Source of the DNA: Halocalculus aciditolerans
GTDB taxonomy: Archaea > Halobacteriota > Halobacteria > Halobacteriales > Halobacteriaceae
Direction of reading: 5' to 3'
Assembly (NCBI RefSeq): GCF_014647475.1
Contig: NZ_BMPG01000005.1
Coordinates: 1-64,000 of the forward strand
DNA length: 64,000 nucleotides
Below, one piece after another: positions 1-64,000 of the stretch; the first letter of the stretch is position 1; each line of letters opens with the position of its first letter. The notes below the pieces were generated by a model. The model saw nothing but the letters and a program-made list of their open reading frames with translations. It did no database searches and had not been told where the DNA came from. Both the position numbers and the translations under genes were made by a program.

Positions 1-184
1 CCCTCTGTTTCCCCTGGAAAACCCGACGACTGACGGTATAGGGGGTCTCTCTATTCGGTTTCGTCTCCACTCGCACTCTCGGTGGACGACTGTTCTTCGT
101 CGAGAGTCCTTGCGCCGCCCGACTTCATTTCTGTACTATGCGGCCGAAATTTACTAACTGCTCGATGGTGTATCTTAGTGTACG
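1..184. other. Upstream region without a recognised gene
   Basis: I see no convincing coding region here. An AT-rich stretch at about 147-156 (AAATTTACTA) resembles a haloarchaeal TATA box and lies about 30 bp before the small reading frame that starts at 185. Confidence 0.4.
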
Positions 185-292
185 ATGACCGGAATCGGCG
201 TTCCACACACGGAGTACACGGAGATACAGATCGGCGGCTGCCAGCTCGAATACAACCCGGAGAACCCGGACAGCTACGTCCTCATCTCCTAG
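185..292 (+). CDS. Possible 35-residue small protein, perhaps interrupted by an in-frame stop
   Basis: This short frame starts with ATG about 30 bp after a TATA-like element, as expected for a nearly leaderless haloarchaeal gene. The peptide is acidic, and its second half (EYNPENPDSYVLIS) resembles the ends of small haloarchaeal proteins that carry a D/E-N-x-x-x-W/Y-I/V-x-S pattern. After the TAG at 290-292 the same frame stays open for 16 more codons to a TGA at 341-343, ending in a hydrophobic run. It is either a complete tiny protein or a slightly longer one broken by a nonsense codon. The family resemblance is weak. Confidence 0.3.
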   Translation: MTGIGVPHTEYTEIQIGGCQLEYNPENPDSYVLIS

Positions 293-390
293 GGTATCTA
301 CTCGACGCTCGGCGTGGCAGTCGTCGTCGTGAAGCCCGCGTGATTCGTCCCGGCCCGTAGGTTCTTGGCGGCGCGGTACGCACTCCGCGT

Positions 391-954
391 ATGGATTCTG
401 CCACCGTCCGCTCGGCGAACGCGGGCGACGCACGGGGCGTTCGACACGTCGCGCGCGCCGCTGGTCGCGCCGCCCGCGCCGACGCCGTCACCGACGCTAC
501 GCTCGACGACGTCTTCGACGACACCTACACCGAGGACGCGATTCGCACCGCCGTCCGCGAGTCAGCGTGCTACTACGTCGCCGTCCTCGACGCCGACGCC
601 GCCAAGACCACCGACGTCATCGGCTTCATCCACGCCACCGTCGACCCCGACGCACCCTCCACCGCCACCGTCCACGACGTCGCCGTCCTCCCCGAGTTCT
701 GGCGCGAGGGCGTCGGCGCGGCCCTCCTCAAAGCCGCCGAACACGCCCTCCGCGCCGCCGGCGTCACCGCCCTCACCGCCGCCCCGCTCGACGGCAACGA
801 AGTCGGCAGCGCCTTCTTCCGCGGCCGCGGCTTCGACCCCGACGGCGACACCACCGGCTTCGGCGACGCCCCCGCCACGGAACACACGAAGGCCTTCACC
901 GGCCCGCTCGAACCCGAACACGACCACCCCTCTCGCTCCTCCGAATCACTCTAA
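391..954 (+). CDS. GNAT-family N-acetyltransferase
   Basis: A 187-residue protein of the GCN5-related acetyltransferase fold, which moves an acetyl group from acetyl-CoA to an amine. The acetyl-CoA binding motif A is clear at about residues 96-111 (hydrophobic strand VHDVAVLPEFW, then REGVGAALL), followed by the helix and the FFRGRGF segment at 142-148 typical of motif B. The length is normal for one GNAT domain. The last 25 residues are a hydrophilic tail. The substrate cannot be told from sequence. It stands alone, convergent with the exoribonuclease gene. Confidence 0.88.
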   Translation: MDSATVRSANAGDARGVRHVARAAGRAARADAVTDATLDDVFDDTYTEDAIRTAVRESACYYVAVLDADAAKTTDVIGFIHATVDPDAPSTATVHDVAVLPEFWREGVGAALLKAAEHALRAAGVTALTAAPLDGNEVGSAFFRGRGFDPDGDTTGFGDAPATEHTKAFTGPLEPEHDHPSRSSESL

Positions 955-1035
955 GCAGCACTCTTCACCCGCTAACCGCTCACGGTCCGAGAGAATACCC
1001 CGTCGCAGTGACACACGGCACCCGACGGTGCCCCA

Positions 1036-1248
1036 TCAGTACGTGACTTCTCTCCCCGTTCACGAGAGTAACGCCCTCGCGAGCCGGAGGGGTTCAGCAC
1101 TCGATCTCCTCTACGTTCACGAGAACGGTTCGCGTTCCGGTTGGCAGACGAGATCGAGTCAGTACTCGATCTCTTCGACGTTCACGAGAACGGAGTTCTC
1201 GTGAGCAGACGAGATTCAGTACTGAATCTCGTCGACGTCTTCGTCGAC
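1036..1248. repeat. Degenerate repeats of the exoribonuclease gene's 3' end
   Basis: Read on the minus strand, the exoribonuclease ends ...VDEIQY-stop with its stop at 1216-1218. Three further diverged copies of about 25 nt follow, each ending in TACTGA or TGCTGA, with stop triplets at 1159-1161, 1094-1096 and 1036-1038. The spacings are 57, 65 and 58 bp. The first two copies still read NVEEIEY-stop and NVEEIEC-stop. The spacers carry short inverted repeats such as CACGAGAAC-GGA-GTTCTCGTG. The true stop codon sits in a perfect 26-bp palindrome (1208-1233). These hairpins may also act as 3' end signals. Confidence 0.75.
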
Positions 1249-2508
1249 GACGATGCCGCGGTTGTTGACCTGGTTGGGGTCGAGGCCGACCTCCTGGAGG
1301 AAGTTCTTGTACTCGCGTTCGCAGGTCTCGCCGGCTTTCTGGCGTTCGCTGGCGTGGTCGCAGAGCTGGACGAGGTCCTCGGGGACGTCGTTCGTGTCGA
1401 CGATCCAGTGGTTCACGAGGTCGCTCATCCGTCGGATTGGGCTCGTGAAGTGCCCGTAGATTTCGAAGTTGAGGGCGTGGTGGCCGCCGAAGGGGTCGTT
1501 CATGTACTTCGCGCGCGGCATGACCTTCATCACCGCCCACTGAATCTTCCCGAGTTGGCGCTCGGGAGCCTGCTCTAAGGTCGCGTTCACGGCCTTCCGC
1601 GGGTCGTCCCACGTCGACCCGGGGATTGAGACGCCGTCGAGCTCCTGGATCTCGCGGAGCGCCTCGCCCCACTCGTCGGGCGTGGGCTGCGGGTGGACGC
1701 GGTAGACGGCCTCGACGCCGCGGTTCCACATCAGCTCGTGCGTCACGGCCTTGTTCGCTTTCAGCATGCACTCCTCGATGATGGTGTGCGCGCGGTCGCG
1801 CCGCGGATTCAGCACGAGCGAGCCGTCCTCCTTGCGCTGTTCGTGCATGCGGTCGGCGATGTCGAAGACGAGCCTGCTCTCCTCGTGGAGCGCCGCGTCC
1901 TCGTCGTCGAGGCGCTCTTCCGCCTGCGTGTAGGTGAGGCGTTCGTCCGACTGGATGACGGACTTGTAGATCTCGATGTTCTCGAAGGAGAGATGCTCTT
2001 TATCGAGGTGCATCTCGACCGTGTGCGCGAGGCGGTCCTCGTTCGGGACGAGCGAGCACACGGACTCCGCGAGCGTCGGCGGTAGCATGTGAATCGTGTA
2101 CCCCGAGAGGTAGACGGTGTTCCCGCGGTCGATGGCCTCCTCCCACATCGCCGATCCCGGGTGGACGTAGTGAGAGACGTCCGCGATGTGCACCCAGAGG
2201 ACGTACTCGTCGTCGCGCTCCTCGACGCTCAACGCGTCGTCGAAGTCCTGGGCGTCCACCGGGTCCGTCGTCCACGTCGTCATCTCCCGGAGGTCCTCGC
2301 GCTCCTCGACCTCCGACTGAATCTCTTCTTGGACGCCGTCCGTCCGCTCCTCGGCTTCCTCGAGGACTTCGGGCGGGAACCCGTCCGTAATCTCGAACTT
2401 CTCGAAGAGGTCCTCGCGCTTGTTCTCCAGCTGGCGGCCCAGCGTCTCGGAGATCCGCACCGGACCCTGGCCTTCGGCCGTCCCGGCCGCGGCCTGCTCT
2501 TCGCTCAT
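1216..2508 (-). CDS. RNB-domain 3'-5' exoribonuclease (RNase R/II family)
   Basis: 430 residues covering the RNB catalytic domain that degrades RNA from the 3' end. The metal-binding acidic cluster is at residues 82-91 (TDPVDAQDFDD). It is followed by YVLWVHIADVSHYV, the ML-PP-LAE-CSL segment, and near the C-terminus the HFTSPIRRMSDL motif characteristic of RNase R/II. At 430 residues it lacks the cold-shock and S1 RNA-binding domains of bacterial RNase R (usually over 700 residues), so it is a minimal form, as is common in haloarchaea. The N-terminal 75 residues are acidic and partly coiled. The 3' end is echoed several times just downstream. Confidence 0.92.
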   Translation of the reverse strand: MSEEQAAAGTAEGQGPVRISETLGRQLENKREDLFEKFEITDGFPPEVLEEAEERTDGVQEEIQSEVEEREDLREMTTWTTDPVDAQDFDDALSVEERDDEYVLWVHIADVSHYVHPGSAMWEEAIDRGNTVYLSGYTIHMLPPTLAESVCSLVPNEDRLAHTVEMHLDKEHLSFENIEIYKSVIQSDERLTYTQAEERLDDEDAALHEESRLVFDIADRMHEQRKEDGSLVLNPRRDRAHTIIEECMLKANKAVTHELMWNRGVEAVYRVHPQPTPDEWGEALREIQELDGVSIPGSTWDDPRKAVNATLEQAPERQLGKIQWAVMKVMPRAKYMNDPFGGHHALNFEIYGHFTSPIRRMSDLVNHWIVDTNDVPEDLVQLCDHASERQKAGETCEREYKNFLQEVGLDPNQVNNRGIVVDEDVDEIQY

Positions 2509-2692
2509 ACCCCGAATAAGACGAGGCCGTAGTTAGTCGTGTCGCCGCTATGTGTCGAATCGGTCGGACGTACGCGGGGGAGCGCCGACGACTCGCCCCC
2601 TTTCCACCCGGAGTGTTCGTCCGGTCGGCTGTTTCCGCCGCGTTCCAAGTGTTCCGAAAACGGGCACACGAGAGAGAGTTCGACTCTGCCGC

Positions 2693-3760
2693 TCAGTCGT
2701 ACTGTGGAGTCCGGCCGGAGCGACTCTCCGTCTCGACGAACGGGAGTTTCTCGATTGCGCCCGTCTCGCCGTCGCGGGTGACGTACGGGTCCTCGAAGGT
2801 GAAGGGGACGTAGGCGAAGGCGAGCGTGGCGTCGCGCATCGGGCTGTCTGCGACTCTCGTTATCTCGCCGTTCGTGTCGTCGAGCGGGCCGGGGGCGACG
2901 TCGCTGTCGCGTTCGAAGGAGACGCCGACGAGGCGTTCGCTCGGCCGGCCGCGGTTGTGGACGCGGGAGACGACTTCTTGGCCGACGAAGCAGCCCTTCT
3001 CGTAGTCCACGGCGGCGTCCTGGCCGGCGACGTTCGGAATCTTCCCTTCGAGCTCGGTGTCGAAGAGGGGGGTGCCGGCCTCCAGGGTGAGCGCTTCGTA
3101 GACGGTCCGGCCGAACGGCGTCGCGTTGAGGCCGTTCGTCACGAGCGTCGAGAAGACGGGTTCGGCGTCGGCGGCGGCGCAGAAGACCTCGTAGCCTTCG
3201 TCGCCGGTCGGGTCGTCGAGGCGCGCGACGTTCACGCCGATGTCGGCCGTGCGTCCGCGGACGAACGTGAAGGCGTCTTCGGGCGCGGTCGCGCCGTGCA
3301 GGACGCTCGCGACTTTCTCCGTCGCCTTCGGCCCGTGCACGCCGAACGTCCCGAACTGCTCGGTCGCGGCCTCGACGGAGACGTCCTGGATGAAGACCTT
3401 CTCGCTCCACTCGCCGGCGAGGTCGCTCGCGCGGCCCGGCGGCGTGAACACGAGCAGGGAGTCGGCCGTCACCCAGACGGTGAGTTCGTACTCGATGCCG
3501 CCCTGGGGGTCGAGGAGGAAGCACCGACAGCCAGCGCCGTCCTCGGTCGGGACTTCGTTCGTGACGGCGTCGTTCACGAACTCGTGGCGGTCGTCGCCGG
3601 AGACGGTGACGACGCCGTACGGCGTCTCCGTGACGCCGACGACGTTCCGCACGGCGCGGTGTGCGCGGTTCGAGCGGCCGTACTCAGCGGGGTACTCGCG
3701 TCCGCCGACCGTCTCGAAGGACGCGCCGTAGTCCGCGTGCGTGTCGCGGATGAGTGTCAT
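2693..3760 (-). CDS. YgfZ/GcvT-like folate-binding protein
   Basis: 355 residues with the GcvT (aminomethyltransferase) fold. The signature KGCFVGQE at residues 255-262 matches the K-G-C-x-x-G-Q-E motif of YgfZ/IBA57 proteins. These bind tetrahydrofolate and help assemble or repair iron-sulfur enzymes rather than cleave glycine. The full GcvT length and C-terminal barrel region are present. No other glycine-cleavage genes are nearby, which also favours a YgfZ-type role. Annotation pipelines may call it an aminomethyltransferase. Confidence 0.85.
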   Translation of the reverse strand: MTLIRDTHADYGASFETVGGREYPAEYGRSNRAHRAVRNVVGVTETPYGVVTVSGDDRHEFVNDAVTNEVPTEDGAGCRCFLLDPQGGIEYELTVWVTADSLLVFTPPGRASDLAGEWSEKVFIQDVSVEAATEQFGTFGVHGPKATEKVASVLHGATAPEDAFTFVRGRTADIGVNVARLDDPTGDEGYEVFCAAADAEPVFSTLVTNGLNATPFGRTVYEALTLEAGTPLFDTELEGKIPNVAGQDAAVDYEKGCFVGQEVVSRVHNRGRPSERLVGVSFERDSDVAPGPLDDTNGEITRVADSPMRDATLAFAYVPFTFEDPYVTRDGETGAIEKLPFVETESRSGRTPQYD

Positions 3761-3805
3761 AGTCGAACGTCGGGCGGCCGCGTGGATAAACCGACCGCTC
3801 CCGGC

Positions 3806-4108
3806 CTACAGCCCGAGTTTCCGACGCAGCCACGCGATGACGGACTCCTCGCCGCCGTCAGGCGCGGTGACGTCCTCGGCGACGACGCGGTCGGCCGGCC
3901 GAATCAGGGTCTCCTCGCCGTTCGACTCGGCGGTGATGAGGCCGTCTGACTTCAGCGCGCTCAGCGACTCTTCGAGGTCGTCGATGTCGGCGTCGACGCG
4001 CGACCGGAGTTCGAACACCGTCATCCCCTCCTCGCGTCGGTCGACGAGCGCGTCGAGCACCGCGACCTCGGTCGTGTCACGGTCCCGGTACTGGCGCTTC
4101 GCCTGCAT
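3806..4108 (-). CDS. Small winged-helix protein (haloarchaeal)
   Basis: 100 residues starting MQAKRQYRDRD. Residues 15-75 form a compact helix-turn-helix/winged-helix pattern: TEVAVLDALVDR, then MTVFELRSRV and DDLEESLSALKSDGLI, then a beta-wing ending ETLIRPADR. A basic C-terminal helix (WLRRKLGL) follows. I chose the ATG at 4106-4108 because an upstream in-frame ATG would add 67 residues of low-quality sequence. It belongs to a conserved haloarchaeal family, probably transcription-related; the target is unknown. Confidence 0.78.
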   Translation of the reverse strand: MQAKRQYRDRDTTEVAVLDALVDRREEGMTVFELRSRVDADIDDLEESLSALKSDGLITAESNGEETLIRPADRVVAEDVTAPDGGEESVIAWLRRKLGL

Positions 4109-4237
4109 ACACGGTGGTAGCCGCCCGAGCGCCTTTACCGTATCCCCCGAGTGCGCCAGCCACGTCGCGTCTGCCGAATCACGGGCCGCTGAGTTGGTCG
4201 GTAGTCTTTTCCCGCCGGATAGGGTAGACACGCCGTA

Positions 4238-5416
4238 ATGGGTCTCACATGCTCTCTCCTCGGTCACGACTACGGCGAGCCGGAGGTCGTCCGGAACCGC
4301 GAGGAGCAAGGCAACGAGGTGGTGGAGACGGTCCGCGAGGTGAAGACGTGTACGCGCTGCGGGAACGAACAGATAGTCAGCGAGAACACGGAAGTCCGCT
4401 CCATCCGCCAGCCGGAAGAGGTCGGCATCGACGAAGACACGACGCGGCCCGGCGACGCCACCAGCGACGCGGGCGACGACGACGCTGCGGCTGACACCGC
4501 GCAGTCCACGTCGGCCGACGAAGCGGCCGAGGCGGAGCCGAGCATCGAGGACCAGCGTATCGAGGCGGAGACGGACTGGCCCGACCCGGACGACGACGGC
4601 GGCGGGAGCGGGCGTTCGGCGTCGTCCGGCGGGACGCCGGAACCGTCGACGTCGGCGTCCGAGGGCTCGGCGGGCGGGGAGTTCGAACCGGCGCAGTCCG
4701 CAGAAGAGGACGACGGCATCATCCTCGAAGACACTGGCGAGGAGGAAGCCGGGAAGGAGCAGTGGTCGGAGCCCGCGGGCGCAGACGGCGAGAACGTCGG
4801 TGAACTCACCGGGGAGGAACCCACGCCCGACGGCGAGGACGTCGAAGTCATGACCGACACGACCACGACGACGGAGTCGACCCCGACCGACTCGACGCGG
4901 TCGCAGGAAACCGGTGGTTCGGCGTCGGCGTCGACGTCCGGGTCGCGTTCGACGAGCGGAACGGCCGCCTCATCGACGTCTTCGGGCGGTGACGGCGGCT
5001 GGCCGGAGGCCGCGGGCGTCGACGAGGGCTACGACGCCACGAACCCCGCGGACGACACCGACGACGGCGAGTCGGGCGTCTCCTTCGGCGGGAGTCTCAC
5101 GCCGTCGCGCACGGAGGAGACCGCGTCCGCCGCAGCCGCCGACGAGGACGCGGAACTCCTCGGGTCCGACGAGAGCGACACGAGCGCGGCGCAGCCCGCG
5201 ACAGCCGCCGAGCGCGTGGACGGCGACGCCGCGAACGCGGAGGGCGACGCCGCGAGCGCGGGGAGCCGAGCGGACCCCGGAGCGAAGCCCGAGGAGGTCC
5301 TCGTCTGCGGGGAGTGCGGGCACGAGGCCTCCCCCGAGCGGCTGTCGCTTCGCGCGGGCGACATCTGCCCGGACTGCCACCGCGGCTACCTCGAATCGCG
5401 GAACGTCCCTCGCTGA
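4238..5416 (+). CDS. Acidic zinc-ribbon protein with long disordered middle
   Basis: 392 residues. The N-terminal about 50 residues contain a CTRCG pair (C38/C41) and a conserved start MGLTCSLLGHDYGEPE. The C-terminus has a second zinc ribbon with CxxC pairs at 357/360 and 377/380. The roughly 300 residues between are low-complexity and rich in D, E, S, T, G and A, as in salt-adapted linkers. This two-ended zinc layout is a haloarchaeal family of unknown function; a nucleic-acid or protein adaptor role is only a guess. A TATA-like CTTTT lies about 30 bp before the ATG. Confidence 0.8.
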   Translation: MGLTCSLLGHDYGEPEVVRNREEQGNEVVETVREVKTCTRCGNEQIVSENTEVRSIRQPEEVGIDEDTTRPGDATSDAGDDDAAADTAQSTSADEAAEAEPSIEDQRIEAETDWPDPDDDGGGSGRSASSGGTPEPSTSASEGSAGGEFEPAQSAEEDDGIILEDTGEEEAGKEQWSEPAGADGENVGELTGEEPTPDGEDVEVMTDTTTTTESTPTDSTRSQETGGSASASTSGSRSTSGTAASSTSSGGDGGWPEAAGVDEGYDATNPADDTDDGESGVSFGGSLTPSRTEETASAAAADEDAELLGSDESDTSAAQPATAAERVDGDAANAEGDAASAGSRADPGAKPEEVLVCGECGHEASPERLSLRAGDICPDCHRGYLESRNVPR

Positions 5417-5453
5417 CGAAGACGTTTTACCGTCTCCCCGACTCTCTACGCGC

Positions 5454-5846
5454 ATGAAGGAGTACAAGATGCGACGCGGTGAGTACCTCGAAGAGCGAAT
5501 CCCCGACCTCGAGGGGACCATCGAAGAGTACTTCGGCGAAATCACGGGCACGGAGGAGTACAAGGGCTCCGACCTCTACGTCGTCGGCGACCCCGACAAC
5601 CCCGTGTTCAAGCGCATCGTCGCGGGCGCGGTCGCTTACTCCGGGAAGAAGGACAAACTCGCCGTCGAGTTCGAGGAGCGCGACGCCGCCGACGTCATCG
5701 CGGAGGGGAACGTCGACGCCGCCGAGGACGCCGTCTCCGCGAAGAACGAGTTCCTCCTCGAAGCCACCGGCCGCGACGCGAAATCCCGCCGCGAATCCCT
5801 CAAACGCCAGGTCGAGGACGACGAAACCCCGGACAACGTCTCGTAA
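5454..5846 (+). CDS. Conserved haloarchaeal protein, DUF5611-like
   Basis: 130 residues starting MKEYKMRRGEYLEERIPDLE. It has a mixed alpha/beta N-terminal half (the DLYVVGDPDNPVFKRIVAG segment looks like a beta hairpin) and an acidic helical tail. It resembles the DUF5611 family found throughout haloarchaea; the function is unknown. It lies 37 bp after the zinc-ribbon gene on the same strand and may be co-transcribed, although it has its own weak TATA-like sequence (GACGTTTTACC) about 30 bp upstream. Confidence 0.78.
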   Translation: MKEYKMRRGEYLEERIPDLEGTIEEYFGEITGTEEYKGSDLYVVGDPDNPVFKRIVAGAVAYSGKKDKLAVEFEERDAADVIAEGNVDAAEDAVSAKNEFLLEATGRDAKSRRESLKRQVEDDETPDNVS

Positions 5847-5975
5847 CTCTCGAACCCGCGGTCTCTTTCTGCTCGGTCGTCGCGGTCGATATCTCTGTGA
5901 ACGCGGCGCGTTCCCTCCGAAAGCGAGAGCAGAAGCGGCAGTTCGGCTGGCGCGAGACGCCGCGCGAAGCGGGGG

Positions 5976-6332
5976 TTAGCGGTTGAGTTTCTCCCGGGAG
6001 ATGGCCATGCCGGAGGGGACGATGATGAGCTGGTCGTCGCCCTTCTGGACGATGTCGCCGTCGACTTCGCGGGCGACCTGACGGAGTTCGTCCATGACGT
6101 GCTCGACGGTGTGGTCTTTCGTGCGGAGGCGGGTGATGTCGGCGATGACGATGTCGCCGTCGTAGACGGCGTCCTTGATGGCGATGACGTCTTCTTGCCC
6201 GCCGATTTCCGCGATGTAGACCGTGTTCCGGGCGTCGGCGGCGCTCTCGCTGCCGAGCATGTCGATGTCGAGTTCGACGTAGTCCTCGGTCGAGCGGCCG
6301 CGGCCGCCGAGGATCTTCTCCATGAATCCCAT
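5976..6332 (-). CDS. sepF: Cell division protein SepF
   Basis: 118 residues. A short amphipathic N-terminus (MGFMEKILGG) suits membrane anchoring. The SepF core at about residues 35-115 includes NTVYIAEIGGQEDVIAIKDAVYDGDIVIADI and ends with the VPSGMAIS strand. In haloarchaea SepF anchors FtsZ1/FtsZ2 at the division site. I chose the start at 6330-6332, which gives the family's usual length; an upstream ATG would add 42 unrelated residues. The gene is monocistronic and divergent from the DUF1028 gene. Confidence 0.9.
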   Translation of the reverse strand: MGFMEKILGGRGRSTEDYVELDIDMLGSESAADARNTVYIAEIGGQEDVIAIKDAVYDGDIVIADITRLRTKDHTVEHVMDELRQVAREVDGDIVQKGDDQLIIVPSGMAISREKLNR

Positions 6333-6444
6333 ACGCGCTAGAACCCCGGCGGCGTCCATAGTTCTTACGTCGGGCGTGACGAGAAGAAACGCCGGCTGTG
6401 CCGGTTCGCGTGCGTTTTTACTCGCGGCCGGCGAGTCGGGGAGT

Positions 6445-7236
6445 ATGACGTTCAGCATCTGCGTCCACGAGACCTACGAGGGCGACGACGGCGAGGAACA
6501 CGACCGGTTCGGCGTCGCGGTGACGACGCGGCTCCCCGCGGTCGGGACGCTCTGCCCGTTCGTCTCGGAGAACGCGGCGGTGGCGACGCAGAGCCTCGTC
6601 AACGTCGACCTCGGCGAGCGAGGCGTCGAGTACATCGACGACGGCCTCGCCGTCGAGGACGCCCTCCAGTCCCTCCTGAACGCGGACGACGGGCAGTCCG
6701 ACCGCCAGCTCCACGGCGTCGACGCCGACGGCTCCTTCGCGTTCTCCGGCGACGACTGCCGAGGCTGGTACGGGCACACGTCCGGCGACGGCTACACCGT
6801 CGCCGGGAACCTCCTCACCGGCGAGTCCGTCGTCACCGAGACGGCGGCGGCCTACGAAGCCGGTCGGGAGACGGACGCGCCGCTCATCGAGCGCCTCATC
6901 GACGCGCTCGGCGCGGGCCAAGGCGAGGGCGGGGATAAACGCGAAGACCTCCCCGTGCAGTCCGCCGCCGTCTGCGTCGCCACGACCGAGGACACGGACT
7001 CATACTACGACGACCTCCGCGTCGACGCCAGCGAATCCCCCATCAGCGACCTCCGGGAGACCTACCGGCTCGCGAAACAGGGCGAACGCGACGCCCTCGC
7101 GAAGTACGCCGACGAGACGGGGGACGGCGAGGTGGAGCACGGCAACGAGACAGAGGACGGCAACGAAACGAACGCCGACGAGAACGCGGCCGGCGCGGGC
7201 GACGGCGGCACGGATGCGGGCGGGAACGGGGAGTGA
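6445..7236 (+). CDS. DUF1028 family protein (Ntn-hydrolase-like)
   Basis: 263 residues. The first 220 match the DUF1028 pattern: MTFSICVHE, an RFGVAVTTRLPAVGTLCPFVSENAAVATQS block, and a GYTVAGNLLTGESVV block near residue 130. The family has an N-terminal-nucleophile hydrolase-like fold and is often linked to peptidase loci; its substrate is unknown. The last about 45 residues are an acidic repeat-rich tail (GNETEDGNETNADEN) without known function. An 18-bp tandem repeat begins at its stop codon. Confidence 0.85.
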   Translation: MTFSICVHETYEGDDGEEHDRFGVAVTTRLPAVGTLCPFVSENAAVATQSLVNVDLGERGVEYIDDGLAVEDALQSLLNADDGQSDRQLHGVDADGSFAFSGDDCRGWYGHTSGDGYTVAGNLLTGESVVTETAAAYEAGRETDAPLIERLIDALGAGQGEGGDKREDLPVQSAAVCVATTEDTDSYYDDLRVDASESPISDLRETYRLAKQGERDALAKYADETGDGEVEHGNETEDGNETNADENAAGAGDGGTDAGGNGE

Positions 7237-7285
7237 GTCGAAGAAGCGGGCGGAGTCGAAGAAGCGGGCGGAGTCGAAGAAGCGG
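7235..7285. repeat. 18-bp tandem repeat at a gene 3' end
   Basis: Nearly three copies of an 18-bp unit (GAGTCGAAGAAGCGGGCG) start at 7235, 7253 and 7271. The first unit begins inside the stop codon of the DUF1028 gene. The end of the gene (GCGGGCGGGAACGGGGAG) resembles the unit, so the array may have grown from the gene's 3' end. Confidence 0.8.
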
Positions 7286-7323
7286 GTGTGGGGATGAGGT
7301 CGCGGGCGTGAGCGGGGCGTGCG

Positions 7324-7803
7324 TTAGACGGTGAACTCGTAGAGTTCGTCGCCGACGCGGTGGAGGTTCTCGACGACTTTCCCCTCGCTCCCGGTCATGT
7401 CGTCGCCGCCGGTGAGGGCGCGGCCGATGGCGAGCGCCTTCCCGTGGGTCTCCTCGACGACGACGACGAGGTCGCCGGCTTCGATGCCGGCGTCGGCGTC
7501 GACGATGCCGGGGCGCATGATGTCCGCGCCGTCGCTGACGAACGAGATCGCCCCGGCGTCGACGGTCACCGTTCCCGCCTCGGGCGGGTACTCGTTCGCG
7601 CCCTGCACGGTGAGGAAGGGTTCGTCGTCGACGTACCACGCGAGCGGGTCGCCGTCGACGAGCACGACATCGAAGTCCTCGTCCGCGAACTCGACGAGTT
7701 CGTAGGCGTCGGCGTCGAGGCGGACGCCGAGGTGGGCGTCGATGGCGTCGTTGAGGTCGCTGACGTCGTCGCTCCGGAGGTGGTGGCGGGAAGACACCTT
7801 CAT
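7324..7803 (-). CDS. PUA-domain RNA-binding protein
   Basis: 159 residues. An N-terminal alpha/beta domain (about 1-75) is followed by a PUA domain at about 75-150. The PUA signatures are VTVDAGAISFVSDGADIMRPGI, GDLVVVVEETHGKALAIGRAL and the final strand. The layout matches the archaeal relatives of MCT-1/Tma20, which bind RNA and are tied to translation. The start at 7801-7803 gives MKVSSRHHLRSDD, a conserved opening. It is divergent from the small zinc protein gene at 7885. Confidence 0.87.
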   Translation of the reverse strand: MKVSSRHHLRSDDVSDLNDAIDAHLGVRLDADAYELVEFADEDFDVVLVDGDPLAWYVDDEPFLTVQGANEYPPEAGTVTVDAGAISFVSDGADIMRPGIVDADAGIEAGDLVVVVEETHGKALAIGRALTGGDDMTGSEGKVVENLHRVGDELYEFTV

Positions 7804-7884
7804 ACTCGCCGTATCGCCGGTGTCGGGCATAAATCGGCCGGTCGGGGGCGAACCGCTAAGTACCGCCACCGCATAGGGTGTGGT

Positions 7885-8193
7885 ATGCTGCGGCGTGGCG
7901 TGGATTCGGTGACCTGTATCGCATGTGGAACCAGCGTCGACGAAGCCGACGCGTACGAGTACCACAAGCACGGCGACCACACCGACGACCACAGCGGTGA
8001 CCACGCGGACGACGCCCGACACGACCACGCCGGCGACCCGCCCGAGTACCTCTGCGCCGCGTGCTTCGACGACCTCTCCCCCGGCGACCGCGACGGCCTC
8101 GAACAGCTCCTCTGCGGCCTCCAGGCCGGCGACGTCACCACTCGCGAGTTCCTCACGCGATACGCCGACGCCGTCCAAGAATCGGAGACCTAG
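7885..8193 (+). CDS. Small His-rich CxxC protein
   Basis: 102 residues with two CxxC pairs (C11/C14 and C57/C60) that could build one zinc site. Between them lies a run very rich in His and Asp (residues 27-50, such as HKHGDHTDDHSGDH) that might bind metal. The C-terminal 40 residues are helical. I do not recognise the family; small two-CxxC proteins are common in haloarchaea. The TATA-like TAAGTACC lies about 28 bp upstream of the ATG. Confidence 0.7.
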   Translation: MLRRGVDSVTCIACGTSVDEADAYEYHKHGDHTDDHSGDHADDARHDHAGDPPEYLCAACFDDLSPGDRDGLEQLLCGLQAGDVTTREFLTRYADAVQESET

Positions 8194-8205
8194 TTCCCTA
8201 CTCGC

Positions 8206-9303
8206 TCAGCGTCCGAGGAACGCCTTCAGCTGGTCGACTGAGAGCGCGCTCGTCGGCTTGTCCATGTGGACGCGGATCTCGCCGCTCGTCGCCCACAGGC
8301 CCGCGCGCTTCACGGGGTCGGGGAGGTCGTAGGCCCGGCGGAGCCACTTCCCGAGTTCGATCTCTCTCCCTAACTCCGCGCGCCACGCGTCCTCGTAGCG
8401 CGCGAGCGTCCCCGGCGACGCCGGGTCGACTTCGCGCGCCGCGCAGTCGGCGGCCGTCATCCCGTAGAGGATGCCGCCGCCCGTGAACGGCTTCGTCATC
8501 CCGGCGGCGTCCCCGATGAGGAACCCGCGGCGGCTCGTCACGCGGTCCGCCGGGCCGATGGGGATGAGCCCCGAACACCGGTGCTCGATGCGCTCTGCGA
8601 CGCCGTAGTCCGCGACGAGCGCGTCGAAGCGCTCCCCGACGTCGCCGCTCACGTCGGGCGCGGCCGCCAGCCCGTACTCCACGCCGGCGTCCCCGCGCGG
8701 GATACGCCACGCGAAGAACCCCGGTACCGTCAGGTGGACGTCGACGAAGTCGTCGTCGTCCGGCTCCGGGTCGAACGCCAGCACGCCGTGCAGGAACTCC
8801 TCCGGTTCGGGCAGGTCGAGTTCGCGGCGGACGCGCGAGCGCGGCCCGTCGCAGCCCGCGACCATCCGCGCCTCGGCCGTAAACACGCCGTCCGGCCCGC
8901 TCACGGTCAGCTCAACGCCCTCTGCGTGCTCTTCGACGCCCGTCACCGTGTGGTGCTCGCGGACGTCCGCGCCCGCGTCCCGCGCCGCGTCCGCCAACAC
9001 CTTATCCAACTGCACGCGGTCCACGGCGTTCGACACCGGCTCCCCCACGCGGTAGAACGGATGCGGCGTCGACTCAGCGCCGCCGACGTGGAATCGCGCG
9101 CCCCGAATCTCGTTCTGGAAGAGGTCGTCGCGCGCCGCCTCGGGGACGTACTCCCAGACGTCGAGGCTGAGGTGGCCGGAGCACGCGAGCGGCGTCCCGA
9201 GCTCGCCCTGCTCGAACGCGACGACGTCGTATCCACGCTCGGCGGCGCGACGCGCGAACCGCGCGCCCGGCGGGCCGACGCCGACCACGGCGAAATCGTA
9301 CAT
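8206..9303 (-). CDS. Geranylgeranyl reductase family flavoprotein
   Basis: 365 residues. It is an FAD-dependent reductase of the family that saturates the isoprenoid chains of archaeal ether lipids or menaquinone. The N-terminal Rossmann motif GVGPPGA at residues 8-14 ends with the acidic residue of FEQ. The second FAD motif is GFLIGDAAGMTKPFTGGGILYGM at about 275-297, and a CSGHLS segment lies near the substrate site. The length is normal for the family. Which prenyl substrate it uses cannot be told. It is convergent with the small His-rich gene and 38 bp downstream of an NAD(P)-binding gene on the same strand. Confidence 0.88.
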   Translation of the reverse strand: MYDFAVVGVGPPGARFARRAAERGYDVVAFEQGELGTPLACSGHLSLDVWEYVPEAARDDLFQNEIRGARFHVGGAESTPHPFYRVGEPVSNAVDRVQLDKVLADAARDAGADVREHHTVTGVEEHAEGVELTVSGPDGVFTAEARMVAGCDGPRSRVRRELDLPEPEEFLHGVLAFDPEPDDDDFVDVHLTVPGFFAWRIPRGDAGVEYGLAAAPDVSGDVGERFDALVADYGVAERIEHRCSGLIPIGPADRVTSRRGFLIGDAAGMTKPFTGGGILYGMTAADCAAREVDPASPGTLARYEDAWRAELGREIELGKWLRRAYDLPDPVKRAGLWATSGEIRVHMDKPTSALSVDQLKAFLGR

Positions 9304-9341
9304 AGAGAGGAGAAGACCACGCGCGGGAAAAGACCCTTCGC

Positions 9342-10028
9342 CTACCGCCCCATCGGCGCGCCACCCGCGAGCGGCCCCGACGCGTGCGCTTTCGGCTCCA
9401 TCCGCTCCGTCACGACCGGCATCCCGCCGACGTAGCTCGCCGACTCGGCCACCGACACGAGGAAACTCGCCGCGTTCTCCCGCGACACCGAGTCCCGGAA
9501 GCCGACGCGGCGGTAGCCGTGCTGGAAGACGCCGTCGCCCCGCCCGTCCGTCAGGCGCGCCGCGCGCACCACCGTCCAGTCGAGGTCGGCGTCGGCGACC
9601 CGGCCCGCGAACGCCCGCTCCGTCCGCACGCTCGTCCCGCGAACCCCACGGAGGGCGTCGTAGAGCCGGAGCGGGAGCGTCCGGTCGCCCGGTCGGTCGC
9701 GCGCCCCCGCGCCCGACAGCGCGACGAACCGCCGCACGCCGGCGCGCTCCATCGCGTCCGTCACCCGCACCGCCGCCACCCCGAGGTCGTCCGCCGACCG
9801 CCGCTCCCGCTCGACGAACACCACCGCGTCCGCGCCGTCGAGGGCGTCCGCGATTCCCGCTCCTCGATATGGGTCGCCGACGACCGCCCGCGACGCACCG
9901 AGCCCGCGCGCCTCGTGCGCCGCGTCCGCGCTCGGCACGACCGCCGTGACCGTGTGCCCAGCGCTCACTGCGTCCGACACCACCGCTTCTCCGAGCCGTC
10001 CGACGGCACCGAACACTGCGATACGCAT
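9342..10028 (-). CDS. Atypical SDR / NAD(P)-binding NmrA-like protein
   Basis: 228 residues with a Rossmann-fold N-terminus (MRIAVFGAVGRLGEAV, a GxxGxxG variant), the VVGDPYR acidic/strand end, and FVALSGAGARD in the SDR active-site region. The classical YxxxK pair is not obvious, which fits the atypical SDR group (NAD(P)H-binding regulators or reductases). The substrate is unknown. It lies upstream of, and on the same strand as, the geranylgeranyl reductase, 38 bp apart, so the two may form an operon. Confidence 0.82.
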   Translation of the reverse strand: MRIAVFGAVGRLGEAVVSDAVSAGHTVTAVVPSADAAHEARGLGASRAVVGDPYRGAGIADALDGADAVVFVERERRSADDLGVAAVRVTDAMERAGVRRFVALSGAGARDRPGDRTLPLRLYDALRGVRGTSVRTERAFAGRVADADLDWTVVRAARLTDGRGDGVFQHGYRRVGFRDSVSRENAASFLVSVAESASYVGGMPVVTERMEPKAHASGPLAGGAPMGR

Positions 10029-10075
10029 ACCGACTCACAGGCCGCCCGCGGAGAAAAAGCGTGCTGTCCGTAGCC

Positions 10076-10738
10076 CTAGTAGCCGAGCGTCTCTTCGACG
10101 AGGACGACCGTCGTTCGGCCTTCCGTGCGCTCGCGGTGGTAGACGAGTTCCTTCGAGATCGCGCTCGGCGCGCCGTACGCGTCCTGCGAACGCTCGTCCT
10201 CCAGGCGGTACGCGTAGTCCCGCAGGCGCTTTCGCGCCGTCTCGACGTCCTTCTGAATCTTGTTCACGCCGGCGACGACGAGGAGGTGCTTCGCCGCGAA
10301 CGGGTACGCGCCCACGCGACTCCCGGACGCGTCCGCCGCGACGAGCGCGCCCGTCCGCGCAATCGCGTTCGCGCCGCCGAGGAAGTAGTCCGCCGTCTGC
10401 GCGTCACGGCGCGCCGCCGCCCGCGCCTCGTCGTCGTCGATGCTGAACACGTGCTCGTGGAGGTTCTCCCACTCGTGGTCCCCCTCGTGGAGGTGCTCCA
10501 TGAATCCGATCTCCTCCAGCGTCGTCGAGTGCCCGTCCATGACGGACGCCCCGTCCGGAATCTCGTCCTGCACGAACTCCAGCGCCGCGTCCGCGTCCGC
10601 GACGACCTCGACCTCGAACCCGTGGTCCTCCAGGTTCTCCACCGTCTCCTCCAACTCGGCGTCGCTCGGGTGGCTGTCCCACTGGTTCGGTTCGACGTCC
10701 GCCGCTTCGAGATAGTCCGCCTTTCGCTGGTCTCCCAT
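10076..10738 (-). CDS. LUD-domain protein (LutC-like)
   Basis: 220 residues of the LUD (lactate utilisation) domain, with the family's ASVMDGHSTTLEEIGF and DYFLGGANAIARTGALV blocks and the AAKHLLVVAGVNKI strand. Stand-alone LUD proteins of this type occur widely; the fold resembles a CoA-transferase-like sugar isomerase fold. The exact reaction is not known. It is distant from the second LUD cluster at 60.6-63.4 kb, so its role may differ. I chose the start at 10736-10738 (MGDQRKADYLE) over an upstream ATG that would add 26 unrelated residues. Confidence 0.85.
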   Translation of the reverse strand: MGDQRKADYLEAADVEPNQWDSHPSDAELEETVENLEDHGFEVEVVADADAALEFVQDEIPDGASVMDGHSTTLEEIGFMEHLHEGDHEWENLHEHVFSIDDDEARAAARRDAQTADYFLGGANAIARTGALVAADASGSRVGAYPFAAKHLLVVAGVNKIQKDVETARKRLRDYAYRLEDERSQDAYGAPSAISKELVYHRERTEGRTTVVLVEETLGY

Positions 10739-10834
10739 ACCCGAGTGGAGTCTCGGCGGGCGGAAGAACGTGTGGGCCGCGGCGGCACGCGCCCGAATGA
10801 GTAACACTCTCGTCACCTGATTACGCCCGCGCCG

Positions 10835-11551
10835 TCACCACCACTCGACCGTCTCGTTCCGCGCCGCGAGATACTCGGCGTCGAGCGCGTCCTCGGGGAC
10901 GTCGACGCGCTCGCCCGCCCGGTCGAGGAGGGCTCGGCGGAGCACGTCGCTCTCCGTCTCGAACGCCGGGTCCACCCGCAGCCGATACTTCGCGTCGAGC
11001 GTGAACACGCCCGCGTCGAACGCCGCGTGTTCCGTCCGGCTCAACGGCAGGACGTTCGACGGGTCCGCGCGGTGCTCGGGATACTCACTCCACGGCAGGA
11101 CGTGCGCCACGTCCAAGAGCGCGTCGTGGTCGACGCCCGACACCGGACACCGGTGGCCGTAGCGGTCGAGCACGTACTCCCGAAACGCCGCCGGCATCGA
11201 CCGCGCCCCGACCGCCGTCTCGTACTCCCGCGCGGAGTACGCACGCTTCCCCGACGGCTCTGACTCCGACTTCCACCTCGAACCCGCCTCCCGTCCCGCA
11301 GTCGCCTCCGCGTCCTCGACGTCGAGGTCGAGAATCCGATACGTTCCCGGCGCGTGAAAATCCACCTCGCCGCGGTCGCGTAACTCCTGCATCACTCGAC
11401 TGAACGTCTGCGCCGGCGTCGACGCCTCCGGATACGCCTCCCTGAACGCCGGCAGCGCCACGTCGAGGAACTCCCGGCGCTCGACGAACTCCGTCCCCGT
11501 CTCCGCGCGATACCGCGCCAACTCCCGCCGAACCAACTCGCGCCACGTCAT
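10835..11551 (-). CDS. Winged-helix / HNH endonuclease
   Basis: 238 residues. The N-terminal about 85 residues look like a winged helix (EFVERREFLDVALPAFREAY ... VMQELRDRGEVDFHAPGTYRIL), similar to the DNA-binding wing found at the ends of some restriction enzymes. The C-terminal half is an HNH nuclease: CPVSG, DVAHVLPWSEYPEHRADPSN, VLPLSRTEHAAFDAG, with the catalytic H, N and H in order. It probably cuts DNA. No methylase is adjacent, so restriction-modification is unproven. The start at 11549-11551 gives MTWRELV. Confidence 0.83.
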   Translation of the reverse strand: MTWRELVRRELARYRAETGTEFVERREFLDVALPAFREAYPEASTPAQTFSRVMQELRDRGEVDFHAPGTYRILDLDVEDAEATAGREAGSRWKSESEPSGKRAYSAREYETAVGARSMPAAFREYVLDRYGHRCPVSGVDHDALLDVAHVLPWSEYPEHRADPSNVLPLSRTEHAAFDAGVFTLDAKYRLRVDPAFETESDVLRRALLDRAGERVDVPEDALDAEYLAARNETVEWW

Positions 11552-11724
11552 ACCGCCCCGACGCGACGACGGGATCAAAACGTTTCGCCGCCAGAACCCA
11601 CACCCTCTCCGACGGGGGCTCCGAACCGCGTTAACGCTCCACCGCGCGCCTCCCGTCTCACTCCGTTCAGCGGTCGGCGTTTCGCGGTCCTCGCTCGCGC
11701 CGTCGGCGCTCGTTCCGAACCGCG

Positions 11725-14682
<2,958 letters not shown>

Positions 14683-14885
14683 TGCTCCCAGATAGCGCGC
14701 GCGACAGTGAAGGCTTGTCGGTCGCCACACCCCGAACTCCCCCAGCGCCTCACCCTCCAGCACCTCACCACCTCCCCTCCCACCTCACTGTCTCCTCGCC
14801 GTCGCGAACGCCCGCACGCCCACGCCGCCTTTCCGACGCCAACACCACCCCCGTCTTTATCCCGCATCACGCGCCATCACGGAGT

Positions 14886-15458
14886 ATGACCGACTACGAC
14901 ATCCGGGCGCTCGACCTCACCGACGACGAGTACCTCGTCACTCAATCCCTCGTCAGGAACAAGTACCGAGCCGAAGACACCCGGGGGAACGTCGTCCTCC
15001 GCGGCAAACAGAAGATGTTCAAGCTCAAAGAGGAGTTCCCCTTCGAGACCGGCGACGGCCGGCCCGCCTTCACGGTCAAAGCCGGCGGCATCCTCGACGT
15101 CGCCGGCAACTACGCCCTCATCGACGCTCAGACCGACGAACCCGTCCTCGTTCTCGACCAGAACTGGACCTTCCTCACCCACAAGTGGAAACTCCGCGAC
15201 CCCGACACTGAAGCCCTCATCGCCACCATCGAATCCGAATCCAAACTCGTCGACGCCCTCCGCGCCATCAGCGACCTCTTCTCCGTCATCCCCCACAAGT
15301 ACGAAATCCGAGACGCCGACGGCGACCACGTCGGCCGCGTCGCCGGCCAGTTCTCCCTCGCAGACAAGTATACCGTCACTATCGACGACGCCAGCGACGT
15401 CCCCAAAGAAGCCGTCCTCGCCGCCGCCATGGTCATCGACGCCATCGAAGGGAACTAG
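14886..15458 (+). CDS. LURP-one-related (tubby-like) protein
   Basis: 190 residues of the LURP-one-related/scramblase-like beta-barrel fold. The repeated beta-strand pattern is visible: YLVTQSLVRNKYRAEDTRG, VVLRGKQKMFKLKEEF, FTVKAGGILDVAGNYALID and HKYEIRDADGDHVGRVAGQ. A final hydrophobic helix (EAVLAAAMVIDAIE) is typical. The cellular role in archaea is not known. It is divergent from uvrA, with a CTTTATCCC TATA-like element about 30 bp before the ATG. Confidence 0.85.
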   Translation: MTDYDIRALDLTDDEYLVTQSLVRNKYRAEDTRGNVVLRGKQKMFKLKEEFPFETGDGRPAFTVKAGGILDVAGNYALIDAQTDEPVLVLDQNWTFLTHKWKLRDPDTEALIATIESESKLVDALRAISDLFSVIPHKYEIRDADGDHVGRVAGQFSLADKYTVTIDDASDVPKEAVLAAAMVIDAIEGN

Positions 15459-15591
15459 ACACCCACTTTTTGCGCTGCGCTCGGCGCGCTTCGCGCGCTG
15501 TCGCTCGGCAAAAACTCGGGAAAAAGCGCTCCTCCTTCAGTCCGCTCGCTACACTCGCGCCCTTCGGTCGTCGGCCCGAGCGCTCCTAGCG
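15459..15591. other. Palindrome-rich gene-free stretch
   Basis: No gene is seen. Just after the LURP-one stop codon lies an inverted repeat with CTTTTTGC near 15469 and GCAAAAAC near 15510, separated by GC-rich palindromic sequence. It resembles the TTTTTCG...CGAAAAA palindromes found after the two SDR genes (17781-17817 and 18740-18780) and may be a 3' end signal or a copy of the same kind of element. Confidence 0.5.
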
Positions 15592-15738
15592 TCGCCCTCG
15601 GCGAATCGGCGGCCGTCACGCGAGCGAACACAGTGAGCGAGTGTGACTCAGCGAGAGCTTGCTCTCGCGCGATACCGGTTCCTCACGGACCGCTCGGTCG
15701 CCGAACGCTTGCACCATTGGTTGTTCAGCACAGCCACT
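15592..15738. repeat. 147-bp direct repeat, left copy
   Basis: This segment is repeated at 16838-16984 with two mismatches in 147 bp (both in the CACCATTGG/CACCATGGA segment). The two copies flank the TraB-like gene, with a repeat-to-repeat distance of 1246 bp. The repeat contains short palindromes (GCGAGCGAACACAGTGAGCG and CGAGAGCTTGCTCTCG). No coding function was recognised, although one frame (ALARYRFLTDRSVAERLHH) is open through it. Confidence 0.93.
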
Positions 15739-15812
15739 TAGTGGAACGAGATACTCTCTCTGCCTTCGTTTACACCAGCACATACTCGTAAAAGGGCGGC
15801 TATCACTGAAGC

Positions 15813-15825
15813 GTAAATTTAATTA
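15813..15825 (+). promoter_or_regulatory. TATA box of the TraB-like gene
   Basis: GTAAATTTAATTA is centred about 28 bp upstream of the ATG at 15847, the expected spacing for a leaderless haloarchaeal transcript. It is one of the strongest TATA elements in the window. Confidence 0.6.
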
Positions 15826-15846
15826 CAGCCACATTAAATATCCGAT

Positions 15847-16671
15847 ATGGCGAGTCTGATTCATCTGTTCGGCGCGGCCCACTCGGACCGGTATTCAAAC
15901 ATCAAAACGGAGATCGAAGAGCGAGTCACGGCAACCGATGCAGAGGCGGTTTGTATCGAAGCGCCAGAGGAACGGATCCGGGTCAGATACTGGTTACTCG
16001 CATTTCTCCGACTCCCACTAGTTGTTACGGGATTCGCTATGGTTGGATCTCCTCAACTTGCACTGCTTGCTCTTCGCGCTCGGAGCGTATTTCCGGGAGA
16101 AGTCCGCGCTGCACGAGAAGTTCATGCCGAGCACGGGATTTCACTTCACAAGGTTGATCCCCATTTCCAGCGTTACTTCTCAGCAGGCGGTCTCTGGTTC
16201 AGTATCGCCAACTGGGCTGTTCTGATCGGTCTCGCTGTCGTCTTCTCACCGATCCCGGTAGCGATTATCTGCGTCTTCGGAAACGTCGGGTTTTGGTGTC
16301 TTCGGTGGCTCGGCCAAGCATCAGAGCGTCTCGCCGTGATTAGTGCCCTCCCTGCTTGTGTCCTCTTTTATTATGCACTCTTCCAGATCACTTCGATCCC
16401 GCTCGTTCTCGTCGCGTTCAGTCTCGGAGTCGCTGGCCTTGTTATCGGTGCCAAGCTGACGGAAGAGGAACGCACCGATGAAATGGTTTCGCGGACACAG
16501 ACTGCCATCGCCGAGCATGAGTACGAGAACGTACTCTATGTCTCGGGGAAAGGGCGCATCTCAACCCTCCGAGATCGTCTCACTGACTTGGATGATGTTG
16601 AGCTTGGATCGGTGTGGCTCAAAGATCGTTCGGAGAGCGGCGAACTCAAATATCCCGCTCCTGATGAATGA
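15847..16671 (+). CDS. TraB/PrgY-like membrane protein in a repeat-flanked insert
   Basis: 274 residues. The N-terminus (LIHLFGAAHSDRYSN and AEAVCIEAPEER) matches the GTaH...VcvEl..eR pattern of TraB/PrgY proteins, and VRAAREVHAEHGISLHKVD fits the next block. The middle (about 105-200) has several hydrophobic segments likely to span the membrane. The C-terminal domain (ERTDEMVSRTQTAIAEHE then NVLYVSGKGRISTLRDRL) fits the TraB R-x-x-x-M ... G-x-G-H block in diverged form. TraB relatives act against signalling peptides or in protein turnover; the role here is unknown. Base composition is clearly more AT-rich than its neighbours, and it lies between 147-bp direct repeats, so it was probably acquired. 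Confidence 0.72.
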   Translation: MASLIHLFGAAHSDRYSNIKTEIEERVTATDAEAVCIEAPEERIRVRYWLLAFLRLPLVVTGFAMVGSPQLALLALRARSVFPGEVRAAREVHAEHGISLHKVDPHFQRYFSAGGLWFSIANWAVLIGLAVVFSPIPVAIICVFGNVGFWCLRWLGQASERLAVISALPACVLFYYALFQITSIPLVLVAFSLGVAGLVIGAKLTEEERTDEMVSRTQTAIAEHEYENVLYVSGKGRISTLRDRLTDLDDVELGSVWLKDRSESGELKYPAPDE

Positions 16672-16837
16672 CGGCTCGCCGTGCTATCCACAGTAGGACC
16701 CTCGCTGTGCAGGCTAGCGAAATTGGGGATGGAGTTCGTTATGTAGGCGTACACACCGACCTTTGCTGCGCTCCCTGCGGTCGCTTGCGAAAGCTCGAAC
16801 ACAAGCCGTCGTCACCCCCTTCGGGGGTTCCTCGGCC
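16672..16837. other. Gene-free stretch with terminator-like hairpin
   Basis: No gene is seen. A compact inverted repeat ACCCCC-TTC-GGGGGT at 16814-16828, just before the right repeat copy, could end the TraB-like transcript, but no T-run follows. Confidence 0.4.
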
Positions 16838-16984
16838 TCGCCCTCGGCGAATCGGCGGCCGTCACGCGAGCGAACACAGTGAGCGAGTGTGACTCAGCGA
16901 GAGCTTGCTCTCGCGCGATACCGGTTCCTCACGGACCGCTCGGTCGCCGAACGCTTGCACCATGGATTGTTCAGCACAGCCACT
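16838..16984. repeat. 147-bp direct repeat, right copy
   Basis: Near-identical (145 of 147) copy of 15592-15738 in the same orientation. It closes the insert that carries the TraB-like gene. Confidence 0.93.
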
Positions 16985-17063
16985 GTACTTACCGAGCCTC
17001 GGCAGCTGTTCGGCAACACGCCGATTACCTCCCTTACCCTATACTCCCGCCTGCTAACTCTTG

Positions 17064-17147
17064 TATGCCCGTCGACTGGTTCGAGGATGATCGTCGTCGG
17101 ACCTCCGTTCAGACCGTCGGCGATGGCGACCCCGAGAGCCGCGTCTG
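17064..17147 (+). CDS. Possible 27-residue peptide
   Basis: ATG-initiated frame MPVDWFEDD... ending at TGA 17145-17147, preceded about 28 bp upstream by a CTATACTCC TATA-like element. It has no recognisable domain. It could be a genuine small protein or the 5' remnant of a longer gene cut by the neighbouring insertion. The rest of 16985-17213 shows no gene. Confidence 0.25.
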
Positions 17148-17213
17148 ACAGGCTCGGGAGCGAGGGCCGCGACGAGTGGGGGCAGGGTGTCGACGCGGAG
17201 AACGAGTGAACCG

Positions 17214-17687
17214 CTATTCTTCCGCGACGTCCGCGACGTCGGCCTCGGCGAGTTCGGCGAGTTCGTCGGGAGCGATGGGCCAGACAGTCGTCGGCGTGCC
17301 CGCTGCCGCCCAGACTTCGTCGTAGTCGAGGAGGGTCTCGTCCATGAGGACGCGGCAATCGGTGGTGTGGCAGATCGGGGGGACGCCGCCGATGCTCCAC
17401 CCCGTGGCGTCCTTGACGAGGTCGGCGTCCGCCATCGAGACCGAGTCCGCGCCGACGGCGTCCGCGACTTTGTCCATGTCGACTCTGTTCGCGCCGCTCG
17501 TGATGCAGACGACGGCGTCGCCGTCGGCGCTGAGCACGATACTGGACGCGATCTGCGCGGTCTCACAGCCGACGGCGTCCGCGGCGTCCGCCGCCGTCTT
17601 CGTGCCCTCCGGGAACTCCGTCACCGCGGGCGTCACGCCGTATCGGTCCTCGGCCTCTGCGACGAAATCGCGGGCTCGCTCGTGCAT
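17214..17687 (-). CDS. YbaK/EbsC-type aminoacyl-tRNA deacylase
   Basis: 157 residues of the YbaK/ProX editing domain, which hydrolyses wrongly charged tRNA in trans. The core is visible: TKTAADAADAVGCETAQIASSIVL (with the conserved A/C-Q-I-K/A-S pattern) and ANRVDMDKVADAVG. TGWSIGGVPPICH is the family's T-G-x-x-x-G-G-x-P-P-x-G/H motif. The length is normal. The substrate (Cys-tRNA-Pro or similar) cannot be fixed from sequence. The start at 17685-17687 gives MHERARDFV. Confidence 0.88.
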   Translation of the reverse strand: MHERARDFVAEAEDRYGVTPAVTEFPEGTKTAADAADAVGCETAQIASSIVLSADGDAVVCITSGANRVDMDKVADAVGADSVSMADADLVKDATGWSIGGVPPICHTTDCRVLMDETLLDYDEVWAAAGTPTTVWPIAPDELAELAEADVADVAEE

Positions 17688-17734
17688 ACCCGCTCGGAGC
17701 GCGGGAAGCGAAGTAAAGATTCGCCCTGCCGCGA

Positions 17735-17773
17735 TCAGGCGTTCGACTGGCCGCCGTCGACGACGAGGGCTTG
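17735..17773 (-). repeat. Echo of the 3' end of SDR gene 1
   Basis: Read on the minus strand this segment encodes QALVVDGGQSNA-stop, nearly the same as the end of the adjacent SDR gene (ESLVVDGGQSNT-stop at 17840). At the DNA level about 30 positions match with very few changes, at an offset of 105 bp. It has no gene body of its own. Between echo and gene lies an inverted repeat, GTTTTTCGG (17781-17789) with CCGAAAAAC (17809-17817). Confidence 0.85.
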
Positions 17774-17839
17774 CGCGCACGTTTTTCGGGCTCGCGCCGT
17801 CGCGCTCGCCGAAAAACCCGCACTACAAAGCGTGTCTCG

Positions 17840-18604
17840 TTACGTGTTCGATTGGCCGCCGTCGACGACGAGGGATTCGCCGTTGACGTAGCCGGCGAGG
17901 TCCTCCGAAGCGAGGTAGAGCGCTGCGCCGGCGACGTCATCCGGCTGGCCGAGGCGGTGCAGGGGCGTGTCCTCCGCGCTTTCCTGGGTCGCGATGGGAA
18001 CGTCCTCGTTCGTCATCGCGGTGTCGATGACGCCGGGGTGGATGGCGTTCACGCGAATCCCTTCCGGGCCGAGTTCGTCCGCGAGCGAGTACGTCAGGAG
18101 GCGCACCGCGCCCTTCGAGGTGTTGTAGACGGAGAACGTCCCGGCCCCGCGGAGCCCCGCGACGCTCGACATGTTGATGATGGAGCCGCCGCCGGTTTCG
18201 AGCATCCGCTCTGCCGCGGCCTGCGCGCCGAAGAACACGCCCTTCACGTTGATATCCATCAGCTGGTCGAACTCGGCTTCGGTCACGTCGACGAAATCCT
18301 TCTGCCGGAAGATGCCCGCGTTGTTCACCATGACGTCGACGCCGCCGAACGCGTCCGCCGCCTCGACGGCGTCCGCGAGCGCGTCGACGTCGGAGACGTC
18401 GCACTCCACGTAGGTCGCGTTCACGCCGTACTCCTCCGCGGCGAGCTCGTGCGTCGGTGTCCCGCCTTCCCGCGGCTCCGGCTGGATGTCCGCGACCACC
18501 ACGTCTGCGCCCGCCTCCGCGTACGCCTCCACGATAGCGCGCCCGTTCCCGCTCGCCCCGCCGGTCACGACTGCCGCCTTCCCGCTCAGGTCGATTTCCT
18601 TCAT
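17840..18604 (-). CDS. Short-chain dehydrogenase/reductase (SDR 1)
   Basis: 254 residues of a classical SDR: cofactor motif VTGGASGNGRA at about 13-23, NNAG at about 93-96, catalytic Ser in INMSSVAG, and the YxxxK pair in VYNTSKGAV, then the PGVIDTAM segment. An acidic residue after the second strand (VVADIQPEP) suggests NAD(H) preference. The substrate is unknown; FabG-like or sugar/steroid dehydrogenases are possible. It runs in the same direction as SDR 2, which lies 194 bp upstream. Its last about 35 bp are duplicated downstream. Confidence 0.9.
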   Translation of the reverse strand: MKEIDLSGKAAVVTGGASGNGRAIVEAYAEAGADVVVADIQPEPREGGTPTHELAAEEYGVNATYVECDVSDVDALADAVEAADAFGGVDVMVNNAGIFRQKDFVDVTEAEFDQLMDINVKGVFFGAQAAAERMLETGGGSIINMSSVAGLRGAGTFSVYNTSKGAVRLLTYSLADELGPEGIRVNAIHPGVIDTAMTNEDVPIATQESAEDTPLHRLGQPDDVAGAALYLASEDLAGYVNGESLVVDGGQSNT

Positions 18605-18689
18605 GAGTTAAATAAAGTACTCGAAACATTCGGGTGTTCGCCATGCGGGTGACGGGTTCCGGAACCCAAAGCGTATTACCAGACAGTCG

Positions 18690-18730
18690 GCCGTCCTCCG
18701 GGAGCCAGCCGCCACCCGCTTCGATATCCA
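18690..18730 (-). repeat. Echo of the 3' end of SDR gene 2
   Basis: On the minus strand this reads DIEAGGGWLPED, close to the C-terminus of the adjacent SDR gene (NVEIDGGWLPENV-stop). A run of CTCCGGGAGCCAGCCGCC is identical in both, at an offset of 112 bp. The spacer contains CTTTTCCCGC (about 18740) and GGCGAAAACC (18771-18780), similar to the spacer after SDR 1. The echo lacks the stop codon at the matching place. Confidence 0.82.
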
Positions 18731-18798
18731 TCACGCACGCTTTTCCCGCTCGACCGCTCCGCGGTCTCACGGCGAAAACCTGCGCTAACAAGACCGCG

Positions 18799-19539
18799 CT
18801 AGACGTTCTCCGGGAGCCAGCCGCCGTCTATTTCGACATTCTCCCCGGAGATGTACTCGGAGTCTTCGTCGACGAAGAACCGGACGGCCTGCGTGACGTC
18901 GCCGGGCGTCGCCCAGCGGCCGCGCGGGGCGTCGTCCGGGAACTCGTCGGACGTCTCGACGACGTAGGGAGAGACGGCATTTACGGTTATTCCGTCCATC
19001 TCGGTGTCGCTCGCGAGCATCCGCGTGAACATGAGGACGCCGGCTTTCGCCGCGAAGTACGGGAAGTTCTTCGCGTTCACGAGCCCCTTCTCGCTGGATG
19101 CGTACCCGATGTTGACGATGCGCCCCCACTCGCGTTCGCGCATCCCGGGGAGCGCGCGTTTACTGCAGAGCATCGTCCCGAGGAGGTTCGTCTCGTAGAC
19201 CCGCCGCCACGTGTCCGCGTCGAGTTCGCTCCAGTGCGACGGCGCGAAATCCCCGACGTTGTTCACGAGGACGTCGACGCTCCCGAGTTCGGCTTCGGCG
19301 GCGGCGAACAGGTCGTCGACGCCCGCCTCGTCGGTCACGTCGCCCTGCACGGTCGTCGCGGCGGGCGCGCCCGCGTCCAGCGCGTCCTCGGCGGTCGCGG
19401 CCGCCGCGGCGTCGCTGGAGTGGTAGTGGACGGCGACGGCCGCGCCGCAGCGCGCGAGCGACAGCGCGATACTCCGGCCGAGCCCGTCCGCGCTCCCCGT
19501 GACGAGCGCCGTGCGTCCCGCGAGGTCCGGTGTGAGCAT
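18799..19539 (-). CDS. Short-chain dehydrogenase/reductase (SDR 2)
   Basis: 246 residues of a classical SDR: cofactor motif VTGSADGLGRS, NNVGDF, a Ser in IGYASSEKG, and YxxxK in PYFAAKAG. HYHSSDAAA after the second strand lacks the acidic NAD-type residue, so NADP is possible. The C-terminus VEIDGGWLPENV is typical. I chose the ATG at 19537-19539 because a CTTAAACC TATA-like element lies about 30 bp upstream, giving a leaderless gene; two upstream ATGs (19566, 19578) would place the start at the TATA itself. The substrate is unknown. Confidence 0.88.
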   Translation of the reverse strand: MLTPDLAGRTALVTGSADGLGRSIALSLARCGAAVAVHYHSSDAAAAATAEDALDAGAPAATTVQGDVTDEAGVDDLFAAAEAELGSVDVLVNNVGDFAPSHWSELDADTWRRVYETNLLGTMLCSKRALPGMREREWGRIVNIGYASSEKGLVNAKNFPYFAAKAGVLMFTRMLASDTEMDGITVNAVSPYVVETSDEFPDDAPRGRWATPGDVTQAVRFFVDEDSEYISGENVEIDGGWLPENV

Positions 19540-19598
19540 GCCGGAGTTCTCTCCCGCCGACGACATAGGTTTAAGCATGCGGGGTCGGTGCTCTGCCT

Positions 19599-20048
19599 AT
19601 GGCCATCGAGACGATCCTCCTCGCCGTCGGCCCGAACGACGCGGACCGCGCGCAGAAACTCGCCGAGACGCTCGTGGACCTCGCCGTCCCCACCGGCGCG
19701 AACGTCGTCCTCGCGCACGTCTTCACCAGCAGCGAGTACCAGACGACCCTCGAAAGCCTCGACGTGAACGACCACGGGGAGCTCACCGAGGACGAAATCG
19801 CCCGCCGCCACGCCACCATCCGCGACATCGGCCGCTCCCTCGACGACGCCGACGTCGAATACGACGTCCGCGGCCGCGTCGGCGAACACGGCTCCTCCAT
19901 CGTCGCCACCGCCGAAGACGTCGACGCCGACTTCGTCCTCGTCGGCGGCCGCCGCCGCAGCCCCACCGGCAAAGCCGTCTTCGGCAGCACCGCCCAGGAA
20001 GTCATCCTCAACGCCCCCTGCCCCGTCACCTTCGTCCGCGGCGACTAA
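19599..20048 (+). CDS. Universal stress protein (UspA family)
   Basis: 149 residues of a single USP domain. It opens MAIETILLAVGPNDADRAQ. The nucleotide-binding signature near the end is present (VGGRRRSPTGKAVFGSTAQ, fitting G-x2-G-x9-G-S/T), followed by VILNAPCPVTFVR. It is therefore of the ATP-binding type. The role is stress response; the exact partner is unknown. It is divergent from SDR 2. Confidence 0.93.
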   Translation: MAIETILLAVGPNDADRAQKLAETLVDLAVPTGANVVLAHVFTSSEYQTTLESLDVNDHGELTEDEIARRHATIRDIGRSLDDADVEYDVRGRVGEHGSSIVATAEDVDADFVLVGGRRRSPTGKAVFGSTAQEVILNAPCPVTFVRGD

Positions 20049-20114
20049 CCCCATCGCTCGACTCTTCTCGCGTCCGAGGCGTACATTCATACTCGACGGC
20101 GACGGAGAACCGGT

Positions 20115-20807
20115 ATGGACGCAGACATCCGTCACCGGCCGTCGTTCGCGCTCGCCGCAATCACGTTCGAACCCGGCGACGGCCTGCGCGCCGAAGCCGG
20201 CGCGATGGTCAGTCACGACGCCGGCGTCGCCATGGAAACCGCCGCACAAGGCGGCTTCCTCTCCTCGCTCAAACGCTCCGTCCTCGGCGACGAGTCCTTC
20301 TTCGTCAACACCTTCACCGCCGAGGAACGCGGCGAAGTCACCCTTGCGCCCGCCCTCCCCGGCGACATCGTCCAACACGAACTCGGTGATGGTGGTGGCC
20401 CCGAAACTCTCTACGTCCAGTCCGGCTCCTTCCTCGCGGCGAGCGACGACATCGAACTCGACACGGAGTTCGGCGGCGGCCGCTCCTTCTTCGGCGGCGA
20501 AGGCCTCTTCCTCCTCCGGCTGGAGGGCGCGGGCGACGTCTTCGTCTCCAGCTACGGCGCAATCGACACCGTCGACCTCGCGGAGGGCGAGGAGTACACG
20601 GTCGACACCGGGCACATCGTCGCGTTCGAGGACACCGCGAGCTTCGACGTCGAGCGCATCGGCGGGCTGAAATCCACGCTCTTCTCCGGCGAAGGCCTCG
20701 TCTGCCGGTTCCGCGGCCCGGGGCGCGTCTGGCTGCAGACGCGGAGTCAGGAAGCCTTCCTGAACTGGCTCATCCCGAAACTCCCCCAGCCGTCGAGTCA
20801 GTCGTGA
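20115..20807 (+). CDS. AIM24-family protein (TIGR00266-like)
   Basis: 230 residues of the AIM24/TIGR00266 beta-helical family. The pattern includes LRAEAGAMVSHDAGVAMET, FFVNTFTAEERGEVTLAPALPGDIV, VQSGSFLAASDDIELDTEFGGGRSFFGGEG and GLVCRFRGPGRVWLQTRS near the end. The family is widespread in prokaryotes and in mitochondria; its molecular activity is not known. The length is typical. Confidence 0.9.
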   Translation: MDADIRHRPSFALAAITFEPGDGLRAEAGAMVSHDAGVAMETAAQGGFLSSLKRSVLGDESFFVNTFTAEERGEVTLAPALPGDIVQHELGDGGGPETLYVQSGSFLAASDDIELDTEFGGGRSFFGGEGLFLLRLEGAGDVFVSSYGAIDTVDLAEGEEYTVDTGHIVAFEDTASFDVERIGGLKSTLFSGEGLVCRFRGPGRVWLQTRSQEAFLNWLIPKLPQPSSQS

Positions 20808-20868
20808 GGTAACTACGGCCCGAAGAAATCTCTAGGGTTAAGTGGGCCGCGGGCCGCGACATACGTGT

Positions 20869-21831
20869 ATGGCGTACTTCGCGGGCGTGGACCTCGGCGC
20901 GACGAATCTCCGAGCGGCCGTCGCGAACGACGCGGGCGAGGTGCTCGCCGTCGAGCGGCGCGCGACCCCACAGGGCCCGGCCGGCATCGCCGTCACCGAA
21001 GCCGTGCTCGACGCGGTCAGGGACGCCGCCGCGAGCGCGGGCATCGACACCCGGAACCTCGCCGGCGTCGGCATCGGCAGCATCGGCCCGCTCGACCTCG
21101 CCGCCGGCGTCGTCGAAGACCCCGCGAACCTCCCGCCCGCGGTCGAACGCATCCCCCTCGTCGGCCCGCTCCAAGAGCTCGCCGCCACCGACCGCGTCTT
21201 CCTCCACAACGACACCGCCGCCGGCGTCATCGGCGAACGCTTCTTCTCCGACCGGAACCCCGACGACATGGTCTACGTCACCATCTCCTCCGGCATCGGC
21301 GCGGGCGTCGCCGTCGACGGCCACGTCCTCTCCGGCTGGGACGGGAACGCCGGCGAAGTCGGCCACATGGTCCTCGACCCCGAGGGCCGCCGCACCTGCG
21401 GCTGCGGCCGCGACGGCCACTGGGAGGCCTACTGCTCCGGGAACTCCATCCCGAAGTACACCCGCGACCTCCACGACGGCGAAGACACCGCCCTCCCGCT
21501 CGACGACCCCGACTTCTCCGCGAAAGACGTCTTCGACAACCCCGACGACCCCCTCGCGCGCCGCGTCATCGAGAAGACCGCCGACTGGAACGCGATGGGC
21601 ATCACGAACATCGTCGACGCCTACGCCCCCATCGTCATCTACGTCGGCGGCGCGGTCGCCCTCCACAACGAGGAACTCGTCCTCGACCCCATCCGCGACC
21701 GCGTCCAGGACCTCGTGTTCGCGAACGTCCCCGACATCCAACTCACCACGCTCGGCGACGACGTCGTCCTCAAAGGAGCCGTCGCGTCCGCCATCACCGG
21801 CGGCACCGGCGACCGCAGTAACGCGTACTGA
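20869..21831 (+). CDS. ROK-family sugar kinase (glucokinase-like)
   Basis: 320 residues of a ROK kinase that phosphorylates a sugar with ATP. The phosphate-binding start is FAGVDLGATNLRAAVAN, and the sugar-binding segment is VFLHNDTAAGVIGE with the catalytic Asp. TISSGIGAGVAVDG follows, then the zinc/ROK signature at GNAGEVGHMVLDPEGRRTCGCGRDGHWEAYCSG. In that signature the usual second-pair Cys is His (GHWEA instead of GCWE). Glucokinase is the likely call, not proven. The ATG at 20869 follows a TATA-like TTAAGTGG about 30 bp upstream. Confidence 0.86.
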   Translation: MAYFAGVDLGATNLRAAVANDAGEVLAVERRATPQGPAGIAVTEAVLDAVRDAAASAGIDTRNLAGVGIGSIGPLDLAAGVVEDPANLPPAVERIPLVGPLQELAATDRVFLHNDTAAGVIGERFFSDRNPDDMVYVTISSGIGAGVAVDGHVLSGWDGNAGEVGHMVLDPEGRRTCGCGRDGHWEAYCSGNSIPKYTRDLHDGEDTALPLDDPDFSAKDVFDNPDDPLARRVIEKTADWNAMGITNIVDAYAPIVIYVGGAVALHNEELVLDPIRDRVQDLVFANVPDIQLTTLGDDVVLKGAVASAITGGTGDRSNAY

Positions 21832-21954
21832 CGACGCTGCTCGTTCTTCCGACTGTCGAGCCCCTCTCTGTCGCCGTCCCGCGCTTCTCGCGGTCGCCGC
21901 GCTGCGCCGCCTGAATCCCACGGTTAACGTATCTGTAGCACGAACCCGCGTAGT

Positions 21955-22326
21955 ATGAGTGAGACGGCGGACGGCGAGGACTTACATTCGCGCGTGGAGA
22001 CGTGGCTGACCGCGCAGATGCCGATCATCCAGATGCACGGCGGGAACAGCGCCGTGCGGAAAGCCGACCCCGACGACGGCGAAGTCGTCGTCGAACTCGG
22101 CGGTGCCTGCTCGGGGTGCGGCATCAGCCCGCGAACCGCACACCGCATCAAGACCGACCTCGCCGCGGAGTTCCCCGCCGTCGAGGAGGTCACCGTCCGC
22201 TTCCAGGACGACGGGACCGCCGGCTGGGACGAACAGCAACCGGAGTCCGTCATGGGCATCGACCGGAACGAGGGCGGCCGCGGCGGCCGCGGCGAAGGCA
22301 GCCCCGCCTCCGACGCCCACTTCTAA
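21955..22326 (+). CDS. NifU C-terminal-domain-like Fe-S protein
   Basis: 123 residues with the NifU/Nfu domain, which carries or transfers Fe-S clusters. The core is MPIIQMHGGNSAVRKAD, VVVELGGACSGCGIS (cysteines 52 and 55), and AAEFPAVEEVTVRF. The C-terminal about 25 residues are Gly-rich and likely disordered. It stands alone; no SUF genes are nearby. Confidence 0.9.
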   Translation: MSETADGEDLHSRVETWLTAQMPIIQMHGGNSAVRKADPDDGEVVVELGGACSGCGISPRTAHRIKTDLAAEFPAVEEVTVRFQDDGTAGWDEQQPESVMGIDRNEGGRGGRGEGSPASDAHF

Positions 22327-22385
22327 CGCGAGCGCCCGCCCCGGGTGGCGCTATTCTTTTATCCTATCGGGGAATACCGGAGGTC

Positions 22386-22985
22386 GTGAGTCTCGTCGCG
22401 ACGTTCACCGTGCCCGGAGCGCAGTTCCTACTGACGCGTGCGCTCCCCGCCGACGACGTCCGGGTCGAACTCGACCGGGTCGAATCCCTCGGCTGTGACG
22501 CGCTCGCGCTCCACTTCTGGGTCCACGGCGACGTCGCGCCCGACACGTTCGCCGAACGCCTCGCCGCCGACGCCGTCGTGCGCGACGTCGTCGCCCTCGA
22601 CACCCTCGACGGCCAAGTGCTCTTCCGCGCCGAGTGCATCCACGACGACAGCAGCCTCCTCGACCTCCTCCTCGACACCGACGCCGACGTCCTGACCGCC
22701 GCCGGCACCACGGACGCCACGCGGTTCGTCGTTCGCTTCCCGAGCGAACCCGCGGTCGACGCCTTCCTCACCGCGACCGAACGCCACAGGCTTCCTGTTG
22801 ACGGCATCCAGACGTTCTCCGCCGCCGACGACTTCGACGACACCCGCGGCTTCGACATCGTCGGCTACCTCTTCGACCTCGGCTACTTCGACCCCTTCGA
22901 CCCGCCGTCCCTCGACGACGTCGCCACCTCCCTCGCCGTCACCCCCGACGACGTCCGGGACGCCTACGACCGCGTCAAACCCTAA
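22386..22985 (+). CDS. Bat-like helix-turn-helix regulator
   Basis: 199 residues resembling the C-terminal half of bacterio-opsin activator (Bat)-like haloarchaeal regulators. A ligand-type domain (about 1-150) starts MSLVATFTVPGAQFLLTRAL. A short HTH-10-like end follows (FDIVGYLFDLGYFDPFDPPSLDDVATSLAVTPDDVRDAY). The HTH is compact and stops right after the recognition helix. I chose the GTG at 22386 because a TTTTATCC TATA-like element lies about 25 bp upstream and the family starts here. The target is unknown. Confidence 0.78.
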   Translation: MSLVATFTVPGAQFLLTRALPADDVRVELDRVESLGCDALALHFWVHGDVAPDTFAERLAADAVVRDVVALDTLDGQVLFRAECIHDDSSLLDLLLDTDADVLTAAGTTDATRFVVRFPSEPAVDAFLTATERHRLPVDGIQTFSAADDFDDTRGFDIVGYLFDLGYFDPFDPPSLDDVATSLAVTPDDVRDAYDRVKP

Positions 22986-23068
22986 CTACCCCGCCCTACT
23001 CGCTCGGCTTTTCCCTCGCTCCTCGAGGACGGGGGGTTAGCGCCGTCTCTCTCAGTTACCCCTCCTTC

Positions 23069-24457
23069 TCAGCCGAGTCGGTCCGCGAGCGTCTCCGCGA
23101 CGTCGAGCGCCTCGTCCGCGAGCGCCCGCGGCATCTCCCCCGCTTCGACCGACGCTTCGAGTTCGTCCTCGTCGACGACTTCGACCCGGCCGTCCGCGTG
23201 CTTGAGCACGTCGACGTGGAGGTCGACGTACCGCACCGCGTCCGGGAAGAGTTCGAGCGGCGTGTTCACGTTCACGTACGTCCCCTTCACCCCGCCGTCG
23301 GCGTCTCGGTAGACCGTCGGATACCACCAGCGTCCCTCCACGAACCGCGTGACGGCGACGTCGCCCTCGCTCCGCGGCACGCCGAGCGCGTCGTACGACC
23401 CGCCCGCCGTCATCGACCGCTTCACCGTGATGCGGCTCGCATCCGCGTCGAGGCTCGTCACGTCACCGCGGCCGAGCACGAGCAGTCGGCCGTCCGGCTT
23501 CCCGTGCTGGATGGCGACCCGGTCGTCCTCGCGCGGCCCGAACGCGTCCGACACCGCCTCGAACGGGAACGCCTCCGCGTCGACGCCGACGCCCTCCGCG
23601 AAGTCCACCGCCGCGCTCGCCGCGCGGTCCGCGGCCTTCACGCGGTGGTGGCCGGGCATCGTCGCCACGACCTCCCGCCGCGTCTCGTCGAACGCGTCCC
23701 GCGTCGCCCGCCCGAACCAACACCACGTCGTCGCCGCCGGCGACGCGACCTCGGCCGTCGGGTCGAGCGTCCCCGCCAGCGCCGCGTCTAGCTCCGTCGC
23801 CGCCTCTGCGAGGTCGGCGAGCGCGTCGTTCAGGTCGTCCATGGACGCGTCCGCCGCCGCGTACCCCCACTCGACCGCCCAGCCGTCGGGCACTCCGGCG
23901 GGGAGCATCTCCGTCAGCTGCGCGAGCTCGCTGTCGCCGGGCGGCGTCGACGCCACCGCCGCGTCCCGCCCGCGGACGAGGCCGCCGAGCGACCCCGTGA
24001 GCCGGAGTTCCGTGTCGAGCACCGCGCGGTCGTCCGCCCACGGCGGCTTCGGCTCCGCGACCTGCACCCGCACCGCGTCGTCTTCCTCGACGTGCCCGTC
24101 GGCGTTGTCGAACGGCAGGTAGCCCTCGCCGACGCCCACGTCAACGATTGCGCCGCCGCGCGTCGTCCGCGTCACCACCCCGTCGAACACCGCGTCCTGC
24201 GGGAGCGCGGCCGCCCAGACGAACGTGTCGAACCCGCGCAGCGCCTCGACCGCGTCCGCGACCGAATCCGCGCCGCCGGTGACGCACACGCCCTGTCGGT
24301 CGCTCGTCGTCTCCACTGAGACGTCCGCCGCCGCCGTCGGAAACTCGCCGTCGAACCGCTCCCGAATCGGCGGCGACGCCTGCACCACCGCGTGCCCCGC
24401 GCCCCGCAACCGCGCCGTCCCCGCCGTCGCGTAGATGCCGCGAACGCGCGCTCTCAC
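23069..24457 (-). CDS. FAU-1-type ribonuclease (RNase E/G-like, DUF402 domain)
   Basis: 462 residues. The N-terminal half has an S1-like segment (DAVFDGVVTRTTRGGAIVDVGVGEGYLPFDNADG) as in RNase E/G. The C-terminal 150 residues form the DUF402 domain (DVAVTRFVEGRWWYPTVYRDADGGVKGTYVNVNTPLEL ... YVDLHVDVLKHADG), with the conserved acidic residues. This layout matches the archaeal FAU-1 RNA-binding nuclease, which acts on AU-rich RNA and rRNA precursors. Its ATG overlaps the stop of the upstream gene by 4 nt, so translation is probably coupled. Confidence 0.88.
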   Translation of the reverse strand: MRARVRGIYATAGTARLRGAGHAVVQASPPIRERFDGEFPTAAADVSVETTSDRQGVCVTGGADSVADAVEALRGFDTFVWAAALPQDAVFDGVVTRTTRGGAIVDVGVGEGYLPFDNADGHVEEDDAVRVQVAEPKPPWADDRAVLDTELRLTGSLGGLVRGRDAAVASTPPGDSELAQLTEMLPAGVPDGWAVEWGYAAADASMDDLNDALADLAEAATELDAALAGTLDPTAEVASPAATTWCWFGRATRDAFDETRREVVATMPGHHRVKAADRAASAAVDFAEGVGVDAEAFPFEAVSDAFGPREDDRVAIQHGKPDGRLLVLGRGDVTSLDADASRITVKRSMTAGGSYDALGVPRSEGDVAVTRFVEGRWWYPTVYRDADGGVKGTYVNVNTPLELFPDAVRYVDLHVDVLKHADGRVEVVDEDELEASVEAGEMPRALADEALDVAETLADRLG

Positions 24458-24930
24458 AGTGCCTCCCGCGACGCCGCGAACCGAACCCGGTCGTGCACCG
24501 TCGCCCCCAGCGACAACTCCACGAGCACGGGCGGCGCGTCCGTCGCGTCCGCGTCATTCCCGTCCTCCGCTTCGCGGCGCGCGGCTCGCGTGTCGCTTGC
24601 CCTCCCGCTCGCTCTGTCCGCGTCCTCCGCGGAGCGGAGGACGCGTGCGCCTTCCACGTACGCGCCCCACGTCTCGAATCGGAGGAAGCCGCGAATGTCC
24701 TGGCTGTGCGTGAAGAGGTCGCAGTAGTCGACGTCGTGTTCGGGGCGGTCGTGTTTCGCGTGCGTGAGGTCCATGTCGGAGTAGACGACGTCGTGTGCGT
24801 CGAAGAACGACTCGACGGCGTCCGCGGTCTCGCGGGCGTCGGCCGCGACCGCGTCCTCGATGCGTCGCAGGTCGTCGCGCGTGAGACCGGCGTCGCGGAG
24901 GTGTTCGCGTGTCCGCGCGTCGAACAACAT
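24454..24930 (-). CDS. Conserved haloarchaeal protein of unknown function
   Basis: 158 residues, mostly helical, with a conserved core VVYSDMDLTHAKHDRPEHDVDYCDLFTHSQDIRGFLRFETWG. It contains several His and Asp residues and one Cys, which might be a metal site. The C-terminal third is variable and charged. It overlaps the FAU-1 RNase start by 4 nt and probably heads that operon. I chose the start at 24928-24930 (MLFDARTREHLRDAG). I do not recognise a function. Confidence 0.75.
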   Translation of the reverse strand: MLFDARTREHLRDAGLTRDDLRRIEDAVAADARETADAVESFFDAHDVVYSDMDLTHAKHDRPEHDVDYCDLFTHSQDIRGFLRFETWGAYVEGARVLRSAEDADRASGRASDTRAARREAEDGNDADATDAPPVLVELSLGATVHDRVRFAASREAL

Positions 24931-24988
24931 TGGCGGTGCTTCGAGCGGGACCACTAAAACGTCGGCGTCTATCCGCGTCGGTGGAGAA

Positions 24989-25117
24989 TCAGTCGTCGGC
25001 GGGCGTCGGCTCGGCGGTGTCGCCGCCGTCAGCGGCGACGCGTCGGTCGTCTCGGTCGTTCGCGTTCTCCGCGGGCGGCGCGGTGTACAGCAGGCCTCGG
25101 CTCGGACTTCGTGTCAT
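24989..25117 (-). CDS. Possible 42-residue small protein
   Basis: ATG frame MTRSPSRGLLYTAPPAENAND... with an acidic second half ending PTPADD-stop. The first 15 residues are distinctive and the composition is halophilic. No domain is seen. It lies between the unknown-function gene and the PrsW gene. It could be a real small protein; the evidence is only composition and position. Confidence 0.35.
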   Translation of the reverse strand: MTRSPSRGLLYTAPPAENANDRDDRRVAADGGDTAEPTPADD

Positions 25118-25228
25118 ACGATACCACGAGTGGCTCCACTACTTGAACCCCACCATTTAGGCATATTAACACGTAGGTATTTCCCCGGTTGTGTGAAGAA
25201 CCAAGTCGGTGGCCCGAGAAGCCGGCGT

Positions 25229-26257
25229 ATGCCAGACAGCCCGGACGCCTACGACCCCGTGCGTCGCGCCGCCGCCGACGACGCCGACCTCTACGACGTC
25301 GCCGACTGGGAGGACCGTTCGATAGTCGACCACGTCGCCACCCGCCTCCACGCCTTCCTCACGACGAACGTCGAATACATCCTCGCCGTCGTCGCCGTCC
25401 TCATCCTCGCCGCGCAGTTCGCCATCGTCGGCGTCGCCGCCGTCAGCAACCCCTTCATCGCCGTCTTCACGGTCCTCTCCGTCATCCCGGCGTTCTTCCT
25501 CGCGCTCGTCGTCTGGAAGATCGACGTCACGATCAAAGAGCCGCTCGACCTCATGGTCGTCACGTTCCTCCTCGGCTTCCTCTTCGCCGGGTTCGCCGCC
25601 GTCGTCAACACCATGCTGCAGGGCGTCTTCCAGGTCGTCCCGCTCGTCGGCATGGTCCTCTTCTTCTTCCTCGTCGTCGGCCCCGTCGAGGAAACCGTCA
25701 AATGGCTCGCCGTCCGCCTCTACGCCTACGACAGCCCGAACTTCGACTCCGTCGTCGACGGTGCCGTCTACGGCGCAATCGCGGGTCTCGGCTTCGCCAC
25801 CGTGGAGAACTTCATCTACATCACGCGCCCCGCGCTCCAGGCGGCGAGCACCGGCGGCGGCCAGGCCGCCCTTCAGGCCGCCCTCGACACCGCCGCCGTC
25901 CGCCTCTTCGCCGGCCCCGGCCACGTCATCTACTCCGCGTTCGCCGGCTACTACCTCGGCCTCGCGAAGTTCAACCCCGGCAAGCGCGGCCCGATCGTGG
26001 TGAAGGGCCTCCTCGTCGCCGCCGTCATCCACGCCACCTACAACTCCCTCGTCGGCCACGTCGGCGTCCTCACGTACTTCCTCCCCATCGGCGGCGGCGT
26101 CGCCTACCTCCTCTTCGTCTTCGTCTACGACGGCGTCTTCTTCTACATCCTCTACCGCAAACTCGCCCGCTACCGCGAGAAGTACCGCGAGTACGACGCC
26201 GGCCGCGTCGACGACGACTTCGACGGCCTCACGCCCGCCGTCGAACGCGTCGACTAA
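25229..26257 (+). CDS. PrsW-family intramembrane metalloprotease
   Basis: 342 residues, largely hydrophobic with about eight predicted membrane segments. The family's catalytic motifs are present: GPVEETVKWLAV (EExxK), FATVENFIYI (FxxxEN) and AGPGHVIYSAFAGY (conserved His), plus VIHATYNSL near the C-terminus. PrsW proteins cut membrane-bound anti-sigma factors in bacteria; the substrates in archaea are unknown. The acidic N-terminal 40 residues are cytoplasmic. The ATG at 25229 was chosen because upstream sequence is not coding-like. Confidence 0.9.
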   Translation: MPDSPDAYDPVRRAAADDADLYDVADWEDRSIVDHVATRLHAFLTTNVEYILAVVAVLILAAQFAIVGVAAVSNPFIAVFTVLSVIPAFFLALVVWKIDVTIKEPLDLMVVTFLLGFLFAGFAAVVNTMLQGVFQVVPLVGMVLFFFLVVGPVEETVKWLAVRLYAYDSPNFDSVVDGAVYGAIAGLGFATVENFIYITRPALQAASTGGGQAALQAALDTAAVRLFAGPGHVIYSAFAGYYLGLAKFNPGKRGPIVVKGLLVAAVIHATYNSLVGHVGVLTYFLPIGGGVAYLLFVFVYDGVFFYILYRKLARYREKYREYDAGRVDDDFDGLTPAVERVD

Positions 26258-26275
26258 CTGCCCTGTGGCTCTCTC

Positions 26276-26866
26276 TCAGTACGAATCGAGGCGGTCGACG
26301 TACTTCGCGACGACGTCGACTTCGACGTTCACGCGGTCGCCGACGGCCCGCTCCGCGAGCGTGGTCTCGTCGTAAGTGGTCGGGATGATGGCGACGTCGA
26401 ACGTCCCCGCGTCGTCGTCGACGGCCGCGACCGTGAGGCTGATGCCGTCCAGCGCGACCGAGCCCTTCGGCGCGACGTAGCGCTCGTAGCCGTCGGGGAG
26501 CGCGAACGTGAACGTCCAGTCCTCCCCCACCCGCTCGACGCCGACGACGTCCGTCGTCGTGTCGACGTGCCCCTGAACGACGTGGCCGTCGAGCCGGCCG
26601 TCGACGGGCATCGCGCGCTCGACGTTCACGCCGTCGCCCGCTTCGACCGCGTCGAGCGTCGTCTTCTCCAGGGTTTCGCTCGCCGTGAACACGCTGAACC
26701 AGCCGTCACCGTACTCTTCCACGGTGAGGCAGACGCCGGAGACGCTGATGGACTGACCATGCTCGAACGGCCCGAGCCCGCCGTCTTCGAGACGGAGCCG
26801 ACGGCCGTCTTCGGTGTCTGTCACTCGCTCGACGCGGCTCGTCGCTTCGACGATTCCCGTGAACAT
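26276..26866 (-). CDS. ribE: Riboflavin synthase, alpha-chain type
   Basis: 196 residues made of two lumazine-binding repeats. The first starts with the diagnostic MFTGIVEA and has SISVSGVCLTVEEYG. The second starts near residue 97 with HVVQGHVDTTTDVV and has GSVALDGISLTVAAVDDDAGTFDVAIIPTTYDETTL. It joins two molecules of dimethylribityllumazine to make riboflavin. The length is that of the bacterial-type enzyme. No other riboflavin genes are adjacent. Confidence 0.93.
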   Translation of the reverse strand: MFTGIVEATSRVERVTDTEDGRRLRLEDGGLGPFEHGQSISVSGVCLTVEEYGDGWFSVFTASETLEKTTLDAVEAGDGVNVERAMPVDGRLDGHVVQGHVDTTTDVVGVERVGEDWTFTFALPDGYERYVAPKGSVALDGISLTVAAVDDDAGTFDVAIIPTTYDETTLAERAVGDRVNVEVDVVAKYVDRLDSY

Positions 26867-26953
26867 CTACGTCTAACTATCGGGGAGCGTTCCATGACCG
26901 TTACGCTCTGCGGCGACGAGAGCGTTATGTGGCTCCGCGCCGGACAGAAGCGT

Positions 26954-27181
26954 ATGGGAATCATCGGGACGCTCGGATTCGCGGGGATGCTCGTCGTCGC
27001 CGCGCCGCTCATCGTCTTCGGCGTCCGCCGCAGCCTCGCCGGCGACCCCTTCGGGTACGCCGCGCTCGGCCTCGCCGTCCTCCTCCTCACCGTCCCCACA
27101 GTCCTCCCCAACCCGCTCGACCCCGGCGACTACCTCGAAAAACTCGGCGGGACACTCGTCAAAGACCCCGACGAGGACTGA
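26954..27181 (+). CDS. Small two-helix membrane protein
   Basis: 75 residues with two hydrophobic segments (about 3-22 and 36-52) and an acidic C-terminal tail ending KDPDED. The loop holds an RRSLAGDPFGYAA segment. It resembles short haloarchaeal membrane proteins of unknown function. The ATG at 26954 is preceded about 30 bp upstream by a GTTATGTGG TATA-like sequence. It is divergent from the riboflavin synthase gene. Confidence 0.72.
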   Translation: MGIIGTLGFAGMLVVAAPLIVFGVRRSLAGDPFGYAALGLAVLLLTVPTVLPNPLDPGDYLEKLGGTLVKDPDED

Positions 27182-27289
27182 GGACTCGTTCTCTCGACCA
27201 CTCCACGCTCACCGAACAATTCGACGCCCACCGGACTGCTCTCCGTTAGCCGGATACTCCACGCTCGGCCGCCAGGCCTTCGCCTCAGC

Positions 27290-28504
27290 TCAGCGCCGGA
27301 CGCGCGGCGTGCTGCTCCGCGGGTAGTCCGTGAGGTTCTCGAAGCCGTCCTCGGTGACGACGACGAGGTCCTCGATGCGCACGCCGCCCTTCTCGGGGTC
27401 GTAAACCCCCGGTTCGACCGTCACGACGTCGCCGACCCGTAGCTCCTCGCTCGCCGTGAGCGACGGGGCTTCGTGGAGGCTCACGCCGACCCCGTGACCG
27501 ACGCCGTGCGTGAACCCCGCGTCGAGGTCTGCGCCCGCGCCGAAGCCGTACGCGACGATCTCGGCCGCGCCTTCCTCGTGGACTGACTCGGCGGGCGCGC
27601 CGGCCTCGATGGCGTCGAACGCCATGTCCTGCGCCGACTCGACGGCGAGGTAGGCGCGGCGGTCCCAGCCGCCCGAGGAGTCGACGACGAACGTCCGCGT
27701 CAGGTCGCCGTAGTAGCCCTCGGGGCCGCGCGGCGAGACGTCGAGGAGCACCGTCTCGTCCGCGTGCACGGGAACGTCGCCGTAGAAGTGGAGGTCCGCG
27801 CACGCCCCGCCCGCCGCGACGACCGTGTTGTGCGCGTCGGAGACGCCCTCCGCGCCGAGCACGGCGTTCACCTCGCGCCGCAGGTACTCCGTCGTCACCG
27901 GGACGCCCTCGTGGACGAGGCGGTCGTCCGTCTCGCGCACGGCCGCTTCGGCGAGCACGGTCTCGGCGCGCGCCATCCCCGCCTGCGCCGCCGCCTGCAC
28001 CTCGCGCAGCCGCTCGACCTCCCACGCCGACTTCACGCGCCGCGCCTCGGCGACGGCGTCCGTCGATTCGAGGGCGAACCCCGCGCGTTCGAGGTAGACC
28101 GCCGCGTCGTGCGGGAGCGACGCCGGAACGAGGACGGTGCCGCCGTCGAGGCCCGCGTGCTCCGCGAGTAGCTCCGCGGCCTGCGCGCCCGCCGCGTCCG
28201 CGGCGAGGTCGCCCTGTGTGAGCACCGTCCCAGCGAACTCCTCGCGCGCCTGCTCAGCGAACAGCGCGGGCGCGCAGAGGAACGCCTCCTCGCCCGCGTA
28301 GACGAACGGCCACGCCCGGTCCGGCCCCGAAAACCGCGTGAGATACCGGAGGTCGTCGTCGAACCGGTCGCCGACGGCGACGAATCCGACGGCGTCGCGC
28401 GCCGCGAGCTCCGCCGCGAGCGCGCCGTATCCGGGACGACTCGCCGCACGGTCGGGCGTCGCGCGACCCGAGTCGCCCCCGGCGTCGTCGCCGGTCGGCG
28501 GCAT
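27290..28504 (-). CDS. M24-family aminopeptidase (Xaa-Pro type)
   Basis: 404 residues with an N-terminal creatinase-like domain and a C-terminal pita-bread peptidase domain. All metal ligands are visible: Asp in VLLDVSPRGP, Asp in GDLTRTFVV, His in THGVGHGVGVSLHEAP, Glu in VVTVEPGVYD and Glu in GGVRIEDLVVV. Such enzymes remove N-terminal residues next to proline. Its ATG overlaps the helicase stop (TGATG), so it is translationally coupled to the upstream helicase gene. Confidence 0.92.
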   Translation of the reverse strand: MPPTGDDAGGDSGRATPDRAASRPGYGALAAELAARDAVGFVAVGDRFDDDLRYLTRFSGPDRAWPFVYAGEEAFLCAPALFAEQAREEFAGTVLTQGDLAADAAGAQAAELLAEHAGLDGGTVLVPASLPHDAAVYLERAGFALESTDAVAEARRVKSAWEVERLREVQAAAQAGMARAETVLAEAAVRETDDRLVHEGVPVTTEYLRREVNAVLGAEGVSDAHNTVVAAGGACADLHFYGDVPVHADETVLLDVSPRGPEGYYGDLTRTFVVDSSGGWDRRAYLAVESAQDMAFDAIEAGAPAESVHEEGAAEIVAYGFGAGADLDAGFTHGVGHGVGVSLHEAPSLTASEELRVGDVVTVEPGVYDPEKGGVRIEDLVVVTEDGFENLTDYPRSSTPRVRR

Positions 28505-30342
28505 CAGTGGAAGTTGATGGGGGCGGTCTCGTCCAGCGTCTCGCCGAGCGGCTTGTCCGTCGGCTCGCCGTAGAGCAGCACGTCGATGGGGAGCGTCGGC
28601 GCGCCGTCGACGAGGTTCTGCATGATGACGAGGCGCTCGCGCGCCCGGCTCATCCCGACGTAGAACACGCGGCGTTCGTTGTCCGTGAGAATCGGCACCG
28701 GGTCCGTCTGCCGCGTGAACTCCTCGATGCCCTCCGGGAGGTCGTCGGGGTCCGCCGTCGCCGCCATCTGCTCGACGACCTTCTCGGTGAGGTCGGTGGC
28801 GACGAAGACGTGGTCGGCCTCACGACCCTTCGCGGAGTGAATCGTGCCGAGGCGGACTCTGTCGGGAGCCGTCCCCCGGTAGTCACCGGAGAAGTACGCG
28901 TCCACGCTGCGGCGCTGGTAGCGCGTCACCTTCCGCAGCATGTCCGCCGCGGAACTCGGCCCGGGGACGAACGGGATGATGTCCCGGACGGTGTCCGCGT
29001 CGACCGTCACCTGCGTCGGGTCGTCGATGCCGAGCTCTTCCTCGCGGTCCTCCACGACCTGCCGGAGGTCGCCGCGGTCGTTCGTCCCGAACGCCGACTC
29101 CTGCAGCATGTCGACGAGGCGGCGGGCCTGCATCCCGTCGACGTCCTCGCCCGCGTCCAGCGCCTCGACGGCGTTCACGTACTGCTGGAGGCGGTCCGTC
29201 CACATCCGCTGGTCCGTCAGCGCCTGGAACGGGATGCCCTCGCCGATGAACTCGTCGAGGAAGTCGAAGAGCTGGTAGCGCGCCCGGAAGAGCACCATCA
29301 CCGTCTCGTCCTCCTCCTCCTCGATGGTCCCGCGGACGTTCCGCACGAGGTCGAGCATCGACGGGCTGTCCACGGCCTCCACCGTCCCGCCCTCCTTCCG
29401 CGGTTTCAGGTTCTTCTCCTGGCGGTGCTCGATGTGGCTCACCTCCTGCTGGACGACTTCCAGCACTTTCGACGGGAGGCGGTAGGAGTTCGGGAGGACG
29501 ATGTCCTCCGTCACCTTCGTCTCCAGGAGGAGGTCGGGGTCCGCGCCCTGCCACGCGTAGACGACCTGGTCGTCGTCGCCCGCGATGAGGACGGACTCCA
29601 TGTGCGGCCGCCACTCCTTGTACACCTCGTACTGGAGGCTCGTGATGTCCTGGAACTCGTCGATGACGAGGTAGTCGACGTTCGGGACGAGCGAGCGCTG
29701 CTGCACGCGCTCCAGCATGTCCGCGAACCCGACGAGATCGTTCTCGCCCTTGTACGTCCGCCACGCCCGAATCGCCTCGGGGATGTCGTAGCGGTCGTCG
29801 CTCGACGGCCACGTCGGCGTGTACTTGTTCCCCGTCTGCGCGTTGTCGTCGATGTCCGGCGGCAGTCGGACCTCCTCTTCGTTCCAGCGGAAGGGGACGT
29901 CGTACCAGTCGGCGACCTCCCGGTCCGTTCGCTGGAGCCACTGACTCGTCGCGATGACCTTGTTCCCGAGCGCGGTGGAGCGTGCCGTTCGGCGACTCCC
30001 CGAGGAGTACTCGTCCTCGTAGGGGATGCCGTACTCCTCGCAGAACGACTCCTTGTCCTTCTCCCCGACGACGTCGCCGCGGGAGAGGTTCAGGAGCTCG
30101 TACGCTTTCGCGTGCATCGTGCTGACGTTCCCGCGGAGCGACCGCGGCTTCGTGTCGAGGCGTTCCGCGAGGCGTTCGCGGACCTCCGCGGCGGCGGCTC
30201 GCGTGTAAGAGACGACCAGTACGTCCCGGACGGTGACGCCGTCGCGTTCGAGAATCTCCTCGACGCGGTCGAGGAGTGCGGTCGTCTTCCCGCTCCCCGG
30301 CCCGCCGAACAAGCGCGTGACCTCCGGATCCGACTCGGTCAT
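28504..30342 (-). CDS. Superfamily 1 DNA helicase (UvrD/Rep type)
   Basis: 612 residues. Motif I is FGGPGSGKTTALLD at about residues 11-24; the Walker B is YLVIDEFQDITSLQ; motif III is IAGDDDQVVYAWQGADP; motif IV is VLFRARYQL. Motif V has GTIHSAKGREADHVFVATDL and motif VI has VFYVGMSRARERLVIM. It unwinds DNA with 3'-5' polarity in repair or replication restart. It is upstream of and coupled to the M24 peptidase, a pairing without obvious functional logic. Confidence 0.94.
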   Translation of the reverse strand: MTESDPEVTRLFGGPGSGKTTALLDRVEEILERDGVTVRDVLVVSYTRAAAAEVRERLAERLDTKPRSLRGNVSTMHAKAYELLNLSRGDVVGEKDKESFCEEYGIPYEDEYSSGSRRTARSTALGNKVIATSQWLQRTDREVADWYDVPFRWNEEEVRLPPDIDDNAQTGNKYTPTWPSSDDRYDIPEAIRAWRTYKGENDLVGFADMLERVQQRSLVPNVDYLVIDEFQDITSLQYEVYKEWRPHMESVLIAGDDDQVVYAWQGADPDLLLETKVTEDIVLPNSYRLPSKVLEVVQQEVSHIEHRQEKNLKPRKEGGTVEAVDSPSMLDLVRNVRGTIEEEEDETVMVLFRARYQLFDFLDEFIGEGIPFQALTDQRMWTDRLQQYVNAVEALDAGEDVDGMQARRLVDMLQESAFGTNDRGDLRQVVEDREEELGIDDPTQVTVDADTVRDIIPFVPGPSSAADMLRKVTRYQRRSVDAYFSGDYRGTAPDRVRLGTIHSAKGREADHVFVATDLTEKVVEQMAATADPDDLPEGIEEFTRQTDPVPILTDNERRVFYVGMSRARERLVIMQNLVDGAPTLPIDVLLYGEPTDKPLGETLDETAPINFH

Positions 30343-30426
30343 TACACAGTTACACGGGCCGGTTCCCTATAAACGGCGTGACTTGCGCGTCGGATCAGAC
30401 GCCGCCGCATCGACCGCTCCAGAGAA

Positions 30427-30585
30427 TCAGGTTCGTCGCGTCGACCGGGCCTGTCGCACGTCCGCACCGTCGCGGATTTTATCCTCACAGTTCGGGCAGA
30501 CACGCGGCTGTGCTTCGGTATCGGGCGTGAACACCCGTGCGTACGCGTCCGTCACGAAAGATTCGCAGTTCTGACAGTGCGGCAT
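30427..30585 (-). CDS. Small zinc-finger protein with two CxxC motifs
   Basis: 52 residues: MPHCQNCESFVTDAYARVF, then VCPNCEDKIRDGADV and a basic tail RQARSTRRT. The CxxC pairs at 4/7 and 30/33 form one predicted zinc site. The pattern fits a well-known family of tiny haloarchaeal zinc-finger proteins that open M-P-x-C-x-x-C and read ...FVT..YARVF. A clear TATA-like TTATTAAG lies about 30-35 bp upstream of the ATG on the minus strand. Their role is probably regulatory; the target is unknown. Confidence 0.8.
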   Translation of the reverse strand: MPHCQNCESFVTDAYARVFTPDTEAQPRVCPNCEDKIRDGADVRQARSTRRT

Positions 30586-30851
30586 AGCTCCACCAGCACT
30601 TTCCTAGGCATCCTCTTAATAACACTGGCCGAACACTCTCCGGACTGAGGGGTTCGCTCGCGGCGACCGCCGCGCCCACCACGCGCCGCCGACGGCCGTC
30701 AGACACGGGTCCGGCGACCGCTCCGCGCCCCTCGCGTTCTCCCCCGCTGACACCCCGCGACCCCGTATTTCCGTTCGACTGTTAGGAAACACACACCCAT
30801 TGATCCGGCCGACCAACCGGGTTCAAGGGACTCCCGCGCCACACCACGCCC
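30586..30851. other. Gene-free divergent intergenic region
   Basis: 266 bp between the small zinc-finger gene and the creatininase gene. It holds the TTATTAAG promoter element of the zinc-finger gene near 30615. I see no other gene or clear repeat. Confidence 0.5.
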
Positions 30852-31574
30852 ATGCACCTCGGAGACGCTACCTGGACCGACGCCGCCGACGCCGACCCCG
30901 ACGTCGCCCTCCTCCCCGTCGGCAGCACCGAACAACACGGCCCGCACGCCCCGCTCGCCACCGACGCCCTCACCGCCAGCGCCGTCGCCGACGCCGCCGC
31001 CGACCGCTACGACGGCGAACTCGTCGTCGCCCCCACCCTCCCCGTCGGCGTCTCCGAAGAACACCGCGACTTCCCCGGAACCCTCTGGCTCACCCCGGAC
31101 ACCTTCCGCGCATCCGTCCGGGAAACCATCCAATCGCTCGTACACCACGGCTGGGACCGCGTCATCGTCGTGAACGGCCACGGCGGCAACACCGACGCGC
31201 TCGCCGAAGTCACCGCCACCGTCTCCCGCCACGACGACGCCTACGCCGTCGCCTTCACCTGGTTCGACGCCGTCGGCGACCACTCGAAAGACATGGGGCA
31301 CGCCGGCCCGCTCGAAACCGCCTTCCTCCGCCACGTCCACCCCGAACTCGTCCACGAGGACCGCATCGAGGACGCCGCGGCGGGCGCGAGCCCCCGCTGG
31401 GGCGACTGGGTCGCCGGCGTCAACCTCGCCCACGACTCCCACGAGTTCAGCGAGAACGGCGTCGTCGGCGACCCCCGCGACGGCGACGCCGAACGAGGCG
31501 AAGAACTGGAGACGCTCGCCGCCGACGCCCTCGTCGAACTCGCCCGCGCCGTCGCCGACCGCGACCTCGACTGA
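30852..31574 (+). CDS. Creatininase-family amidohydrolase
   Basis: 240 residues of the creatininase/ArfB family. Metal-binding and catalytic blocks are present: LLPVGSTEQHGPHAPLATDAL (E, H and D ligands), VNGHGGNTDAL, and GHAGPLETAFL. In archaea one member (ArfB) hydrolyses a formamide in F420/riboflavin synthesis, and others act on creatinine. Which applies here is open, though ArfB is plausible in a haloarchaeon. The length is normal. Confidence 0.88.
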   Translation: MHLGDATWTDAADADPDVALLPVGSTEQHGPHAPLATDALTASAVADAAADRYDGELVVAPTLPVGVSEEHRDFPGTLWLTPDTFRASVRETIQSLVHHGWDRVIVVNGHGGNTDALAEVTATVSRHDDAYAVAFTWFDAVGDHSKDMGHAGPLETAFLRHVHPELVHEDRIEDAAAGASPRWGDWVAGVNLAHDSHEFSENGVVGDPRDGDAERGEELETLAADALVELARAVADRDLD

Positions 31575-31646
31575 CCGGCGGGCGGTGAGCGGCGGGCGGC
31601 GAGTACGAGCGTCCGACCGGTGGGCGTGAGCGTCCGACCGGAGGCG
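31575..31646. repeat. Short tandem duplications between convergent genes
   Basis: The 72 bp between the creatininase and DUF5790-like genes consist of two small duplications: CGGCGGGCGGTGAG with CGGCGGGCGGCGAG, and a roughly 21-bp unit GAGCGTCCGACCGGTGGGCG repeated with few changes. They may be slippage products or convergent end signals. Confidence 0.65.
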
Positions 31647-32051
31647 CTACTCGTCGTCGTCCGCGTGCAGGTCGTCGAGTTTCGACCGGAGTTCGGGAAT
31701 CGTGCCGGTGAGTTCGGCGACGTGCTCGGAGACCGCCTGGAGGTCGTCGAGGACGGACTCGATCTCCTCGATCTCGGCTTGGAGGTCGCTGGCGTCCTCG
31801 AAGGCGTCGGCGCGCTCGCCGATGGTGTACCACTTCTTCGCGTCACGGAGGTGGGTGTCGACCTCGTCGGCGGCGAGCGCGGACTTCAGGCCGTTGAGCA
31901 CGCCGAGCGTGTTGTCGGCTTCGACGTCCCAGACGGCTTTCCCCTCGGGGAGCGCGTCGCGGGCTTTCGCGAGGTGGGTTTCCACGTCCTCGCGCATCTC
32001 CGCCGCCGCTTCGCCGAACAGTTCGTCGTCGTCCAGGCTGGATTGGCTCAT
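31647..32051 (-). CDS. DUF5790-like coiled-coil protein
   Basis: 134 residues, acidic and almost wholly helical, with heptad-like hydrophobic spacing in the last 60 residues (LQAEIEEIESVLDDLQAVSEHVAEL). The first half has a conserved LFGEAAAEMREDVETHL ... ADNTLGVLNGLKSAL core. It looks like the haloarchaeal DUF5790 family; function unknown. The start at 32049-32051 (MSQSSLDDDELFG) is chosen over an ATG 6 codons upstream because TACCTTAAATACC (about 32070-32082) supplies a TATA element. Confidence 0.8.
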   Translation of the reverse strand: MSQSSLDDDELFGEAAAEMREDVETHLAKARDALPEGKAVWDVEADNTLGVLNGLKSALAADEVDTHLRDAKKWYTIGERADAFEDASDLQAEIEEIESVLDDLQAVSEHVAELTGTIPELRSKLDDLHADDDE

Positions 32052-32186
32052 ACTCACACACTTCACCACGATACCTTAAATACCTCCGCCCAAAACCGAA
32101 AGTGAACCCCGGTCGAATCGCCCGACGCGCCCACCCTCGACGCCGAACCGACCACGCCAGAGAGGACGCCGACTAGCGGGCGACGC

Positions 32187-32531
32187 TCAGTCGTCGACGG
32201 AGACGAGCCGCATCAGCGGGTAGCCGTCCTCCATCGCCATCGCCGCGGTGACCCGACACCCCTCGTGCTCGACGACGACTTCGACCTCCATGAAACGCCC
32301 CGTCAGCTCCGTGTACTCGGCCGGCGAGTCCGCGAGTTCGGCCGCTAGTTCGGCTTCGAGGATGTCGACCGTCACAGATTCGCAGAACGGCTGGTTCTCG
32401 ATGCTCTCCGCGATGGCGGTTTCGAGCGAGCCCGCGGAGTCGGGGCTCACGGGCGTGCCCGCGAACTGGTGGTAGAGCGTCCCGAACTTGATGCCCGCCT
32501 CGAAACACGCCTGCTCCGGGTTCGTCGCCAT
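32187..32531 (-). CDS. mptD: Archaeal dihydroneopterin aldolase MptD
   Basis: 114 residues. The opening ACFEAGIKFGTLYHQFAGTPVS is the hallmark of the archaeal MptD family (COG2098), which converts 7,8-dihydroneopterin to 6-hydroxymethyl-7,8-dihydropterin on the route to folate- and methanopterin-type cofactors. The length matches the family. It lies upstream of the DUF5790-like gene on the same strand and is divergent from azf. Confidence 0.88.
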   Translation of the reverse strand: MATNPEQACFEAGIKFGTLYHQFAGTPVSPDSAGSLETAIAESIENQPFCESVTVDILEAELAAELADSPAEYTELTGRFMEVEVVVEHEGCRVTAAMAMEDGYPLMRLVSVDD

Positions 32532-32684
32532 ACCCGTGCTCTCGCCCCCGTCGCGGAAAGCGCTTCGCGTCCCGGCCCGCGGCTCCCTTCGCTCCGCGCT
32601 GAACGGCCGTGGTGTCGGCGGAGTGACGGCTTCGCTGGCGGGAACCGCATCCTTCTTTGTAACGCTGTTCGAGTATCGAACCGA

Positions 32685-33443
32685 ATGGTGTCGAGGGTCC
32701 TCCTCACGGGCGCGGGCGGGCGAGTCGGGCAGGCCATCCTCGACGGTATCGGGGACGACTACGACTGGCGACTCCTCGACCGCGACCCGCCCACCGAGAA
32801 CCCCGACCACGAGTTCGTCATCGCCGACATCACCGACCCGGACGAGATGCGCGAGGCGATGCAGGGCGTCGACGCCGTCGTCCACCTCGCCGGCGACCCC
32901 CGCCCCGAAGCGCCCTGGGACTCCGTACTGCGGAACAACATCGACGGAACCAAAGTCGTGCTCGACGCCGCCGTCGACGCCGACGTAGACAAATTCGCGT
33001 TCGCCTCCTCGAACCACGCCGTCGCCCACTACGAGACGGAGCGAAAGCCCGACCTCTACCGCACGCACGACGAGTTCAAACTCGACGGCACGGAGCTCCC
33101 GCGACCCGGCAACCTCTACGGCGTCTCCAAGGCCGCCGGCGAGACCCTCGGCCGCTACTACCACGACGAACACGACCTCTCCTTCGTCTCCGTACGCATC
33201 GGTAACCTCACCAAAGGCCACCCGCCCATCGACTACGAACGCGGTCAGGCGATGTGGCTCTCCCACCGCGACTGCGCCCACCTCTTCGACTGCTGTCTCG
33301 AAGCGGAGTACGACTACGAAATCGTCTACGGCATCAGCGACAACGACCGCAAATACTACTCCCTCGAACGCGCCAAGGAGGTCCTCGGCTACAGCCCGAG
33401 AGATAACTCCGCGCACTTCGACGGCGACGAACGCGTCGAATAG
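32685..33443 (+). CDS. azf: NAD-dependent glucose-6-phosphate dehydrogenase, Azf type (extended SDR)
   Basis: 252 residues of an extended SDR. VLLTGAGGRVGQAIL is the GxxGxxG cofactor motif, followed by LLDRDPP with the acidic NAD-type residue. VVHLAGDPRPEAPWDSVLRNNIDGT, FASSNHAV, and the catalytic YxxxK in NLYGVSKAAGE follow, then RIGNLTKGHPP and YGISDNDRKYYS. These blocks closely match the haloarchaeal Azf (zwischenferment) that opens the oxidative pentose phosphate pathway; uronate dehydrogenase is the nearest alternative. The last codons belong to the first unit of a 34-bp tandem repeat. Confidence 0.86.
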   Translation: MVSRVLLTGAGGRVGQAILDGIGDDYDWRLLDRDPPTENPDHEFVIADITDPDEMREAMQGVDAVVHLAGDPRPEAPWDSVLRNNIDGTKVVLDAAVDADVDKFAFASSNHAVAHYETERKPDLYRTHDEFKLDGTELPRPGNLYGVSKAAGETLGRYYHDEHDLSFVSVRIGNLTKGHPPIDYERGQAMWLSHRDCAHLFDCCLEAEYDYEIVYGISDNDRKYYSLERAKEVLGYSPRDNSAHFDGDERVE

Positions 33444-33549
33444 CACCCTCTTCGGCGGCTGACGCATCGCCGAATCGCGTGCACTCCGGCGGCTGACGCA
33501 CCGCCGAATCGCGTGCACTCCGGCGGCTGACGCATCGCCGGACAGCGTG
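33414..33549. repeat. 34-bp tandem array starting inside the azf 3' end
   Basis: Four units start at 33414, 33448, 33482 and 33516, exactly 34 bp apart. The first unit is the end of azf itself (CACTTCGACGGC...TCGAATAG); the next three read CTCTTCGGCGGC or CACTCCGGCGGC, then TGACGCATCGCC. Units 2-4 are closer to one another, and to the 3' end of the cysteine synthase gene at 55715-55748, than to the azf end. There are no unique spacers, so this is not a CRISPR array. Confidence 0.9.
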
Positions 33550-33926
33550 ACCCACGGCTCCCGTGGGTCGCCGTCGCCGGAACGCGACGCGTTCCGGTCG
33601 CGAGCGAGAACGGGGTTCTCGCCACCGTTCGCTCTCTCGCGGTTTCCGCGCGAGCCGCGCGAGTGCGGGCAGTACGTCACGCTTCGCGTGACGGAATGAG
33701 CGAACGGCAACGCCGTGAGCCAGGAGAAACTCGTTCCGACCGTGCTCACTCGGCCGCTTCGCGCGGACTCACGGGTCGCTTCGTTGTACGGGCGACCCAC
33801 GAGTCGCCCGTACGGTTAGCGGGACGCGAAGCGTCCCGCGCTACTCCCCGTTCGTCTTCCCGCGGTTCTCACTCGGCCGCTTCGCGGCCTCGTTCCGAAC
33901 CGCGTTATCGCTCCGAACCGCGTGTC
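33516..33926. repeat. Palindrome-rich dispersed element, copy 1
   Basis: This gene-free stretch after azf matches, in inverted orientation and with internal gaps, the region 55469-55750 next to the cysteine synthase gene. Shared blocks include CCGTGGGTCGCCGTC, TTCTCGCCACCGTTCGCTCT, CGCTTCGTTG-ACGGGCGAC, AGTCGCCCGTACGGT and CGCTCCGAACCGCGTG. Several blocks are palindromic (ACGGGCGAC...GTCGCCCGT; GCGGGACGC-GAA-GCGTCCCGC). No gene is seen. The segment 33927-33966 leads into the next gene. Confidence 0.85.
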
Positions 33927-33966
33927 CCCCCAAGACACTTACTCGGATATCTGAAACCCAGTCCGT

Positions 33967-35238
33967 ATGCCCTCGCTCTCCAGACGCGCCGCCCTCCGCG
34001 CGGGCGGCGCGGCCCTCCTCGCCGGGTCCGCCGGCTGTAGCGGCCGAATCGATGGCGGCGACTCCACATCCGAAACGACGACCGCGTCCGCGCCCCCGTC
34101 GTCTCGCGGAGCGTGGACGTTCGAACTCGACGGGCCGGTCGGACTCGGTCCCGCGCTCCGCGACGAGACGCTCTACGTCGGGCGGGACGACGGCACGCTC
34201 GTCGCGCTCGACTCGGCGAGCGGCGACGAACGCTGGTCGGCCGACGCCGGACGGGGCTTTTTCGGTGGGACCGGCGGCCGCGGGGCGGCTCCGGCGGTCG
34301 CGGACGGCCGCGTGTACGTCGTCCCGGGCGCGCAACGCGGCGTCGCCGGCGAGGGGTTCCGGGCCGTTGCACTCGACCGGAAGAGCGGCGAGGAAGAGTG
34401 GACGTACTCGATGGACGAGACGTCCTTCCTCACGCTCCTCGGCGTCCGCGACGGGCGCGTGCTCGTCGCGTCCAGTGACGACTACCTCCAGAACGAGGGG
34501 GAGACGCTCGCCGCGCTCGACCCGGCGAGCGGCGACGAGCAGTGGACGGGCGAGGTCGGCGACCCCGACGGGTGGGCGGTCGGCGCGGGCGGCACCTACG
34601 TCGCGTCTTACTCGGGTGTTCGCGCCGTCTCCCTCGCTGACGGGAGCGCGCGCTGGTCGAGGACCGGCCATCCGAGCGACGATGTCGCGCTCACGAACGG
34701 AACGGTCGTCGCCGGGTTCGACAGTGACACCGGCCCGAACCTCGCCGGCTTCGACCCGGAGAGCGGAAGTGTCCGCTGGCGCGCGTCCTCCTCGCGGCGC
34801 GTCACGTCCTACGCGGCCGCTGACGGCGTCGTCTACGCGAGCGGGGAGCGCGCCGCGGCCTACGACGCCGCCGACGGGGCGGAGCGCTGGACGGCGCAGT
34901 GGGGCGGCGCGCTCCTCGGCCCGCCCGTCGACGGCCGCCTCTTCGTCCACGACCGCGGTTTCCTCCACGCCTTCGACGCCGCGACCGGCGAACGCCACTG
35001 GGGGACGGAGGTCGCCCTCGACGGCGCGCTCGCCACGGGGTCGTCGCTCGTCGCGTACGTCTCGAATTCGGCCGACAGCGCTGTCCCGCCGACGCTCGTC
35101 GCGCGCCGCGCCGCGGACGGCACGCCCGCGCTCGCCGTGACGTTCGACGACGCGAACGCGCTCCGACCGCCGGTCGTCGACGGCGGCACGGTCTACGTCG
35201 CCACTGCGGCCGGACGCGTCGCCGCCTTCCGCCCTTGA
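33967..35238 (+). CDS. Tat-exported lipoprotein with PQQ-like beta-propeller
   Basis: 423 residues. The N-terminus has a twin-arginine signal (LSRRAALRAGGAALLAGS) ending in the lipobox AGSAGC, as is usual for haloarchaeal lipoproteins. A Ser/Thr-rich linker follows. About seven PQQ/WD-type blades follow, each with a pattern like LYVGRDDGTLVALDSASGDERW or RLFVHDRGFLHAFDAATGERHW. It is a cell-surface beta-propeller, perhaps a scaffold or a dehydrogenase-like protein; no quinoprotein active-site residues were identified. The gene begins just after the dispersed element. Confidence 0.88.
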   Translation: MPSLSRRAALRAGGAALLAGSAGCSGRIDGGDSTSETTTASAPPSSRGAWTFELDGPVGLGPALRDETLYVGRDDGTLVALDSASGDERWSADAGRGFFGGTGGRGAAPAVADGRVYVVPGAQRGVAGEGFRAVALDRKSGEEEWTYSMDETSFLTLLGVRDGRVLVASSDDYLQNEGETLAALDPASGDEQWTGEVGDPDGWAVGAGGTYVASYSGVRAVSLADGSARWSRTGHPSDDVALTNGTVVAGFDSDTGPNLAGFDPESGSVRWRASSSRRVTSYAAADGVVYASGERAAAYDAADGAERWTAQWGGALLGPPVDGRLFVHDRGFLHAFDAATGERHWGTEVALDGALATGSSLVAYVSNSADSAVPPTLVARRAADGTPALAVTFDDANALRPPVVDGGTVYVATAAGRVAAFRP

Positions 35239-35328
35239 GTTCTCGTCGGCTACGCGCCACCACCGTAATACCCGGGGGGTGTCCGCGCGAGCGCACGACT
35301 CTTGTAGGACGGCGTCTAATGAGCGCGT

Positions 35329-36204
35329 ATGAAGCATCCCGGGTTGAAAGCCCGCATGTTCGTGGTCGGCATGGCGCTCTTCGCGTTCTACGCGGTCGCC
35401 GTCGCCGCCGCGATGGTCATCTGGGGGACGAACGTCCTCCCGCTCGCGGTCGCCGGGAGCATCCTGCTCGTCGGCGTCCAGTACAAGATCGGCAAATGGT
35501 CGGCGTTGCGCTCCGTGAACGCCGAAGACATGAGCGAGGACGAGTACCCAGAGATTCACCAGCGCGTCGAGTGGCTGGCGAACGACATGGACGTCGAGAA
35601 GCCGCGGCTGATGGTCGCGAACATGGGCGTCCCGAACGCCTTCGCCGTCGGCCGGAAGGGCGCGGGGACCGTCGTCGTCTCCCGCGAGCTCATGCAGCTC
35701 CTCGACATGGACGAGCTCGAAGGCGTGCTCGCCCACGAGCTCGCGCACATCAAGAACCGCGACGTCGTCATGATGGTGCTCGGGCAGGGCGTCGCGTCCG
35801 TCGTCGCCATCGTCGCGCAGTGGGCCGTGCTCCTCACGGGCGACAACGACCTCGCGGACTTCTTCCTCGCCATCGTCGTCGGGAACATCGTGCAGTTCAT
35901 CGTCATGCTGTTCGTGCTCGCCATCAGCCGGTACCGCGAGTACGTCGCGGACGCCGACGCGAAGCAGTACGTCGGCGGCGGCGAACCGCTCGCCCGCGCG
36001 CTGGAGAAGATTCAGCACGGGAACGAGCGCACGACGCAGGCGCAGTCGCAGCGCTCGCCCCGCGGGCGCGGCCGCCAGCAGCCCGGCGTCACCGACCAGG
36101 TCGGCGCGCTCTGCATCTTCGACGACGACGAGCGCTCGCTCGTGACGCGCCTCGTCGCCACCCACCCGCCCGTCGAGAAACGCATCCAGCGCCTCCGCGA
36201 GTAG
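35329..36204 (+). CDS. htpX: HtpX-like membrane metalloprotease (M48)
   Basis: 291 residues. Two N-terminal membrane helices precede the M48 protease domain. The zinc site is LEGVLAHELAHIKNRD (HExxH) with the third ligand Glu in SRYREYVADADA. Two more membrane helices lie between them. Substrate-side motifs (PNAFAVGRKG and THPPVEKRIQRL) match HtpX. It performs quality control of membrane proteins. A small membrane gene starts 4 bp after it and is probably co-transcribed. Confidence 0.94.
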   Translation: MKHPGLKARMFVVGMALFAFYAVAVAAAMVIWGTNVLPLAVAGSILLVGVQYKIGKWSALRSVNAEDMSEDEYPEIHQRVEWLANDMDVEKPRLMVANMGVPNAFAVGRKGAGTVVVSRELMQLLDMDELEGVLAHELAHIKNRDVVMMVLGQGVASVVAIVAQWAVLLTGDNDLADFFLAIVVGNIVQFIVMLFVLAISRYREYVADADAKQYVGGGEPLARALEKIQHGNERTTQAQSQRSPRGRGRQQPGVTDQVGALCIFDDDERSLVTRLVATHPPVEKRIQRLRE

Positions 36205-36208
36205 AGCT

Positions 36209-36433
36209 GTGGACGCCCGCGCCCTCCTCACTGTCGCGCTCGGCGTCCTCCTCGGCGTCTTCCTCCTCGCCTTCCCGGACACCGCGTTCCGGCTGCGCGC
36301 CCTCGGCCGCGCGCCGACGACCGGCCGCGGCCGCTACGGCTCGGAGAACCCCGCGCCCGGCTGGGTCCGCTGGCTGATTCGATTCTTCGGCGTCGTCTGC
36401 CTCGCCGTCGCCGCCTCCATCCTCCTCGGTTAG
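36209..36433 (+). CDS. Small two-helix membrane protein
   Basis: 74 residues starting at GTG 36209, only 4 bp after the htpX stop. Two hydrophobic segments (about 5-24 and 54-73) enclose a basic loop (RLRALGRAPTTGRGRYGSENP). DUF-like; function unknown. The position suggests co-transcription with htpX. Its stop overlaps the convergent downstream gene by 4 nt. Confidence 0.72.
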   Translation: MDARALLTVALGVLLGVFLLAFPDTAFRLRALGRAPTTGRGRYGSENPAPGWVRWLIRFFGVVCLAVAASILLG

Positions 36434-37008
36434 TCGAAGAGCCCGGCGACGTCCGCTTCTCGCTGTCGCCGCCGCGCCGCGTGCTGTCGCAGCCGCTCGG
36501 CCGGCATCTTCCCCGCTGGTCCTTGGAGCGCGTCGAGGCCGAGGCGCACGAACTCGCTGCCCGACTCGCCCGCGTCGAGGTCCTCGCGGGCGTACGCGAA
36601 CCCGGCTTCGAGGTCGTCGTCGTCGCGCGCCGCCGCCAGCGCCTCGCCCGCCCGGAGCGCCGCGTCCGCGTCGAGCGCGTCGAGCGTCACCGACTCGCCG
36701 CCGTCGCGGAGCGCGGGCGGCGCGCGCCGTTCGACCGTCTCCGGGTCCGCCGCGACCGCCGCCGCGAACGCCGCGAGCGTTTCGAGCGCCACCGCCTCTT
36801 GCCGTTCTGCCGCCTCGAAAGCCGTCACTGCCTCGTTCGCCGACTCCTCGACGGCCGCCCACGCGCCGCGCTCGGCGGCGTCGAGCGCGTCCGCCGCGCT
36901 CCGGACGCCCCGCGCGAGCGCGTCGTCCGTGTCGCCGAGCGCGCGCCGCGCGGCCTGCGGGTAGCCCGCCGCGAGCAGCGCCGCGCCCGCTGCGACTCGT
37001 TCGTCCAT
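36430..37008 (-). CDS. Ala-rich helical protein of unknown function
   Basis: 192 residues, very rich in Ala, Glu, Asp and Arg, and almost fully helical, with no CxxC or membrane segment. The opening AAGAALLAAGYPQAARRALGDTDD hints at a TPR-like helical hairpin. I do not recognise the family. It overlaps the small membrane gene end to end by 4 nt. It could be regulatory or structural; no better call can be made. Confidence 0.65.
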   Translation of the reverse strand: MDERVAAGAALLAAGYPQAARRALGDTDDALARGVRSAADALDAAERGAWAAVEESANEAVTAFEAAERQEAVALETLAAFAAAVAADPETVERRAPPALRDGGESVTLDALDADAALRAGEALAAARDDDDLEAGFAYAREDLDAGESGSEFVRLGLDALQGPAGKMPAERLRQHAARRRQREADVAGLFD

Positions 37009-37578
37009 GGGTCGTGTTCGGTCGGCCCGCCGAAAGCCCTGGCGAACCCGCCGGCCAAACGTCTCACTGAACGGATGGTTACACGGTCGATCAGTCGTCG
37101 CCTCGACACATTCCGGCTACTTGACGGCTCTCCGGGGTCGTACTGTCAGCGCAGGGTTTTATTACGAAATCTCCAGTTGTGGATAGATGGGGCAGCACCG
37201 GGAGGCCACACTCGCGGTCTGCCGCGACCCGAACCACGCCACGCCGGCGTCAGGACCGCCCGGTTCCGGCGACACGCGCGCTGGAACGGGGAGAAAACCG
37301 CTCCCCCTGCGGAGCATCGCACGGTAATCAGGGGTCGGCGACGCCGACCGGACTCGGCTGGGTCACCCCGGTCACAGCCGTCGCCACACTGGGTCCCGCC
37401 AACACTTCCGTGGCCGCTCCACACCGCCACGGAGACTCTCGAAACGCGTAGCCGTATTCTCACCGCGGCGTCGACGCCACACAGCCACGTGAATCAGTAA
37501 CTCCGACAGGCGCACAACTCCCGCGCTAGACGCTCTGTGCCGAGCGGGTACAGACAAAACGAATCGTCGAGCGCGGTA
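37009..37578. other. Gene-free region with possible structured RNA
   Basis: No confident coding gene lies between 37009 and the tRNA-Arg region. A strong TATA-like GGTTTTATTA is at 37154-37163, and a transcript would begin near 37186. Downstream are perfect hairpins, GGTCGGC-GAC-GCCGACC at 37333-37349, and TCCGTGG ... CCACGGA near 37407-37433. A 46-codon frame starts at ATG 37186 but has a poor halophile composition. A small RNA is possible. Confidence 0.4.
37154..37163 (+). promoter_or_regulatory. TATA-like element before an unexplained region
   Basis: GGTTTTATTA is AT-rich in a very GC-rich context and would place a transcription start at about 37185, where no convincing protein gene begins. 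Confidence 0.4.
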
Positions 37579-37707
37579 GTCCGGACGGAGTCCGCGCGAG
37601 CGATAGCGAGCGCGGGCCAGCGGGACCTCTGGTCCCGCGGAGTCCGGACGTGACTGAACGACACGAAGTGACGAGCGTTCCGCTCGTCACGTAGTAAAGT
37701 GAAGGAA
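37579..37707. repeat. Palindrome-rich segment ending in a tRNA-Arg 3' echo
   Basis: The 12-bp GTCCGGACGGAG of the tRNA-Arg 3' end (37709-37720) recurs at 37579-37590. Between the copies are nearly perfect palindromes: GTGACGAGCGGAACGCTCGTCAC-like at about 37667-37690, CGGGACC...GGTCCCG at about 37619-37636, and GCGCGAGCGATAGCGAGCGC near 37593-37613. The echo is short and partly palindromic itself, so chance cannot be excluded. Confidence 0.5.
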
Positions 37708-37780
37708 CGTCCGGACGGAGATTTGAACTCCGGTCCCTGGCTCCGCAAGCCAAGAGGATAGTCCACTACCCTACCCGGAC
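37708..37780 (-). tRNA. tRNA-Arg (GCG anticodon)
   Basis: A 73-nt cloverleaf on the minus strand: acceptor GTCCGGG with TCCGGAC, D arm GGGT...ATCC, anticodon stem TTGGC/GCCAG with loop TTGCGGA giving anticodon GCG. The T arm is CGGAG-TTCAAAT-CTCCG and the discriminator is G. No intron is seen. It reads CGC and CGU Arg codons, common in this GC-rich genome. Confidence 0.93.
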
Positions 37781-37913
37781 TCATCTCATCGTAGTCCCGA
37801 GCTACGTAAAGCGGTTACGATTCGGTGGGGCGCGTGTGGGGTGTTGTGTTGGTGGTCAAGTGGTCGTGTGAGTGTGCGGAAGGAATAGTCGTTCGCGGGG
37901 CGTTCTTGGGAGT

Positions 37914-38402
37914 ATGCAGCGTCGTGGATTCCTGTCCGTGGCGGCCGGTGTGGTGGCGGCTGGATGTGCGGGAGCGGGCGGCGAGACGGAGACGTCGACG
38001 ACGAGCAGCGGGTCGCCGGTGGTGTCGTCGTCGCTCTCGGTGTCGGACGTGTCGTGTGGGGAGTCGGAGGGGGCGTCGGTCGCGTGGGGAGAGCGCGAGG
38101 TGTCGGTAGACGGGTCGTTGCCGGTGGCGAGTCCGTGCTACACGGCCGCCTTGGAGACGGTGTCGTACGATGCGGGGGCGGACGAACTGCTGGTTCGGGC
38201 GGGGGCGGCGCGGCGAGACGACGTGGACGAGTGCGTGCAGTGTCTCGCGGACGTAGCGTACACGGCGACAGTGGTGTTCGACGGCGCGCTGCCGGAAAGC
38301 GTGCGCGTCGAGCATCGGTCGCGGGAGGGGACGCGGACGGTGGCGGCGGCGTCCCGGGAGGCGAGCGTTCAAGTAGGGTGGGGCGGCGAGAGTGAGGTAT
38401 GA
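37914..38402 (+). CDS. Small secreted lipoprotein
   Basis: 162 residues. The N-terminus MQRRGFLSVAAGVVAAGC is a Tat-like signal (RR) with a lipobox ending in Cys at about 18. A Ser/Thr-rich linker follows, then a beta-rich domain with four cysteines (SDVSCGE, ASPCYTA, DECVQCLAD) that could form two disulfides. It resembles small haloarchaeal surface lipoproteins; the function is unknown. Its downstream neighbour is the RPA gene, 68 bp away. Confidence 0.78.
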   Translation: MQRRGFLSVAAGVVAAGCAGAGGETETSTTSSGSPVVSSSLSVSDVSCGESEGASVAWGEREVSVDGSLPVASPCYTAALETVSYDAGADELLVRAGAARRDDVDECVQCLADVAYTATVVFDGALPESVRVEHRSREGTRTVAAASREASVQVGWGGESEV

Positions 38403-38470
38403 CGAGAACCGGCGGCGAGCGGACGATGGACAACCCTTATCGGCGCGCCCGGCCTGTGCTGTTCTAGAGT

Positions 38471-39907
38471 ATGGGTGCGATAGAGGACACCTACGACGAC
38501 CTCGACACCGACGAGGTCTCCCTGGAGGAGTTCCGGGAGGCCGTGGAGGCGAAAGTCGAGCAGATGGGGGGGCTCGCGGACGACGAGACGGCGGCGATGC
38601 TCATCGCGCACGAGCTCGAAGACGGCGAAGTGAACGGCGTCGCCGACGTCACGCCCGAGATGGACGAGGCGAAGTTCGTGGCGAAGGTCACGAGCGTCGG
38701 CGACGTCCGGACGTTCGAGCGCGACGGCGAGGACGAAGAAGACGGTCGCGTCGTGAACGTCGACCTCGCCGACGAGACCGGCTCGGTACGAGGAACGTTC
38801 TGGGACGAGGCCGCCGTGAACGCCGTCGAGGAGGTCTCGGTCGGCGACGTCCTCCGCGTGAAGGGCCGGCCGAAGTCCGGGTACAGTGGCGTGGAAGTGA
38901 GTATCGACAAGGCCGAGGTTGACGAGGAGACCGAGGTCGACGTGCAGGTGCGGGACACCTACGAGGTGGCGGACCTCTCGGTCGGCCTCTCCGACGTCGA
39001 CCTCGTCGGCGTCGTCCTCGATACGGACGACGTGCGGACGTTCAGCCGGGACGACGGGAGCGAGGGGCGCGTATCGAACCTCGTGCTCGGCGACGAGACC
39101 GGTCGTGTGCGCGTGACGCTCTGGGACGACCAGGCGGACCTCGCGACCGAGTTCGAACCCGACGACGTCGTCGAAGTCGTGGACGGCTACGTCCGGGAGC
39201 GCGACGGCTCGCTCGAACTCCACGTCGGAAACAGAGGGACGGTCGAGGCGGTCGACGCGGACGTCGAATACGTCCCCGATTCGACGCCGATTGCCGACCT
39301 CGAACTCGACACGACCGCGGACATCGCGGGCGTCGTGCGCTCCGCGGACCCGAAGCGCACGTTCGACCGCGACGACGGCAGCGAAGGCCAAGTGCGGAAC
39401 GTCCGCCTTCAGGACTCCTCGGGGGATATCCGCGTCGCGCTCTGGGGCGAGAAGGCCGACCTCGACATCGGCCCCGGCGACGAAGTGATGTTCGTCGGCG
39501 CGCAGATACAGGACGGCTGGCAGGACGACCTCGAAGCCTCCGCGGGCTGGCAGACGACGGTCATCCAGCTCGAAGACGGCGCGGCCGCGCCCGCCGGCGA
39601 CGCGGGGGACGCGGAAGCGAGCGTCTCCCGCGGCGGGAACACCGGCCTGACCGCGTTCGCCGAGGGCGACGACGCCGGCGGCGACGAGATGTCCGCCTTC
39701 GACGACGGCGACAGCGAGGACGCCACCGCCGACGGCGAGGAAATCGAGTTCACCGGCGTCGTCGTGCAGGCCGGCTCGCCGGTCATCCTCGACGACGGCG
39801 AGGAGACGATGAGCGTGGACACGGACGCGGACGTCACGCTCGGCCAGGAGGTAACGGTTCGCGGGACGCTCCGCGACGGCCGGCTCGCCGCGGACGACGT
39901 CTTCTAA
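38471..39907 (+). CDS. rpa2: Single-stranded DNA-binding protein RPA (multi-OB-fold)
   Basis: 478 residues with repeated OB folds at about 68-155, 172-265 and 285-385, each with the ...GRVxNVxLxDETGxVRxTxWDDxA pattern, and a shorter fourth OB at the C-terminus after an acidic linker. The N-terminal 60 residues are helical. There is no zinc finger. It coats single-stranded DNA in replication and repair. The layout, and the histone and deacetylase genes that follow, match the Rpa2 locus known from other haloarchaea. A CCCTTAT TATA-like element lies about 33 bp upstream. Confidence 0.92.
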   Translation: MGAIEDTYDDLDTDEVSLEEFREAVEAKVEQMGGLADDETAAMLIAHELEDGEVNGVADVTPEMDEAKFVAKVTSVGDVRTFERDGEDEEDGRVVNVDLADETGSVRGTFWDEAAVNAVEEVSVGDVLRVKGRPKSGYSGVEVSIDKAEVDEETEVDVQVRDTYEVADLSVGLSDVDLVGVVLDTDDVRTFSRDDGSEGRVSNLVLGDETGRVRVTLWDDQADLATEFEPDDVVEVVDGYVRERDGSLELHVGNRGTVEAVDADVEYVPDSTPIADLELDTTADIAGVVRSADPKRTFDRDDGSEGQVRNVRLQDSSGDIRVALWGEKADLDIGPGDEVMFVGAQIQDGWQDDLEASAGWQTTVIQLEDGAAAPAGDAGDAEASVSRGGNTGLTAFAEGDDAGGDEMSAFDDGDSEDATADGEEIEFTGVVVQAGSPVILDDGEETMSVDTDADVTLGQEVTVRGTLRDGRLAADDVF

Positions 39908-40064
39908 CCGCGGTCACTCGGCTTCGACCGGAGCTCTTCGTGAGTGCCCGCCGACGACCACAGCCGCCCGGATTCGCGTCCGGATTCGCTGGACCGTGGC
40001 GGGCTCGCCGTCACCGGCTTCGGGTACGGAAAACGTTAAGGGTCGATGCGCCCCGTTTCAGGGT

Positions 40065-40496
40065 ATGAGTGTCGAGCTCCCGTTCGCGCCGGTCGATACT
40101 ATCATTCGGCGACACGCGGGCGACCTACGGGTGAGCGCCGACGCGGCCGAGGAACTCGCGCGTCGCATCCAGGACCGCGGCGCTGCCCTCGCCGTCGACG
40201 CGGCGGAGCACGCGACCGCCGACGGTCGGAAGACGCTGATGGCGGAGGATTTCGGCGTCGCCGACGTCCCGGACGCCGACGCTCTCGTGCTCCCCGTCGC
40301 GCCCGTCGACCGCATCGCTCGGCTCGACATCGACGACGAGTACCGCGTCGCTATGGACGCCCGCCTCGCGCTCGCCGACATCCTCGAAGCGTACGCGACT
40401 GACGCCGCCGAGGGCGCGCGCGTGCTCGCCGAGCACGCCGGTCGGCGCACGATTCAGGCCGAGGACGTCGCGACGTACTTCGAGCTCGTGGCATGA
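40065..40496 (+). CDS. hstA: Archaeal histone, two fused histone folds
   Basis: 143 residues made of two histone folds in one chain. The first (1-68) is LPFAPVDTIIRRHAGDLRVSADAAEELARRIQDRG; the second (about 75-143) is VLPVAPVDRIARLDIDDEYRVAMDARLALADIL, ending RRTIQAEDVATYF. The doublet form is standard in haloarchaea and acts as a built-in dimer. Its stop overlaps the histone deacetylase start by 4 nt (ATGA), so the two are translationally coupled. A TATA-like ACGTTAAGG lies about 30 bp upstream. Confidence 0.94.
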   Translation: MSVELPFAPVDTIIRRHAGDLRVSADAAEELARRIQDRGAALAVDAAEHATADGRKTLMAEDFGVADVPDADALVLPVAPVDRIARLDIDDEYRVAMDARLALADILEAYATDAAEGARVLAEHAGRRTIQAEDVATYFELVA

Positions 40497-41506
40497 GGTT
40501 CGCGGTCAGCGACACCTGTCTCGCACACGACCCGGGCGACCGACACCCCGAATCCCCCGACCGCATCCGCGCGATCAAGCGCGGGCTCGCGAAACGCCAC
40601 GGCGTCGACTACCGCGAGGGCCCGCCCGCGGACCGCGCCGACGCCGAGCGCGTTCACGACGGCGACTACCTCGACGAGATTCAGTCGTTCTGCGCGGACG
40701 GCGGCGGCCAGTGGGACCCCGACACCGTCGCGGTCACGGAGACGTGGGACGCCGCGCTCGCCGCCGCCGGCCTCGCCGTCTGGGCGGCCAATCACGCGCT
40801 CGACGGCCACCAGGACCGACAGACGCCGTTCTCCATCGGCCGGCCGCCCGGCCACCACGCCACCGCCGACGAAGCCATGGGGTTTTGCTTCCTCAACAAC
40901 GCCGCCGTCGCCGCCGGCGCGGCCTTAGAGCGGGAGGACGTCGACCACGTCGCCATCCTCGACTGGGACGTCCACCACGGCAACGGGACGCAGGACATCT
41001 TCTACGACCGCGATGACGTCTCCTACTTCAGCGTCCACGAAGAGGGCCTCTACCCGGGCACTGGTGACTTCGACGAGACCGGCGCGGGCGACGGCGAAGG
41101 CTACACCGTGAACGTCCCGCTCGCCGCGGGCGGCGGCGACCCGGACTACGAAGCCGTCTTCGAGGACGTCTTCGCGCCCGCCATGGCGGCGTTCGACCCC
41201 GACCTCCTCCTCGTCTCCGCGGGCTTCGACGCCCACCGCCACGACCCAATCAGTCGCATGCACGTCTCCACGGACGGCTTCGGGATGCTCACCGACCGCG
41301 TGCGCTCGATGGCCGACGACGTCGACGCCGCGGTCGGCTTCGTCCTCGAAGGCGGCTACGGTCTCGACACGCTCTCAGACGGCATCGGCATGGTCCACGA
41401 GATATTCGACGGCCTCACCCCGATTGAGCCGGACGGCGACCCGACCGACGCCACCCGCGACGCCATCGACACCGCCCGCGACGCCCACCCCGACGTCTGG
41501 TCCTAG
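40493..41506 (+). CDS. hdaI: Histone deacetylase family protein (HdaI-like)
   Basis: 337 residues of the class I/II deacetylase fold. Active-site motifs are intact: FSIGRPPGHHATADEAMGFCFLNN (paired His), LDWDVHHGNGTQDIF (zinc Asp/His), SAGFDAHRHDP (zinc Asp) and VLEGGYGLDTL. It removes acyl groups from lysines or polyamines; in haloarchaea the in vivo substrate is unsettled. It overlaps the histone gene by 4 nt upstream and the convergent cca gene by 4 nt downstream. Confidence 0.93.
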   Translation: MRFAVSDTCLAHDPGDRHPESPDRIRAIKRGLAKRHGVDYREGPPADRADAERVHDGDYLDEIQSFCADGGGQWDPDTVAVTETWDAALAAAGLAVWAANHALDGHQDRQTPFSIGRPPGHHATADEAMGFCFLNNAAVAAGAALEREDVDHVAILDWDVHHGNGTQDIFYDRDDVSYFSVHEEGLYPGTGDFDETGAGDGEGYTVNVPLAAGGGDPDYEAVFEDVFAPAMAAFDPDLLLVSAGFDAHRHDPISRMHVSTDGFGMLTDRVRSMADDVDAAVGFVLEGGYGLDTLSDGIGMVHEIFDGLTPIEPDGDPTDATRDAIDTARDAHPDVWS

Positions 41507-42855
41507 GGCTCGGGCTCGAAGTACGCCCGTAACTCGACGCCGAAGTCCCCCGCGAGCGGCGGGACTTCTTCGCCCGCGAGCACCTCGTAGTCGCCTGCGT
41601 CGACGATGCTCGCGACGTGTGCACCGAGCGCCACCGAACCGAGGCGCTTCTCGGCGAACTCGACCGCGGTCGCCACCTCGCGCTCGCGCTCGACGACGTA
41701 GCGGTCGCCGTCGATGAACGGCCCGAACACCGCGGGGTCGTCGGCGTACTGCTCGTAGAACCCGCGGGCGTGCTCGCCGACGGCGACCGGCGGGCCGTCG
41801 TGGCGCTCCACTGCGGGGAGTTCGGCGACCGAGAGTTCCACGAAGAGCACGCTCTCCGCGTTCGCCCACACCGCCGACCGCAGCACGTCGAACCCGTGAC
41901 CTTCCAGGCCGCGGACGAGCCCGTCGCGCGACCGTTCGAGCTGCGGGTAGAGCTGGTCCTCCACGAGGTCCGGCGTCTCGAACCGCACCGCGAGCGCCGT
42001 CGTCCCCCGCTCCGCAAGCCACGCTCGGACTTCCGCTTCGCCCGCCGGTCCCACCGGCTCCGGGAAGAAGTACTCCTCGTCGGCGTCGTCGAGGAACGCC
42101 CGCGCGTAATGCTGGAAGCGCGCGACGTTCGCCGCCGAGACGACGGCCGCCACGTTCCGCTCCGCGTCCGTCGGGTCGACGACGACGAGCGGGTCGTCGA
42201 ACGACCGCGTCCCGTGGCCCTCCGGGTCGAATCTTACTGGTGGGTTCCAGTCCGCCACCGCCTCCAGCGTCGCCACGAACCCCCCGTACTCCACGCAGAG
42301 CAGCTCGGTCAGGTAGCCCGAGAACCCCTCCGTCCGCAGGTCGCTCCCGTACGCCCCCGCGCCCTTCAAGAACTGCTTCAGCAGACGGACGTCCGCCGCC
42401 AGCGCCTCGTCCACGCGCGCCTCCAGATACTTCGTGTGGAACGGCGTCCGGTCCACCGCCGACTGAATCTCTGCCGCCGACTCAACGGCGTAACACGGCA
42501 CGAGGTCGACGTCGAACCCCTCGAACACCCCCTTCACGTACGGGTGCTCCGCGTACTCCTCGTGCCCGTCCGGTAACACCGCGTGCCCGACCTCCAGTCC
42601 CAGTCGCTCCAACTCCGGCCGCGCCAACTCGGGGTCGAACTGAACGAACAAATCGATGTCGCGGTCCCCGCTCACCCACGTCCCGCGCGCCGTACTCCCC
42701 ACCTGCACCACCTCGCCGTCGACGCCCAGGTCGTCGAGCGCGCCCCGCGCCCGCGCCGCGAGCTCGTCGGCCGCCGCCGCCAACGCCTCACGCTCCGCCG
42801 GCGACGGATCCACCCGCTCGCGAACCCGCGACAACACCGCATCCCGATCAGACAT
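41503..42855 (-). CDS. cca: CCA-adding tRNA nucleotidyltransferase, archaeal class I
   Basis: 450 residues. The nucleotidyltransferase motif is GSTARGTWVSGDRDIDLFVQF (G-S/T, D-x-D), with the third carboxylate in FDVDLVPCYAV. DRTPFHTKYLEARV and LLKQFLKGAGAYGSDLRTEGFSGYLTELL are characteristic of archaeal class I enzymes. The C-terminal body and tail domains are complete. It adds CCA to tRNA 3' ends. It sits beside a tRNA-Asn gene. Confidence 0.94.
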   Translation of the reverse strand: MSDRDAVLSRVRERVDPSPAEREALAAAADELAARARGALDDLGVDGEVVQVGSTARGTWVSGDRDIDLFVQFDPELARPELERLGLEVGHAVLPDGHEEYAEHPYVKGVFEGFDVDLVPCYAVESAAEIQSAVDRTPFHTKYLEARVDEALAADVRLLKQFLKGAGAYGSDLRTEGFSGYLTELLCVEYGGFVATLEAVADWNPPVRFDPEGHGTRSFDDPLVVVDPTDAERNVAAVVSAANVARFQHYARAFLDDADEEYFFPEPVGPAGEAEVRAWLAERGTTALAVRFETPDLVEDQLYPQLERSRDGLVRGLEGHGFDVLRSAVWANAESVLFVELSVAELPAVERHDGPPVAVGEHARGFYEQYADDPAVFGPFIDGDRYVVEREREVATAVEFAEKRLGSVALGAHVASIVDAGDYEVLAGEEVPPLAGDFGVELRAYFEPEP

Positions 42856-42949
42856 ACCTCCCCCTTCCGCCCTTCTCCAGGAAAACGCACCGATTCACGC
42901 CCTCGAAACGAAAGCCATATCAAAATCACCCGAGTACGAAGCAGTGTAA

Positions 42950-43022
42950 GCCGCCGTAGCTCAGTTGGTAGAGCACCTGGTTGTTACCCAGGTTGTCCCA
43001 GGTTCGAGCCCTGGCGGCGGCG
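42950..43022 (+). tRNA. tRNA-Asn (GTT anticodon)
   Basis: A 73-nt cloverleaf: acceptor GCCGCCG/CGGCGGC, D arm GCTC...GAGC, anticodon stem CCTGG/CCAGG with loop TTGTTAC giving GTT, T arm CCAGG-TTCGAGC-CCTGG, and discriminator G. Its last 19 bases before the final GC recur 240 bp downstream. Confidence 0.96.
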
Positions 43023-43260
43023 CTCGTTTCCTACGGAAACTCACTTCGCAGGACGCTGCGCGTCCCGCGCGCCTTCAGAACGCTGCGCGTTCTGAATACG
43101 GCGCTCCTCTCCCTTCGGGAGAGTCCGCTCAGCGAGACGCGTAGCGTCTCGCCCGAGTCCAGAAACTCGTAGTCTGGAAACGGCGCTCATTCTCTTTGGT
43201 CGACTCGCGTAGCCTCGGCTATGTGAATCGCTGATTCGCCCGGTTCGAGCCCTGGCGGCG
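43023..43260. repeat. Palindrome-rich insert ending in a tRNA-Asn 3' echo
   Basis: GGTTCGAGCCCTGGCGGCG of the tRNA (43001-43019) is repeated exactly at 43241-43259, 240 bp away. Between them are short palindromes: GACGCTGCGCGTC, CAGAACGCTGCGCGTTCTG, CTCTCCCTTCGGGAGAG, CGAGACGCGTAGCGTCTCG and CCAGAAACTCGTAGTCTGG. No gene fits. It has the form of a tiny integrated element flanked by att-like repeats at a tRNA 3' end, or of a 3' end duplication. Confidence 0.8.
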
Positions 43261-43297
43261 TTACCGAGACGCGAACCTGATTCTCCGTGCCGTCCGC

Positions 43298-43723
43298 TCA
43301 GTCTCGGTGTTCGAGCCACAGCGCGGTGGCGGTGGTGACGCCGTACCCGGCGGCGACGGCGAGCGTTCGCAAGTCGCCGTCGACGAGTCGGACGACGCCG
43401 CCGGCGACGGCGACGCCGAGGAGGACGCCGGTGAGCGTGCGGCGGTGATTGTTCCCGTCGCGGCCGCCGAGCGCGACGGCGCTCCAGTCGAGTAGCGCGG
43501 GGAGCGGGAGGACGGCGACGAGTGCGAGCGGCGCGGCGAGAAGCCGGCCGGCGAGGAAGCCGGCGGCGACTCCGGGGTAGATACCGAGGCAGCGCGCGCA
43601 GACGTCGACGCGGCGGCCGCGCGCGGAGAACGAGTGGCAGTGGTCGTAGGGCGGGTCGTCGTGCGCGAGGAGGTAGGGTCGGGCCGCACGCAGCCCCGCT
43701 CGCACCTCCGCGGCGAGCCCCAT
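43298..43723 (-). CDS. DUF2085-family membrane protein
   Basis: 141 residues. A Cys/His cluster near the N-terminus (DHCHSFSARGRRVDVCARCLGIYPG; C29, H30, C42, C45) is the DUF2085 signature. Three or four membrane helices follow. Function unknown; the Cys motif may bind metal. It starts 1 bp after the stop of the TM2-domain gene (TTA at 43725), so the two genes are coupled. Confidence 0.85.
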   Translation of the reverse strand: MGLAAEVRAGLRAARPYLLAHDDPPYDHCHSFSARGRRVDVCARCLGIYPGVAAGFLAGRLLAAPLALVAVLPLPALLDWSAVALGGRDGNNHRRTLTGVLLGVAVAGGVVRLVDGDLRTLAVAAGYGVTTATALWLEHRD

Positions 43724-43724
43724 C

Positions 43725-44078
43725 TTACTGGGCGTACCGCCGGCGGAACTCCTCGTCGCTCTTCGTGAGGTAGATGATTCCCTCGATGAACCCGACGAGC
43801 GCGGGAATCGCCGTCCAGAAGAAGCAGAGGTAGAGGATGCCCATCTTCGTCTGGCCGAGGTAGAACTTGTGGACGCCGATTCCCCCGAGGAAGATGGCGA
43901 GCAACGCCGCCGCGATGCGGTCGGGGCCGTCGTCCGACGCCGAGGCCTGCCGCACGCCACACTCCGGGCACACCTCCGCTTTCGCGTCGATCTCCTCCCC
44001 GCAGTTCGAACAGTACTTCGTCTCACGCGCCGCCCCGCCGGCGTCGCCGGTGTCGCCGCTCGTCGAATCCTCCGACAT
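43725..44078 (-). CDS. Zinc-ribbon plus TM2-domain membrane protein
   Basis: 117 residues. A zinc ribbon at residues 23-40 (CSNCG ... CPECG) is followed by a TM2 domain: AALLAIFLGGIGVHKFYLGQTKMGILYLCFFWTAIPALVGFIEGIIYL. This has two membrane helices with the conserved G-x-x-x-H-x-F-Y-L-G turn. The role is unknown. I chose the start at 44076-44078 (MSEDSTSGDTG). It heads a two-gene operon with the DUF2085 gene. Confidence 0.88.
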   Translation of the reverse strand: MSEDSTSGDTGDAGGAARETKYCSNCGEEIDAKAEVCPECGVRQASASDDGPDRIAAALLAIFLGGIGVHKFYLGQTKMGILYLCFFWTAIPALVGFIEGIIYLTKSDEEFRRRYAQ

Positions 44079-44162
44079 ACCCGAACCGTCGACGCCTCGA
44101 CCGATAAACCCTCGGTCGATAACCACGCCAGTTAACTCGACCCGCCGACTACGCCGAATCGA

Positions 44163-44237
44163 GGGCCCTTAGCTCAGTCTGGTGAGAGCGCTCGGCTCAT
44201 AACCGAGTGGTCGTTGGTTCGAATCCGACAGGGCCCA
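44163..44237 (+). tRNA. tRNA-Met (CAT anticodon, elongator)
   Basis: A 75-nt cloverleaf: acceptor GGGCCCT/AGGGCCC, D arm GCTC...GAGC, anticodon stem CTCGG/CCGAG with loop CTCATAA giving CAT, and T arm GTTGG-TTCGAAT-CCGAC. The discriminator is A. The 3' end doubles as the left attachment site of the integrated element that follows. Confidence 0.96.
44224..44237. repeat. Left attachment core (attL) in tRNA-Met
   Basis: TCCGACAGGGCCCA, the tRNA 3' end, recurs exactly at 50814-50827 in the same orientation. The two copies bound a 6.6-kb block with an integrase at its right end. A 14-bp core inside tRNA-Met is what is known for the SNJ2-type haloarchaeal integrases. Confidence 0.88.
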
Positions 44238-44414
44238 TAACGAAAACGCCCGTTCTGTATCTGTATCGAAAACACCGAGTAGACACACCCAAACGGCCCG
44301 TAGAACCGGTAATAGGACTCGGTCTCCTAGGGGGTTTCTGACGAATGTCGACCGGTTAGCGGTCGCGAGGCCGCGCCGTCCGGCGAAATTTGTAGTCGAA
44401 ACGGGGTGGTCTGC

Positions 44415-44555
44415 GTGAGCGAAGCCGCGACCTCAACCGGGGAGTGCGAACTCTGCGGCGCATCCCACGGCGTCGTCGACGCCGACCTCCCGAACCGGGA
44501 GCGCCCCGTGCCGCTCTGTCGCTCCTGCCGCAGCCTCTGGGGTGATGCCCTGTGA
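44415..44555 (+). CDS. Tiny two-CxxC protein of the integrated element
   Basis: 46 residues from GTG 44415 to TGA 44553-44555. It has CELCG (C11/C14) and CRSC (C35/C38) pairs that make one likely zinc site. The element's later genes also use GTG starts with Ser as residue 2. The next gene starts inside its stop (GTGA, 4-nt overlap), which supports both calls. Its role is unknown. Confidence 0.7.
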   Translation: MSEAATSTGECELCGASHGVVDADLPNRERPVPLCRSCRSLWGDAL

Positions 44556-45370
44556 GCGACGACATCCGCGAGCTCGTCGAGGACCTCGCCGCCGAAGTCG
44601 AGGAACTCCGTGAGGAAACCGAGGACCTCCGCGAAGAGAACGCGGAGATTCGAGACGAAAACGAGCAGCTACGCGAGCGCGTCGACGAGCAGGAGCAGAC
44701 TATCGAAGCGCTCAGCGCCCGGTTCGAGGCGCGGAGTGAGAGCACCTGGAGCGCCGTCGCGGAGCTCCAATCCCGTGAACTCGAGAAGGGCGCACACCTC
44801 CGCTACGACAACGTCTCCCCGTTCGAGTACGACCTCGACGTCGCCGAGGGCCGCCTCGAGCGCATCGAGAAAGACGAGGGGAAGTTCGCTCGCCTCCCCG
44901 GCGGCGACGATCCCCTCGGTCGTGGTGGCGAGACGCGCCTCGCTCACGCCGACCTCCTCCCCATCCAGCAGCTCGCGCAGATGGACGACGACATGCTTCG
45001 CGGGCAGGTGGGGAGTCTTCCCTGCCGTCTCGCCGCGAAGGCGTGGAGAGAGCGCCGTGAGGACAACTGGGGCCTCTGGTCGGACGGGAGCGGTGACATC
45101 GACCAGTGGGCCGACGCCTCCGACCTGAAGTCGTGGATCCGTCGCGAAGAGAGCGGTATCAGCGACGAGTACGCGAAGAAACTCGTGTCCAGGACCATCG
45201 ACGCGCTCCTCGACCTCTCGAAGAACCGTCTCGGCGTCACGAAGCGCACTCACCGGAAGGACGGCCTCCGGTACAAGGAGCGCCGCATCGTCCTGAAGAG
45301 CGACGTGAGCATTCCCGGTGAGACGCCCGAACAGGAGGACGCTCCGGAGACAGGAGTCGTCCACGGTTGA
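44552..45370 (+). CDS. Coiled-coil protein with possible C-terminal winged helix
   Basis: 272 residues. The first 60 form a strong coiled coil (DLAAEVEELREETEDLREENAEIRDENEQL). A middle acidic domain follows, with DLLPIQQLAQM. The C-terminal about 85 residues look like a DNA-binding winged helix: DLKSWIRREESGISDEYAKKLVSRTIDALLDLSKNRLGVTKR then KERRIVLKS. The first large gene after attL, it could be a replication or partition protein, but I do not recognise a known initiator. It is coupled to the CxxC gene. Confidence 0.68.
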   Translation: MSDDIRELVEDLAAEVEELREETEDLREENAEIRDENEQLRERVDEQEQTIEALSARFEARSESTWSAVAELQSRELEKGAHLRYDNVSPFEYDLDVAEGRLERIEKDEGKFARLPGGDDPLGRGGETRLAHADLLPIQQLAQMDDDMLRGQVGSLPCRLAAKAWRERREDNWGLWSDGSGDIDQWADASDLKSWIRREESGISDEYAKKLVSRTIDALLDLSKNRLGVTKRTHRKDGLRYKERRIVLKSDVSIPGETPEQEDAPETGVVHG

Positions 45371-45586
45371 CCACGTCCCCGGGGCCCGAACAGGGCCTCT
45401 CTCGTCGAAAGACGACAAACCTCTAACAACACAAACCTAACGCGGCTGGCACGATACGGTGTTAGTGTGGTATGACTACCTGAGGGTAAATCCTCTCGAA
45501 CGGCGTCGACGGCAGTAGGCCGGAGACCCGTGAGGGAGGTTGTACGGTGGACGACTCCTGTCCCCGGACATGCGGAATACATCACG
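45371..45586. other. Gene-free stretch within the element
   Basis: 216 bp between two element genes. A tract CTAACAACACAAACCTAACG near 45421 is AT-rich for this genome, and a TAGTGTGGTATGAC segment near 45463-45476 could hold a promoter for the membrane protein. Nothing else is seen. Confidence 0.35.
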
Positions 45587-46141
45587 ATGCTCGAGAAACC
45601 ACGTCCCGTCTCGTATCGCTCTCGAACGCTCGGAACACGCCTCGCGGTCGCGTCGACCTGCCGTCGACTCGTCGACGTCCTCTCCCCCGTTCGAGTCGCG
45701 GCCCTCCTGGTCGCCGCGCTCTGGCTCGGCCCGCTCGTCCTCGTTCCGATCGGCGTCGCCGTCGCCCTCCAGGAGGGACCGCCGGTCGTCGAGCCCGTTC
45801 GCTTCGACGTCCTCCGCTGGCTCCGCGCCGACCCACTACGCGCGGACGCGGTCGCCATCCTCGCCGTTCACGGACTCGCCGACGGACTCTCGACCGTGCT
45901 CGCCGACTCCTTGGGTCCGTTCGGCAGCGCCGAGAGTAATCCACTCGTCGCGCAGCTCCTCGAGGCCGGCCCGGTCGCGACAGTCGTCGGACTGACGGGG
46001 GCGGCCGCACTCGTCGCCGCGATCTACCCGCGCGCCGCCGGCCACCGGCACGTTCCCGACTGGTTCGGGAGAGCTCTCGTCCTCCTCGGCTCGCTCGTTG
46101 TCGCGAACAACGTCGCCGTCGCTCTCGGTTTCGGCGTCTAA
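45587..46141 (+). CDS. Membrane protein, DUF5658-like
   Basis: 184 residues from ATG 45587 (an in-frame GTG at 45530 would add 19 residues). Four hydrophobic segments are evident. The block VHGLADGLSTVLADSLGPFGSAESNPLVAQLL resembles the D-x-x-S/T-T ... G-x-x-E-x-N-P pattern of small DUF5658-type membrane proteins found in haloarchaea and their elements. Function unknown; it might be a virion or conjugation membrane protein. Confidence 0.62.
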   Translation: MLEKPRPVSYRSRTLGTRLAVASTCRRLVDVLSPVRVAALLVAALWLGPLVLVPIGVAVALQEGPPVVEPVRFDVLRWLRADPLRADAVAILAVHGLADGLSTVLADSLGPFGSAESNPLVAQLLEAGPVATVVGLTGAAALVAAIYPRAAGHRHVPDWFGRALVLLGSLVVANNVAVALGFGV

Positions 46142-46311
46142 CCTCGGTTTCTCCGCTCTCGCCCCTCGTAGAGCAGGGTTTCTGGAACGCTTCCCCTACC
46201 CTGTCGACCTCGAAAACACCGCTCCGCACGTTCGATTCGATGAAAATATCGTTTCCGACGAAAATCGGGGGTCGGTCAGGGTCGTCCGTCCGAGGTTCTC
46301 GGCCATGGAGG

Positions 46312-46334
46312 GGGCATATAGTATAGATATAAGC
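46312..46334. promoter_or_regulatory. AT-rich promoter-like tract
   Basis: CATATAGTATAGATATAAG is the most AT-rich stretch of the element and contains TATA-like sequence on both strands. It lies in the 273-bp gap (46142-46414) between the membrane protein and the 3' end of the ATPase gene, where no gene start is obvious. It could drive a short transcript antisense to the ATPase or a missed small gene. Confidence 0.4.
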
Positions 46335-46414
46335 CGAGGTGGGGGTGGGGCGTGAGCGTGGACACGGAGGAAAAGCGAAGATGGCGTCGGGGTCGGAGTG
46401 GGTTCGTGTCCGCG

Positions 46415-47224
46415 TTAGTTGCCGTCGGCGTCCACGAGGTCTCGATGGTCGCCATCCTGCCACTCGCGAACGCGGTCGCCGACCCAACTCTTGCCGTAAG
46501 GGACGAGAGCAGCGGCGTCGCGGTAGTTCATGCCGTCGTCGTCGTTCCACGGCTGGCAGGCGCGGAGAGCCGTCTCGATGGCTTGCTGTTTCGCCGCGGC
46601 CTTCGCGGCTTCGTCTGCCGACGGTGCATCGTCGTCGGCGTCGTCGGCGTCGGTGACGACGCGGAACGCGGACGCTTCGTGTTCGCCGTAGGTTTCGGCG
46701 GTGTCGGTGAGTCCGCTGAAGGAGGCCTCTTCGGTGAACGAGGCGGTTCCGCCTTCGCTCGTAAGGAGTTTCACTTTCGTGGGGTCTTCGCGCGAGGGTT
46801 TCTGGAAGGCTCCGGTGGCGAGCCGGCGAATGTCCTTCCCGGTGTCGTTCTCGGTGTGGCCGATGAGGAGCGCGGAGCCCTGCTTGGGGTAGTCGTCGCC
46901 GTCTTCCTCCTTCCGGATGTACTTGAGGAACTTCGCCATCGCGGTGACGGCCTTCGAGTCTTCGCCGGAGCTCGAGATTGACTGCGCGACTTCGTCGAGG
47001 AGGAGGAGCGTCGGGCCGTCGATGCTCCCCATGAGGTCGCGGGCGGCTTCCGAGTCTTCGGCGTAGCGGTCGGCGCGCGCCCAGCTCGTGATGTTGGTGA
47101 TGACCGTGCCGCCGGTCTTCGCTCGCCAGGCGCTCGCGACGTCGATGGCGGTCGCGGTCTTCCCGCTCCCGGGCGGGCCGAGAGCGAGGTAGATCGCGCC
47201 CTCGTCGCGGAGGGCGTTGCTCAT
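46415..47224 (-). CDS. P-loop ATPase of the integrated element
   Basis: 269 residues. Walker A is LALGPPGSGKTATAID at about 13-28; Walker B is PTLLLLDEVAQS at about 71-82; then MAKFLKYIRKEE and SALLIGHTENDTGKDIRRL. The C-terminal 70 residues look like a helix-turn-helix (MNYRDAAALVPYGKSWVGDRVREWQDG). Such ATPases occur in haloarchaeal pleolipoviruses and plasmids, perhaps for packaging or DNA transfer. The same frame stays open 36 codons further upstream to a TGA near 47332 with coding-like sequence (VSVLQGGIGLTDNSGDGADAIDA) but no ATG or GTG, so the true start is uncertain. Confidence 0.82.
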   Translation of the reverse strand: MSNALRDEGAIYLALGPPGSGKTATAIDVASAWRAKTGGTVITNITSWARADRYAEDSEAARDLMGSIDGPTLLLLDEVAQSISSSGEDSKAVTAMAKFLKYIRKEEDGDDYPKQGSALLIGHTENDTGKDIRRLATGAFQKPSREDPTKVKLLTSEGGTASFTEEASFSGLTDTAETYGEHEASAFRVVTDADDADDDAPSADEAAKAAAKQQAIETALRACQPWNDDDGMNYRDAAALVPYGKSWVGDRVREWQDGDHRDLVDADGN

Positions 47225-47337
47225 CGCGTCGATGGCGTCGGCTCCGTCGCCGGAGTTATCGGTGAGGCCGATGCCGCCCTGGAGGACGGAGACGTTGCCT
47301 TCGTCGCTTCGTCGCTTTTCCGGGAATCATCGCGGAC

Positions 47338-47445
47338 ATGTTCGGCGTCACTTGGTGGTGGGCGTACCCAGTTGTCGCCCTGGTACTCGTCGCGTCGTGG
47401 TTCACACCGCTATTCGTCGAGACCGCCCAGAGGTGGTGCGCGTGA
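47338..47445 (+). CDS. 35-residue single-helix membrane peptide
   Basis: MFGVTWWWAYPVVALVLVAS then WFTPLFVETAQRWCA. One hydrophobic helix covers most of the peptide. It begins the chain of overlapping genes: the GTG of the J-domain gene lies inside its end (4-nt overlap GTGA). It lies opposite the region just upstream of the ATPase gene. Function unknown. Confidence 0.6.
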   Translation: MFGVTWWWAYPVVALVLVASWFTPLFVETAQRWCA

Positions 47446-48041
47446 GCGACGACTTCCAGTGGCCGGCCGGGTTCGACCGAACGCCCGCGTCGGACCGCAA
47501 ACGGTACCCCGGCGGCTTCGAGGTCTCGCGCACGACCGCGTTCGAGAGCATCCTCGAGGAGCTCGAGAAGTTCGACGCGGTGAACGTCGACGTTCAGACG
47601 ACGGTCCCCCACACGGCGCGGAACCCGAATGTCCCGTACAAGGACCGCGACCCGGACGACCCGGCGGTCGTCGTCTACTTCGACAGGGACGGACGCCGCT
47701 ACGCGGTGCCGTGCGACCGTTGGAACAACCTCCGCGACAACGCGCGGGCCATCGCGAAGTACCTCGACGCGAAGCGGGCCATCGAGCGGTACGGCGTCGC
47801 GACGCTCGAGACGGAGATGAGCACGCAGGCGCTCCCAAGCGGTGACGATGACGTCGTCGTCGCGGGCGACGGACGGCGGGAGCCTCACGAAGTGCTCGGT
47901 GTCTCTCCGAACGCGCCCGAGAGTGTGGTCGAAGCCGCGGCCCGTCAGCTGAAGAAGGAAACGCATCCCGACCAACCCGACGGCGACGAGCAGGCGTTCA
48001 AGAGCGTCGTCCGGGCCGAGGAGGTGATGCTCGGTGAGTGA
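47442..48041 (+). CDS. J-domain (DnaJ-like) protein on the mobile element
   Basis: 199 residues from GTG 47442. Residues 148-196 are a J-domain: EPHEVLGVSPNAPESVVEAAARQLKKETHPDQPDGDEQAFKSVVRAEEVM, with the invariant HPD at 175-177 that stimulates DnaK-type ATPases. The N-terminal 145 residues are an unknown domain with FESILEELEKFDAVNVDVQ and AVVVYFDRDGRRYAVPCDRW. No DnaK or GrpE is on the element, so it probably recruits the host chaperone. It overlaps its neighbours by 4 and 8 nt. Confidence 0.82.
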   Translation: MSDDFQWPAGFDRTPASDRKRYPGGFEVSRTTAFESILEELEKFDAVNVDVQTTVPHTARNPNVPYKDRDPDDPAVVVYFDRDGRRYAVPCDRWNNLRDNARAIAKYLDAKRAIERYGVATLETEMSTQALPSGDDDVVVAGDGRREPHEVLGVSPNAPESVVEAAARQLKKETHPDQPDGDEQAFKSVVRAEEVMLGE

Positions 48042-48261
48042 CTCCGAGAAGAGCGCCGACGTGGTGGAACTCTCGCAGGAGCAGATCGACGACCTCGCCA
48101 ACGGCGGCACCGCGTGGATATCGACCGACAAGCGCTTTCTCGCCCTCGCTCACGAAGACCGCTTCTCCCAGGTTCTCGACGAGGTCGCCGACGCGGCCAG
48201 CGAGGACGAAGTCGTACTCGAGCGCATCCGCGAGAAGTCCGGGGAGGTGAACGAGGCGTGA
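48034..48261 (+). CDS. Small acidic protein of the element
   Basis: 75 residues from GTG 48034, overlapping the J-domain gene by 8 nt (GTGAGTGA). Acidic and helical (ELSQEQIDDLANGG ... FSQVLDEVADAASEDEVVLERI). No known family. Confidence 0.65.
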   Translation: MSDSEKSADVVELSQEQIDDLANGGTAWISTDKRFLALAHEDRFSQVLDEVADAASEDEVVLERIREKSGEVNEA

Positions 48262-48530
48262 GCGGAACTGAACGCCGAAGCGGGAGACGCATGAGAGCGC
48301 TGTCCTATCTGCTCAACGCGGGCCTCGTCGCGGCCGCTGTGGTCGGCGACTACGTCACTGCCGGCCGCCACCGAGGTCGTCGCGAGCGCGACGTCGACGC
48401 CGGATGCGAGGTCATCACGGAGGAAGAGGAGTGTGGCGAGCGCGACGGCGTGGAGGCCGTTCCGCTCGGCGAGGACTTCGAGATAGCCGCGTGCCCCGAA
48501 CACGCTCCCGGAATGGTGATCTATCAATGA
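48258..48530 (+). CDS. Small protein with a hydrophobic segment and three Cys
   Basis: 90 residues from GTG 48258 (4-nt overlap). ALSYLLNAGLVAAAVVGDYV near the N-terminus may span or enter the membrane. The C-terminal part has three Cys residues (GCEVI, EECGE, AACPEH). No known family. A second ATG 11 codons in is an alternative start. Confidence 0.6.
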   Translation: MSGTERRSGRRMRALSYLLNAGLVAAAVVGDYVTAGRHRGRRERDVDAGCEVITEEEECGERDGVEAVPLGEDFEIAACPEHAPGMVIYQ

Positions 48531-48841
48531 GCGACGAGCATCGCGATGTCCACGTGCACGCGGACCTCAATGCGGTCGAGCACAAGCTCGCGGCGAATCT
48601 CCCCGCCGACGAGGTTGCCTTCTGGACGGTCAACGGGATGCCCCGACAGACGGGAGCGGGAGCGCGGATCGTGTTTTCGACCAACGACCGCGTCGTCGCG
48701 GAAGGCGAGATCGTGGACGTGGTGGACGGTCGAATCTGGTTCGATGGCCTCGAGGAGACGGACGGAGAGGTCATCCCGGCTATCCAGCCACCGACTCGAG
48801 GGTTCAAGTACGGTCCTGCGGTCCAGGAGGGGTCGCCTTGA
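48527..48841 (+). CDS. ASCH/PUA-like small protein
   Basis: 104 residues from ATG 48527 (ATGA overlap). The middle, GAGARIVFSTNDRVVAEGEIVDVVDGRIWFDGLEE, resembles the beta-barrel core of ASCH/EVE-type RNA-binding domains, which have a GD+I+F...R+IAEGEI pattern. The resemblance is suggestive only. If right, it might act on modified RNA or DNA. Confidence 0.55.
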   Translation: MSDEHRDVHVHADLNAVEHKLAANLPADEVAFWTVNGMPRQTGAGARIVFSTNDRVVAEGEIVDVVDGRIWFDGLEETDGEVIPAIQPPTRGFKYGPAVQEGSP

Positions 48842-49116
48842 GCACCCAGAAGACGAAGCCCGAGGAGGCGACGAAGCGGAGTATCGCCCTCGAAGCGGCG
48901 ATTCGGACTGCGATGGAGCAGGAGCGCTCGCGTCGCTGGCACCCGACGGTGAACGTCCCGGACGTTCGGGAGCGCCTCGAGGCCAAGGTGTCGGATCGGA
49001 CCATCCGGCGCGCCCTCCAAGACGCGCGCGCCTTGGGCTGGGTGTCGAAGCGCCACGACCGGTCGACGAAGTTCGAGCCGGGCGAGAAGGCGGAGGTGTT
49101 CGGTCCCGATGAGTGA
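48838..49116 (+). CDS. Winged-helix DNA-binding protein
   Basis: 92 residues from TTG 48838, overlapping the previous stop by 4 nt (TTGA). The core is WHPTVNVPDVRERLEAKVSDRTIRRALQDARALGWVSKR, a typical winged helix with a recognition helix and a wing ending STKFEPG. It precedes the repeat cluster of CACATCTGGCCG sites and is a good candidate to bind them. Confidence 0.72.
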   Translation: MSTQKTKPEEATKRSIALEAAIRTAMEQERSRRWHPTVNVPDVRERLEAKVSDRTIRRALQDARALGWVSKRHDRSTKFEPGEKAEVFGPDE

Positions 49117-49399
49117 CGTCGACGACGTCCAGGCCACGGCCACATCTGGCCGGAGTGTCGTCGACGTCGACGGCCTTCAGTCGCATCCGGACGTTCCGCG
49201 TCGACGCGCATCGGACGCATCCGTCCGTTATTCGCGAGCTCCCGGTCGGACACATCTGGCCGTTCCCCGATATCCGGGCCCGGCCACATCTGGACGGAGC
49301 TTCGTCGACGCCGGCGAGCCCGGAAACATCTGTCCGTTGTTCGCGAGCTCCCGGTCGGCCACATCTGGCCGGTCTCTCGACGAACGGAGGTCGCGATGA
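49109..49399 (+). CDS. Possible gene overlying a palindromic repeat cluster
   Basis: A 96-residue frame from ATG 49109 fits the overlap chain (8 nt before, 4 nt after). A second frame (GTG 49113 to 49403) fits equally well. The first frame has three ATSGRS repeats, which result from the DNA repeats it contains. Neither frame shows a known domain. The region may be a cis-acting DNA site rather than a gene. Confidence 0.4.
   Translation: MSDVDDVQATATSGRSVVDVDGLQSHPDVPRRRASDASVRYSRAPGRTHLAVPRYPGPATSGRSFVDAGEPGNICPLFASSRSATSGRSLDERRSR
49137..49371. repeat. Cluster of five palindromic CACATCTGG sites
   Basis: CACATCTGGCCG or close variants begin at 49141, 49251, 49285, 49325 and 49360. The best sites (49137-49152 and 49356-49371) are inverted repeats, CGGCCA-CATC-TGGCCG. 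Two sites also share a 40-bp context (49223-49262 and 49332-49371, 38 of 40 identical). They lie between a winged-helix gene and an AbrB-like gene upstream of the integrase. Operator, partition site or origin iterons are all possible. Confidence 0.85.
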
Positions 49400-49650
49400 C
49401 TGAGTCCGAAGAGCGCGGAAGCTACGAGCGTCACCGGCCGGATCTCCCGCGTCGCTACACAGTCTCGAAGGCGGATGGGTCGAAGGTGCTCACGCTCGCC
49501 GCGCCCGTCCTGGACGCAATCGACGCCGACCCCGGCGACGAGGTTGTCGTCCGCCGGACTGACGACGGCGAGGTGGTCCTCGAGGTCGACGACCGCGACT
49601 TCGTGCCGGCGACCTCCCTCGCTCCCTGGCTGGGGTGTGACGATGAGTGA
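49396..49650 (+). CDS. AbrB/SpoVT-type small DNA-binding protein
   Basis: 84 residues. PRRYTVSKADGSKVLTLAAPVLDAIDADPGDEVVVRRTDDGEVVLEVDD is an AbrB-like swapped-hairpin domain. It overlaps its neighbours by 4 and 8 nt. Its place two genes before the integrase fits one of the two small accessory proteins that SNJ2-type integrases need for integration; that assignment is inferred from gene order. Confidence 0.8.
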   Translation: MTESEERGSYERHRPDLPRRYTVSKADGSKVLTLAAPVLDAIDADPGDEVVVRRTDDGEVVLEVDDRDFVPATSLAPWLGCDDE

Positions 49651-49738
49651 AGACGTCCACGCCCGTCGCGTCGCGGAACAACTCCGGCAGGCACAGCGCG
49701 AAGCTGAGGCCGCTCTCGAAGAGGAGGACGACGAGTGA
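49643..49738 (+). CDS. 31-residue helical peptide before the integrase
   Basis: MSEDVHARRVAEQLRQAQRE then an acidic end EEEDDE. It is a single amphipathic helix. It overlaps the AbrB-like gene by 8 nt (ATGAGTGA) and the integrase by 4 nt (GTGA). It could be the second small accessory factor of the integration operon. Confidence 0.65.
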   Translation: MSEDVHARRVAEQLRQAQREAEAALEEEDDE

Positions 49739-50766
49739 GCGACCTCGAACCCCTCGAACCGGAGACGGCTACCCGGATGTACATGGAGGCGCGGAGCGAC
49801 GAACTGAGCGAGGGAACGCTTCAGGGCCACAAGTACCGCCTACAGGCGTTCGTACAGTGGTGCGAGGAGGAGGGAATCGAGAACCTGAACGACCTCGGCG
49901 GCCGCGACCTCTACGGGTACCGCATCTGGCGGCGAGAGGGAAACGGCGAGGACCGGGACCCCATCGCGCCAGTGACGCTCCGCGGACAGCTCTCGACGAT
50001 TCGCGCGTTCCTCCGGTTCTGTGCTGAAGTGGACGCCGTTCCCGAGAGCCTCCGCGAGAAGGTTCCGCTCCCGACAGTGAGCGGCGGTGAGGACGTCTCC
50101 AACACGACGCTTGAGCCCGACCGTGCCGAGGAGATCCTCAACTACCTCGAACGCTACGAGTACGCGAGCCGGAAGCATGTCACCCTCCTCGTGATGTACC
50201 ACACCGGTGCGCGCGTCGGTGCGGTCCGCGGACTGAACCTCTCCGACATCTCTCTCGGAGACGACCCTGGGATCCAGTTCGTCCACCGTCCCGACCAGGG
50301 CTGCCCGCTGAAGAACAAGGAGAAGGGCGAACGCTGGAACGCCATCAGCGTCCGTGTCGCGCGGACACTTCGCCACTACATCGACGGCCCTCGGAACGAG
50401 ATTTACGACGAGTACGGAAACGAACCGCTTCTCACCACCTCGCAGGGGCGCCCGCACCACACGACGATTCGGTCAACGCTCTACACGATCACCCGGCCGT
50501 GCTGGCGGAACGCCGAGTGTCCCCACGACCGCGATCCCGACGAGTGCGAGTATACCCAGTCGGAGCAGATGAGCTCGTGCCCGTCGGCCCGCTCCCCCCA
50601 CGACGTTCGGAGCGGACGCGTCACCGCGTACCGACGACAGGATGTCCCCCGCCGCGTCGTCTCCGACCGCCTCGACGCGAGCGAGGGCGTTCTCGACAAA
50701 CACTATGACCGCCGTAGCGAGCGTGAAAAGGCCGAACAGCGCCGCGACTACCTTCCCGACATCTAA
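49735..50766 (+). CDS. Tyrosine integrase, IntSNJ2 type
   Basis: 343 residues. The N-terminal SAM-like core-binding domain is at about 12-105 (LSEGTLQGHKYRLQAFVQWCEEEG). The catalytic domain has Arg160 in HTGARVGAVRGL, Lys193, H289-x-x-R292 in SPHDVRSGRVT, and Tyr324 in LDKHYDRR. Four cysteines at about 256-282 (CWRNAEC...C...C) form an inserted likely zinc loop. It excises and integrates the element at the 14-bp core. It starts at GTG within the stop of the upstream peptide gene. Confidence 0.93.
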   Translation: MSDLEPLEPETATRMYMEARSDELSEGTLQGHKYRLQAFVQWCEEEGIENLNDLGGRDLYGYRIWRREGNGEDRDPIAPVTLRGQLSTIRAFLRFCAEVDAVPESLREKVPLPTVSGGEDVSNTTLEPDRAEEILNYLERYEYASRKHVTLLVMYHTGARVGAVRGLNLSDISLGDDPGIQFVHRPDQGCPLKNKEKGERWNAISVRVARTLRHYIDGPRNEIYDEYGNEPLLTTSQGRPHHTTIRSTLYTITRPCWRNAECPHDRDPDECEYTQSEQMSSCPSARSPHDVRSGRVTAYRRQDVPRRVVSDRLDASEGVLDKHYDRRSEREKAEQRRDYLPDI

Positions 50767-50813
50767 TCATGAACCACGAAACCAGACCCAGTTTAAGTAG
50801 CCGAGAAGCGCCT

Positions 50814-50827
50814 TCCGACAGGGCCCA
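50814..50827. repeat. Right attachment core (attR)
   Basis: Exact copy of TCCGACAGGGCCCA from the tRNA-Met 3' end, 47 bp after the integrase stop, marking the right boundary of the integrated element. Confidence 0.88.
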
Positions 50828-51300
50828 CGTCTCCGAACGAAGTGAGTAGCGCAGCCCATCGGAGTCGAAGCAGGGAGCAAATCGGAGAGTCGCGACCGTG
50901 GTTCGAATCCTCCCGGGCATATCCCGAAGACACTCATCCTGTAGCGGTACGGAAACCCACGGGGAGACCCGCTTATCCCTCACGCACTCCGGAATCACTC
51001 TCGGTGTCTCGGGCGATTGCTGGCCCAGGTCGTCCGGCGAGTACGAACGCTGCGGTGCGTCCCCGAGCGTCGACGTCTCGCCGTCGAGCAGCGCCCGGTC
51101 GTGTCACCGTCCGGTAGTCGGGGAGTAACTGGGGCTGGCGGCCTTTTTGCGACTCACTCCGCGGCGGTTGATAAGCCCGCCCGGTACTCAGAGCGTTCGG
51201 AGTGTCATACTTCATCGTTAGTTAGCGGCGCTCTCAGGCGCTTGCTCGTGAGTCAGTGTGTCACGGAAGATGGGTTTTCGCTCCCGAATCCCCCATCGCA

Positions 51301-51310
51301 TTTATTAACC
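51301..51310 (+). promoter_or_regulatory. TATA-like element upstream of the pilin genes
   Basis: TTTATTAACC stands out in the sequence. If it drives the pilin operon, the mRNA has a leader of about 130 nt that includes a 7-bp hairpin at 51390-51411, unusual for a haloarchaeon where leaderless genes are common. Confidence 0.45.
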
Positions 51311-51461
51311 TGTCCGGACTACGGACTACCTAAGAACACGTTACCGTAGGATACCGGAGAATGGTCGAGGGGCACCGAAACGCCCTCACCCGTCTGTAAC
51401 GATTCAGACGGCATAAAGACTCCGCGTGGACTGCCCATGCGTGTTCCGAACCACATTAACA

Positions 51462-51884
51462 ATGTCCAAACGCACACTCTCACTCGACTTCGATGTCGAC
51501 GAACGCGGTGTCTCCCCAGTCATTGGGGTCATCCTGATGGTCGCTATCACCGTGATTCTCGCGGCCGTCATCGGCGCGTTCGTCCTCAACCTCGGCAGCA
51601 ACCTCGGAAGTACTGGTCCCAACGCACAACTCTCTGCGAGTTGTGCTCCTTCTTCGGATGGAGTCACTATCTCTCACAAGGGCGGTGACCCTATCAAAGT
51701 CGATGAGGTCACGCTTCAGTCGCCCAGCAGTAATGCGGACTTCAGCCCATCGAGCCCGTTCTCGGTTGGTGACAAAACGACGATAGTCTCTAGCGGTGAT
51801 GTTAGTTCGGGAGACACGGTTACTGTAACGCTCGTCCACAACCCTTCGGAATCCATCCTCATCGACACCGAGGTCAACTGCTAA
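51462..51884 (+). CDS. Type IV pilin-like protein 1
   Basis: 140 residues. The N-terminus DERGVSPVIGVILMVAITVI followed by LAAVIGAFVL is the haloarchaeal type IV pilin motif (DUF1628/pilin_N). Class III signal cleavage by the prepilin peptidase is expected just before GVSP or after the ERG. The C-terminal domain is Ser-rich and beta-structured with one Cys near its middle and a C-terminal Cys. It supports adhesion or biofilm. The adjacent gene is a second pilin; the first 45 residues are nearly identical between them. Confidence 0.92.
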   Translation: MSKRTLSLDFDVDERGVSPVIGVILMVAITVILAAVIGAFVLNLGSNLGSTGPNAQLSASCAPSSDGVTISHKGGDPIKVDEVTLQSPSSNADFSPSSPFSVGDKTTIVSSGDVSSGDTVTVTLVHNPSESILIDTEVNC

Positions 51885-51885
51885 G

Positions 51886-52389
51886 ATGAAACTCAATTTC
51901 GACCTTAACACCGACGAACGTGGTGTCTCCCCGGTTATCGGGGTCATCCTGATGGTCGCTATCACCGTGATTCTCGCGGCCGTCATCGGCGCGTTCGTCC
52001 TCAACCTCGGTAGCAACCTTGGACAGACTGGCCCAAGCACGCAACTTTCCGTCTCCGACGCTTCTGACAATTTCGATAGCAGTAACACGCTTGCCGAAAT
52101 TCAGCACAAGGGCGGTGACCAACTCAAAGCCAGCGACCTCAAAGTCGTTGTCACGCCCCCCGGAGAAAGTGCCGTAAATATCGATCCTGTCTCAGCAGGC
52201 GCATCCAGTAATCTGAAAGTTGTACAGACGGCTGGCGGATCAACCACTGCTAGCTCACTCTCAGTGGGCGGAAGCTGGTACATCGTCGCAACTGGCGGGA
52301 GCTACCCGACATCCGGCGAGTACAATATCCAAGTCGTCCACAAGCCGTCGCAGTCCATCCTCATCGACACGGACGTCACGATTAACTAA
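51886..52389 (+). CDS. Type IV pilin-like protein 2
   Basis: 167 residues starting 1 bp after the first pilin stop, so the two are one operon. The hydrophobic N-terminal motif and the next residues (LNLGSNLG) match pilin 1 almost exactly, also at DNA level, while the C-terminal domains differ apart from the final SILIDTDV block. The pattern suggests duplication with conserved assembly domain and diverged surface domain. Confidence 0.92.
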   Translation: MKLNFDLNTDERGVSPVIGVILMVAITVILAAVIGAFVLNLGSNLGQTGPSTQLSVSDASDNFDSSNTLAEIQHKGGDQLKASDLKVVVTPPGESAVNIDPVSAGASSNLKVVQTAGGSTTASSLSVGGSWYIVATGGSYPTSGEYNIQVVHKPSQSILIDTDVTIN

Positions 52390-52572
52390 ACGACAGTCCC
52401 GTCTCGGCACTCCATTTTTCTGACGCACTACGCTCGCCAGCGAGATCCACTAGTCCCTCGTACGTGGCGTAGTACTACGCAGCCCTCGTCGATTCGTTCG
52501 AATAGGCTGCACTACTCGTCTAAGTCGCCGTCGCGCGAGGGTGCCGAATTTCTCGTTTCCGCGTCGCTGGTG

Positions 52573-52923
52573 CTATGCTCGGCCTTCGTATTGGGCGTCG
52601 GCAGAGGTGTTGTTGCGGTTGAAGGAGGTGACGGTGGCGCGGATGGCGTCGCCTTCGTCGACGGCGTCGGGGACGTCGTGGACGAAGAGGACGAAGCCTT
52701 GGACTTTGCCGACGGCGACGCGTTCGCCGGAGTGGTGGTCGGTGAACTCGGTGACGCCGAGGTCGTAGGTCTGGCCGAGGTCGACGGGGGCGTCGCGTTT
52801 CTGGGCGGCGTCGTGGGCGTTCTTGGAGGCGCGTCTGTCGGCGGTGCGGCGTCGCCAGAGGACGGCGGCGAGGAGGATGACGAGGAGGGTGGCGATGCCG
52901 ATGCCGACGAGCTGGTAGTCCAT
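52573..52923 (-). CDS. Membrane-anchored TRAM-domain protein
   Basis: 116 residues. An N-terminal membrane helix (LVGIGIATLLVILLAAVLW) with a basic stop (RRR) is followed by a TRAM domain: VDLGQTYDLGVTEFTDHHSGERVAVGKVQGFVLFVHDVPDAVDEGDAIRATVTSFNRNNTSADAQ. TRAM domains bind RNA and are abundant in haloarchaea. The membrane anchor is the unusual part. It lies 45 bp after a CDF transporter gene on the same strand. Confidence 0.87.
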   Translation of the reverse strand: MDYQLVGIGIATLLVILLAAVLWRRRTADRRASKNAHDAAQKRDAPVDLGQTYDLGVTEFTDHHSGERVAVGKVQGFVLFVHDVPDAVDEGDAIRATVTSFNRNNTSADAQYEGRA

Positions 52924-52968
52924 ACGGTGGGTGTCTCGCGGGGCGTAGTTAAGCGTTCCAGCCGTCGG

Positions 52969-53925
52969 TCACTCTTCGGTCTCGGTGTTGTCGTTGTCGG
53001 TGTCGGTGCGGGTGGCGGCCGGGGGGCGGCGGGTGGTGTCGTCGGCGTCTTTCCATTCGTCCATGCCGGCGGGGTCGAGGTGGACGTGGGCGTCGGCGAC
53101 GGCGGGGTGGGCGAGGACGTTTCGTCTGACGTCGGTTTCGATGTCGTGGGCGTCGGCGAGGGTGTGGTCGGCGTCGATTTCGGCGTGGAATTCGACTTCG
53201 ATGACGGGGCCGGTGTAGTAGGCGGTGAAGTCGTGGACGCCGTGGACGTCGGGGTGGTCGGTGACGCGGTCTCTGATGGCGGTCTGGACGTCGTCGGGCG
53301 GGGCGCTGGCGGAGAGTTGGGCGACGTTCTCGCGGCAGAGGCGGCCGCCTTCGTAGACGACGAGGAGGCTGACGAGGCCGCCGGCGATGGGGTCGAAGAC
53401 GGGGTAGCCGAAGGCCATGCCGACGACGCCGACGAGCGCGGCGGTAGTCGTGTAGATGTCGTTGAGGTTGTCGCGGACGAGGGCGTCGAGGCTGGTGGAT
53501 TGGGCTTTCTCGTTGGCGCGCTTGGTGTACCAGGCGGTGGCGGCCTTGATGGCGAGAGCAATGAGAAGACCGACGACGAGCATCGGGGTGTAGGTGGCCT
53601 CGCTGCCGTGCTGGAGGGCGAGGACGGAGTCGTAGAGGAGGTTGAGGCCGAGGAAGACGAGGACGATGCCGACGAAGAGCGCGGAGAGGGATTCGAAGCG
53701 GTCGTGGCCGTGCGGGTGGGTGGCGTCGGGGCCTTCGTAGGCGAGGCGGCCCCAGACGAGGACGACGGCGCTCGCGAGGAGGTCGGCGATGGAGTGGGCG
53801 GCGTCGGCGAGGAGGGCGAGGCTTCCGGTCGCGAGGCCGAGGCCGCCTTCCACGACGAGTTTGGCGACGTTCGACGCGACGTTCGCCCAGGACGCCCGCC
53901 GGAACATCGCCCGGTCGTCTGCCAT
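52969..53925 (-). CDS. Cation diffusion facilitator (CDF) metal transporter
   Basis: 318 residues with about six membrane helices and a C-terminal ferredoxin-like metal-sensing domain. Metal-site residues are visible in LLADAAHSIADLLAS (HxxxD) and in the later helix FDPIAGGLVSLLVV. DATHPHGHDRFESLSAL is the CDF loop signature. It exports Zn, Co, Fe or Mn in exchange for protons; the metal cannot be told. It is divergent from the YHS-permease gene, sharing a 183-bp promoter region. Confidence 0.92.
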   Translation of the reverse strand: MADDRAMFRRASWANVASNVAKLVVEGGLGLATGSLALLADAAHSIADLLASAVVLVWGRLAYEGPDATHPHGHDRFESLSALFVGIVLVFLGLNLLYDSVLALQHGSEATYTPMLVVGLLIALAIKAATAWYTKRANEKAQSTSLDALVRDNLNDIYTTTAALVGVVGMAFGYPVFDPIAGGLVSLLVVYEGGRLCRENVAQLSASAPPDDVQTAIRDRVTDHPDVHGVHDFTAYYTGPVIEVEFHAEIDADHTLADAHDIETDVRRNVLAHPAVADAHVHLDPAGMDEWKDADDTTRRPPAATRTDTDNDNTETEE

Positions 53926-54108
53926 ACCCGAGAATTAGACTGAATCGAATTAAGGTCTGTGGTTCCCGTGACTTCGGCCCGCCGGCCGCCCCGGTTAGAT
54001 ACTTCGGCTCAGACTCGCATACAACCCGATTCACTCAGGTTTCGACGTGAATACTCTGACTTTTTGAGCCGTAACTTCCGTGAACCGCGGTCACATAGCT
54101 ATCGATAT

Positions 54109-55437
54109 ATGGAACGAATCGGGTACGTCGTGCTCTCGGCGTTCGCGTTCGTCGCCGTCGCCGTCGGCGCGTTGACGACCGCGCTCCCGCTCGGGGAGTT
54201 CCTCGTGACGAGCGCGGCCGAGACCGCCAGCGCGTTCGCGGGGATGGTGTGGATTACGTGGTGGGCGCTCGTCGTCGGGTTCGCCATCGCCGGCGGCGTC
54301 GAAGCCTGGGTGTCGAGCGACGCCATCAGCCAGCACCTGGAGGGCGAGGGCGTCCGCGAGCTCGCCCTCGGGACGTTCTTCGGCTTCGTCTCCTCGTCCT
54401 GTAGCTACTCCGCGATCGCCACCGCGAAGAACCTCTTCAAGAAGGGCGCGAGCGCCCCCGCGAGCCTCGGCGCGTTCATGTTCGCTTCCACGAACCTCGT
54501 CATCGAGATCGGCTTCGTCATCTGGTTACTTCTGGGGTGGCAGTTCGTCGTCGCCGACTTCCTCGGCGGCCTCGTCCTCATCGCCCTCCTCGCGCTCGCC
54601 TTCCGCTACCTCGTCCCCGACGAGGTCGTCGAGCAGGCGCGCGAGAACGTCGAGGACGCCGGCACCGCCACCGACCCGAACTGCGGGATGGACGTCGATG
54701 TCGAAGAGACCGACTACACGAAGGAGGTCGACGGGACGACCTACTACTTCTGCTCGAAGTCCTGCATGGAGGGCTGGAGCCCCGAGGACGCGAACACGAC
54801 CATTCGCGAGCAGGTGACGACGCTCAGCGGCTGGCGCGCGCTCGCGAACAAGCAGTGGAAGGAGTGGGATATGCTCTGGGACGAGATCCTCATCGGCTTC
54901 GTCTTCGCCAGCATCCTCACCGGCTTCGTCCCCGACTCGGTCTGGACGAGCCTCTTCGGCGAACCCGTCTTCGGCCTCCCCGTCTACCTCGTCTGGACCG
55001 CGATTCTCGGCGCGCTCGTCGGCATCCTGACCTTCGTCTGCTCCGTCGGAAACGTCCCCTTCGGCGCGCTCCTCTTCACCGAGGGCCTCCCCTTCGGCGG
55101 CGTGCTCTCCTACATCTACGCCGACCTCATCATCCCCCCAATCATGCAGGCCTACCGCGAGTACTACGGCCTCCACTTTGCCGGCATCCTCTCCGGCCTC
55201 ATCTTCGCCGCCGCCGTCGTCACCGGCATCCTCATGCACGTCGTCTTCGCCGCCGCCGGCCTCATCCCGCCCGTCAGCCAGGTCCACGTCGCCGAGTTCT
55301 CCATCGAACTCAACTACAAGGCCGCGCTCAACGTCTTCGCCACCGCCCTCTTCCTCGTCCTCTACTACCTCCACAAGACCGACGCCAGCGACGACGACGG
55401 CGGCCACGGCCACGACGACCACAGCCACACCGCCTGA
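54109..55437 (+). CDS. Metal-linked permease with internal YHS domain (COG0701/SO_0444 type)
   Basis: 442 residues with two blocks of membrane helices. The family motifs SSSCSYSAIATAK (about 95-107) and LTFVCSVGNVPFGALLF (about 333-349) are present. A YHS metal-binding domain is inserted at about 188-222 (DPNCGMDV ... YYFCSKSCMEGW, cysteines 192, 215 and 219). The C-terminus is His/Asp rich (GGHGHDDHSH). Such permeases are associated with copper, zinc or arsenic efflux. It is divergent from a CDF gene, so the pair probably handles heavy metals. Confidence 0.87.
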   Translation: MERIGYVVLSAFAFVAVAVGALTTALPLGEFLVTSAAETASAFAGMVWITWWALVVGFAIAGGVEAWVSSDAISQHLEGEGVRELALGTFFGFVSSSCSYSAIATAKNLFKKGASAPASLGAFMFASTNLVIEIGFVIWLLLGWQFVVADFLGGLVLIALLALAFRYLVPDEVVEQARENVEDAGTATDPNCGMDVDVEETDYTKEVDGTTYYFCSKSCMEGWSPEDANTTIREQVTTLSGWRALANKQWKEWDMLWDEILIGFVFASILTGFVPDSVWTSLFGEPVFGLPVYLVWTAILGALVGILTFVCSVGNVPFGALLFTEGLPFGGVLSYIYADLIIPPIMQAYREYYGLHFAGILSGLIFAAAVVTGILMHVVFAAAGLIPPVSQVHVAEFSIELNYKAALNVFATALFLVLYYLHKTDASDDDGGHGHDDHSHTA

Positions 55438-55724
55438 GAAACGCGCTCTTTCTTCAGCCGGCGAGGTGCACGCGGTTCGGAGCGACCAGCGTTCGCGTGA
55501 GTGAGGCGGGACGCTTTGCGTCCCGCTGACCGTACGGGCGACTTGTGTGTCGCCCGTCCAACGAAGCGAACGCGAGCAAGGAGGAGCGAAGCTCCGACTG
55601 AGGGAGTGAGAACCGCGAGAGAGCGAACGGTGGCGAGAACTCTGTTCTCGCTCGCAACCGGAACGCGCAGCGTCCCGGTGACGGCGACCCACGGGGGCCG
55701 TGAGCTATGCGATTCGGCGACGCG
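55438..55724. repeat. Palindrome-rich dispersed element, copy 2 (inverted)
   Basis: This gene-free stretch between the permease and the cysteine synthase gene matches, reversed, the element after azf (33516-33926). Blocks include CACGCGGTTCGGAGCG (55469-55484), CGGGACGCTTTGCGTCCCGC, ACCGTACGGGCGACTTG, AGAGAGCGAACGGTGGCGAGA and GACGGCGACCCACGG. The similarity continues to 55748 into the 3' end of the cysteine synthase gene. Confidence 0.85.
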
Positions 55725-56708
55725 TCAGCCGTCGAAGTGTTCGGCCCAGAGCGGCTCTTCGCGGTAGCGGTCGCCGCGGTCGGGGAGCGGGACGACGACG
55801 GTGTCTGTTTCGTGGAGGACGCCGCGTTCGGTGAGGCGGTGGACGGCGGCGAGCGCGCCGCCGCTCGACGGGCCGACGAGGAAGCGCCCGTCGACGCGGA
55901 GGTGGTCGCGGACCGTCTCCGCCGCCCACTGCCCGGCGTGGGCGATGCCGACTTCCTCGCCCGCGTGGGCGTCTCTGAGCGCGCGGGCTTCCCGGTAGGC
56001 GTCCGCGGTCTCGACGGGAAAGAGGCCGTCGAGCCGTGATTCGTCGAGGACGGCGGGTTCGTGGAAGCGCGCGCCGCGCGTGTACTTCAGGCCGTCGATG
56101 CCGTGGGCGGGCTCCTCGGGCTGGTACCCCCAGCTATCGACGCCGCGCGGGCCGAGCGCCGCCGCGACCCCGGTCACGGTCCCGCCGGTTCCCGCCCCCG
56201 CGACGAAGTGCGTCACCTCGCCGTTCGTCTGCCGCCAGAGTTCGACGCCAGTGGTCCCCGCGTGGACGCCGGGGTTCGCGGGGTTCGAATACTGGTCCGG
56301 GCGCACGTACTCGTCGGGATGCTCCTCCAGAAGTTCCTCGGCGCGCGCGAGCATCGCCTCGTAGTCCGCGGCCTCGCGGACGCGCGCGCCGGCGTCGCGG
56401 ACGGCGGCGGCCTTCGTCGCCGACGCCGTCGCCGGCATCACCACTTCGACGTCGTAGCCTCGGCTCGCACCGATGCGCGCGAGCGCCGTCCCCGTGTTCC
56501 CCGAGGACGCCGCGAGCACGGTCTTCCCGTCGACCGTCCCGTTCGCTTCCGCGGCGTCGAGCATCGACTTCGCGATGCGCGTCTTCACGCTCCCGCCGCC
56601 GAACGGCTCGCCGAGCGCGTTGAACCACTCGGCCTTCCCGAGCACGCGCGGCGGCACGTCGACGTCGAGTTCCAGCAGGGGCGTTCGACCGACGGTCGAC
56701 TCGTTCAT
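55725..56708 (-). CDS. Cysteine synthase-like PLP enzyme
   Basis: 327 residues of the fold type II PLP family. The PLP lysine is in EPFGGGSVKTRIAKSM (about 35-50). The substrate/phosphate loop is LAASSGNTGTALARIG, and GAGTGGTVTGVAAALGPRG is the PLP phosphate loop; VGPSSGGALAA closes the site. It makes cysteine from O-acetyl- or O-phosphoserine and sulfide; cystathionine beta-synthase is a related option. Its last codons (EHFDG-stop) and downstream DNA match the repeat after azf. Confidence 0.85.
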   Translation of the reverse strand: MNESTVGRTPLLELDVDVPPRVLGKAEWFNALGEPFGGGSVKTRIAKSMLDAAEANGTVDGKTVLAASSGNTGTALARIGASRGYDVEVVMPATASATKAAAVRDAGARVREAADYEAMLARAEELLEEHPDEYVRPDQYSNPANPGVHAGTTGVELWRQTNGEVTHFVAGAGTGGTVTGVAAALGPRGVDSWGYQPEEPAHGIDGLKYTRGARFHEPAVLDESRLDGLFPVETADAYREARALRDAHAGEEVGIAHAGQWAAETVRDHLRVDGRFLVGPSSGGALAAVHRLTERGVLHETDTVVVPLPDRGDRYREEPLWAEHFDG

Positions 56709-56791
56709 TCTCCCGTCGTTCTACTCGCGGACTCCCAGTAAAACACCCGGCCGGCGAGCCACCCGCCGGGGCGGGCCGCATCCCGAGCCGG

Positions 56792-57433
56792 CTAGTCGTC
56801 CCGGTAGAGGCGGTCACCGGCGGCCACGAGCGCCGACTTGTCGATGTCGAGCAGATAGGGAAGATCGTGTTCCTCGAGGAGCGTCCGGCCGAGTTGGAAG
56901 GAGAGCGAGTATCCGAGTCCGAACGGGTAGCCGCTGTCCTTCGGTTCGACGTAGAGCGTTCCCCCGTCTTCGCTGTCGCGGTCGAGTTCCTCCGCTCTGA
57001 TCCGGTCCCAGTACTCGGCGACGGTCTCCGGGTTATACCGCGTCCACCACGGTGACTGATACTCGGGGACGAGTTGTTTCGCGGCGTGCTGGGTGACGGC
57101 CTCCTCAACGACGTACTCCCACTTCGTCTCGCTCTCGCGGCCGCGTCGTTCGAACCCCCAGACGTGCGCGTACTCGTGAGCGGTCGTGGATTTGAGAGAG
57201 GCCTGCCAGTTCGGCGCGGCCGTGTTGAACTCGATTTCGATCCGGTTCGGGTAGCTCGCGAACCCGTACGCTCCGTCCAGAATATCGACGATGTCGTCGT
57301 CTCCAGCCCACCCGATTTCGACGACGACGTCCGTCTCTGTCGGGAACCGTGCTTCTGCCGCGGCTAGCGAGCGTTCGATAATCCCTCTCGCTTCCCGGAA
57401 CTCCGCCGTCGTCGGTGAGAGACGATCCGCCAT
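56792..57433 (-). CDS. DUF2268-like predicted zinc protease
   Basis: 213 residues. TTAHEYAHVWGFER holds an HExxH motif (H86, E87, H90), and EEAVTQHAAKQL about 20 residues later supplies the likely third ligand Glu. The layout matches DUF2268 proteins (predicted Zn-dependent proteases). No signal peptide is seen. It lies between the cysteine synthase and lactate genes without an obvious link. Confidence 0.8.
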   Translation of the reverse strand: MADRLSPTTAEFREARGIIERSLAAAEARFPTETDVVVEIGWAGDDDIVDILDGAYGFASYPNRIEIEFNTAAPNWQASLKSTTAHEYAHVWGFERRGRESETKWEYVVEEAVTQHAAKQLVPEYQSPWWTRYNPETVAEYWDRIRAEELDRDSEDGGTLYVEPKDSGYPFGLGYSLSFQLGRTLLEEHDLPYLLDIDKSALVAAGDRLYRDD

Positions 57434-57544
57434 ACCAACGATACGGGGTGTTCGATATATAGTCTCGGCTCCGTCGGAGTCCGCTTGGTGATTTGACGTC
57501 GGGTTCGCCGTTCGCTCGGGACTGAGGGGCGCGACGTCGACTCC

Positions 57545-60500
57545 CTAGTCGAGTGCGGCGGCGAGCTTCTGGACGGGCGTGTCGACGTCGTCGACGAGGT
57601 CTTCCAGTTGGGTGCGACAGGACGTTCCGGGTGCGACGACCTCTTCCGTACTGCTCTCGGCGACCTGGTCGAAGAGCATGTTCCCGATGGCCCGGCTCAT
57701 GGAGTAGTGTTCGGCCTCGTAGCCGAAGGAGCCGGACATCCCACAGCACGTGGAGTCGAGGGCGTCGACGTCGTAGCCGGCGCGCCGGAGGACGCCGACG
57801 GCGTGGTGGTCTTTCTTCGTCGCTTTCTGGTGGCAGTGGCCGTGGTAGGCCATCGACCCCTCGCCGACGGCGTCGAGGCCGTCGTCGAGGCGGAAGGTGT
57901 CGAGGTACTCCATGACGCCGTAGGTGCGGTCGGCGACGGCGTGCATCGCGTCCGTGTCGAGGAGGTCGCGATAGTCGCTCTGGACCATCACGGCGTCGCT
58001 GGGTTCGACGAGGACGACGTCGCGGCCGTCGCGGACGTGCGGGTGGAGGTCGCGGACGACGTCGGCCGCGGTGTTCCGCGCCTTGTCGAGGAAGCCCTTC
58101 GAGTGCGCGGGCCGCCCCGTGTCGGTGACGTCGGCGAGCTCGACGTGGACGCCCGCGGCTTCGAGGACTTTCACTGCCGCTTTCCCGTTCTCGGGGTGGA
58201 TGTAGTTCGTGAAGGTGTCCGCGAGGAAGACGACGGAGCGCTCCGCGTCGCGCTCGCTCACCCGCGCGCCGCCGCGCGCCGCGAACCAGTCGTGGAACGT
58301 CTCCCGCCGGAACTCGGGGAGGTCGCGTTCGGCCGCGATACCCACGGTCGCTTCGGCGACCCTGCCCGCGCCGGGGACGTAGTTCGCGAGGTTGGAGAGC
58401 GGTGCGACCCGGCTCGCGACGCCGGCGAGCGCGTCGATGTTCGCGAAGAGTTTGTCGCGGAGGCTCGCGCCCTCGCGCTCGTGGTGGTCGTGTTCGAGCT
58501 CGACCTTCATCTTCGCCATGTCGACCTCGCTCGGGCAGTCCCGGCTACACCCCTTGCAGCCGACGCAGAGGTCCATCACTTCGCGGAGGAACTCGTCGTC
58601 GGCGTCGCCGTCGAGCTCGCCGCTCATCGCGTCCCGCAGGAGGTTCGCGCGGCCGCGGGTGCTCTGAATCTCCTCGCCGCTCGCGCGGTACGTCGGGCAC
58701 ATCACGCCGCCCGTGGTGTCCTGGTCGCCGCGGCAGCCCGCACAGCCGTGACAGAGCTCGACCATCCCCTCGAAGCCGTTCTCGTTCCGCCACTGGAGCT
58801 CCGGCTCGAACCCCGGGTCGAACTCGTACTCCGTGCCGTAGCGGAGGTTCTCGGTCATCTTCGCGTCGCCGCAGACGTTCCCGGGGTTGAGGAGCCAGTC
58901 CGGGTCGAACGCGGTCTTCAAATCGCGGAAGGCCTGCCAGAGCTCGTCGCCGTAGAGCTTCCGGTTCCACTGGGTCCGCGCGCGCCCGTCGCCGTGCTCG
59001 CCGGAGACGCTCCCGCCGTATTTGACGACGAGGTCGGTGACGTCGTCGGCGATGCCTTCGAACTGCTCGATGCCCGTCTCGCTCTTCAGGTTCACGAGCG
59101 GGCGGATGTGGAGGACGCCCGGGCCGGCGTGCGCGTAGAACGACGCCGACGTCCCGTGGTCCGCGAGGACGTCCTGGAACGCCGCGACGTACTCCGGGAG
59201 GTGTTCCGGCGGAATCGCGGTGTCCTCGATGAAGGAGATGTGCTTCTCGTCGCTCGTCCGCCCGAGGAGGATGGGGAGCCCGGACTTCCGGAGCTTCCAG
59301 AACCGCGTGCGCTCGGCCTCGTCGTACGCCTCCAGCGCCTCGTCCGCGAACACCGGCGCGTCCGCCGTGACGGGGTCGTCGCCCGCGTCACCCGTCGGCG
59401 TCACCGACGGACACCGGTCCCGCAGGAGGCCCGCCACCTTCGCCACGCCGTCCTCGTCCGACTCCGCGTAGAACTCGACGAGGAGGACCGCGCCCGCGTC
59501 GCCCGGCAGCATCTCCACCAGCTCGCCGAACTCCTCGGTTTCTCCCGCGAGGTCGAGGAGCGTGTCGTCCACCAGCTCCACCGCGGCCGGGTCGTGTTCG
59601 AGGATGGGCGCGACGTCCTCCATCGCCGTCACGAGGTCCGAGTAGGTGAGGAGCGCCATCGACTTCGTCGCCGGGATGGGCTCCAACCCCACGCGCGCCT
59701 TCGTCACCGTCGCCAGCGTCCCCTCCGACCCCGCGAGGAGGCGCGCGAGATTCACCGTTCCCTCCTCGGTCGCGCCGTCGCCGCGCGCCTCGCGCACTAG
59801 CACGTCGAGGTTGTAGCCGGAGACGTTCCGCTTCAGGTTCGGATACTTCTCCTCGACTTCGTCCGATTCCTCGTCGATGATGCGGAGGACTTCGGCGTAC
59901 ACTCGCTCTTCGATGTCGCCGTCCGCGTCGGCGTTCTCCCGGAGCGTCTCGATTTCGGTTTCGCCGAACGTCGTCACGGTGCCGTCGGCGAGCACGGCTT
60001 CGACCTCCTCGATGTAGGCGTCCGTCTTCCCGTACTTCAGGGAGTGTGCGCCCGTCGAGTTGTTCCCGATAGCGCCGCCGAGCACGGAGCGGTCGCCCGC
60101 CGCCGGGTCCGGCGCGAACTTCAGGCCGTGGGGCCGTAGCCGCTCGTTCAGTCGCGCGAGCTTTACGCCCGCCTGCGCCACCGCCTCCCGGCCCTCGGGG
60201 TCGATGTCCTCGACGCCCGTCATGTGCTTCGAGAGGTCGAGGACGACCGCCTCGTTCACGGCCTGCCCGGCGAGGCTCGTCCCGCCGCCGCGCGGGAGCA
60301 CGGGAATCTCGTGGTCCGCGCAGTAGGAGACGACGGCCGCGACGTCCGCGGTGTGCTTCGGGAAGACCACGCCGACCGGGACGGCGCGGTACGCGCTCGC
60401 GTCCGTCGCGTAGAGCTCGCGGCTGTACTCGTCGAACCGGACCTCGCCGTTGACGCGCGCCTCCAGGGCCTCCACGAGCGCCGGACGGTCGACGTCCCCG

Positions 60501-60559
60501 CCGACGTAGTCGTACTCCGCTCCCGGGTCCGCCGCCGGGTCGGACTCGTTCACTGCCAT
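57545..60559 (-). CDS. FAD/Fe-S D-lactate (or glycolate) dehydrogenase fusion
   Basis: 1004 residues. The N-terminal half is a GlcD-type FAD domain (VLPRGGGTSLAGQAVNEAVVLDLSKHM, GAIGNNSTGAHSLKYG, HISFIEDTAIPPEHLPEYV, SGEHGDGRARTQW). Next are cysteine clusters CHGCAGCRG at about 605 and CVGCKGCSRDCPSEVDMAK at about 666 for 4Fe-4S centres. The C-terminus has a cysteine-rich CCG domain (DSTCCGMSGSFGYEAEHY) near 937. It joins GlcD and GlpC-like parts in one chain and feeds electrons from D-lactate or glycolate to the quinone pool. It is divergent from the LutC-LutB genes. Confidence 0.9.
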   Translation of the reverse strand: MAVNESDPAADPGAEYDYVGGDVDRPALVEALEARVNGEVRFDEYSRELYATDASAYRAVPVGVVFPKHTADVAAVVSYCADHEIPVLPRGGGTSLAGQAVNEAVVLDLSKHMTGVEDIDPEGREAVAQAGVKLARLNERLRPHGLKFAPDPAAGDRSVLGGAIGNNSTGAHSLKYGKTDAYIEEVEAVLADGTVTTFGETEIETLRENADADGDIEERVYAEVLRIIDEESDEVEEKYPNLKRNVSGYNLDVLVREARGDGATEEGTVNLARLLAGSEGTLATVTKARVGLEPIPATKSMALLTYSDLVTAMEDVAPILEHDPAAVELVDDTLLDLAGETEEFGELVEMLPGDAGAVLLVEFYAESDEDGVAKVAGLLRDRCPSVTPTGDAGDDPVTADAPVFADEALEAYDEAERTRFWKLRKSGLPILLGRTSDEKHISFIEDTAIPPEHLPEYVAAFQDVLADHGTSASFYAHAGPGVLHIRPLVNLKSETGIEQFEGIADDVTDLVVKYGGSVSGEHGDGRARTQWNRKLYGDELWQAFRDLKTAFDPDWLLNPGNVCGDAKMTENLRYGTEYEFDPGFEPELQWRNENGFEGMVELCHGCAGCRGDQDTTGGVMCPTYRASGEEIQSTRGRANLLRDAMSGELDGDADDEFLREVMDLCVGCKGCSRDCPSEVDMAKMKVELEHDHHEREGASLRDKLFANIDALAGVASRVAPLSNLANYVPGAGRVAEATVGIAAERDLPEFRRETFHDWFAARGGARVSERDAERSVVFLADTFTNYIHPENGKAAVKVLEAAGVHVELADVTDTGRPAHSKGFLDKARNTAADVVRDLHPHVRDGRDVVLVEPSDAVMVQSDYRDLLDTDAMHAVADRTYGVMEYLDTFRLDDGLDAVGEGSMAYHGHCHQKATKKDHHAVGVLRRAGYDVDALDSTCCGMSGSFGYEAEHYSMSRAIGNMLFDQVAESSTEEVVAPGTSCRTQLEDLVDDVDTPVQKLAAALD

Positions 60560-60581
60560 ACTCGATGGGCGCGCGCCGCGA

Positions 60582-60590
60582 AGTAAATAC
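60582..60590 (-). promoter_or_regulatory. TATA-like element of the lactate dehydrogenase gene
   Basis: On the minus strand GTATTTACT lies about 27 bp before the ATG at 60557-60559, the spacing of a leaderless haloarchaeal promoter. The 104-bp gap also serves the divergent lutC gene. Confidence 0.5.
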
Positions 60591-60663
60591 CACCGCTCCC
60601 TTACAGAACCGCCGCGCGCCCGGAAGCCGAGGAACTAACCCGGAGGCCGCACAACGAAGCTCC

Positions 60664-61170
60664 ATGTCAACAACGACCACGGGGGCGTTCGCGGACGCGC
60701 TCGCCCCGCTCAACGGCCGCGTGGAACGCGTTCCCGCCGCCGAAGTGGCAGAGACCATCGACGCGGCCGCCGTCGCCCCCGCCGTCGGCGTGCCGCTCGA
60801 CATCGACGGCGTCTCCCTCCCCGACTCGGTCGCGACCGACTTCAGCGCCGACGGCGTCGAGAGCGCCGCGACGGGCGTGACGCCGGCGGCGCTCGGCGTC
60901 GCCGAGTACGGCAGCCTCCTCCTCGAACACGCGCCCGCCGGCGCGGAGCCCGCCCAGCTCTACCCGAGCACGCACGTCGCCGTCCTCAGGGAGAGCGACC
61001 TCTACCCCGACCTCGAGTCCGCGTGGAGCGAGGTGGCCGCCGCGTTCGACGCCGGCCGCGACGACGCCGTGCTCGCCACCGGCTCCTCCGCCACCGCCGA
61101 CATGGGCGAACTCGTCCGCGGCGTCCACGGCCCCCGGGAGGTAATCGTCGTCCTCGTGGAGGACCGCTAG
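60664..61170 (+). CDS. lutC: LutC-like LUD protein
   Basis: 168 residues of a LUD domain: VSLPDSVATDFSADGVESAATGVTPAALGVAEYGSLLLEHAP, then YPSTHVAVLRESDLYPDLESAW and ATGSSATADMGELVRGVHGPREVIVVLVE, the LutC signature end. It is part of the L-lactate oxidation complex. It directly abuts lutB (stop 61168-61170, ATG 61171), so the two are coupled. Confidence 0.9.
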   Translation: MSTTTTGAFADALAPLNGRVERVPAAEVAETIDAAAVAPAVGVPLDIDGVSLPDSVATDFSADGVESAATGVTPAALGVAEYGSLLLEHAPAGAEPAQLYPSTHVAVLRESDLYPDLESAWSEVAAAFDAGRDDAVLATGSSATADMGELVRGVHGPREVIVVLVEDR

Positions 61171-63369
61171 ATGTCCAGCGACCGCCAGCGGAAAGCGGCG
61201 AAAATCCGCGAGGTGATGCGCGAGGAGGGCGACGCCGTCCGCGAGAGCGCCGGCCACCACAACGAGATGCGAAAGGACGCCGTCGCGCGCCTCGACGACT
61301 ACGAGGACCTCAGAGACCGCGCGCGAGCCATCAAGGAAGACGCCATCGAACGCCTCCCCGAACTCGTCGACGAGCTCACCGACAGCGTCGAAGCGAACGG
61401 CGGGCACGTCTACCTCGCCGAGGACGCCGCGGACGCGAACGACTACATCACGAGCGTCTGCGCCGACGCCGACACCGTCGTGAAGTCGAAGTCGATGACT
61501 TCCGAGGAAGTCGACGTCAACGACGCCCTCCACGCCGACGGTCTCGACGTCTGGGAGACCGACCTCGGCGAACTCATCCTCCAGGTCGCCGACGACTCCC
61601 CCAGCCACCTCATCGGCCCCGCGATGCACTTTACTACTACCGAGATCGCCGACCTCTTCAACGACGTCTTCGACCCCGACGAACCCCTGGAGACGCCGGA
61701 GGAACTCACCGCGTTCGCCCGCGACCTCCTCTCCGAGAAGTTCGCGGAAGCGGACGTCGGGATGACGGGCGCGAACTTCCTCTGCGCCGACTCCGGCTCG
61801 ATGGCGCTCGTGACGAGCGAGGGGAACGCCCGGAAGACCGTGCAGGCGACGGACACCCATATCGCGCTCGCCGGCGTCGAGAAGATCGTCCCCAGCATAG
61901 AGGAGCTTTACCCGTTCGTCGAACTCCTCGCGAAATCCGGCACCGGCCAAGACCTCACCTCCTACGTCACGATGCTCTCCCCGCCCGTCGACTCCCCCAG
62001 CCAAGGCGTCGACGGCCCGATGACCGCGGCGTCCGCCGACGACCGCGATTTTCACCTCGTCCTCCTCGACAACGGCCGGATGGACATGCGCGACGACGAC
62101 CACCTGAAGGAGACGCTCTACTGCATCCGGTGTTCGGCGTGCTCGAACGCCTGCGCGAACTTCCAGCACGTCGGCGGCCACGCCTTCGGCGGCGAGACCT
62201 ACTCTGGAGGTATTGGCACCGGCTGGGAGGCCGGCGTCCACGGCCTCGACTCGGCGGGCGAGTTCTCCGACTTCTGCACCGGCTGCTCGCGGTGCACGAC
62301 CGCCTGTCCCGTCGAAATCGACATCCCGTGGATCAACGAGGTCGTCCGCGACCGCGTGAACCACCAGGGCAGAGAGGAGGGCTTCGACTTCCTCGTCGAC
62401 GGCCTCTCACCCGACGCCGAGCCCGGCCGCCTCGACGTCGAGAAACGCTTGTTCGGGAACGTCGGCCTGCTCGCGGACGCCGGCAGCGCCACCGCGCCGC
62501 TCTCGAACCTCGTCGCCTCGTTCGGGCCGGCGCGCGACCTCATGGAGCGAGTAACAGGAATCGACGCGCGCCGCGACCTCCCCGAGTGGCAGCGCGAGAC
62601 GCTCCAGGACTGGTTCGCGAGACGCGGCGGCTCGACGGTCGACGAAGCCGCCGCGTCCCGCTCCGCCGTCCTCTACCCCGACGTCTACACCGACCACGTC
62701 CAGGTCGAGCGCGGGAAAGCCGCCGTCCGCGTCCTCGAAGCCCTCGACGTCCACGTCACGATTCCCGACCTCCCCGAGTCCGGGCGCGCCCCGCTGAGCC
62801 AGGGGATGATCGACACCGCCGACGACCGCGCGAGCGCCGTCTACGGCGGCCTCGCAGAACACCTCGACGCCGGGCGGGACGTCGTCGTCATCGAACCCAG
62901 CGACCTCGCGATGTTCCGCGAGGACTACGAGCACTTCCTCCCGGACGCCTCCTTCGAGCGCCTCAGCGAGAACGCCTACGAGGTCTTCGAGTACGTCTAC
63001 GGCCGGCTCGACGAAGGCGCGACCCTCGACGCTCTTCGGGCTGGACACGAACGCCTCGCCTACCACGCCCACTGCCAGCAGCGCACCCTCGACCTCGCCC
63101 CCTACACCGAATCCGTGCTCGAACGCCTCGGCTACGACCTCCTCACGACCGACGTCGAATGCTGCGGGATGGCCGGGAGCTTCGGCTACAAATCCGAATA
63201 CTACGAACTCTCCATGGACGTCGGCGAGGACGTGAGAGAACAACTCTCCACCACCGACGCCGCGGACCGCCGCGTCGTCGCCTCCGGCACGTCGTGTCTC
63301 GAACAGCTCTCCGACCTCCTCCGTAAGCCGACCCGACACCCGATCGAAGTCGTCGACCCGCGCCGGTAA
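61171..63369 (+). CDS. lutB: LutB-LutA-type fused iron-sulfur protein
   Basis: 732 residues. The first 300 are a LUD domain (TSEEVDVNDALHADGLDVWETDLGELI, VGMTGANFLCADSGSMALVTSEGN). Two 4Fe-4S motifs follow: CIRCSACSNAC at about 318 and CTGCSRCTTACP at about 369. The C-terminal 250 residues add a LutA/GlpC-like cysteine-rich region ending ECCGMAGSFGYKSEY at about 664. LutB and LutA parts are thus in one chain, and with LutC form a complete L-lactate oxidase. The paired divergent D-lactate enzyme suggests full lactate use. Confidence 0.9.
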   Translation: MSSDRQRKAAKIREVMREEGDAVRESAGHHNEMRKDAVARLDDYEDLRDRARAIKEDAIERLPELVDELTDSVEANGGHVYLAEDAADANDYITSVCADADTVVKSKSMTSEEVDVNDALHADGLDVWETDLGELILQVADDSPSHLIGPAMHFTTTEIADLFNDVFDPDEPLETPEELTAFARDLLSEKFAEADVGMTGANFLCADSGSMALVTSEGNARKTVQATDTHIALAGVEKIVPSIEELYPFVELLAKSGTGQDLTSYVTMLSPPVDSPSQGVDGPMTAASADDRDFHLVLLDNGRMDMRDDDHLKETLYCIRCSACSNACANFQHVGGHAFGGETYSGGIGTGWEAGVHGLDSAGEFSDFCTGCSRCTTACPVEIDIPWINEVVRDRVNHQGREEGFDFLVDGLSPDAEPGRLDVEKRLFGNVGLLADAGSATAPLSNLVASFGPARDLMERVTGIDARRDLPEWQRETLQDWFARRGGSTVDEAAASRSAVLYPDVYTDHVQVERGKAAVRVLEALDVHVTIPDLPESGRAPLSQGMIDTADDRASAVYGGLAEHLDAGRDVVVIEPSDLAMFREDYEHFLPDASFERLSENAYEVFEYVYGRLDEGATLDALRAGHERLAYHAHCQQRTLDLAPYTESVLERLGYDLLTTDVECCGMAGSFGYKSEYYELSMDVGEDVREQLSTTDAADRRVVASGTSCLEQLSDLLRKPTRHPIEVVDPRR

Positions 63370-64000
63370 CTACGTCCAGAGGCGCTCGTCGAACGCCGCT
63401 TCCACGGTCGCGTTCCCGGCCGCGCGACCGGACTCCGCGCGGTACTCGCCGGGGTCGACGCCGCCGCGTTTGATCGTGTTGAGCGCTTCGATCAGTCCCC
63501 CAGCGCCGCGTTCGAGGCGGAACCAGCCGGTGGTGACGCGCCCGCTGTCGTTCACGCGGAGCATGAACGGACCGTCGTTCCCGCTCGCGGCGGCGTCGAC
63601 GCCGCTGCGGGCGAGCGTGGCGTTCCCGGACTCGACGTACGCGTATGCGACAGTCGCGTTCACGTCCGGCGTGAGGCCGCTCGCGTCGACTCGCGCGTCC
63701 GCGAACCGGACGAGGAGGAGCGGCCCGTCGGTCTCGCGGACTGCGTCCGCTCGCCGCACGGTCGCGCCGCGCGCTTCGAGGCGCTCTGCGGCCGCGGTCG
63801 CAGTCGCGTTGCGGAGGACCGGGTCACCGCCGGTCGCGACGACCGTGACCGTTCGGTCCGCGACGTCGGGAACGCCGGCGTTCGCCGACGAGGCCGTCGA
63901 CCCGGCCGGTGCGGTGAACGTGTAGTATTCGCCCGAGACGGCGGGGCTGTACGCGATTGCCGCGGGCGTGAGGCACGCCGCGGCGACGACGACCGCGACG
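63370..64000 (-). CDS. Secreted or membrane-anchored protein (partial, runs off window)
   Basis: The frame is open from the stop at 63370 to the window end, giving about 210 residues. The visible N-terminal part has a hydrophobic stretch (VAVVVAAACLTPAAIAYSPAV-like, read from the edge) that fits a signal peptide, so the true start is probably just beyond 64000. The rest is a beta-rich extracellular-type domain (VTVVATGGDPVLRNATATAAAERL ... GPFMLRVNDSGRVTTGWFRLERG). No family was recognised. Confidence 0.7.
   Translation of the reverse strand, partial: VAVVVAAACLTPAAIAYSPAVSGEYYTFTAPAGSTASSANAGVPDVADRTVTVVATGGDPVLRNATATAAAERLEARGATVRRADAVRETDGPLLLVRFADARVDASGLTPDVNATVAYAYVESGNATLARSGVDAAASGNDGPFMLRVNDSGRVTTGWFRLERGAGGLIEALNTIKRGGVDPGEYRAESGRAAGNATVEAAFDERLWT

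Follow-up and report, generated by a model that had tools for sequence, protein, structure and literature searches.

How a single gene of low GC content came to lie between two nearly identical direct repeats is the question raised by this locus of Halocalculus aciditolerans. In the window (the whole 64,000-nucleotide stretch that was analyzed), positions 15589-15738 and 16835-16984 are direct repeats of 150 nt that are 98% identical and whose starts lie 1246 bp apart. Other repeat families nearby reach 35-49 nt at 60-77% identity, which places this pair far beyond chance. The GC content of the segment between the elements described below (15710-16761) is 53.8%, compared to 68.1% for the window, and the repeats enclose a single plausible open reading frame of 274 aa (15847-16671). 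The initial annotation had reported direct repeats around a lower-GC gene with nothing mobile inside, and both observations stand: no transposase or integrase was found between the repeats, where Pfam and NCBIfam gave no match at E<=1.

Both repeats proved to be the right halves of larger elements, E1 (~15462-15738) and E2 (~16738-16984). On the forward strand, the locus begins with a LURP-one/scramblase-like gene (14886-15458), assigned from sub-threshold Scramblase/LOR matches and from its orthologues. The left half of E1 (15462-15588), which is of native type, follows 6 nt past the LURP stop codon with a T5 run and a long hairpin. The right half of E1 (15589-15738), the first direct repeat, adds an extra hairpin pair, in which a GGTCC/GGACC hairpin is nested in a GGCGRCC/GGTCGCC stem, and ends in the tail GCACCATTGGTTGTTCAGCACAGCCACT. 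The upstream region of the gene (15739-15846) carries an AT-rich, promoter-like stretch at ~15817-15846 and is followed by the accessory gene itself (15847-16671), predicted to encode a membrane protein. E2, also on the forward strand, consists of a left extension, CGTTATGTAGGCGTACAC, with a left half of Halarchaeum type (together 16738-16834; 89% identical over 129 bp to a copy in genome G009) and of the second direct repeat (16835-16984). The final 52 bp of E2, to position 16987, are identical to a G009 copy whose neighborhood is unrelated to that of the window. On the right, a YbaK-type aminoacyl-tRNA editing gene lies on the reverse strand (17214-17687).

Both repeats are ordinary representatives of an unusual element family, here called E, with a length of ~150-280 bp and a conserved multi-helix architecture. 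Searched with the repeat alone, the H. aciditolerans genome matched at 13 places, namely the two copies of the window and 11 others, most of them partial. The initial annotation had proposed a search of other haloarchaea, and there the repeat found matches in 20 of 26 genomes of the same family, and a full-length relative in 24 of the 26. Across a Halobacteriales sample, at least 94 of 245 genomes matched the full-length query, a lower bound obtained with three candidates scored per genome. A profile search of 693 kb of the H. aciditolerans genome recovered 14 elements, and extrapolation from this sample gives an estimate of ~70 copies per genome. Twenty aligned copies share a common structure of 32 pairs in which 95.3% of cells are paired; 75 cells had changed on both sides, compared to 21.6 in shuffles. 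In controls with the partners shifted by 1-3 columns, the pairing signal was lost. An invariant TTTT/AAAA helix marks the left of E, and copies vary by optional hairpin modules. At four loci (L005, L008, L024 and L043), E carries nested hairpin pairs (hairpin, short TCA/GTTCAG spacer, hairpin), as if modules had been inserted with the main helices left unbroken.

The position of E relative to genes points to its probable role. Of 36 copies surveyed, about half begin 2-9 nt past the stop codon of a gene in the same orientation. This share is a minimum, since the simple gene caller used overlooks short genes, the LURP gene among them. Orthologous genes of different genera keep E copies behind them. 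T runs are an intergenic termination signal known in Haloferax (PMC7237163), and from the position behind stop codons, the structure, and the presence of this signal, we propose that E probably acts as a 3'-end or terminator element. Like the archaeal terminators formed by T stretches and hairpins in Haloferax, E has T runs on both strands and hairpins right behind stop codons, whereas its size is far larger and its covarying helices go far beyond what termination needs (PMC7237163). By the criteria tested (multi-copy, intergenic and hairpin-forming), E is a REP-like intergenic element. It shares with REP and BIME repeats a dispersed, intergenic, hairpin-forming nature and a place 3' of genes, and differs from them in its length of ~150-280 bp, its multi-helix structure with the invariant TTTT/AAAA helix, and the lack of a Y1 (RAYT-type) transposase in this genome. 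A search of Rfam with E returned chance-level matches only, and no earlier description was found in the open literature searched, which did not include subscription journals. E is abundant across Halobacteriales, covarying, and tied to stop codons, with no Rfam entry; should it act as a 3'-end RNA element, a model archaeal group would have an extensive regulatory layer that is still unannotated.

The enclosed gene is a foreign insert. Close homologues of its 274-aa product (70-79% identity) were found in Halarchaeum only, each in a different neighborhood, and the Halarchaeum acidiphilum copy of the gene carries a frameshift near its end. A strong TATA box had been claimed for this gene; an AT-rich, TATA-like stretch, TTTAATTA, does lie ~25 nt 5' of the ATG, and the 44 bp around it are recognizably akin to the H. 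acidiphilum upstream region, but the TATA-like core is not strictly kept there. The description of the protein as TraB-like is weakly supported. It keeps the first GxxH motif and the following Glu found in the superfamily of TraB/PrgY/GumN (PF01963) and EreA/Tiki, and the best PDB match of its AlphaFold model (pLDDT 82.9) is the erythromycin esterase EreC, a weak match (E 0.22, probability 0.60, TM 0.37). In contrast to that superfamily, the second GxxH is replaced by GKGR in the clade of the window protein; both motifs are present in relatives that carry an RDD domain (PF06271) in addition. Pfam, NCBIfam and PDB sequence searches with the 274-aa protein yielded no assignment to the TraB family; it has no PF01963 match above the gathering score, and one distant relative reached E 0.044. 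The protein is a possible distant member of the TraB/EreA/Tiki-type hydrolase-like group, and its function is putative.

The flanking genes reveal what the site looks like in the absence of the insert. LURP-one-like and YbaK genes are neighbors, beside uvrA, in three relatives (G001, G006 and G007). The gap between them is a few bp in G001 and G006, which supplies the empty site that the initial annotation had suggested looking for, while G007, of the same genus as G001, has one E between the two genes in the same direction. The junction therefore occurs in three states: empty and with one element, both in relatives outside the window's genus, and, in the window, as element, gene and element. 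Conserved synteny of the gene had been named as grounds against an insertion; instead, relatives have the flanking genes side by side or almost so, and the context of the gene differs with each homologue.

The two elements are composed of halves with different affinities. The left half of E1 is closest to elements of its own genome (L111, L139, L188 and L136; 69-72%), and that of E2 to two Halarchaeum-group elements in G009 (86% and 84%), a genome counted as Halarchaeum by a genus grouping shared with two named Halarchaeum genomes. The right halves are 98% alike, and their next best matches reach 72-76%. Different left-half affinities are the pattern expected if a native resident E recombined with an E of Halarchaeum type, and we consider it somewhat probable that the gene entered in this way, through homologous recombination by the host. 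A native E would already have sat behind the LURP gene, and the incoming DNA, circular or linear, would have carried the accessory gene together with its Halarchaeum-type 3' E. Host recombination enzymes might then have joined the incoming element with the resident one, which would yield an E1 with a native left half, an E2 with a Halarchaeum left half, and a 150-bp right half common to both. In H. acidiphilum, an E with the left end GTTAGGTAGG lies directly upstream of the gene, matching the donor that this model predicts, and homology to H. acidiphilum sets in at 15740, 1-2 bp past the end of the first repeat. A circular intermediate with a single repeat had been among the initial proposals, and the anatomy fits it, given the single-element site in G007 and the E upstream of the H. 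acidiphilum gene; the circle itself is something that we infer. It had also been noted that a multi-copy family unrelated to the insert would speak against such an event: the repeat is indeed multi-copy, but it is not unrelated, as the left half of E2 is of Halarchaeum type like the homologues of the gene. The bracketing of the gene thus most likely results from recombination at E, which, if it moves single genes, offers a concrete and testable route for the turnover of accessory genes in haloarchaea.

Several observations count against the recombination model. The right halves, at 98% identity, are too alike for copies that evolved apart, so that conversion, duplication or a recent shared source must also have acted. 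Both right halves combine a native-looking extra hairpin module with a Halarchaeum-like tail. In H. acidiphilum, ~45 bp separate E from the conserved gene block, and low-GC segments do not generally lie beside E. When E pairs were picked for lying close together, they did enclose low-GC segments with a single gene in several genomes. An unbiased 693-kb sample of the H. aciditolerans genome, however, holds 11 low-GC segments, and only that of the window adjoins an E. Since the pairs had been selected by nearness, they fail as a rule, and with 1 of 11 segments beside E in the 693 kb we do not claim that E elements generally bracket low-GC islets. Two further arrangements were seen among the pairs. 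In the same genome (L136:4958-6681, contig C2 ~815-817 kb), an inverted E pair encloses a segment of 46.5% GC with a 300-aa open reading frame that has no Pfam match. Syntenic inverted pairs in two Halarchaeum-group genomes (L172:3635-4843 and L173:3688-4798) enclose the same gene of 43-44% GC, which encodes a lipoprotein-like protein of 143 aa.

The initial annotation had also raised a repeat-based cargo system and a check for other cargo between the same repeats. Such cargo exists: the cassette between direct E copies in genomes G005 and G011 (L130:4877-6502 and L170:4196-5653) consists of a Fic/Doc toxin gene (PF02661) and a small partner open reading frame. The left half of the downstream E in G005 is 96-97% identical to that of the upstream E in G011; in the other pair, the hairpin has been swapped the opposite way. 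These patterns indicate that the flanking elements traded halves around the cassette. This parallel favors the cargo proposal, against which stands the missing general link between low-GC segments and E in the H. aciditolerans genome.

Alternatively, the gene and its own 3' E2 could have arrived behind the LURP gene by whatever route, with E2 later overwriting the right half of E1 through gene conversion. The near-identity of the right halves makes this a serious rival, and we regard it as possible, if doubtful. It would account for the confinement of the 98% identity to the right half, with left halves that differ strongly, and it accords with the occurrence of E as a 3' element of single genes, kept behind orthologues in different genera. 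Conversion alone leaves unexplained why homology to the gene begins exactly 1-2 bp past the repeat, and why halves were exchanged around the Fic/Doc cassette.

A more specialized view is that E elements are exchange sites at which single-gene cassettes are swapped behind resident genes, integron-like and with no integron integrase; we consider this unlikely. The stricter form, a site-specific exchange in which a cassette of gene and 3' element is moved by a recombinase that works in trans, either on the element or on a short site at its left end, we consider quite improbable. The order of promoter, gene and repeat does have the geometry of a cassette, and many haloarchaeal Fic/Doc cassettes lie between direct repeats, several of them in arrays. 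Fic/Doc genes of this type occur in 186 of 394 Halobacteriales genomes and lie between direct repeats in 16 of the best 30 loci, mostly repeats of families other than E. At ten loci (L220-L227, L130 and L170; several families), the cassettes follow a conserved hairpin region ending in GTTAGTGTTCCGGGCGTACA, after which come 1-4 directly repeated CTACTAGTAGA..CTCGCCCGGTAGTGTTCCGGGCGTACAT copies. The GTTAGTGTTCCGGGCGTACA hairpin region resembles the 3' end of an H/ACA-type guide RNA and may serve as the attachment site of the cassette arrays. By sequence, the left end of E2 weakly resembles the short site of these arrays, which is suggestive; the resemblance is short, however, and its attI-like form was reached by 8 of 300 shuffles. 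No integrase was recognized upstream of, or beside, the ten arrays by reading of open reading frames, and most E copies are single and outside arrays. In comparison to integron cassettes, including those of archaeal integrons (PMC9668308), the E loci share a gene with a structured 3' site, hybrid sites, and Fic/Doc-type toxin cassettes, but differ in that no IntI or other integrase was found nearby and any attC core would be hypothetical. The text of the archaeal integron paper does not mention Halobacteria (PMC9668308).

That E is a non-autonomous transposon, a PATE or MITE, with the gene in a composite of two copies, is very unlikely. In its favor, Haloquadratum is rich in PATEs and MITEs (PMC3119063), the right end of the E2 subfamily is sharp in four contexts, and G001 and G007 differ by one whole element. 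Against this, the eight TnpB loci of the H. aciditolerans genome, compared with the element profile for IS605-type ends, gave no match at E<=10 in this one genome. The Y1 transposase (PF01797) is absent from the same genome, while control genomes gave matches. Neither terminal inverted repeats nor a short target duplication were seen by eye at the element ends, of which the left one lacks a sharp boundary behind stop codons. Furthermore, E is placed behind stop codons and kept behind orthologous genes. It resembles the Haloquadratum walsbyi PATEs, MITEs and small mobile repeats (PMC3119063) in being haloarchaeal, short, non-coding, palindromic and of high copy number, and departs from them in its preference for the 3' side of stop codons, the lack of visible terminal inverted repeats, and the lack of a match to TnpB loci here. 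Finally, a long target duplication created by the insertion, as initially proposed from the two direct copies that flank the insert, has practically no chance of being correct and was rejected, as the repeat is dispersed and multi-copy, being found at 13 places in its own genome and matched in most relatives, and is the inner part of two elements with different left halves.

Two other features of the window were recorded. A second low-GC segment, at 51100-52600, has no adjoining E element. The end of an SDR gene is directly repeated over 32 bp (94%) at 17741-17877, and this repeat surrounds a T-rich palindrome, GTTTTTCGGGC..GCCGAAAAACCC, which represents another hairpin insertion close to the end of a gene.
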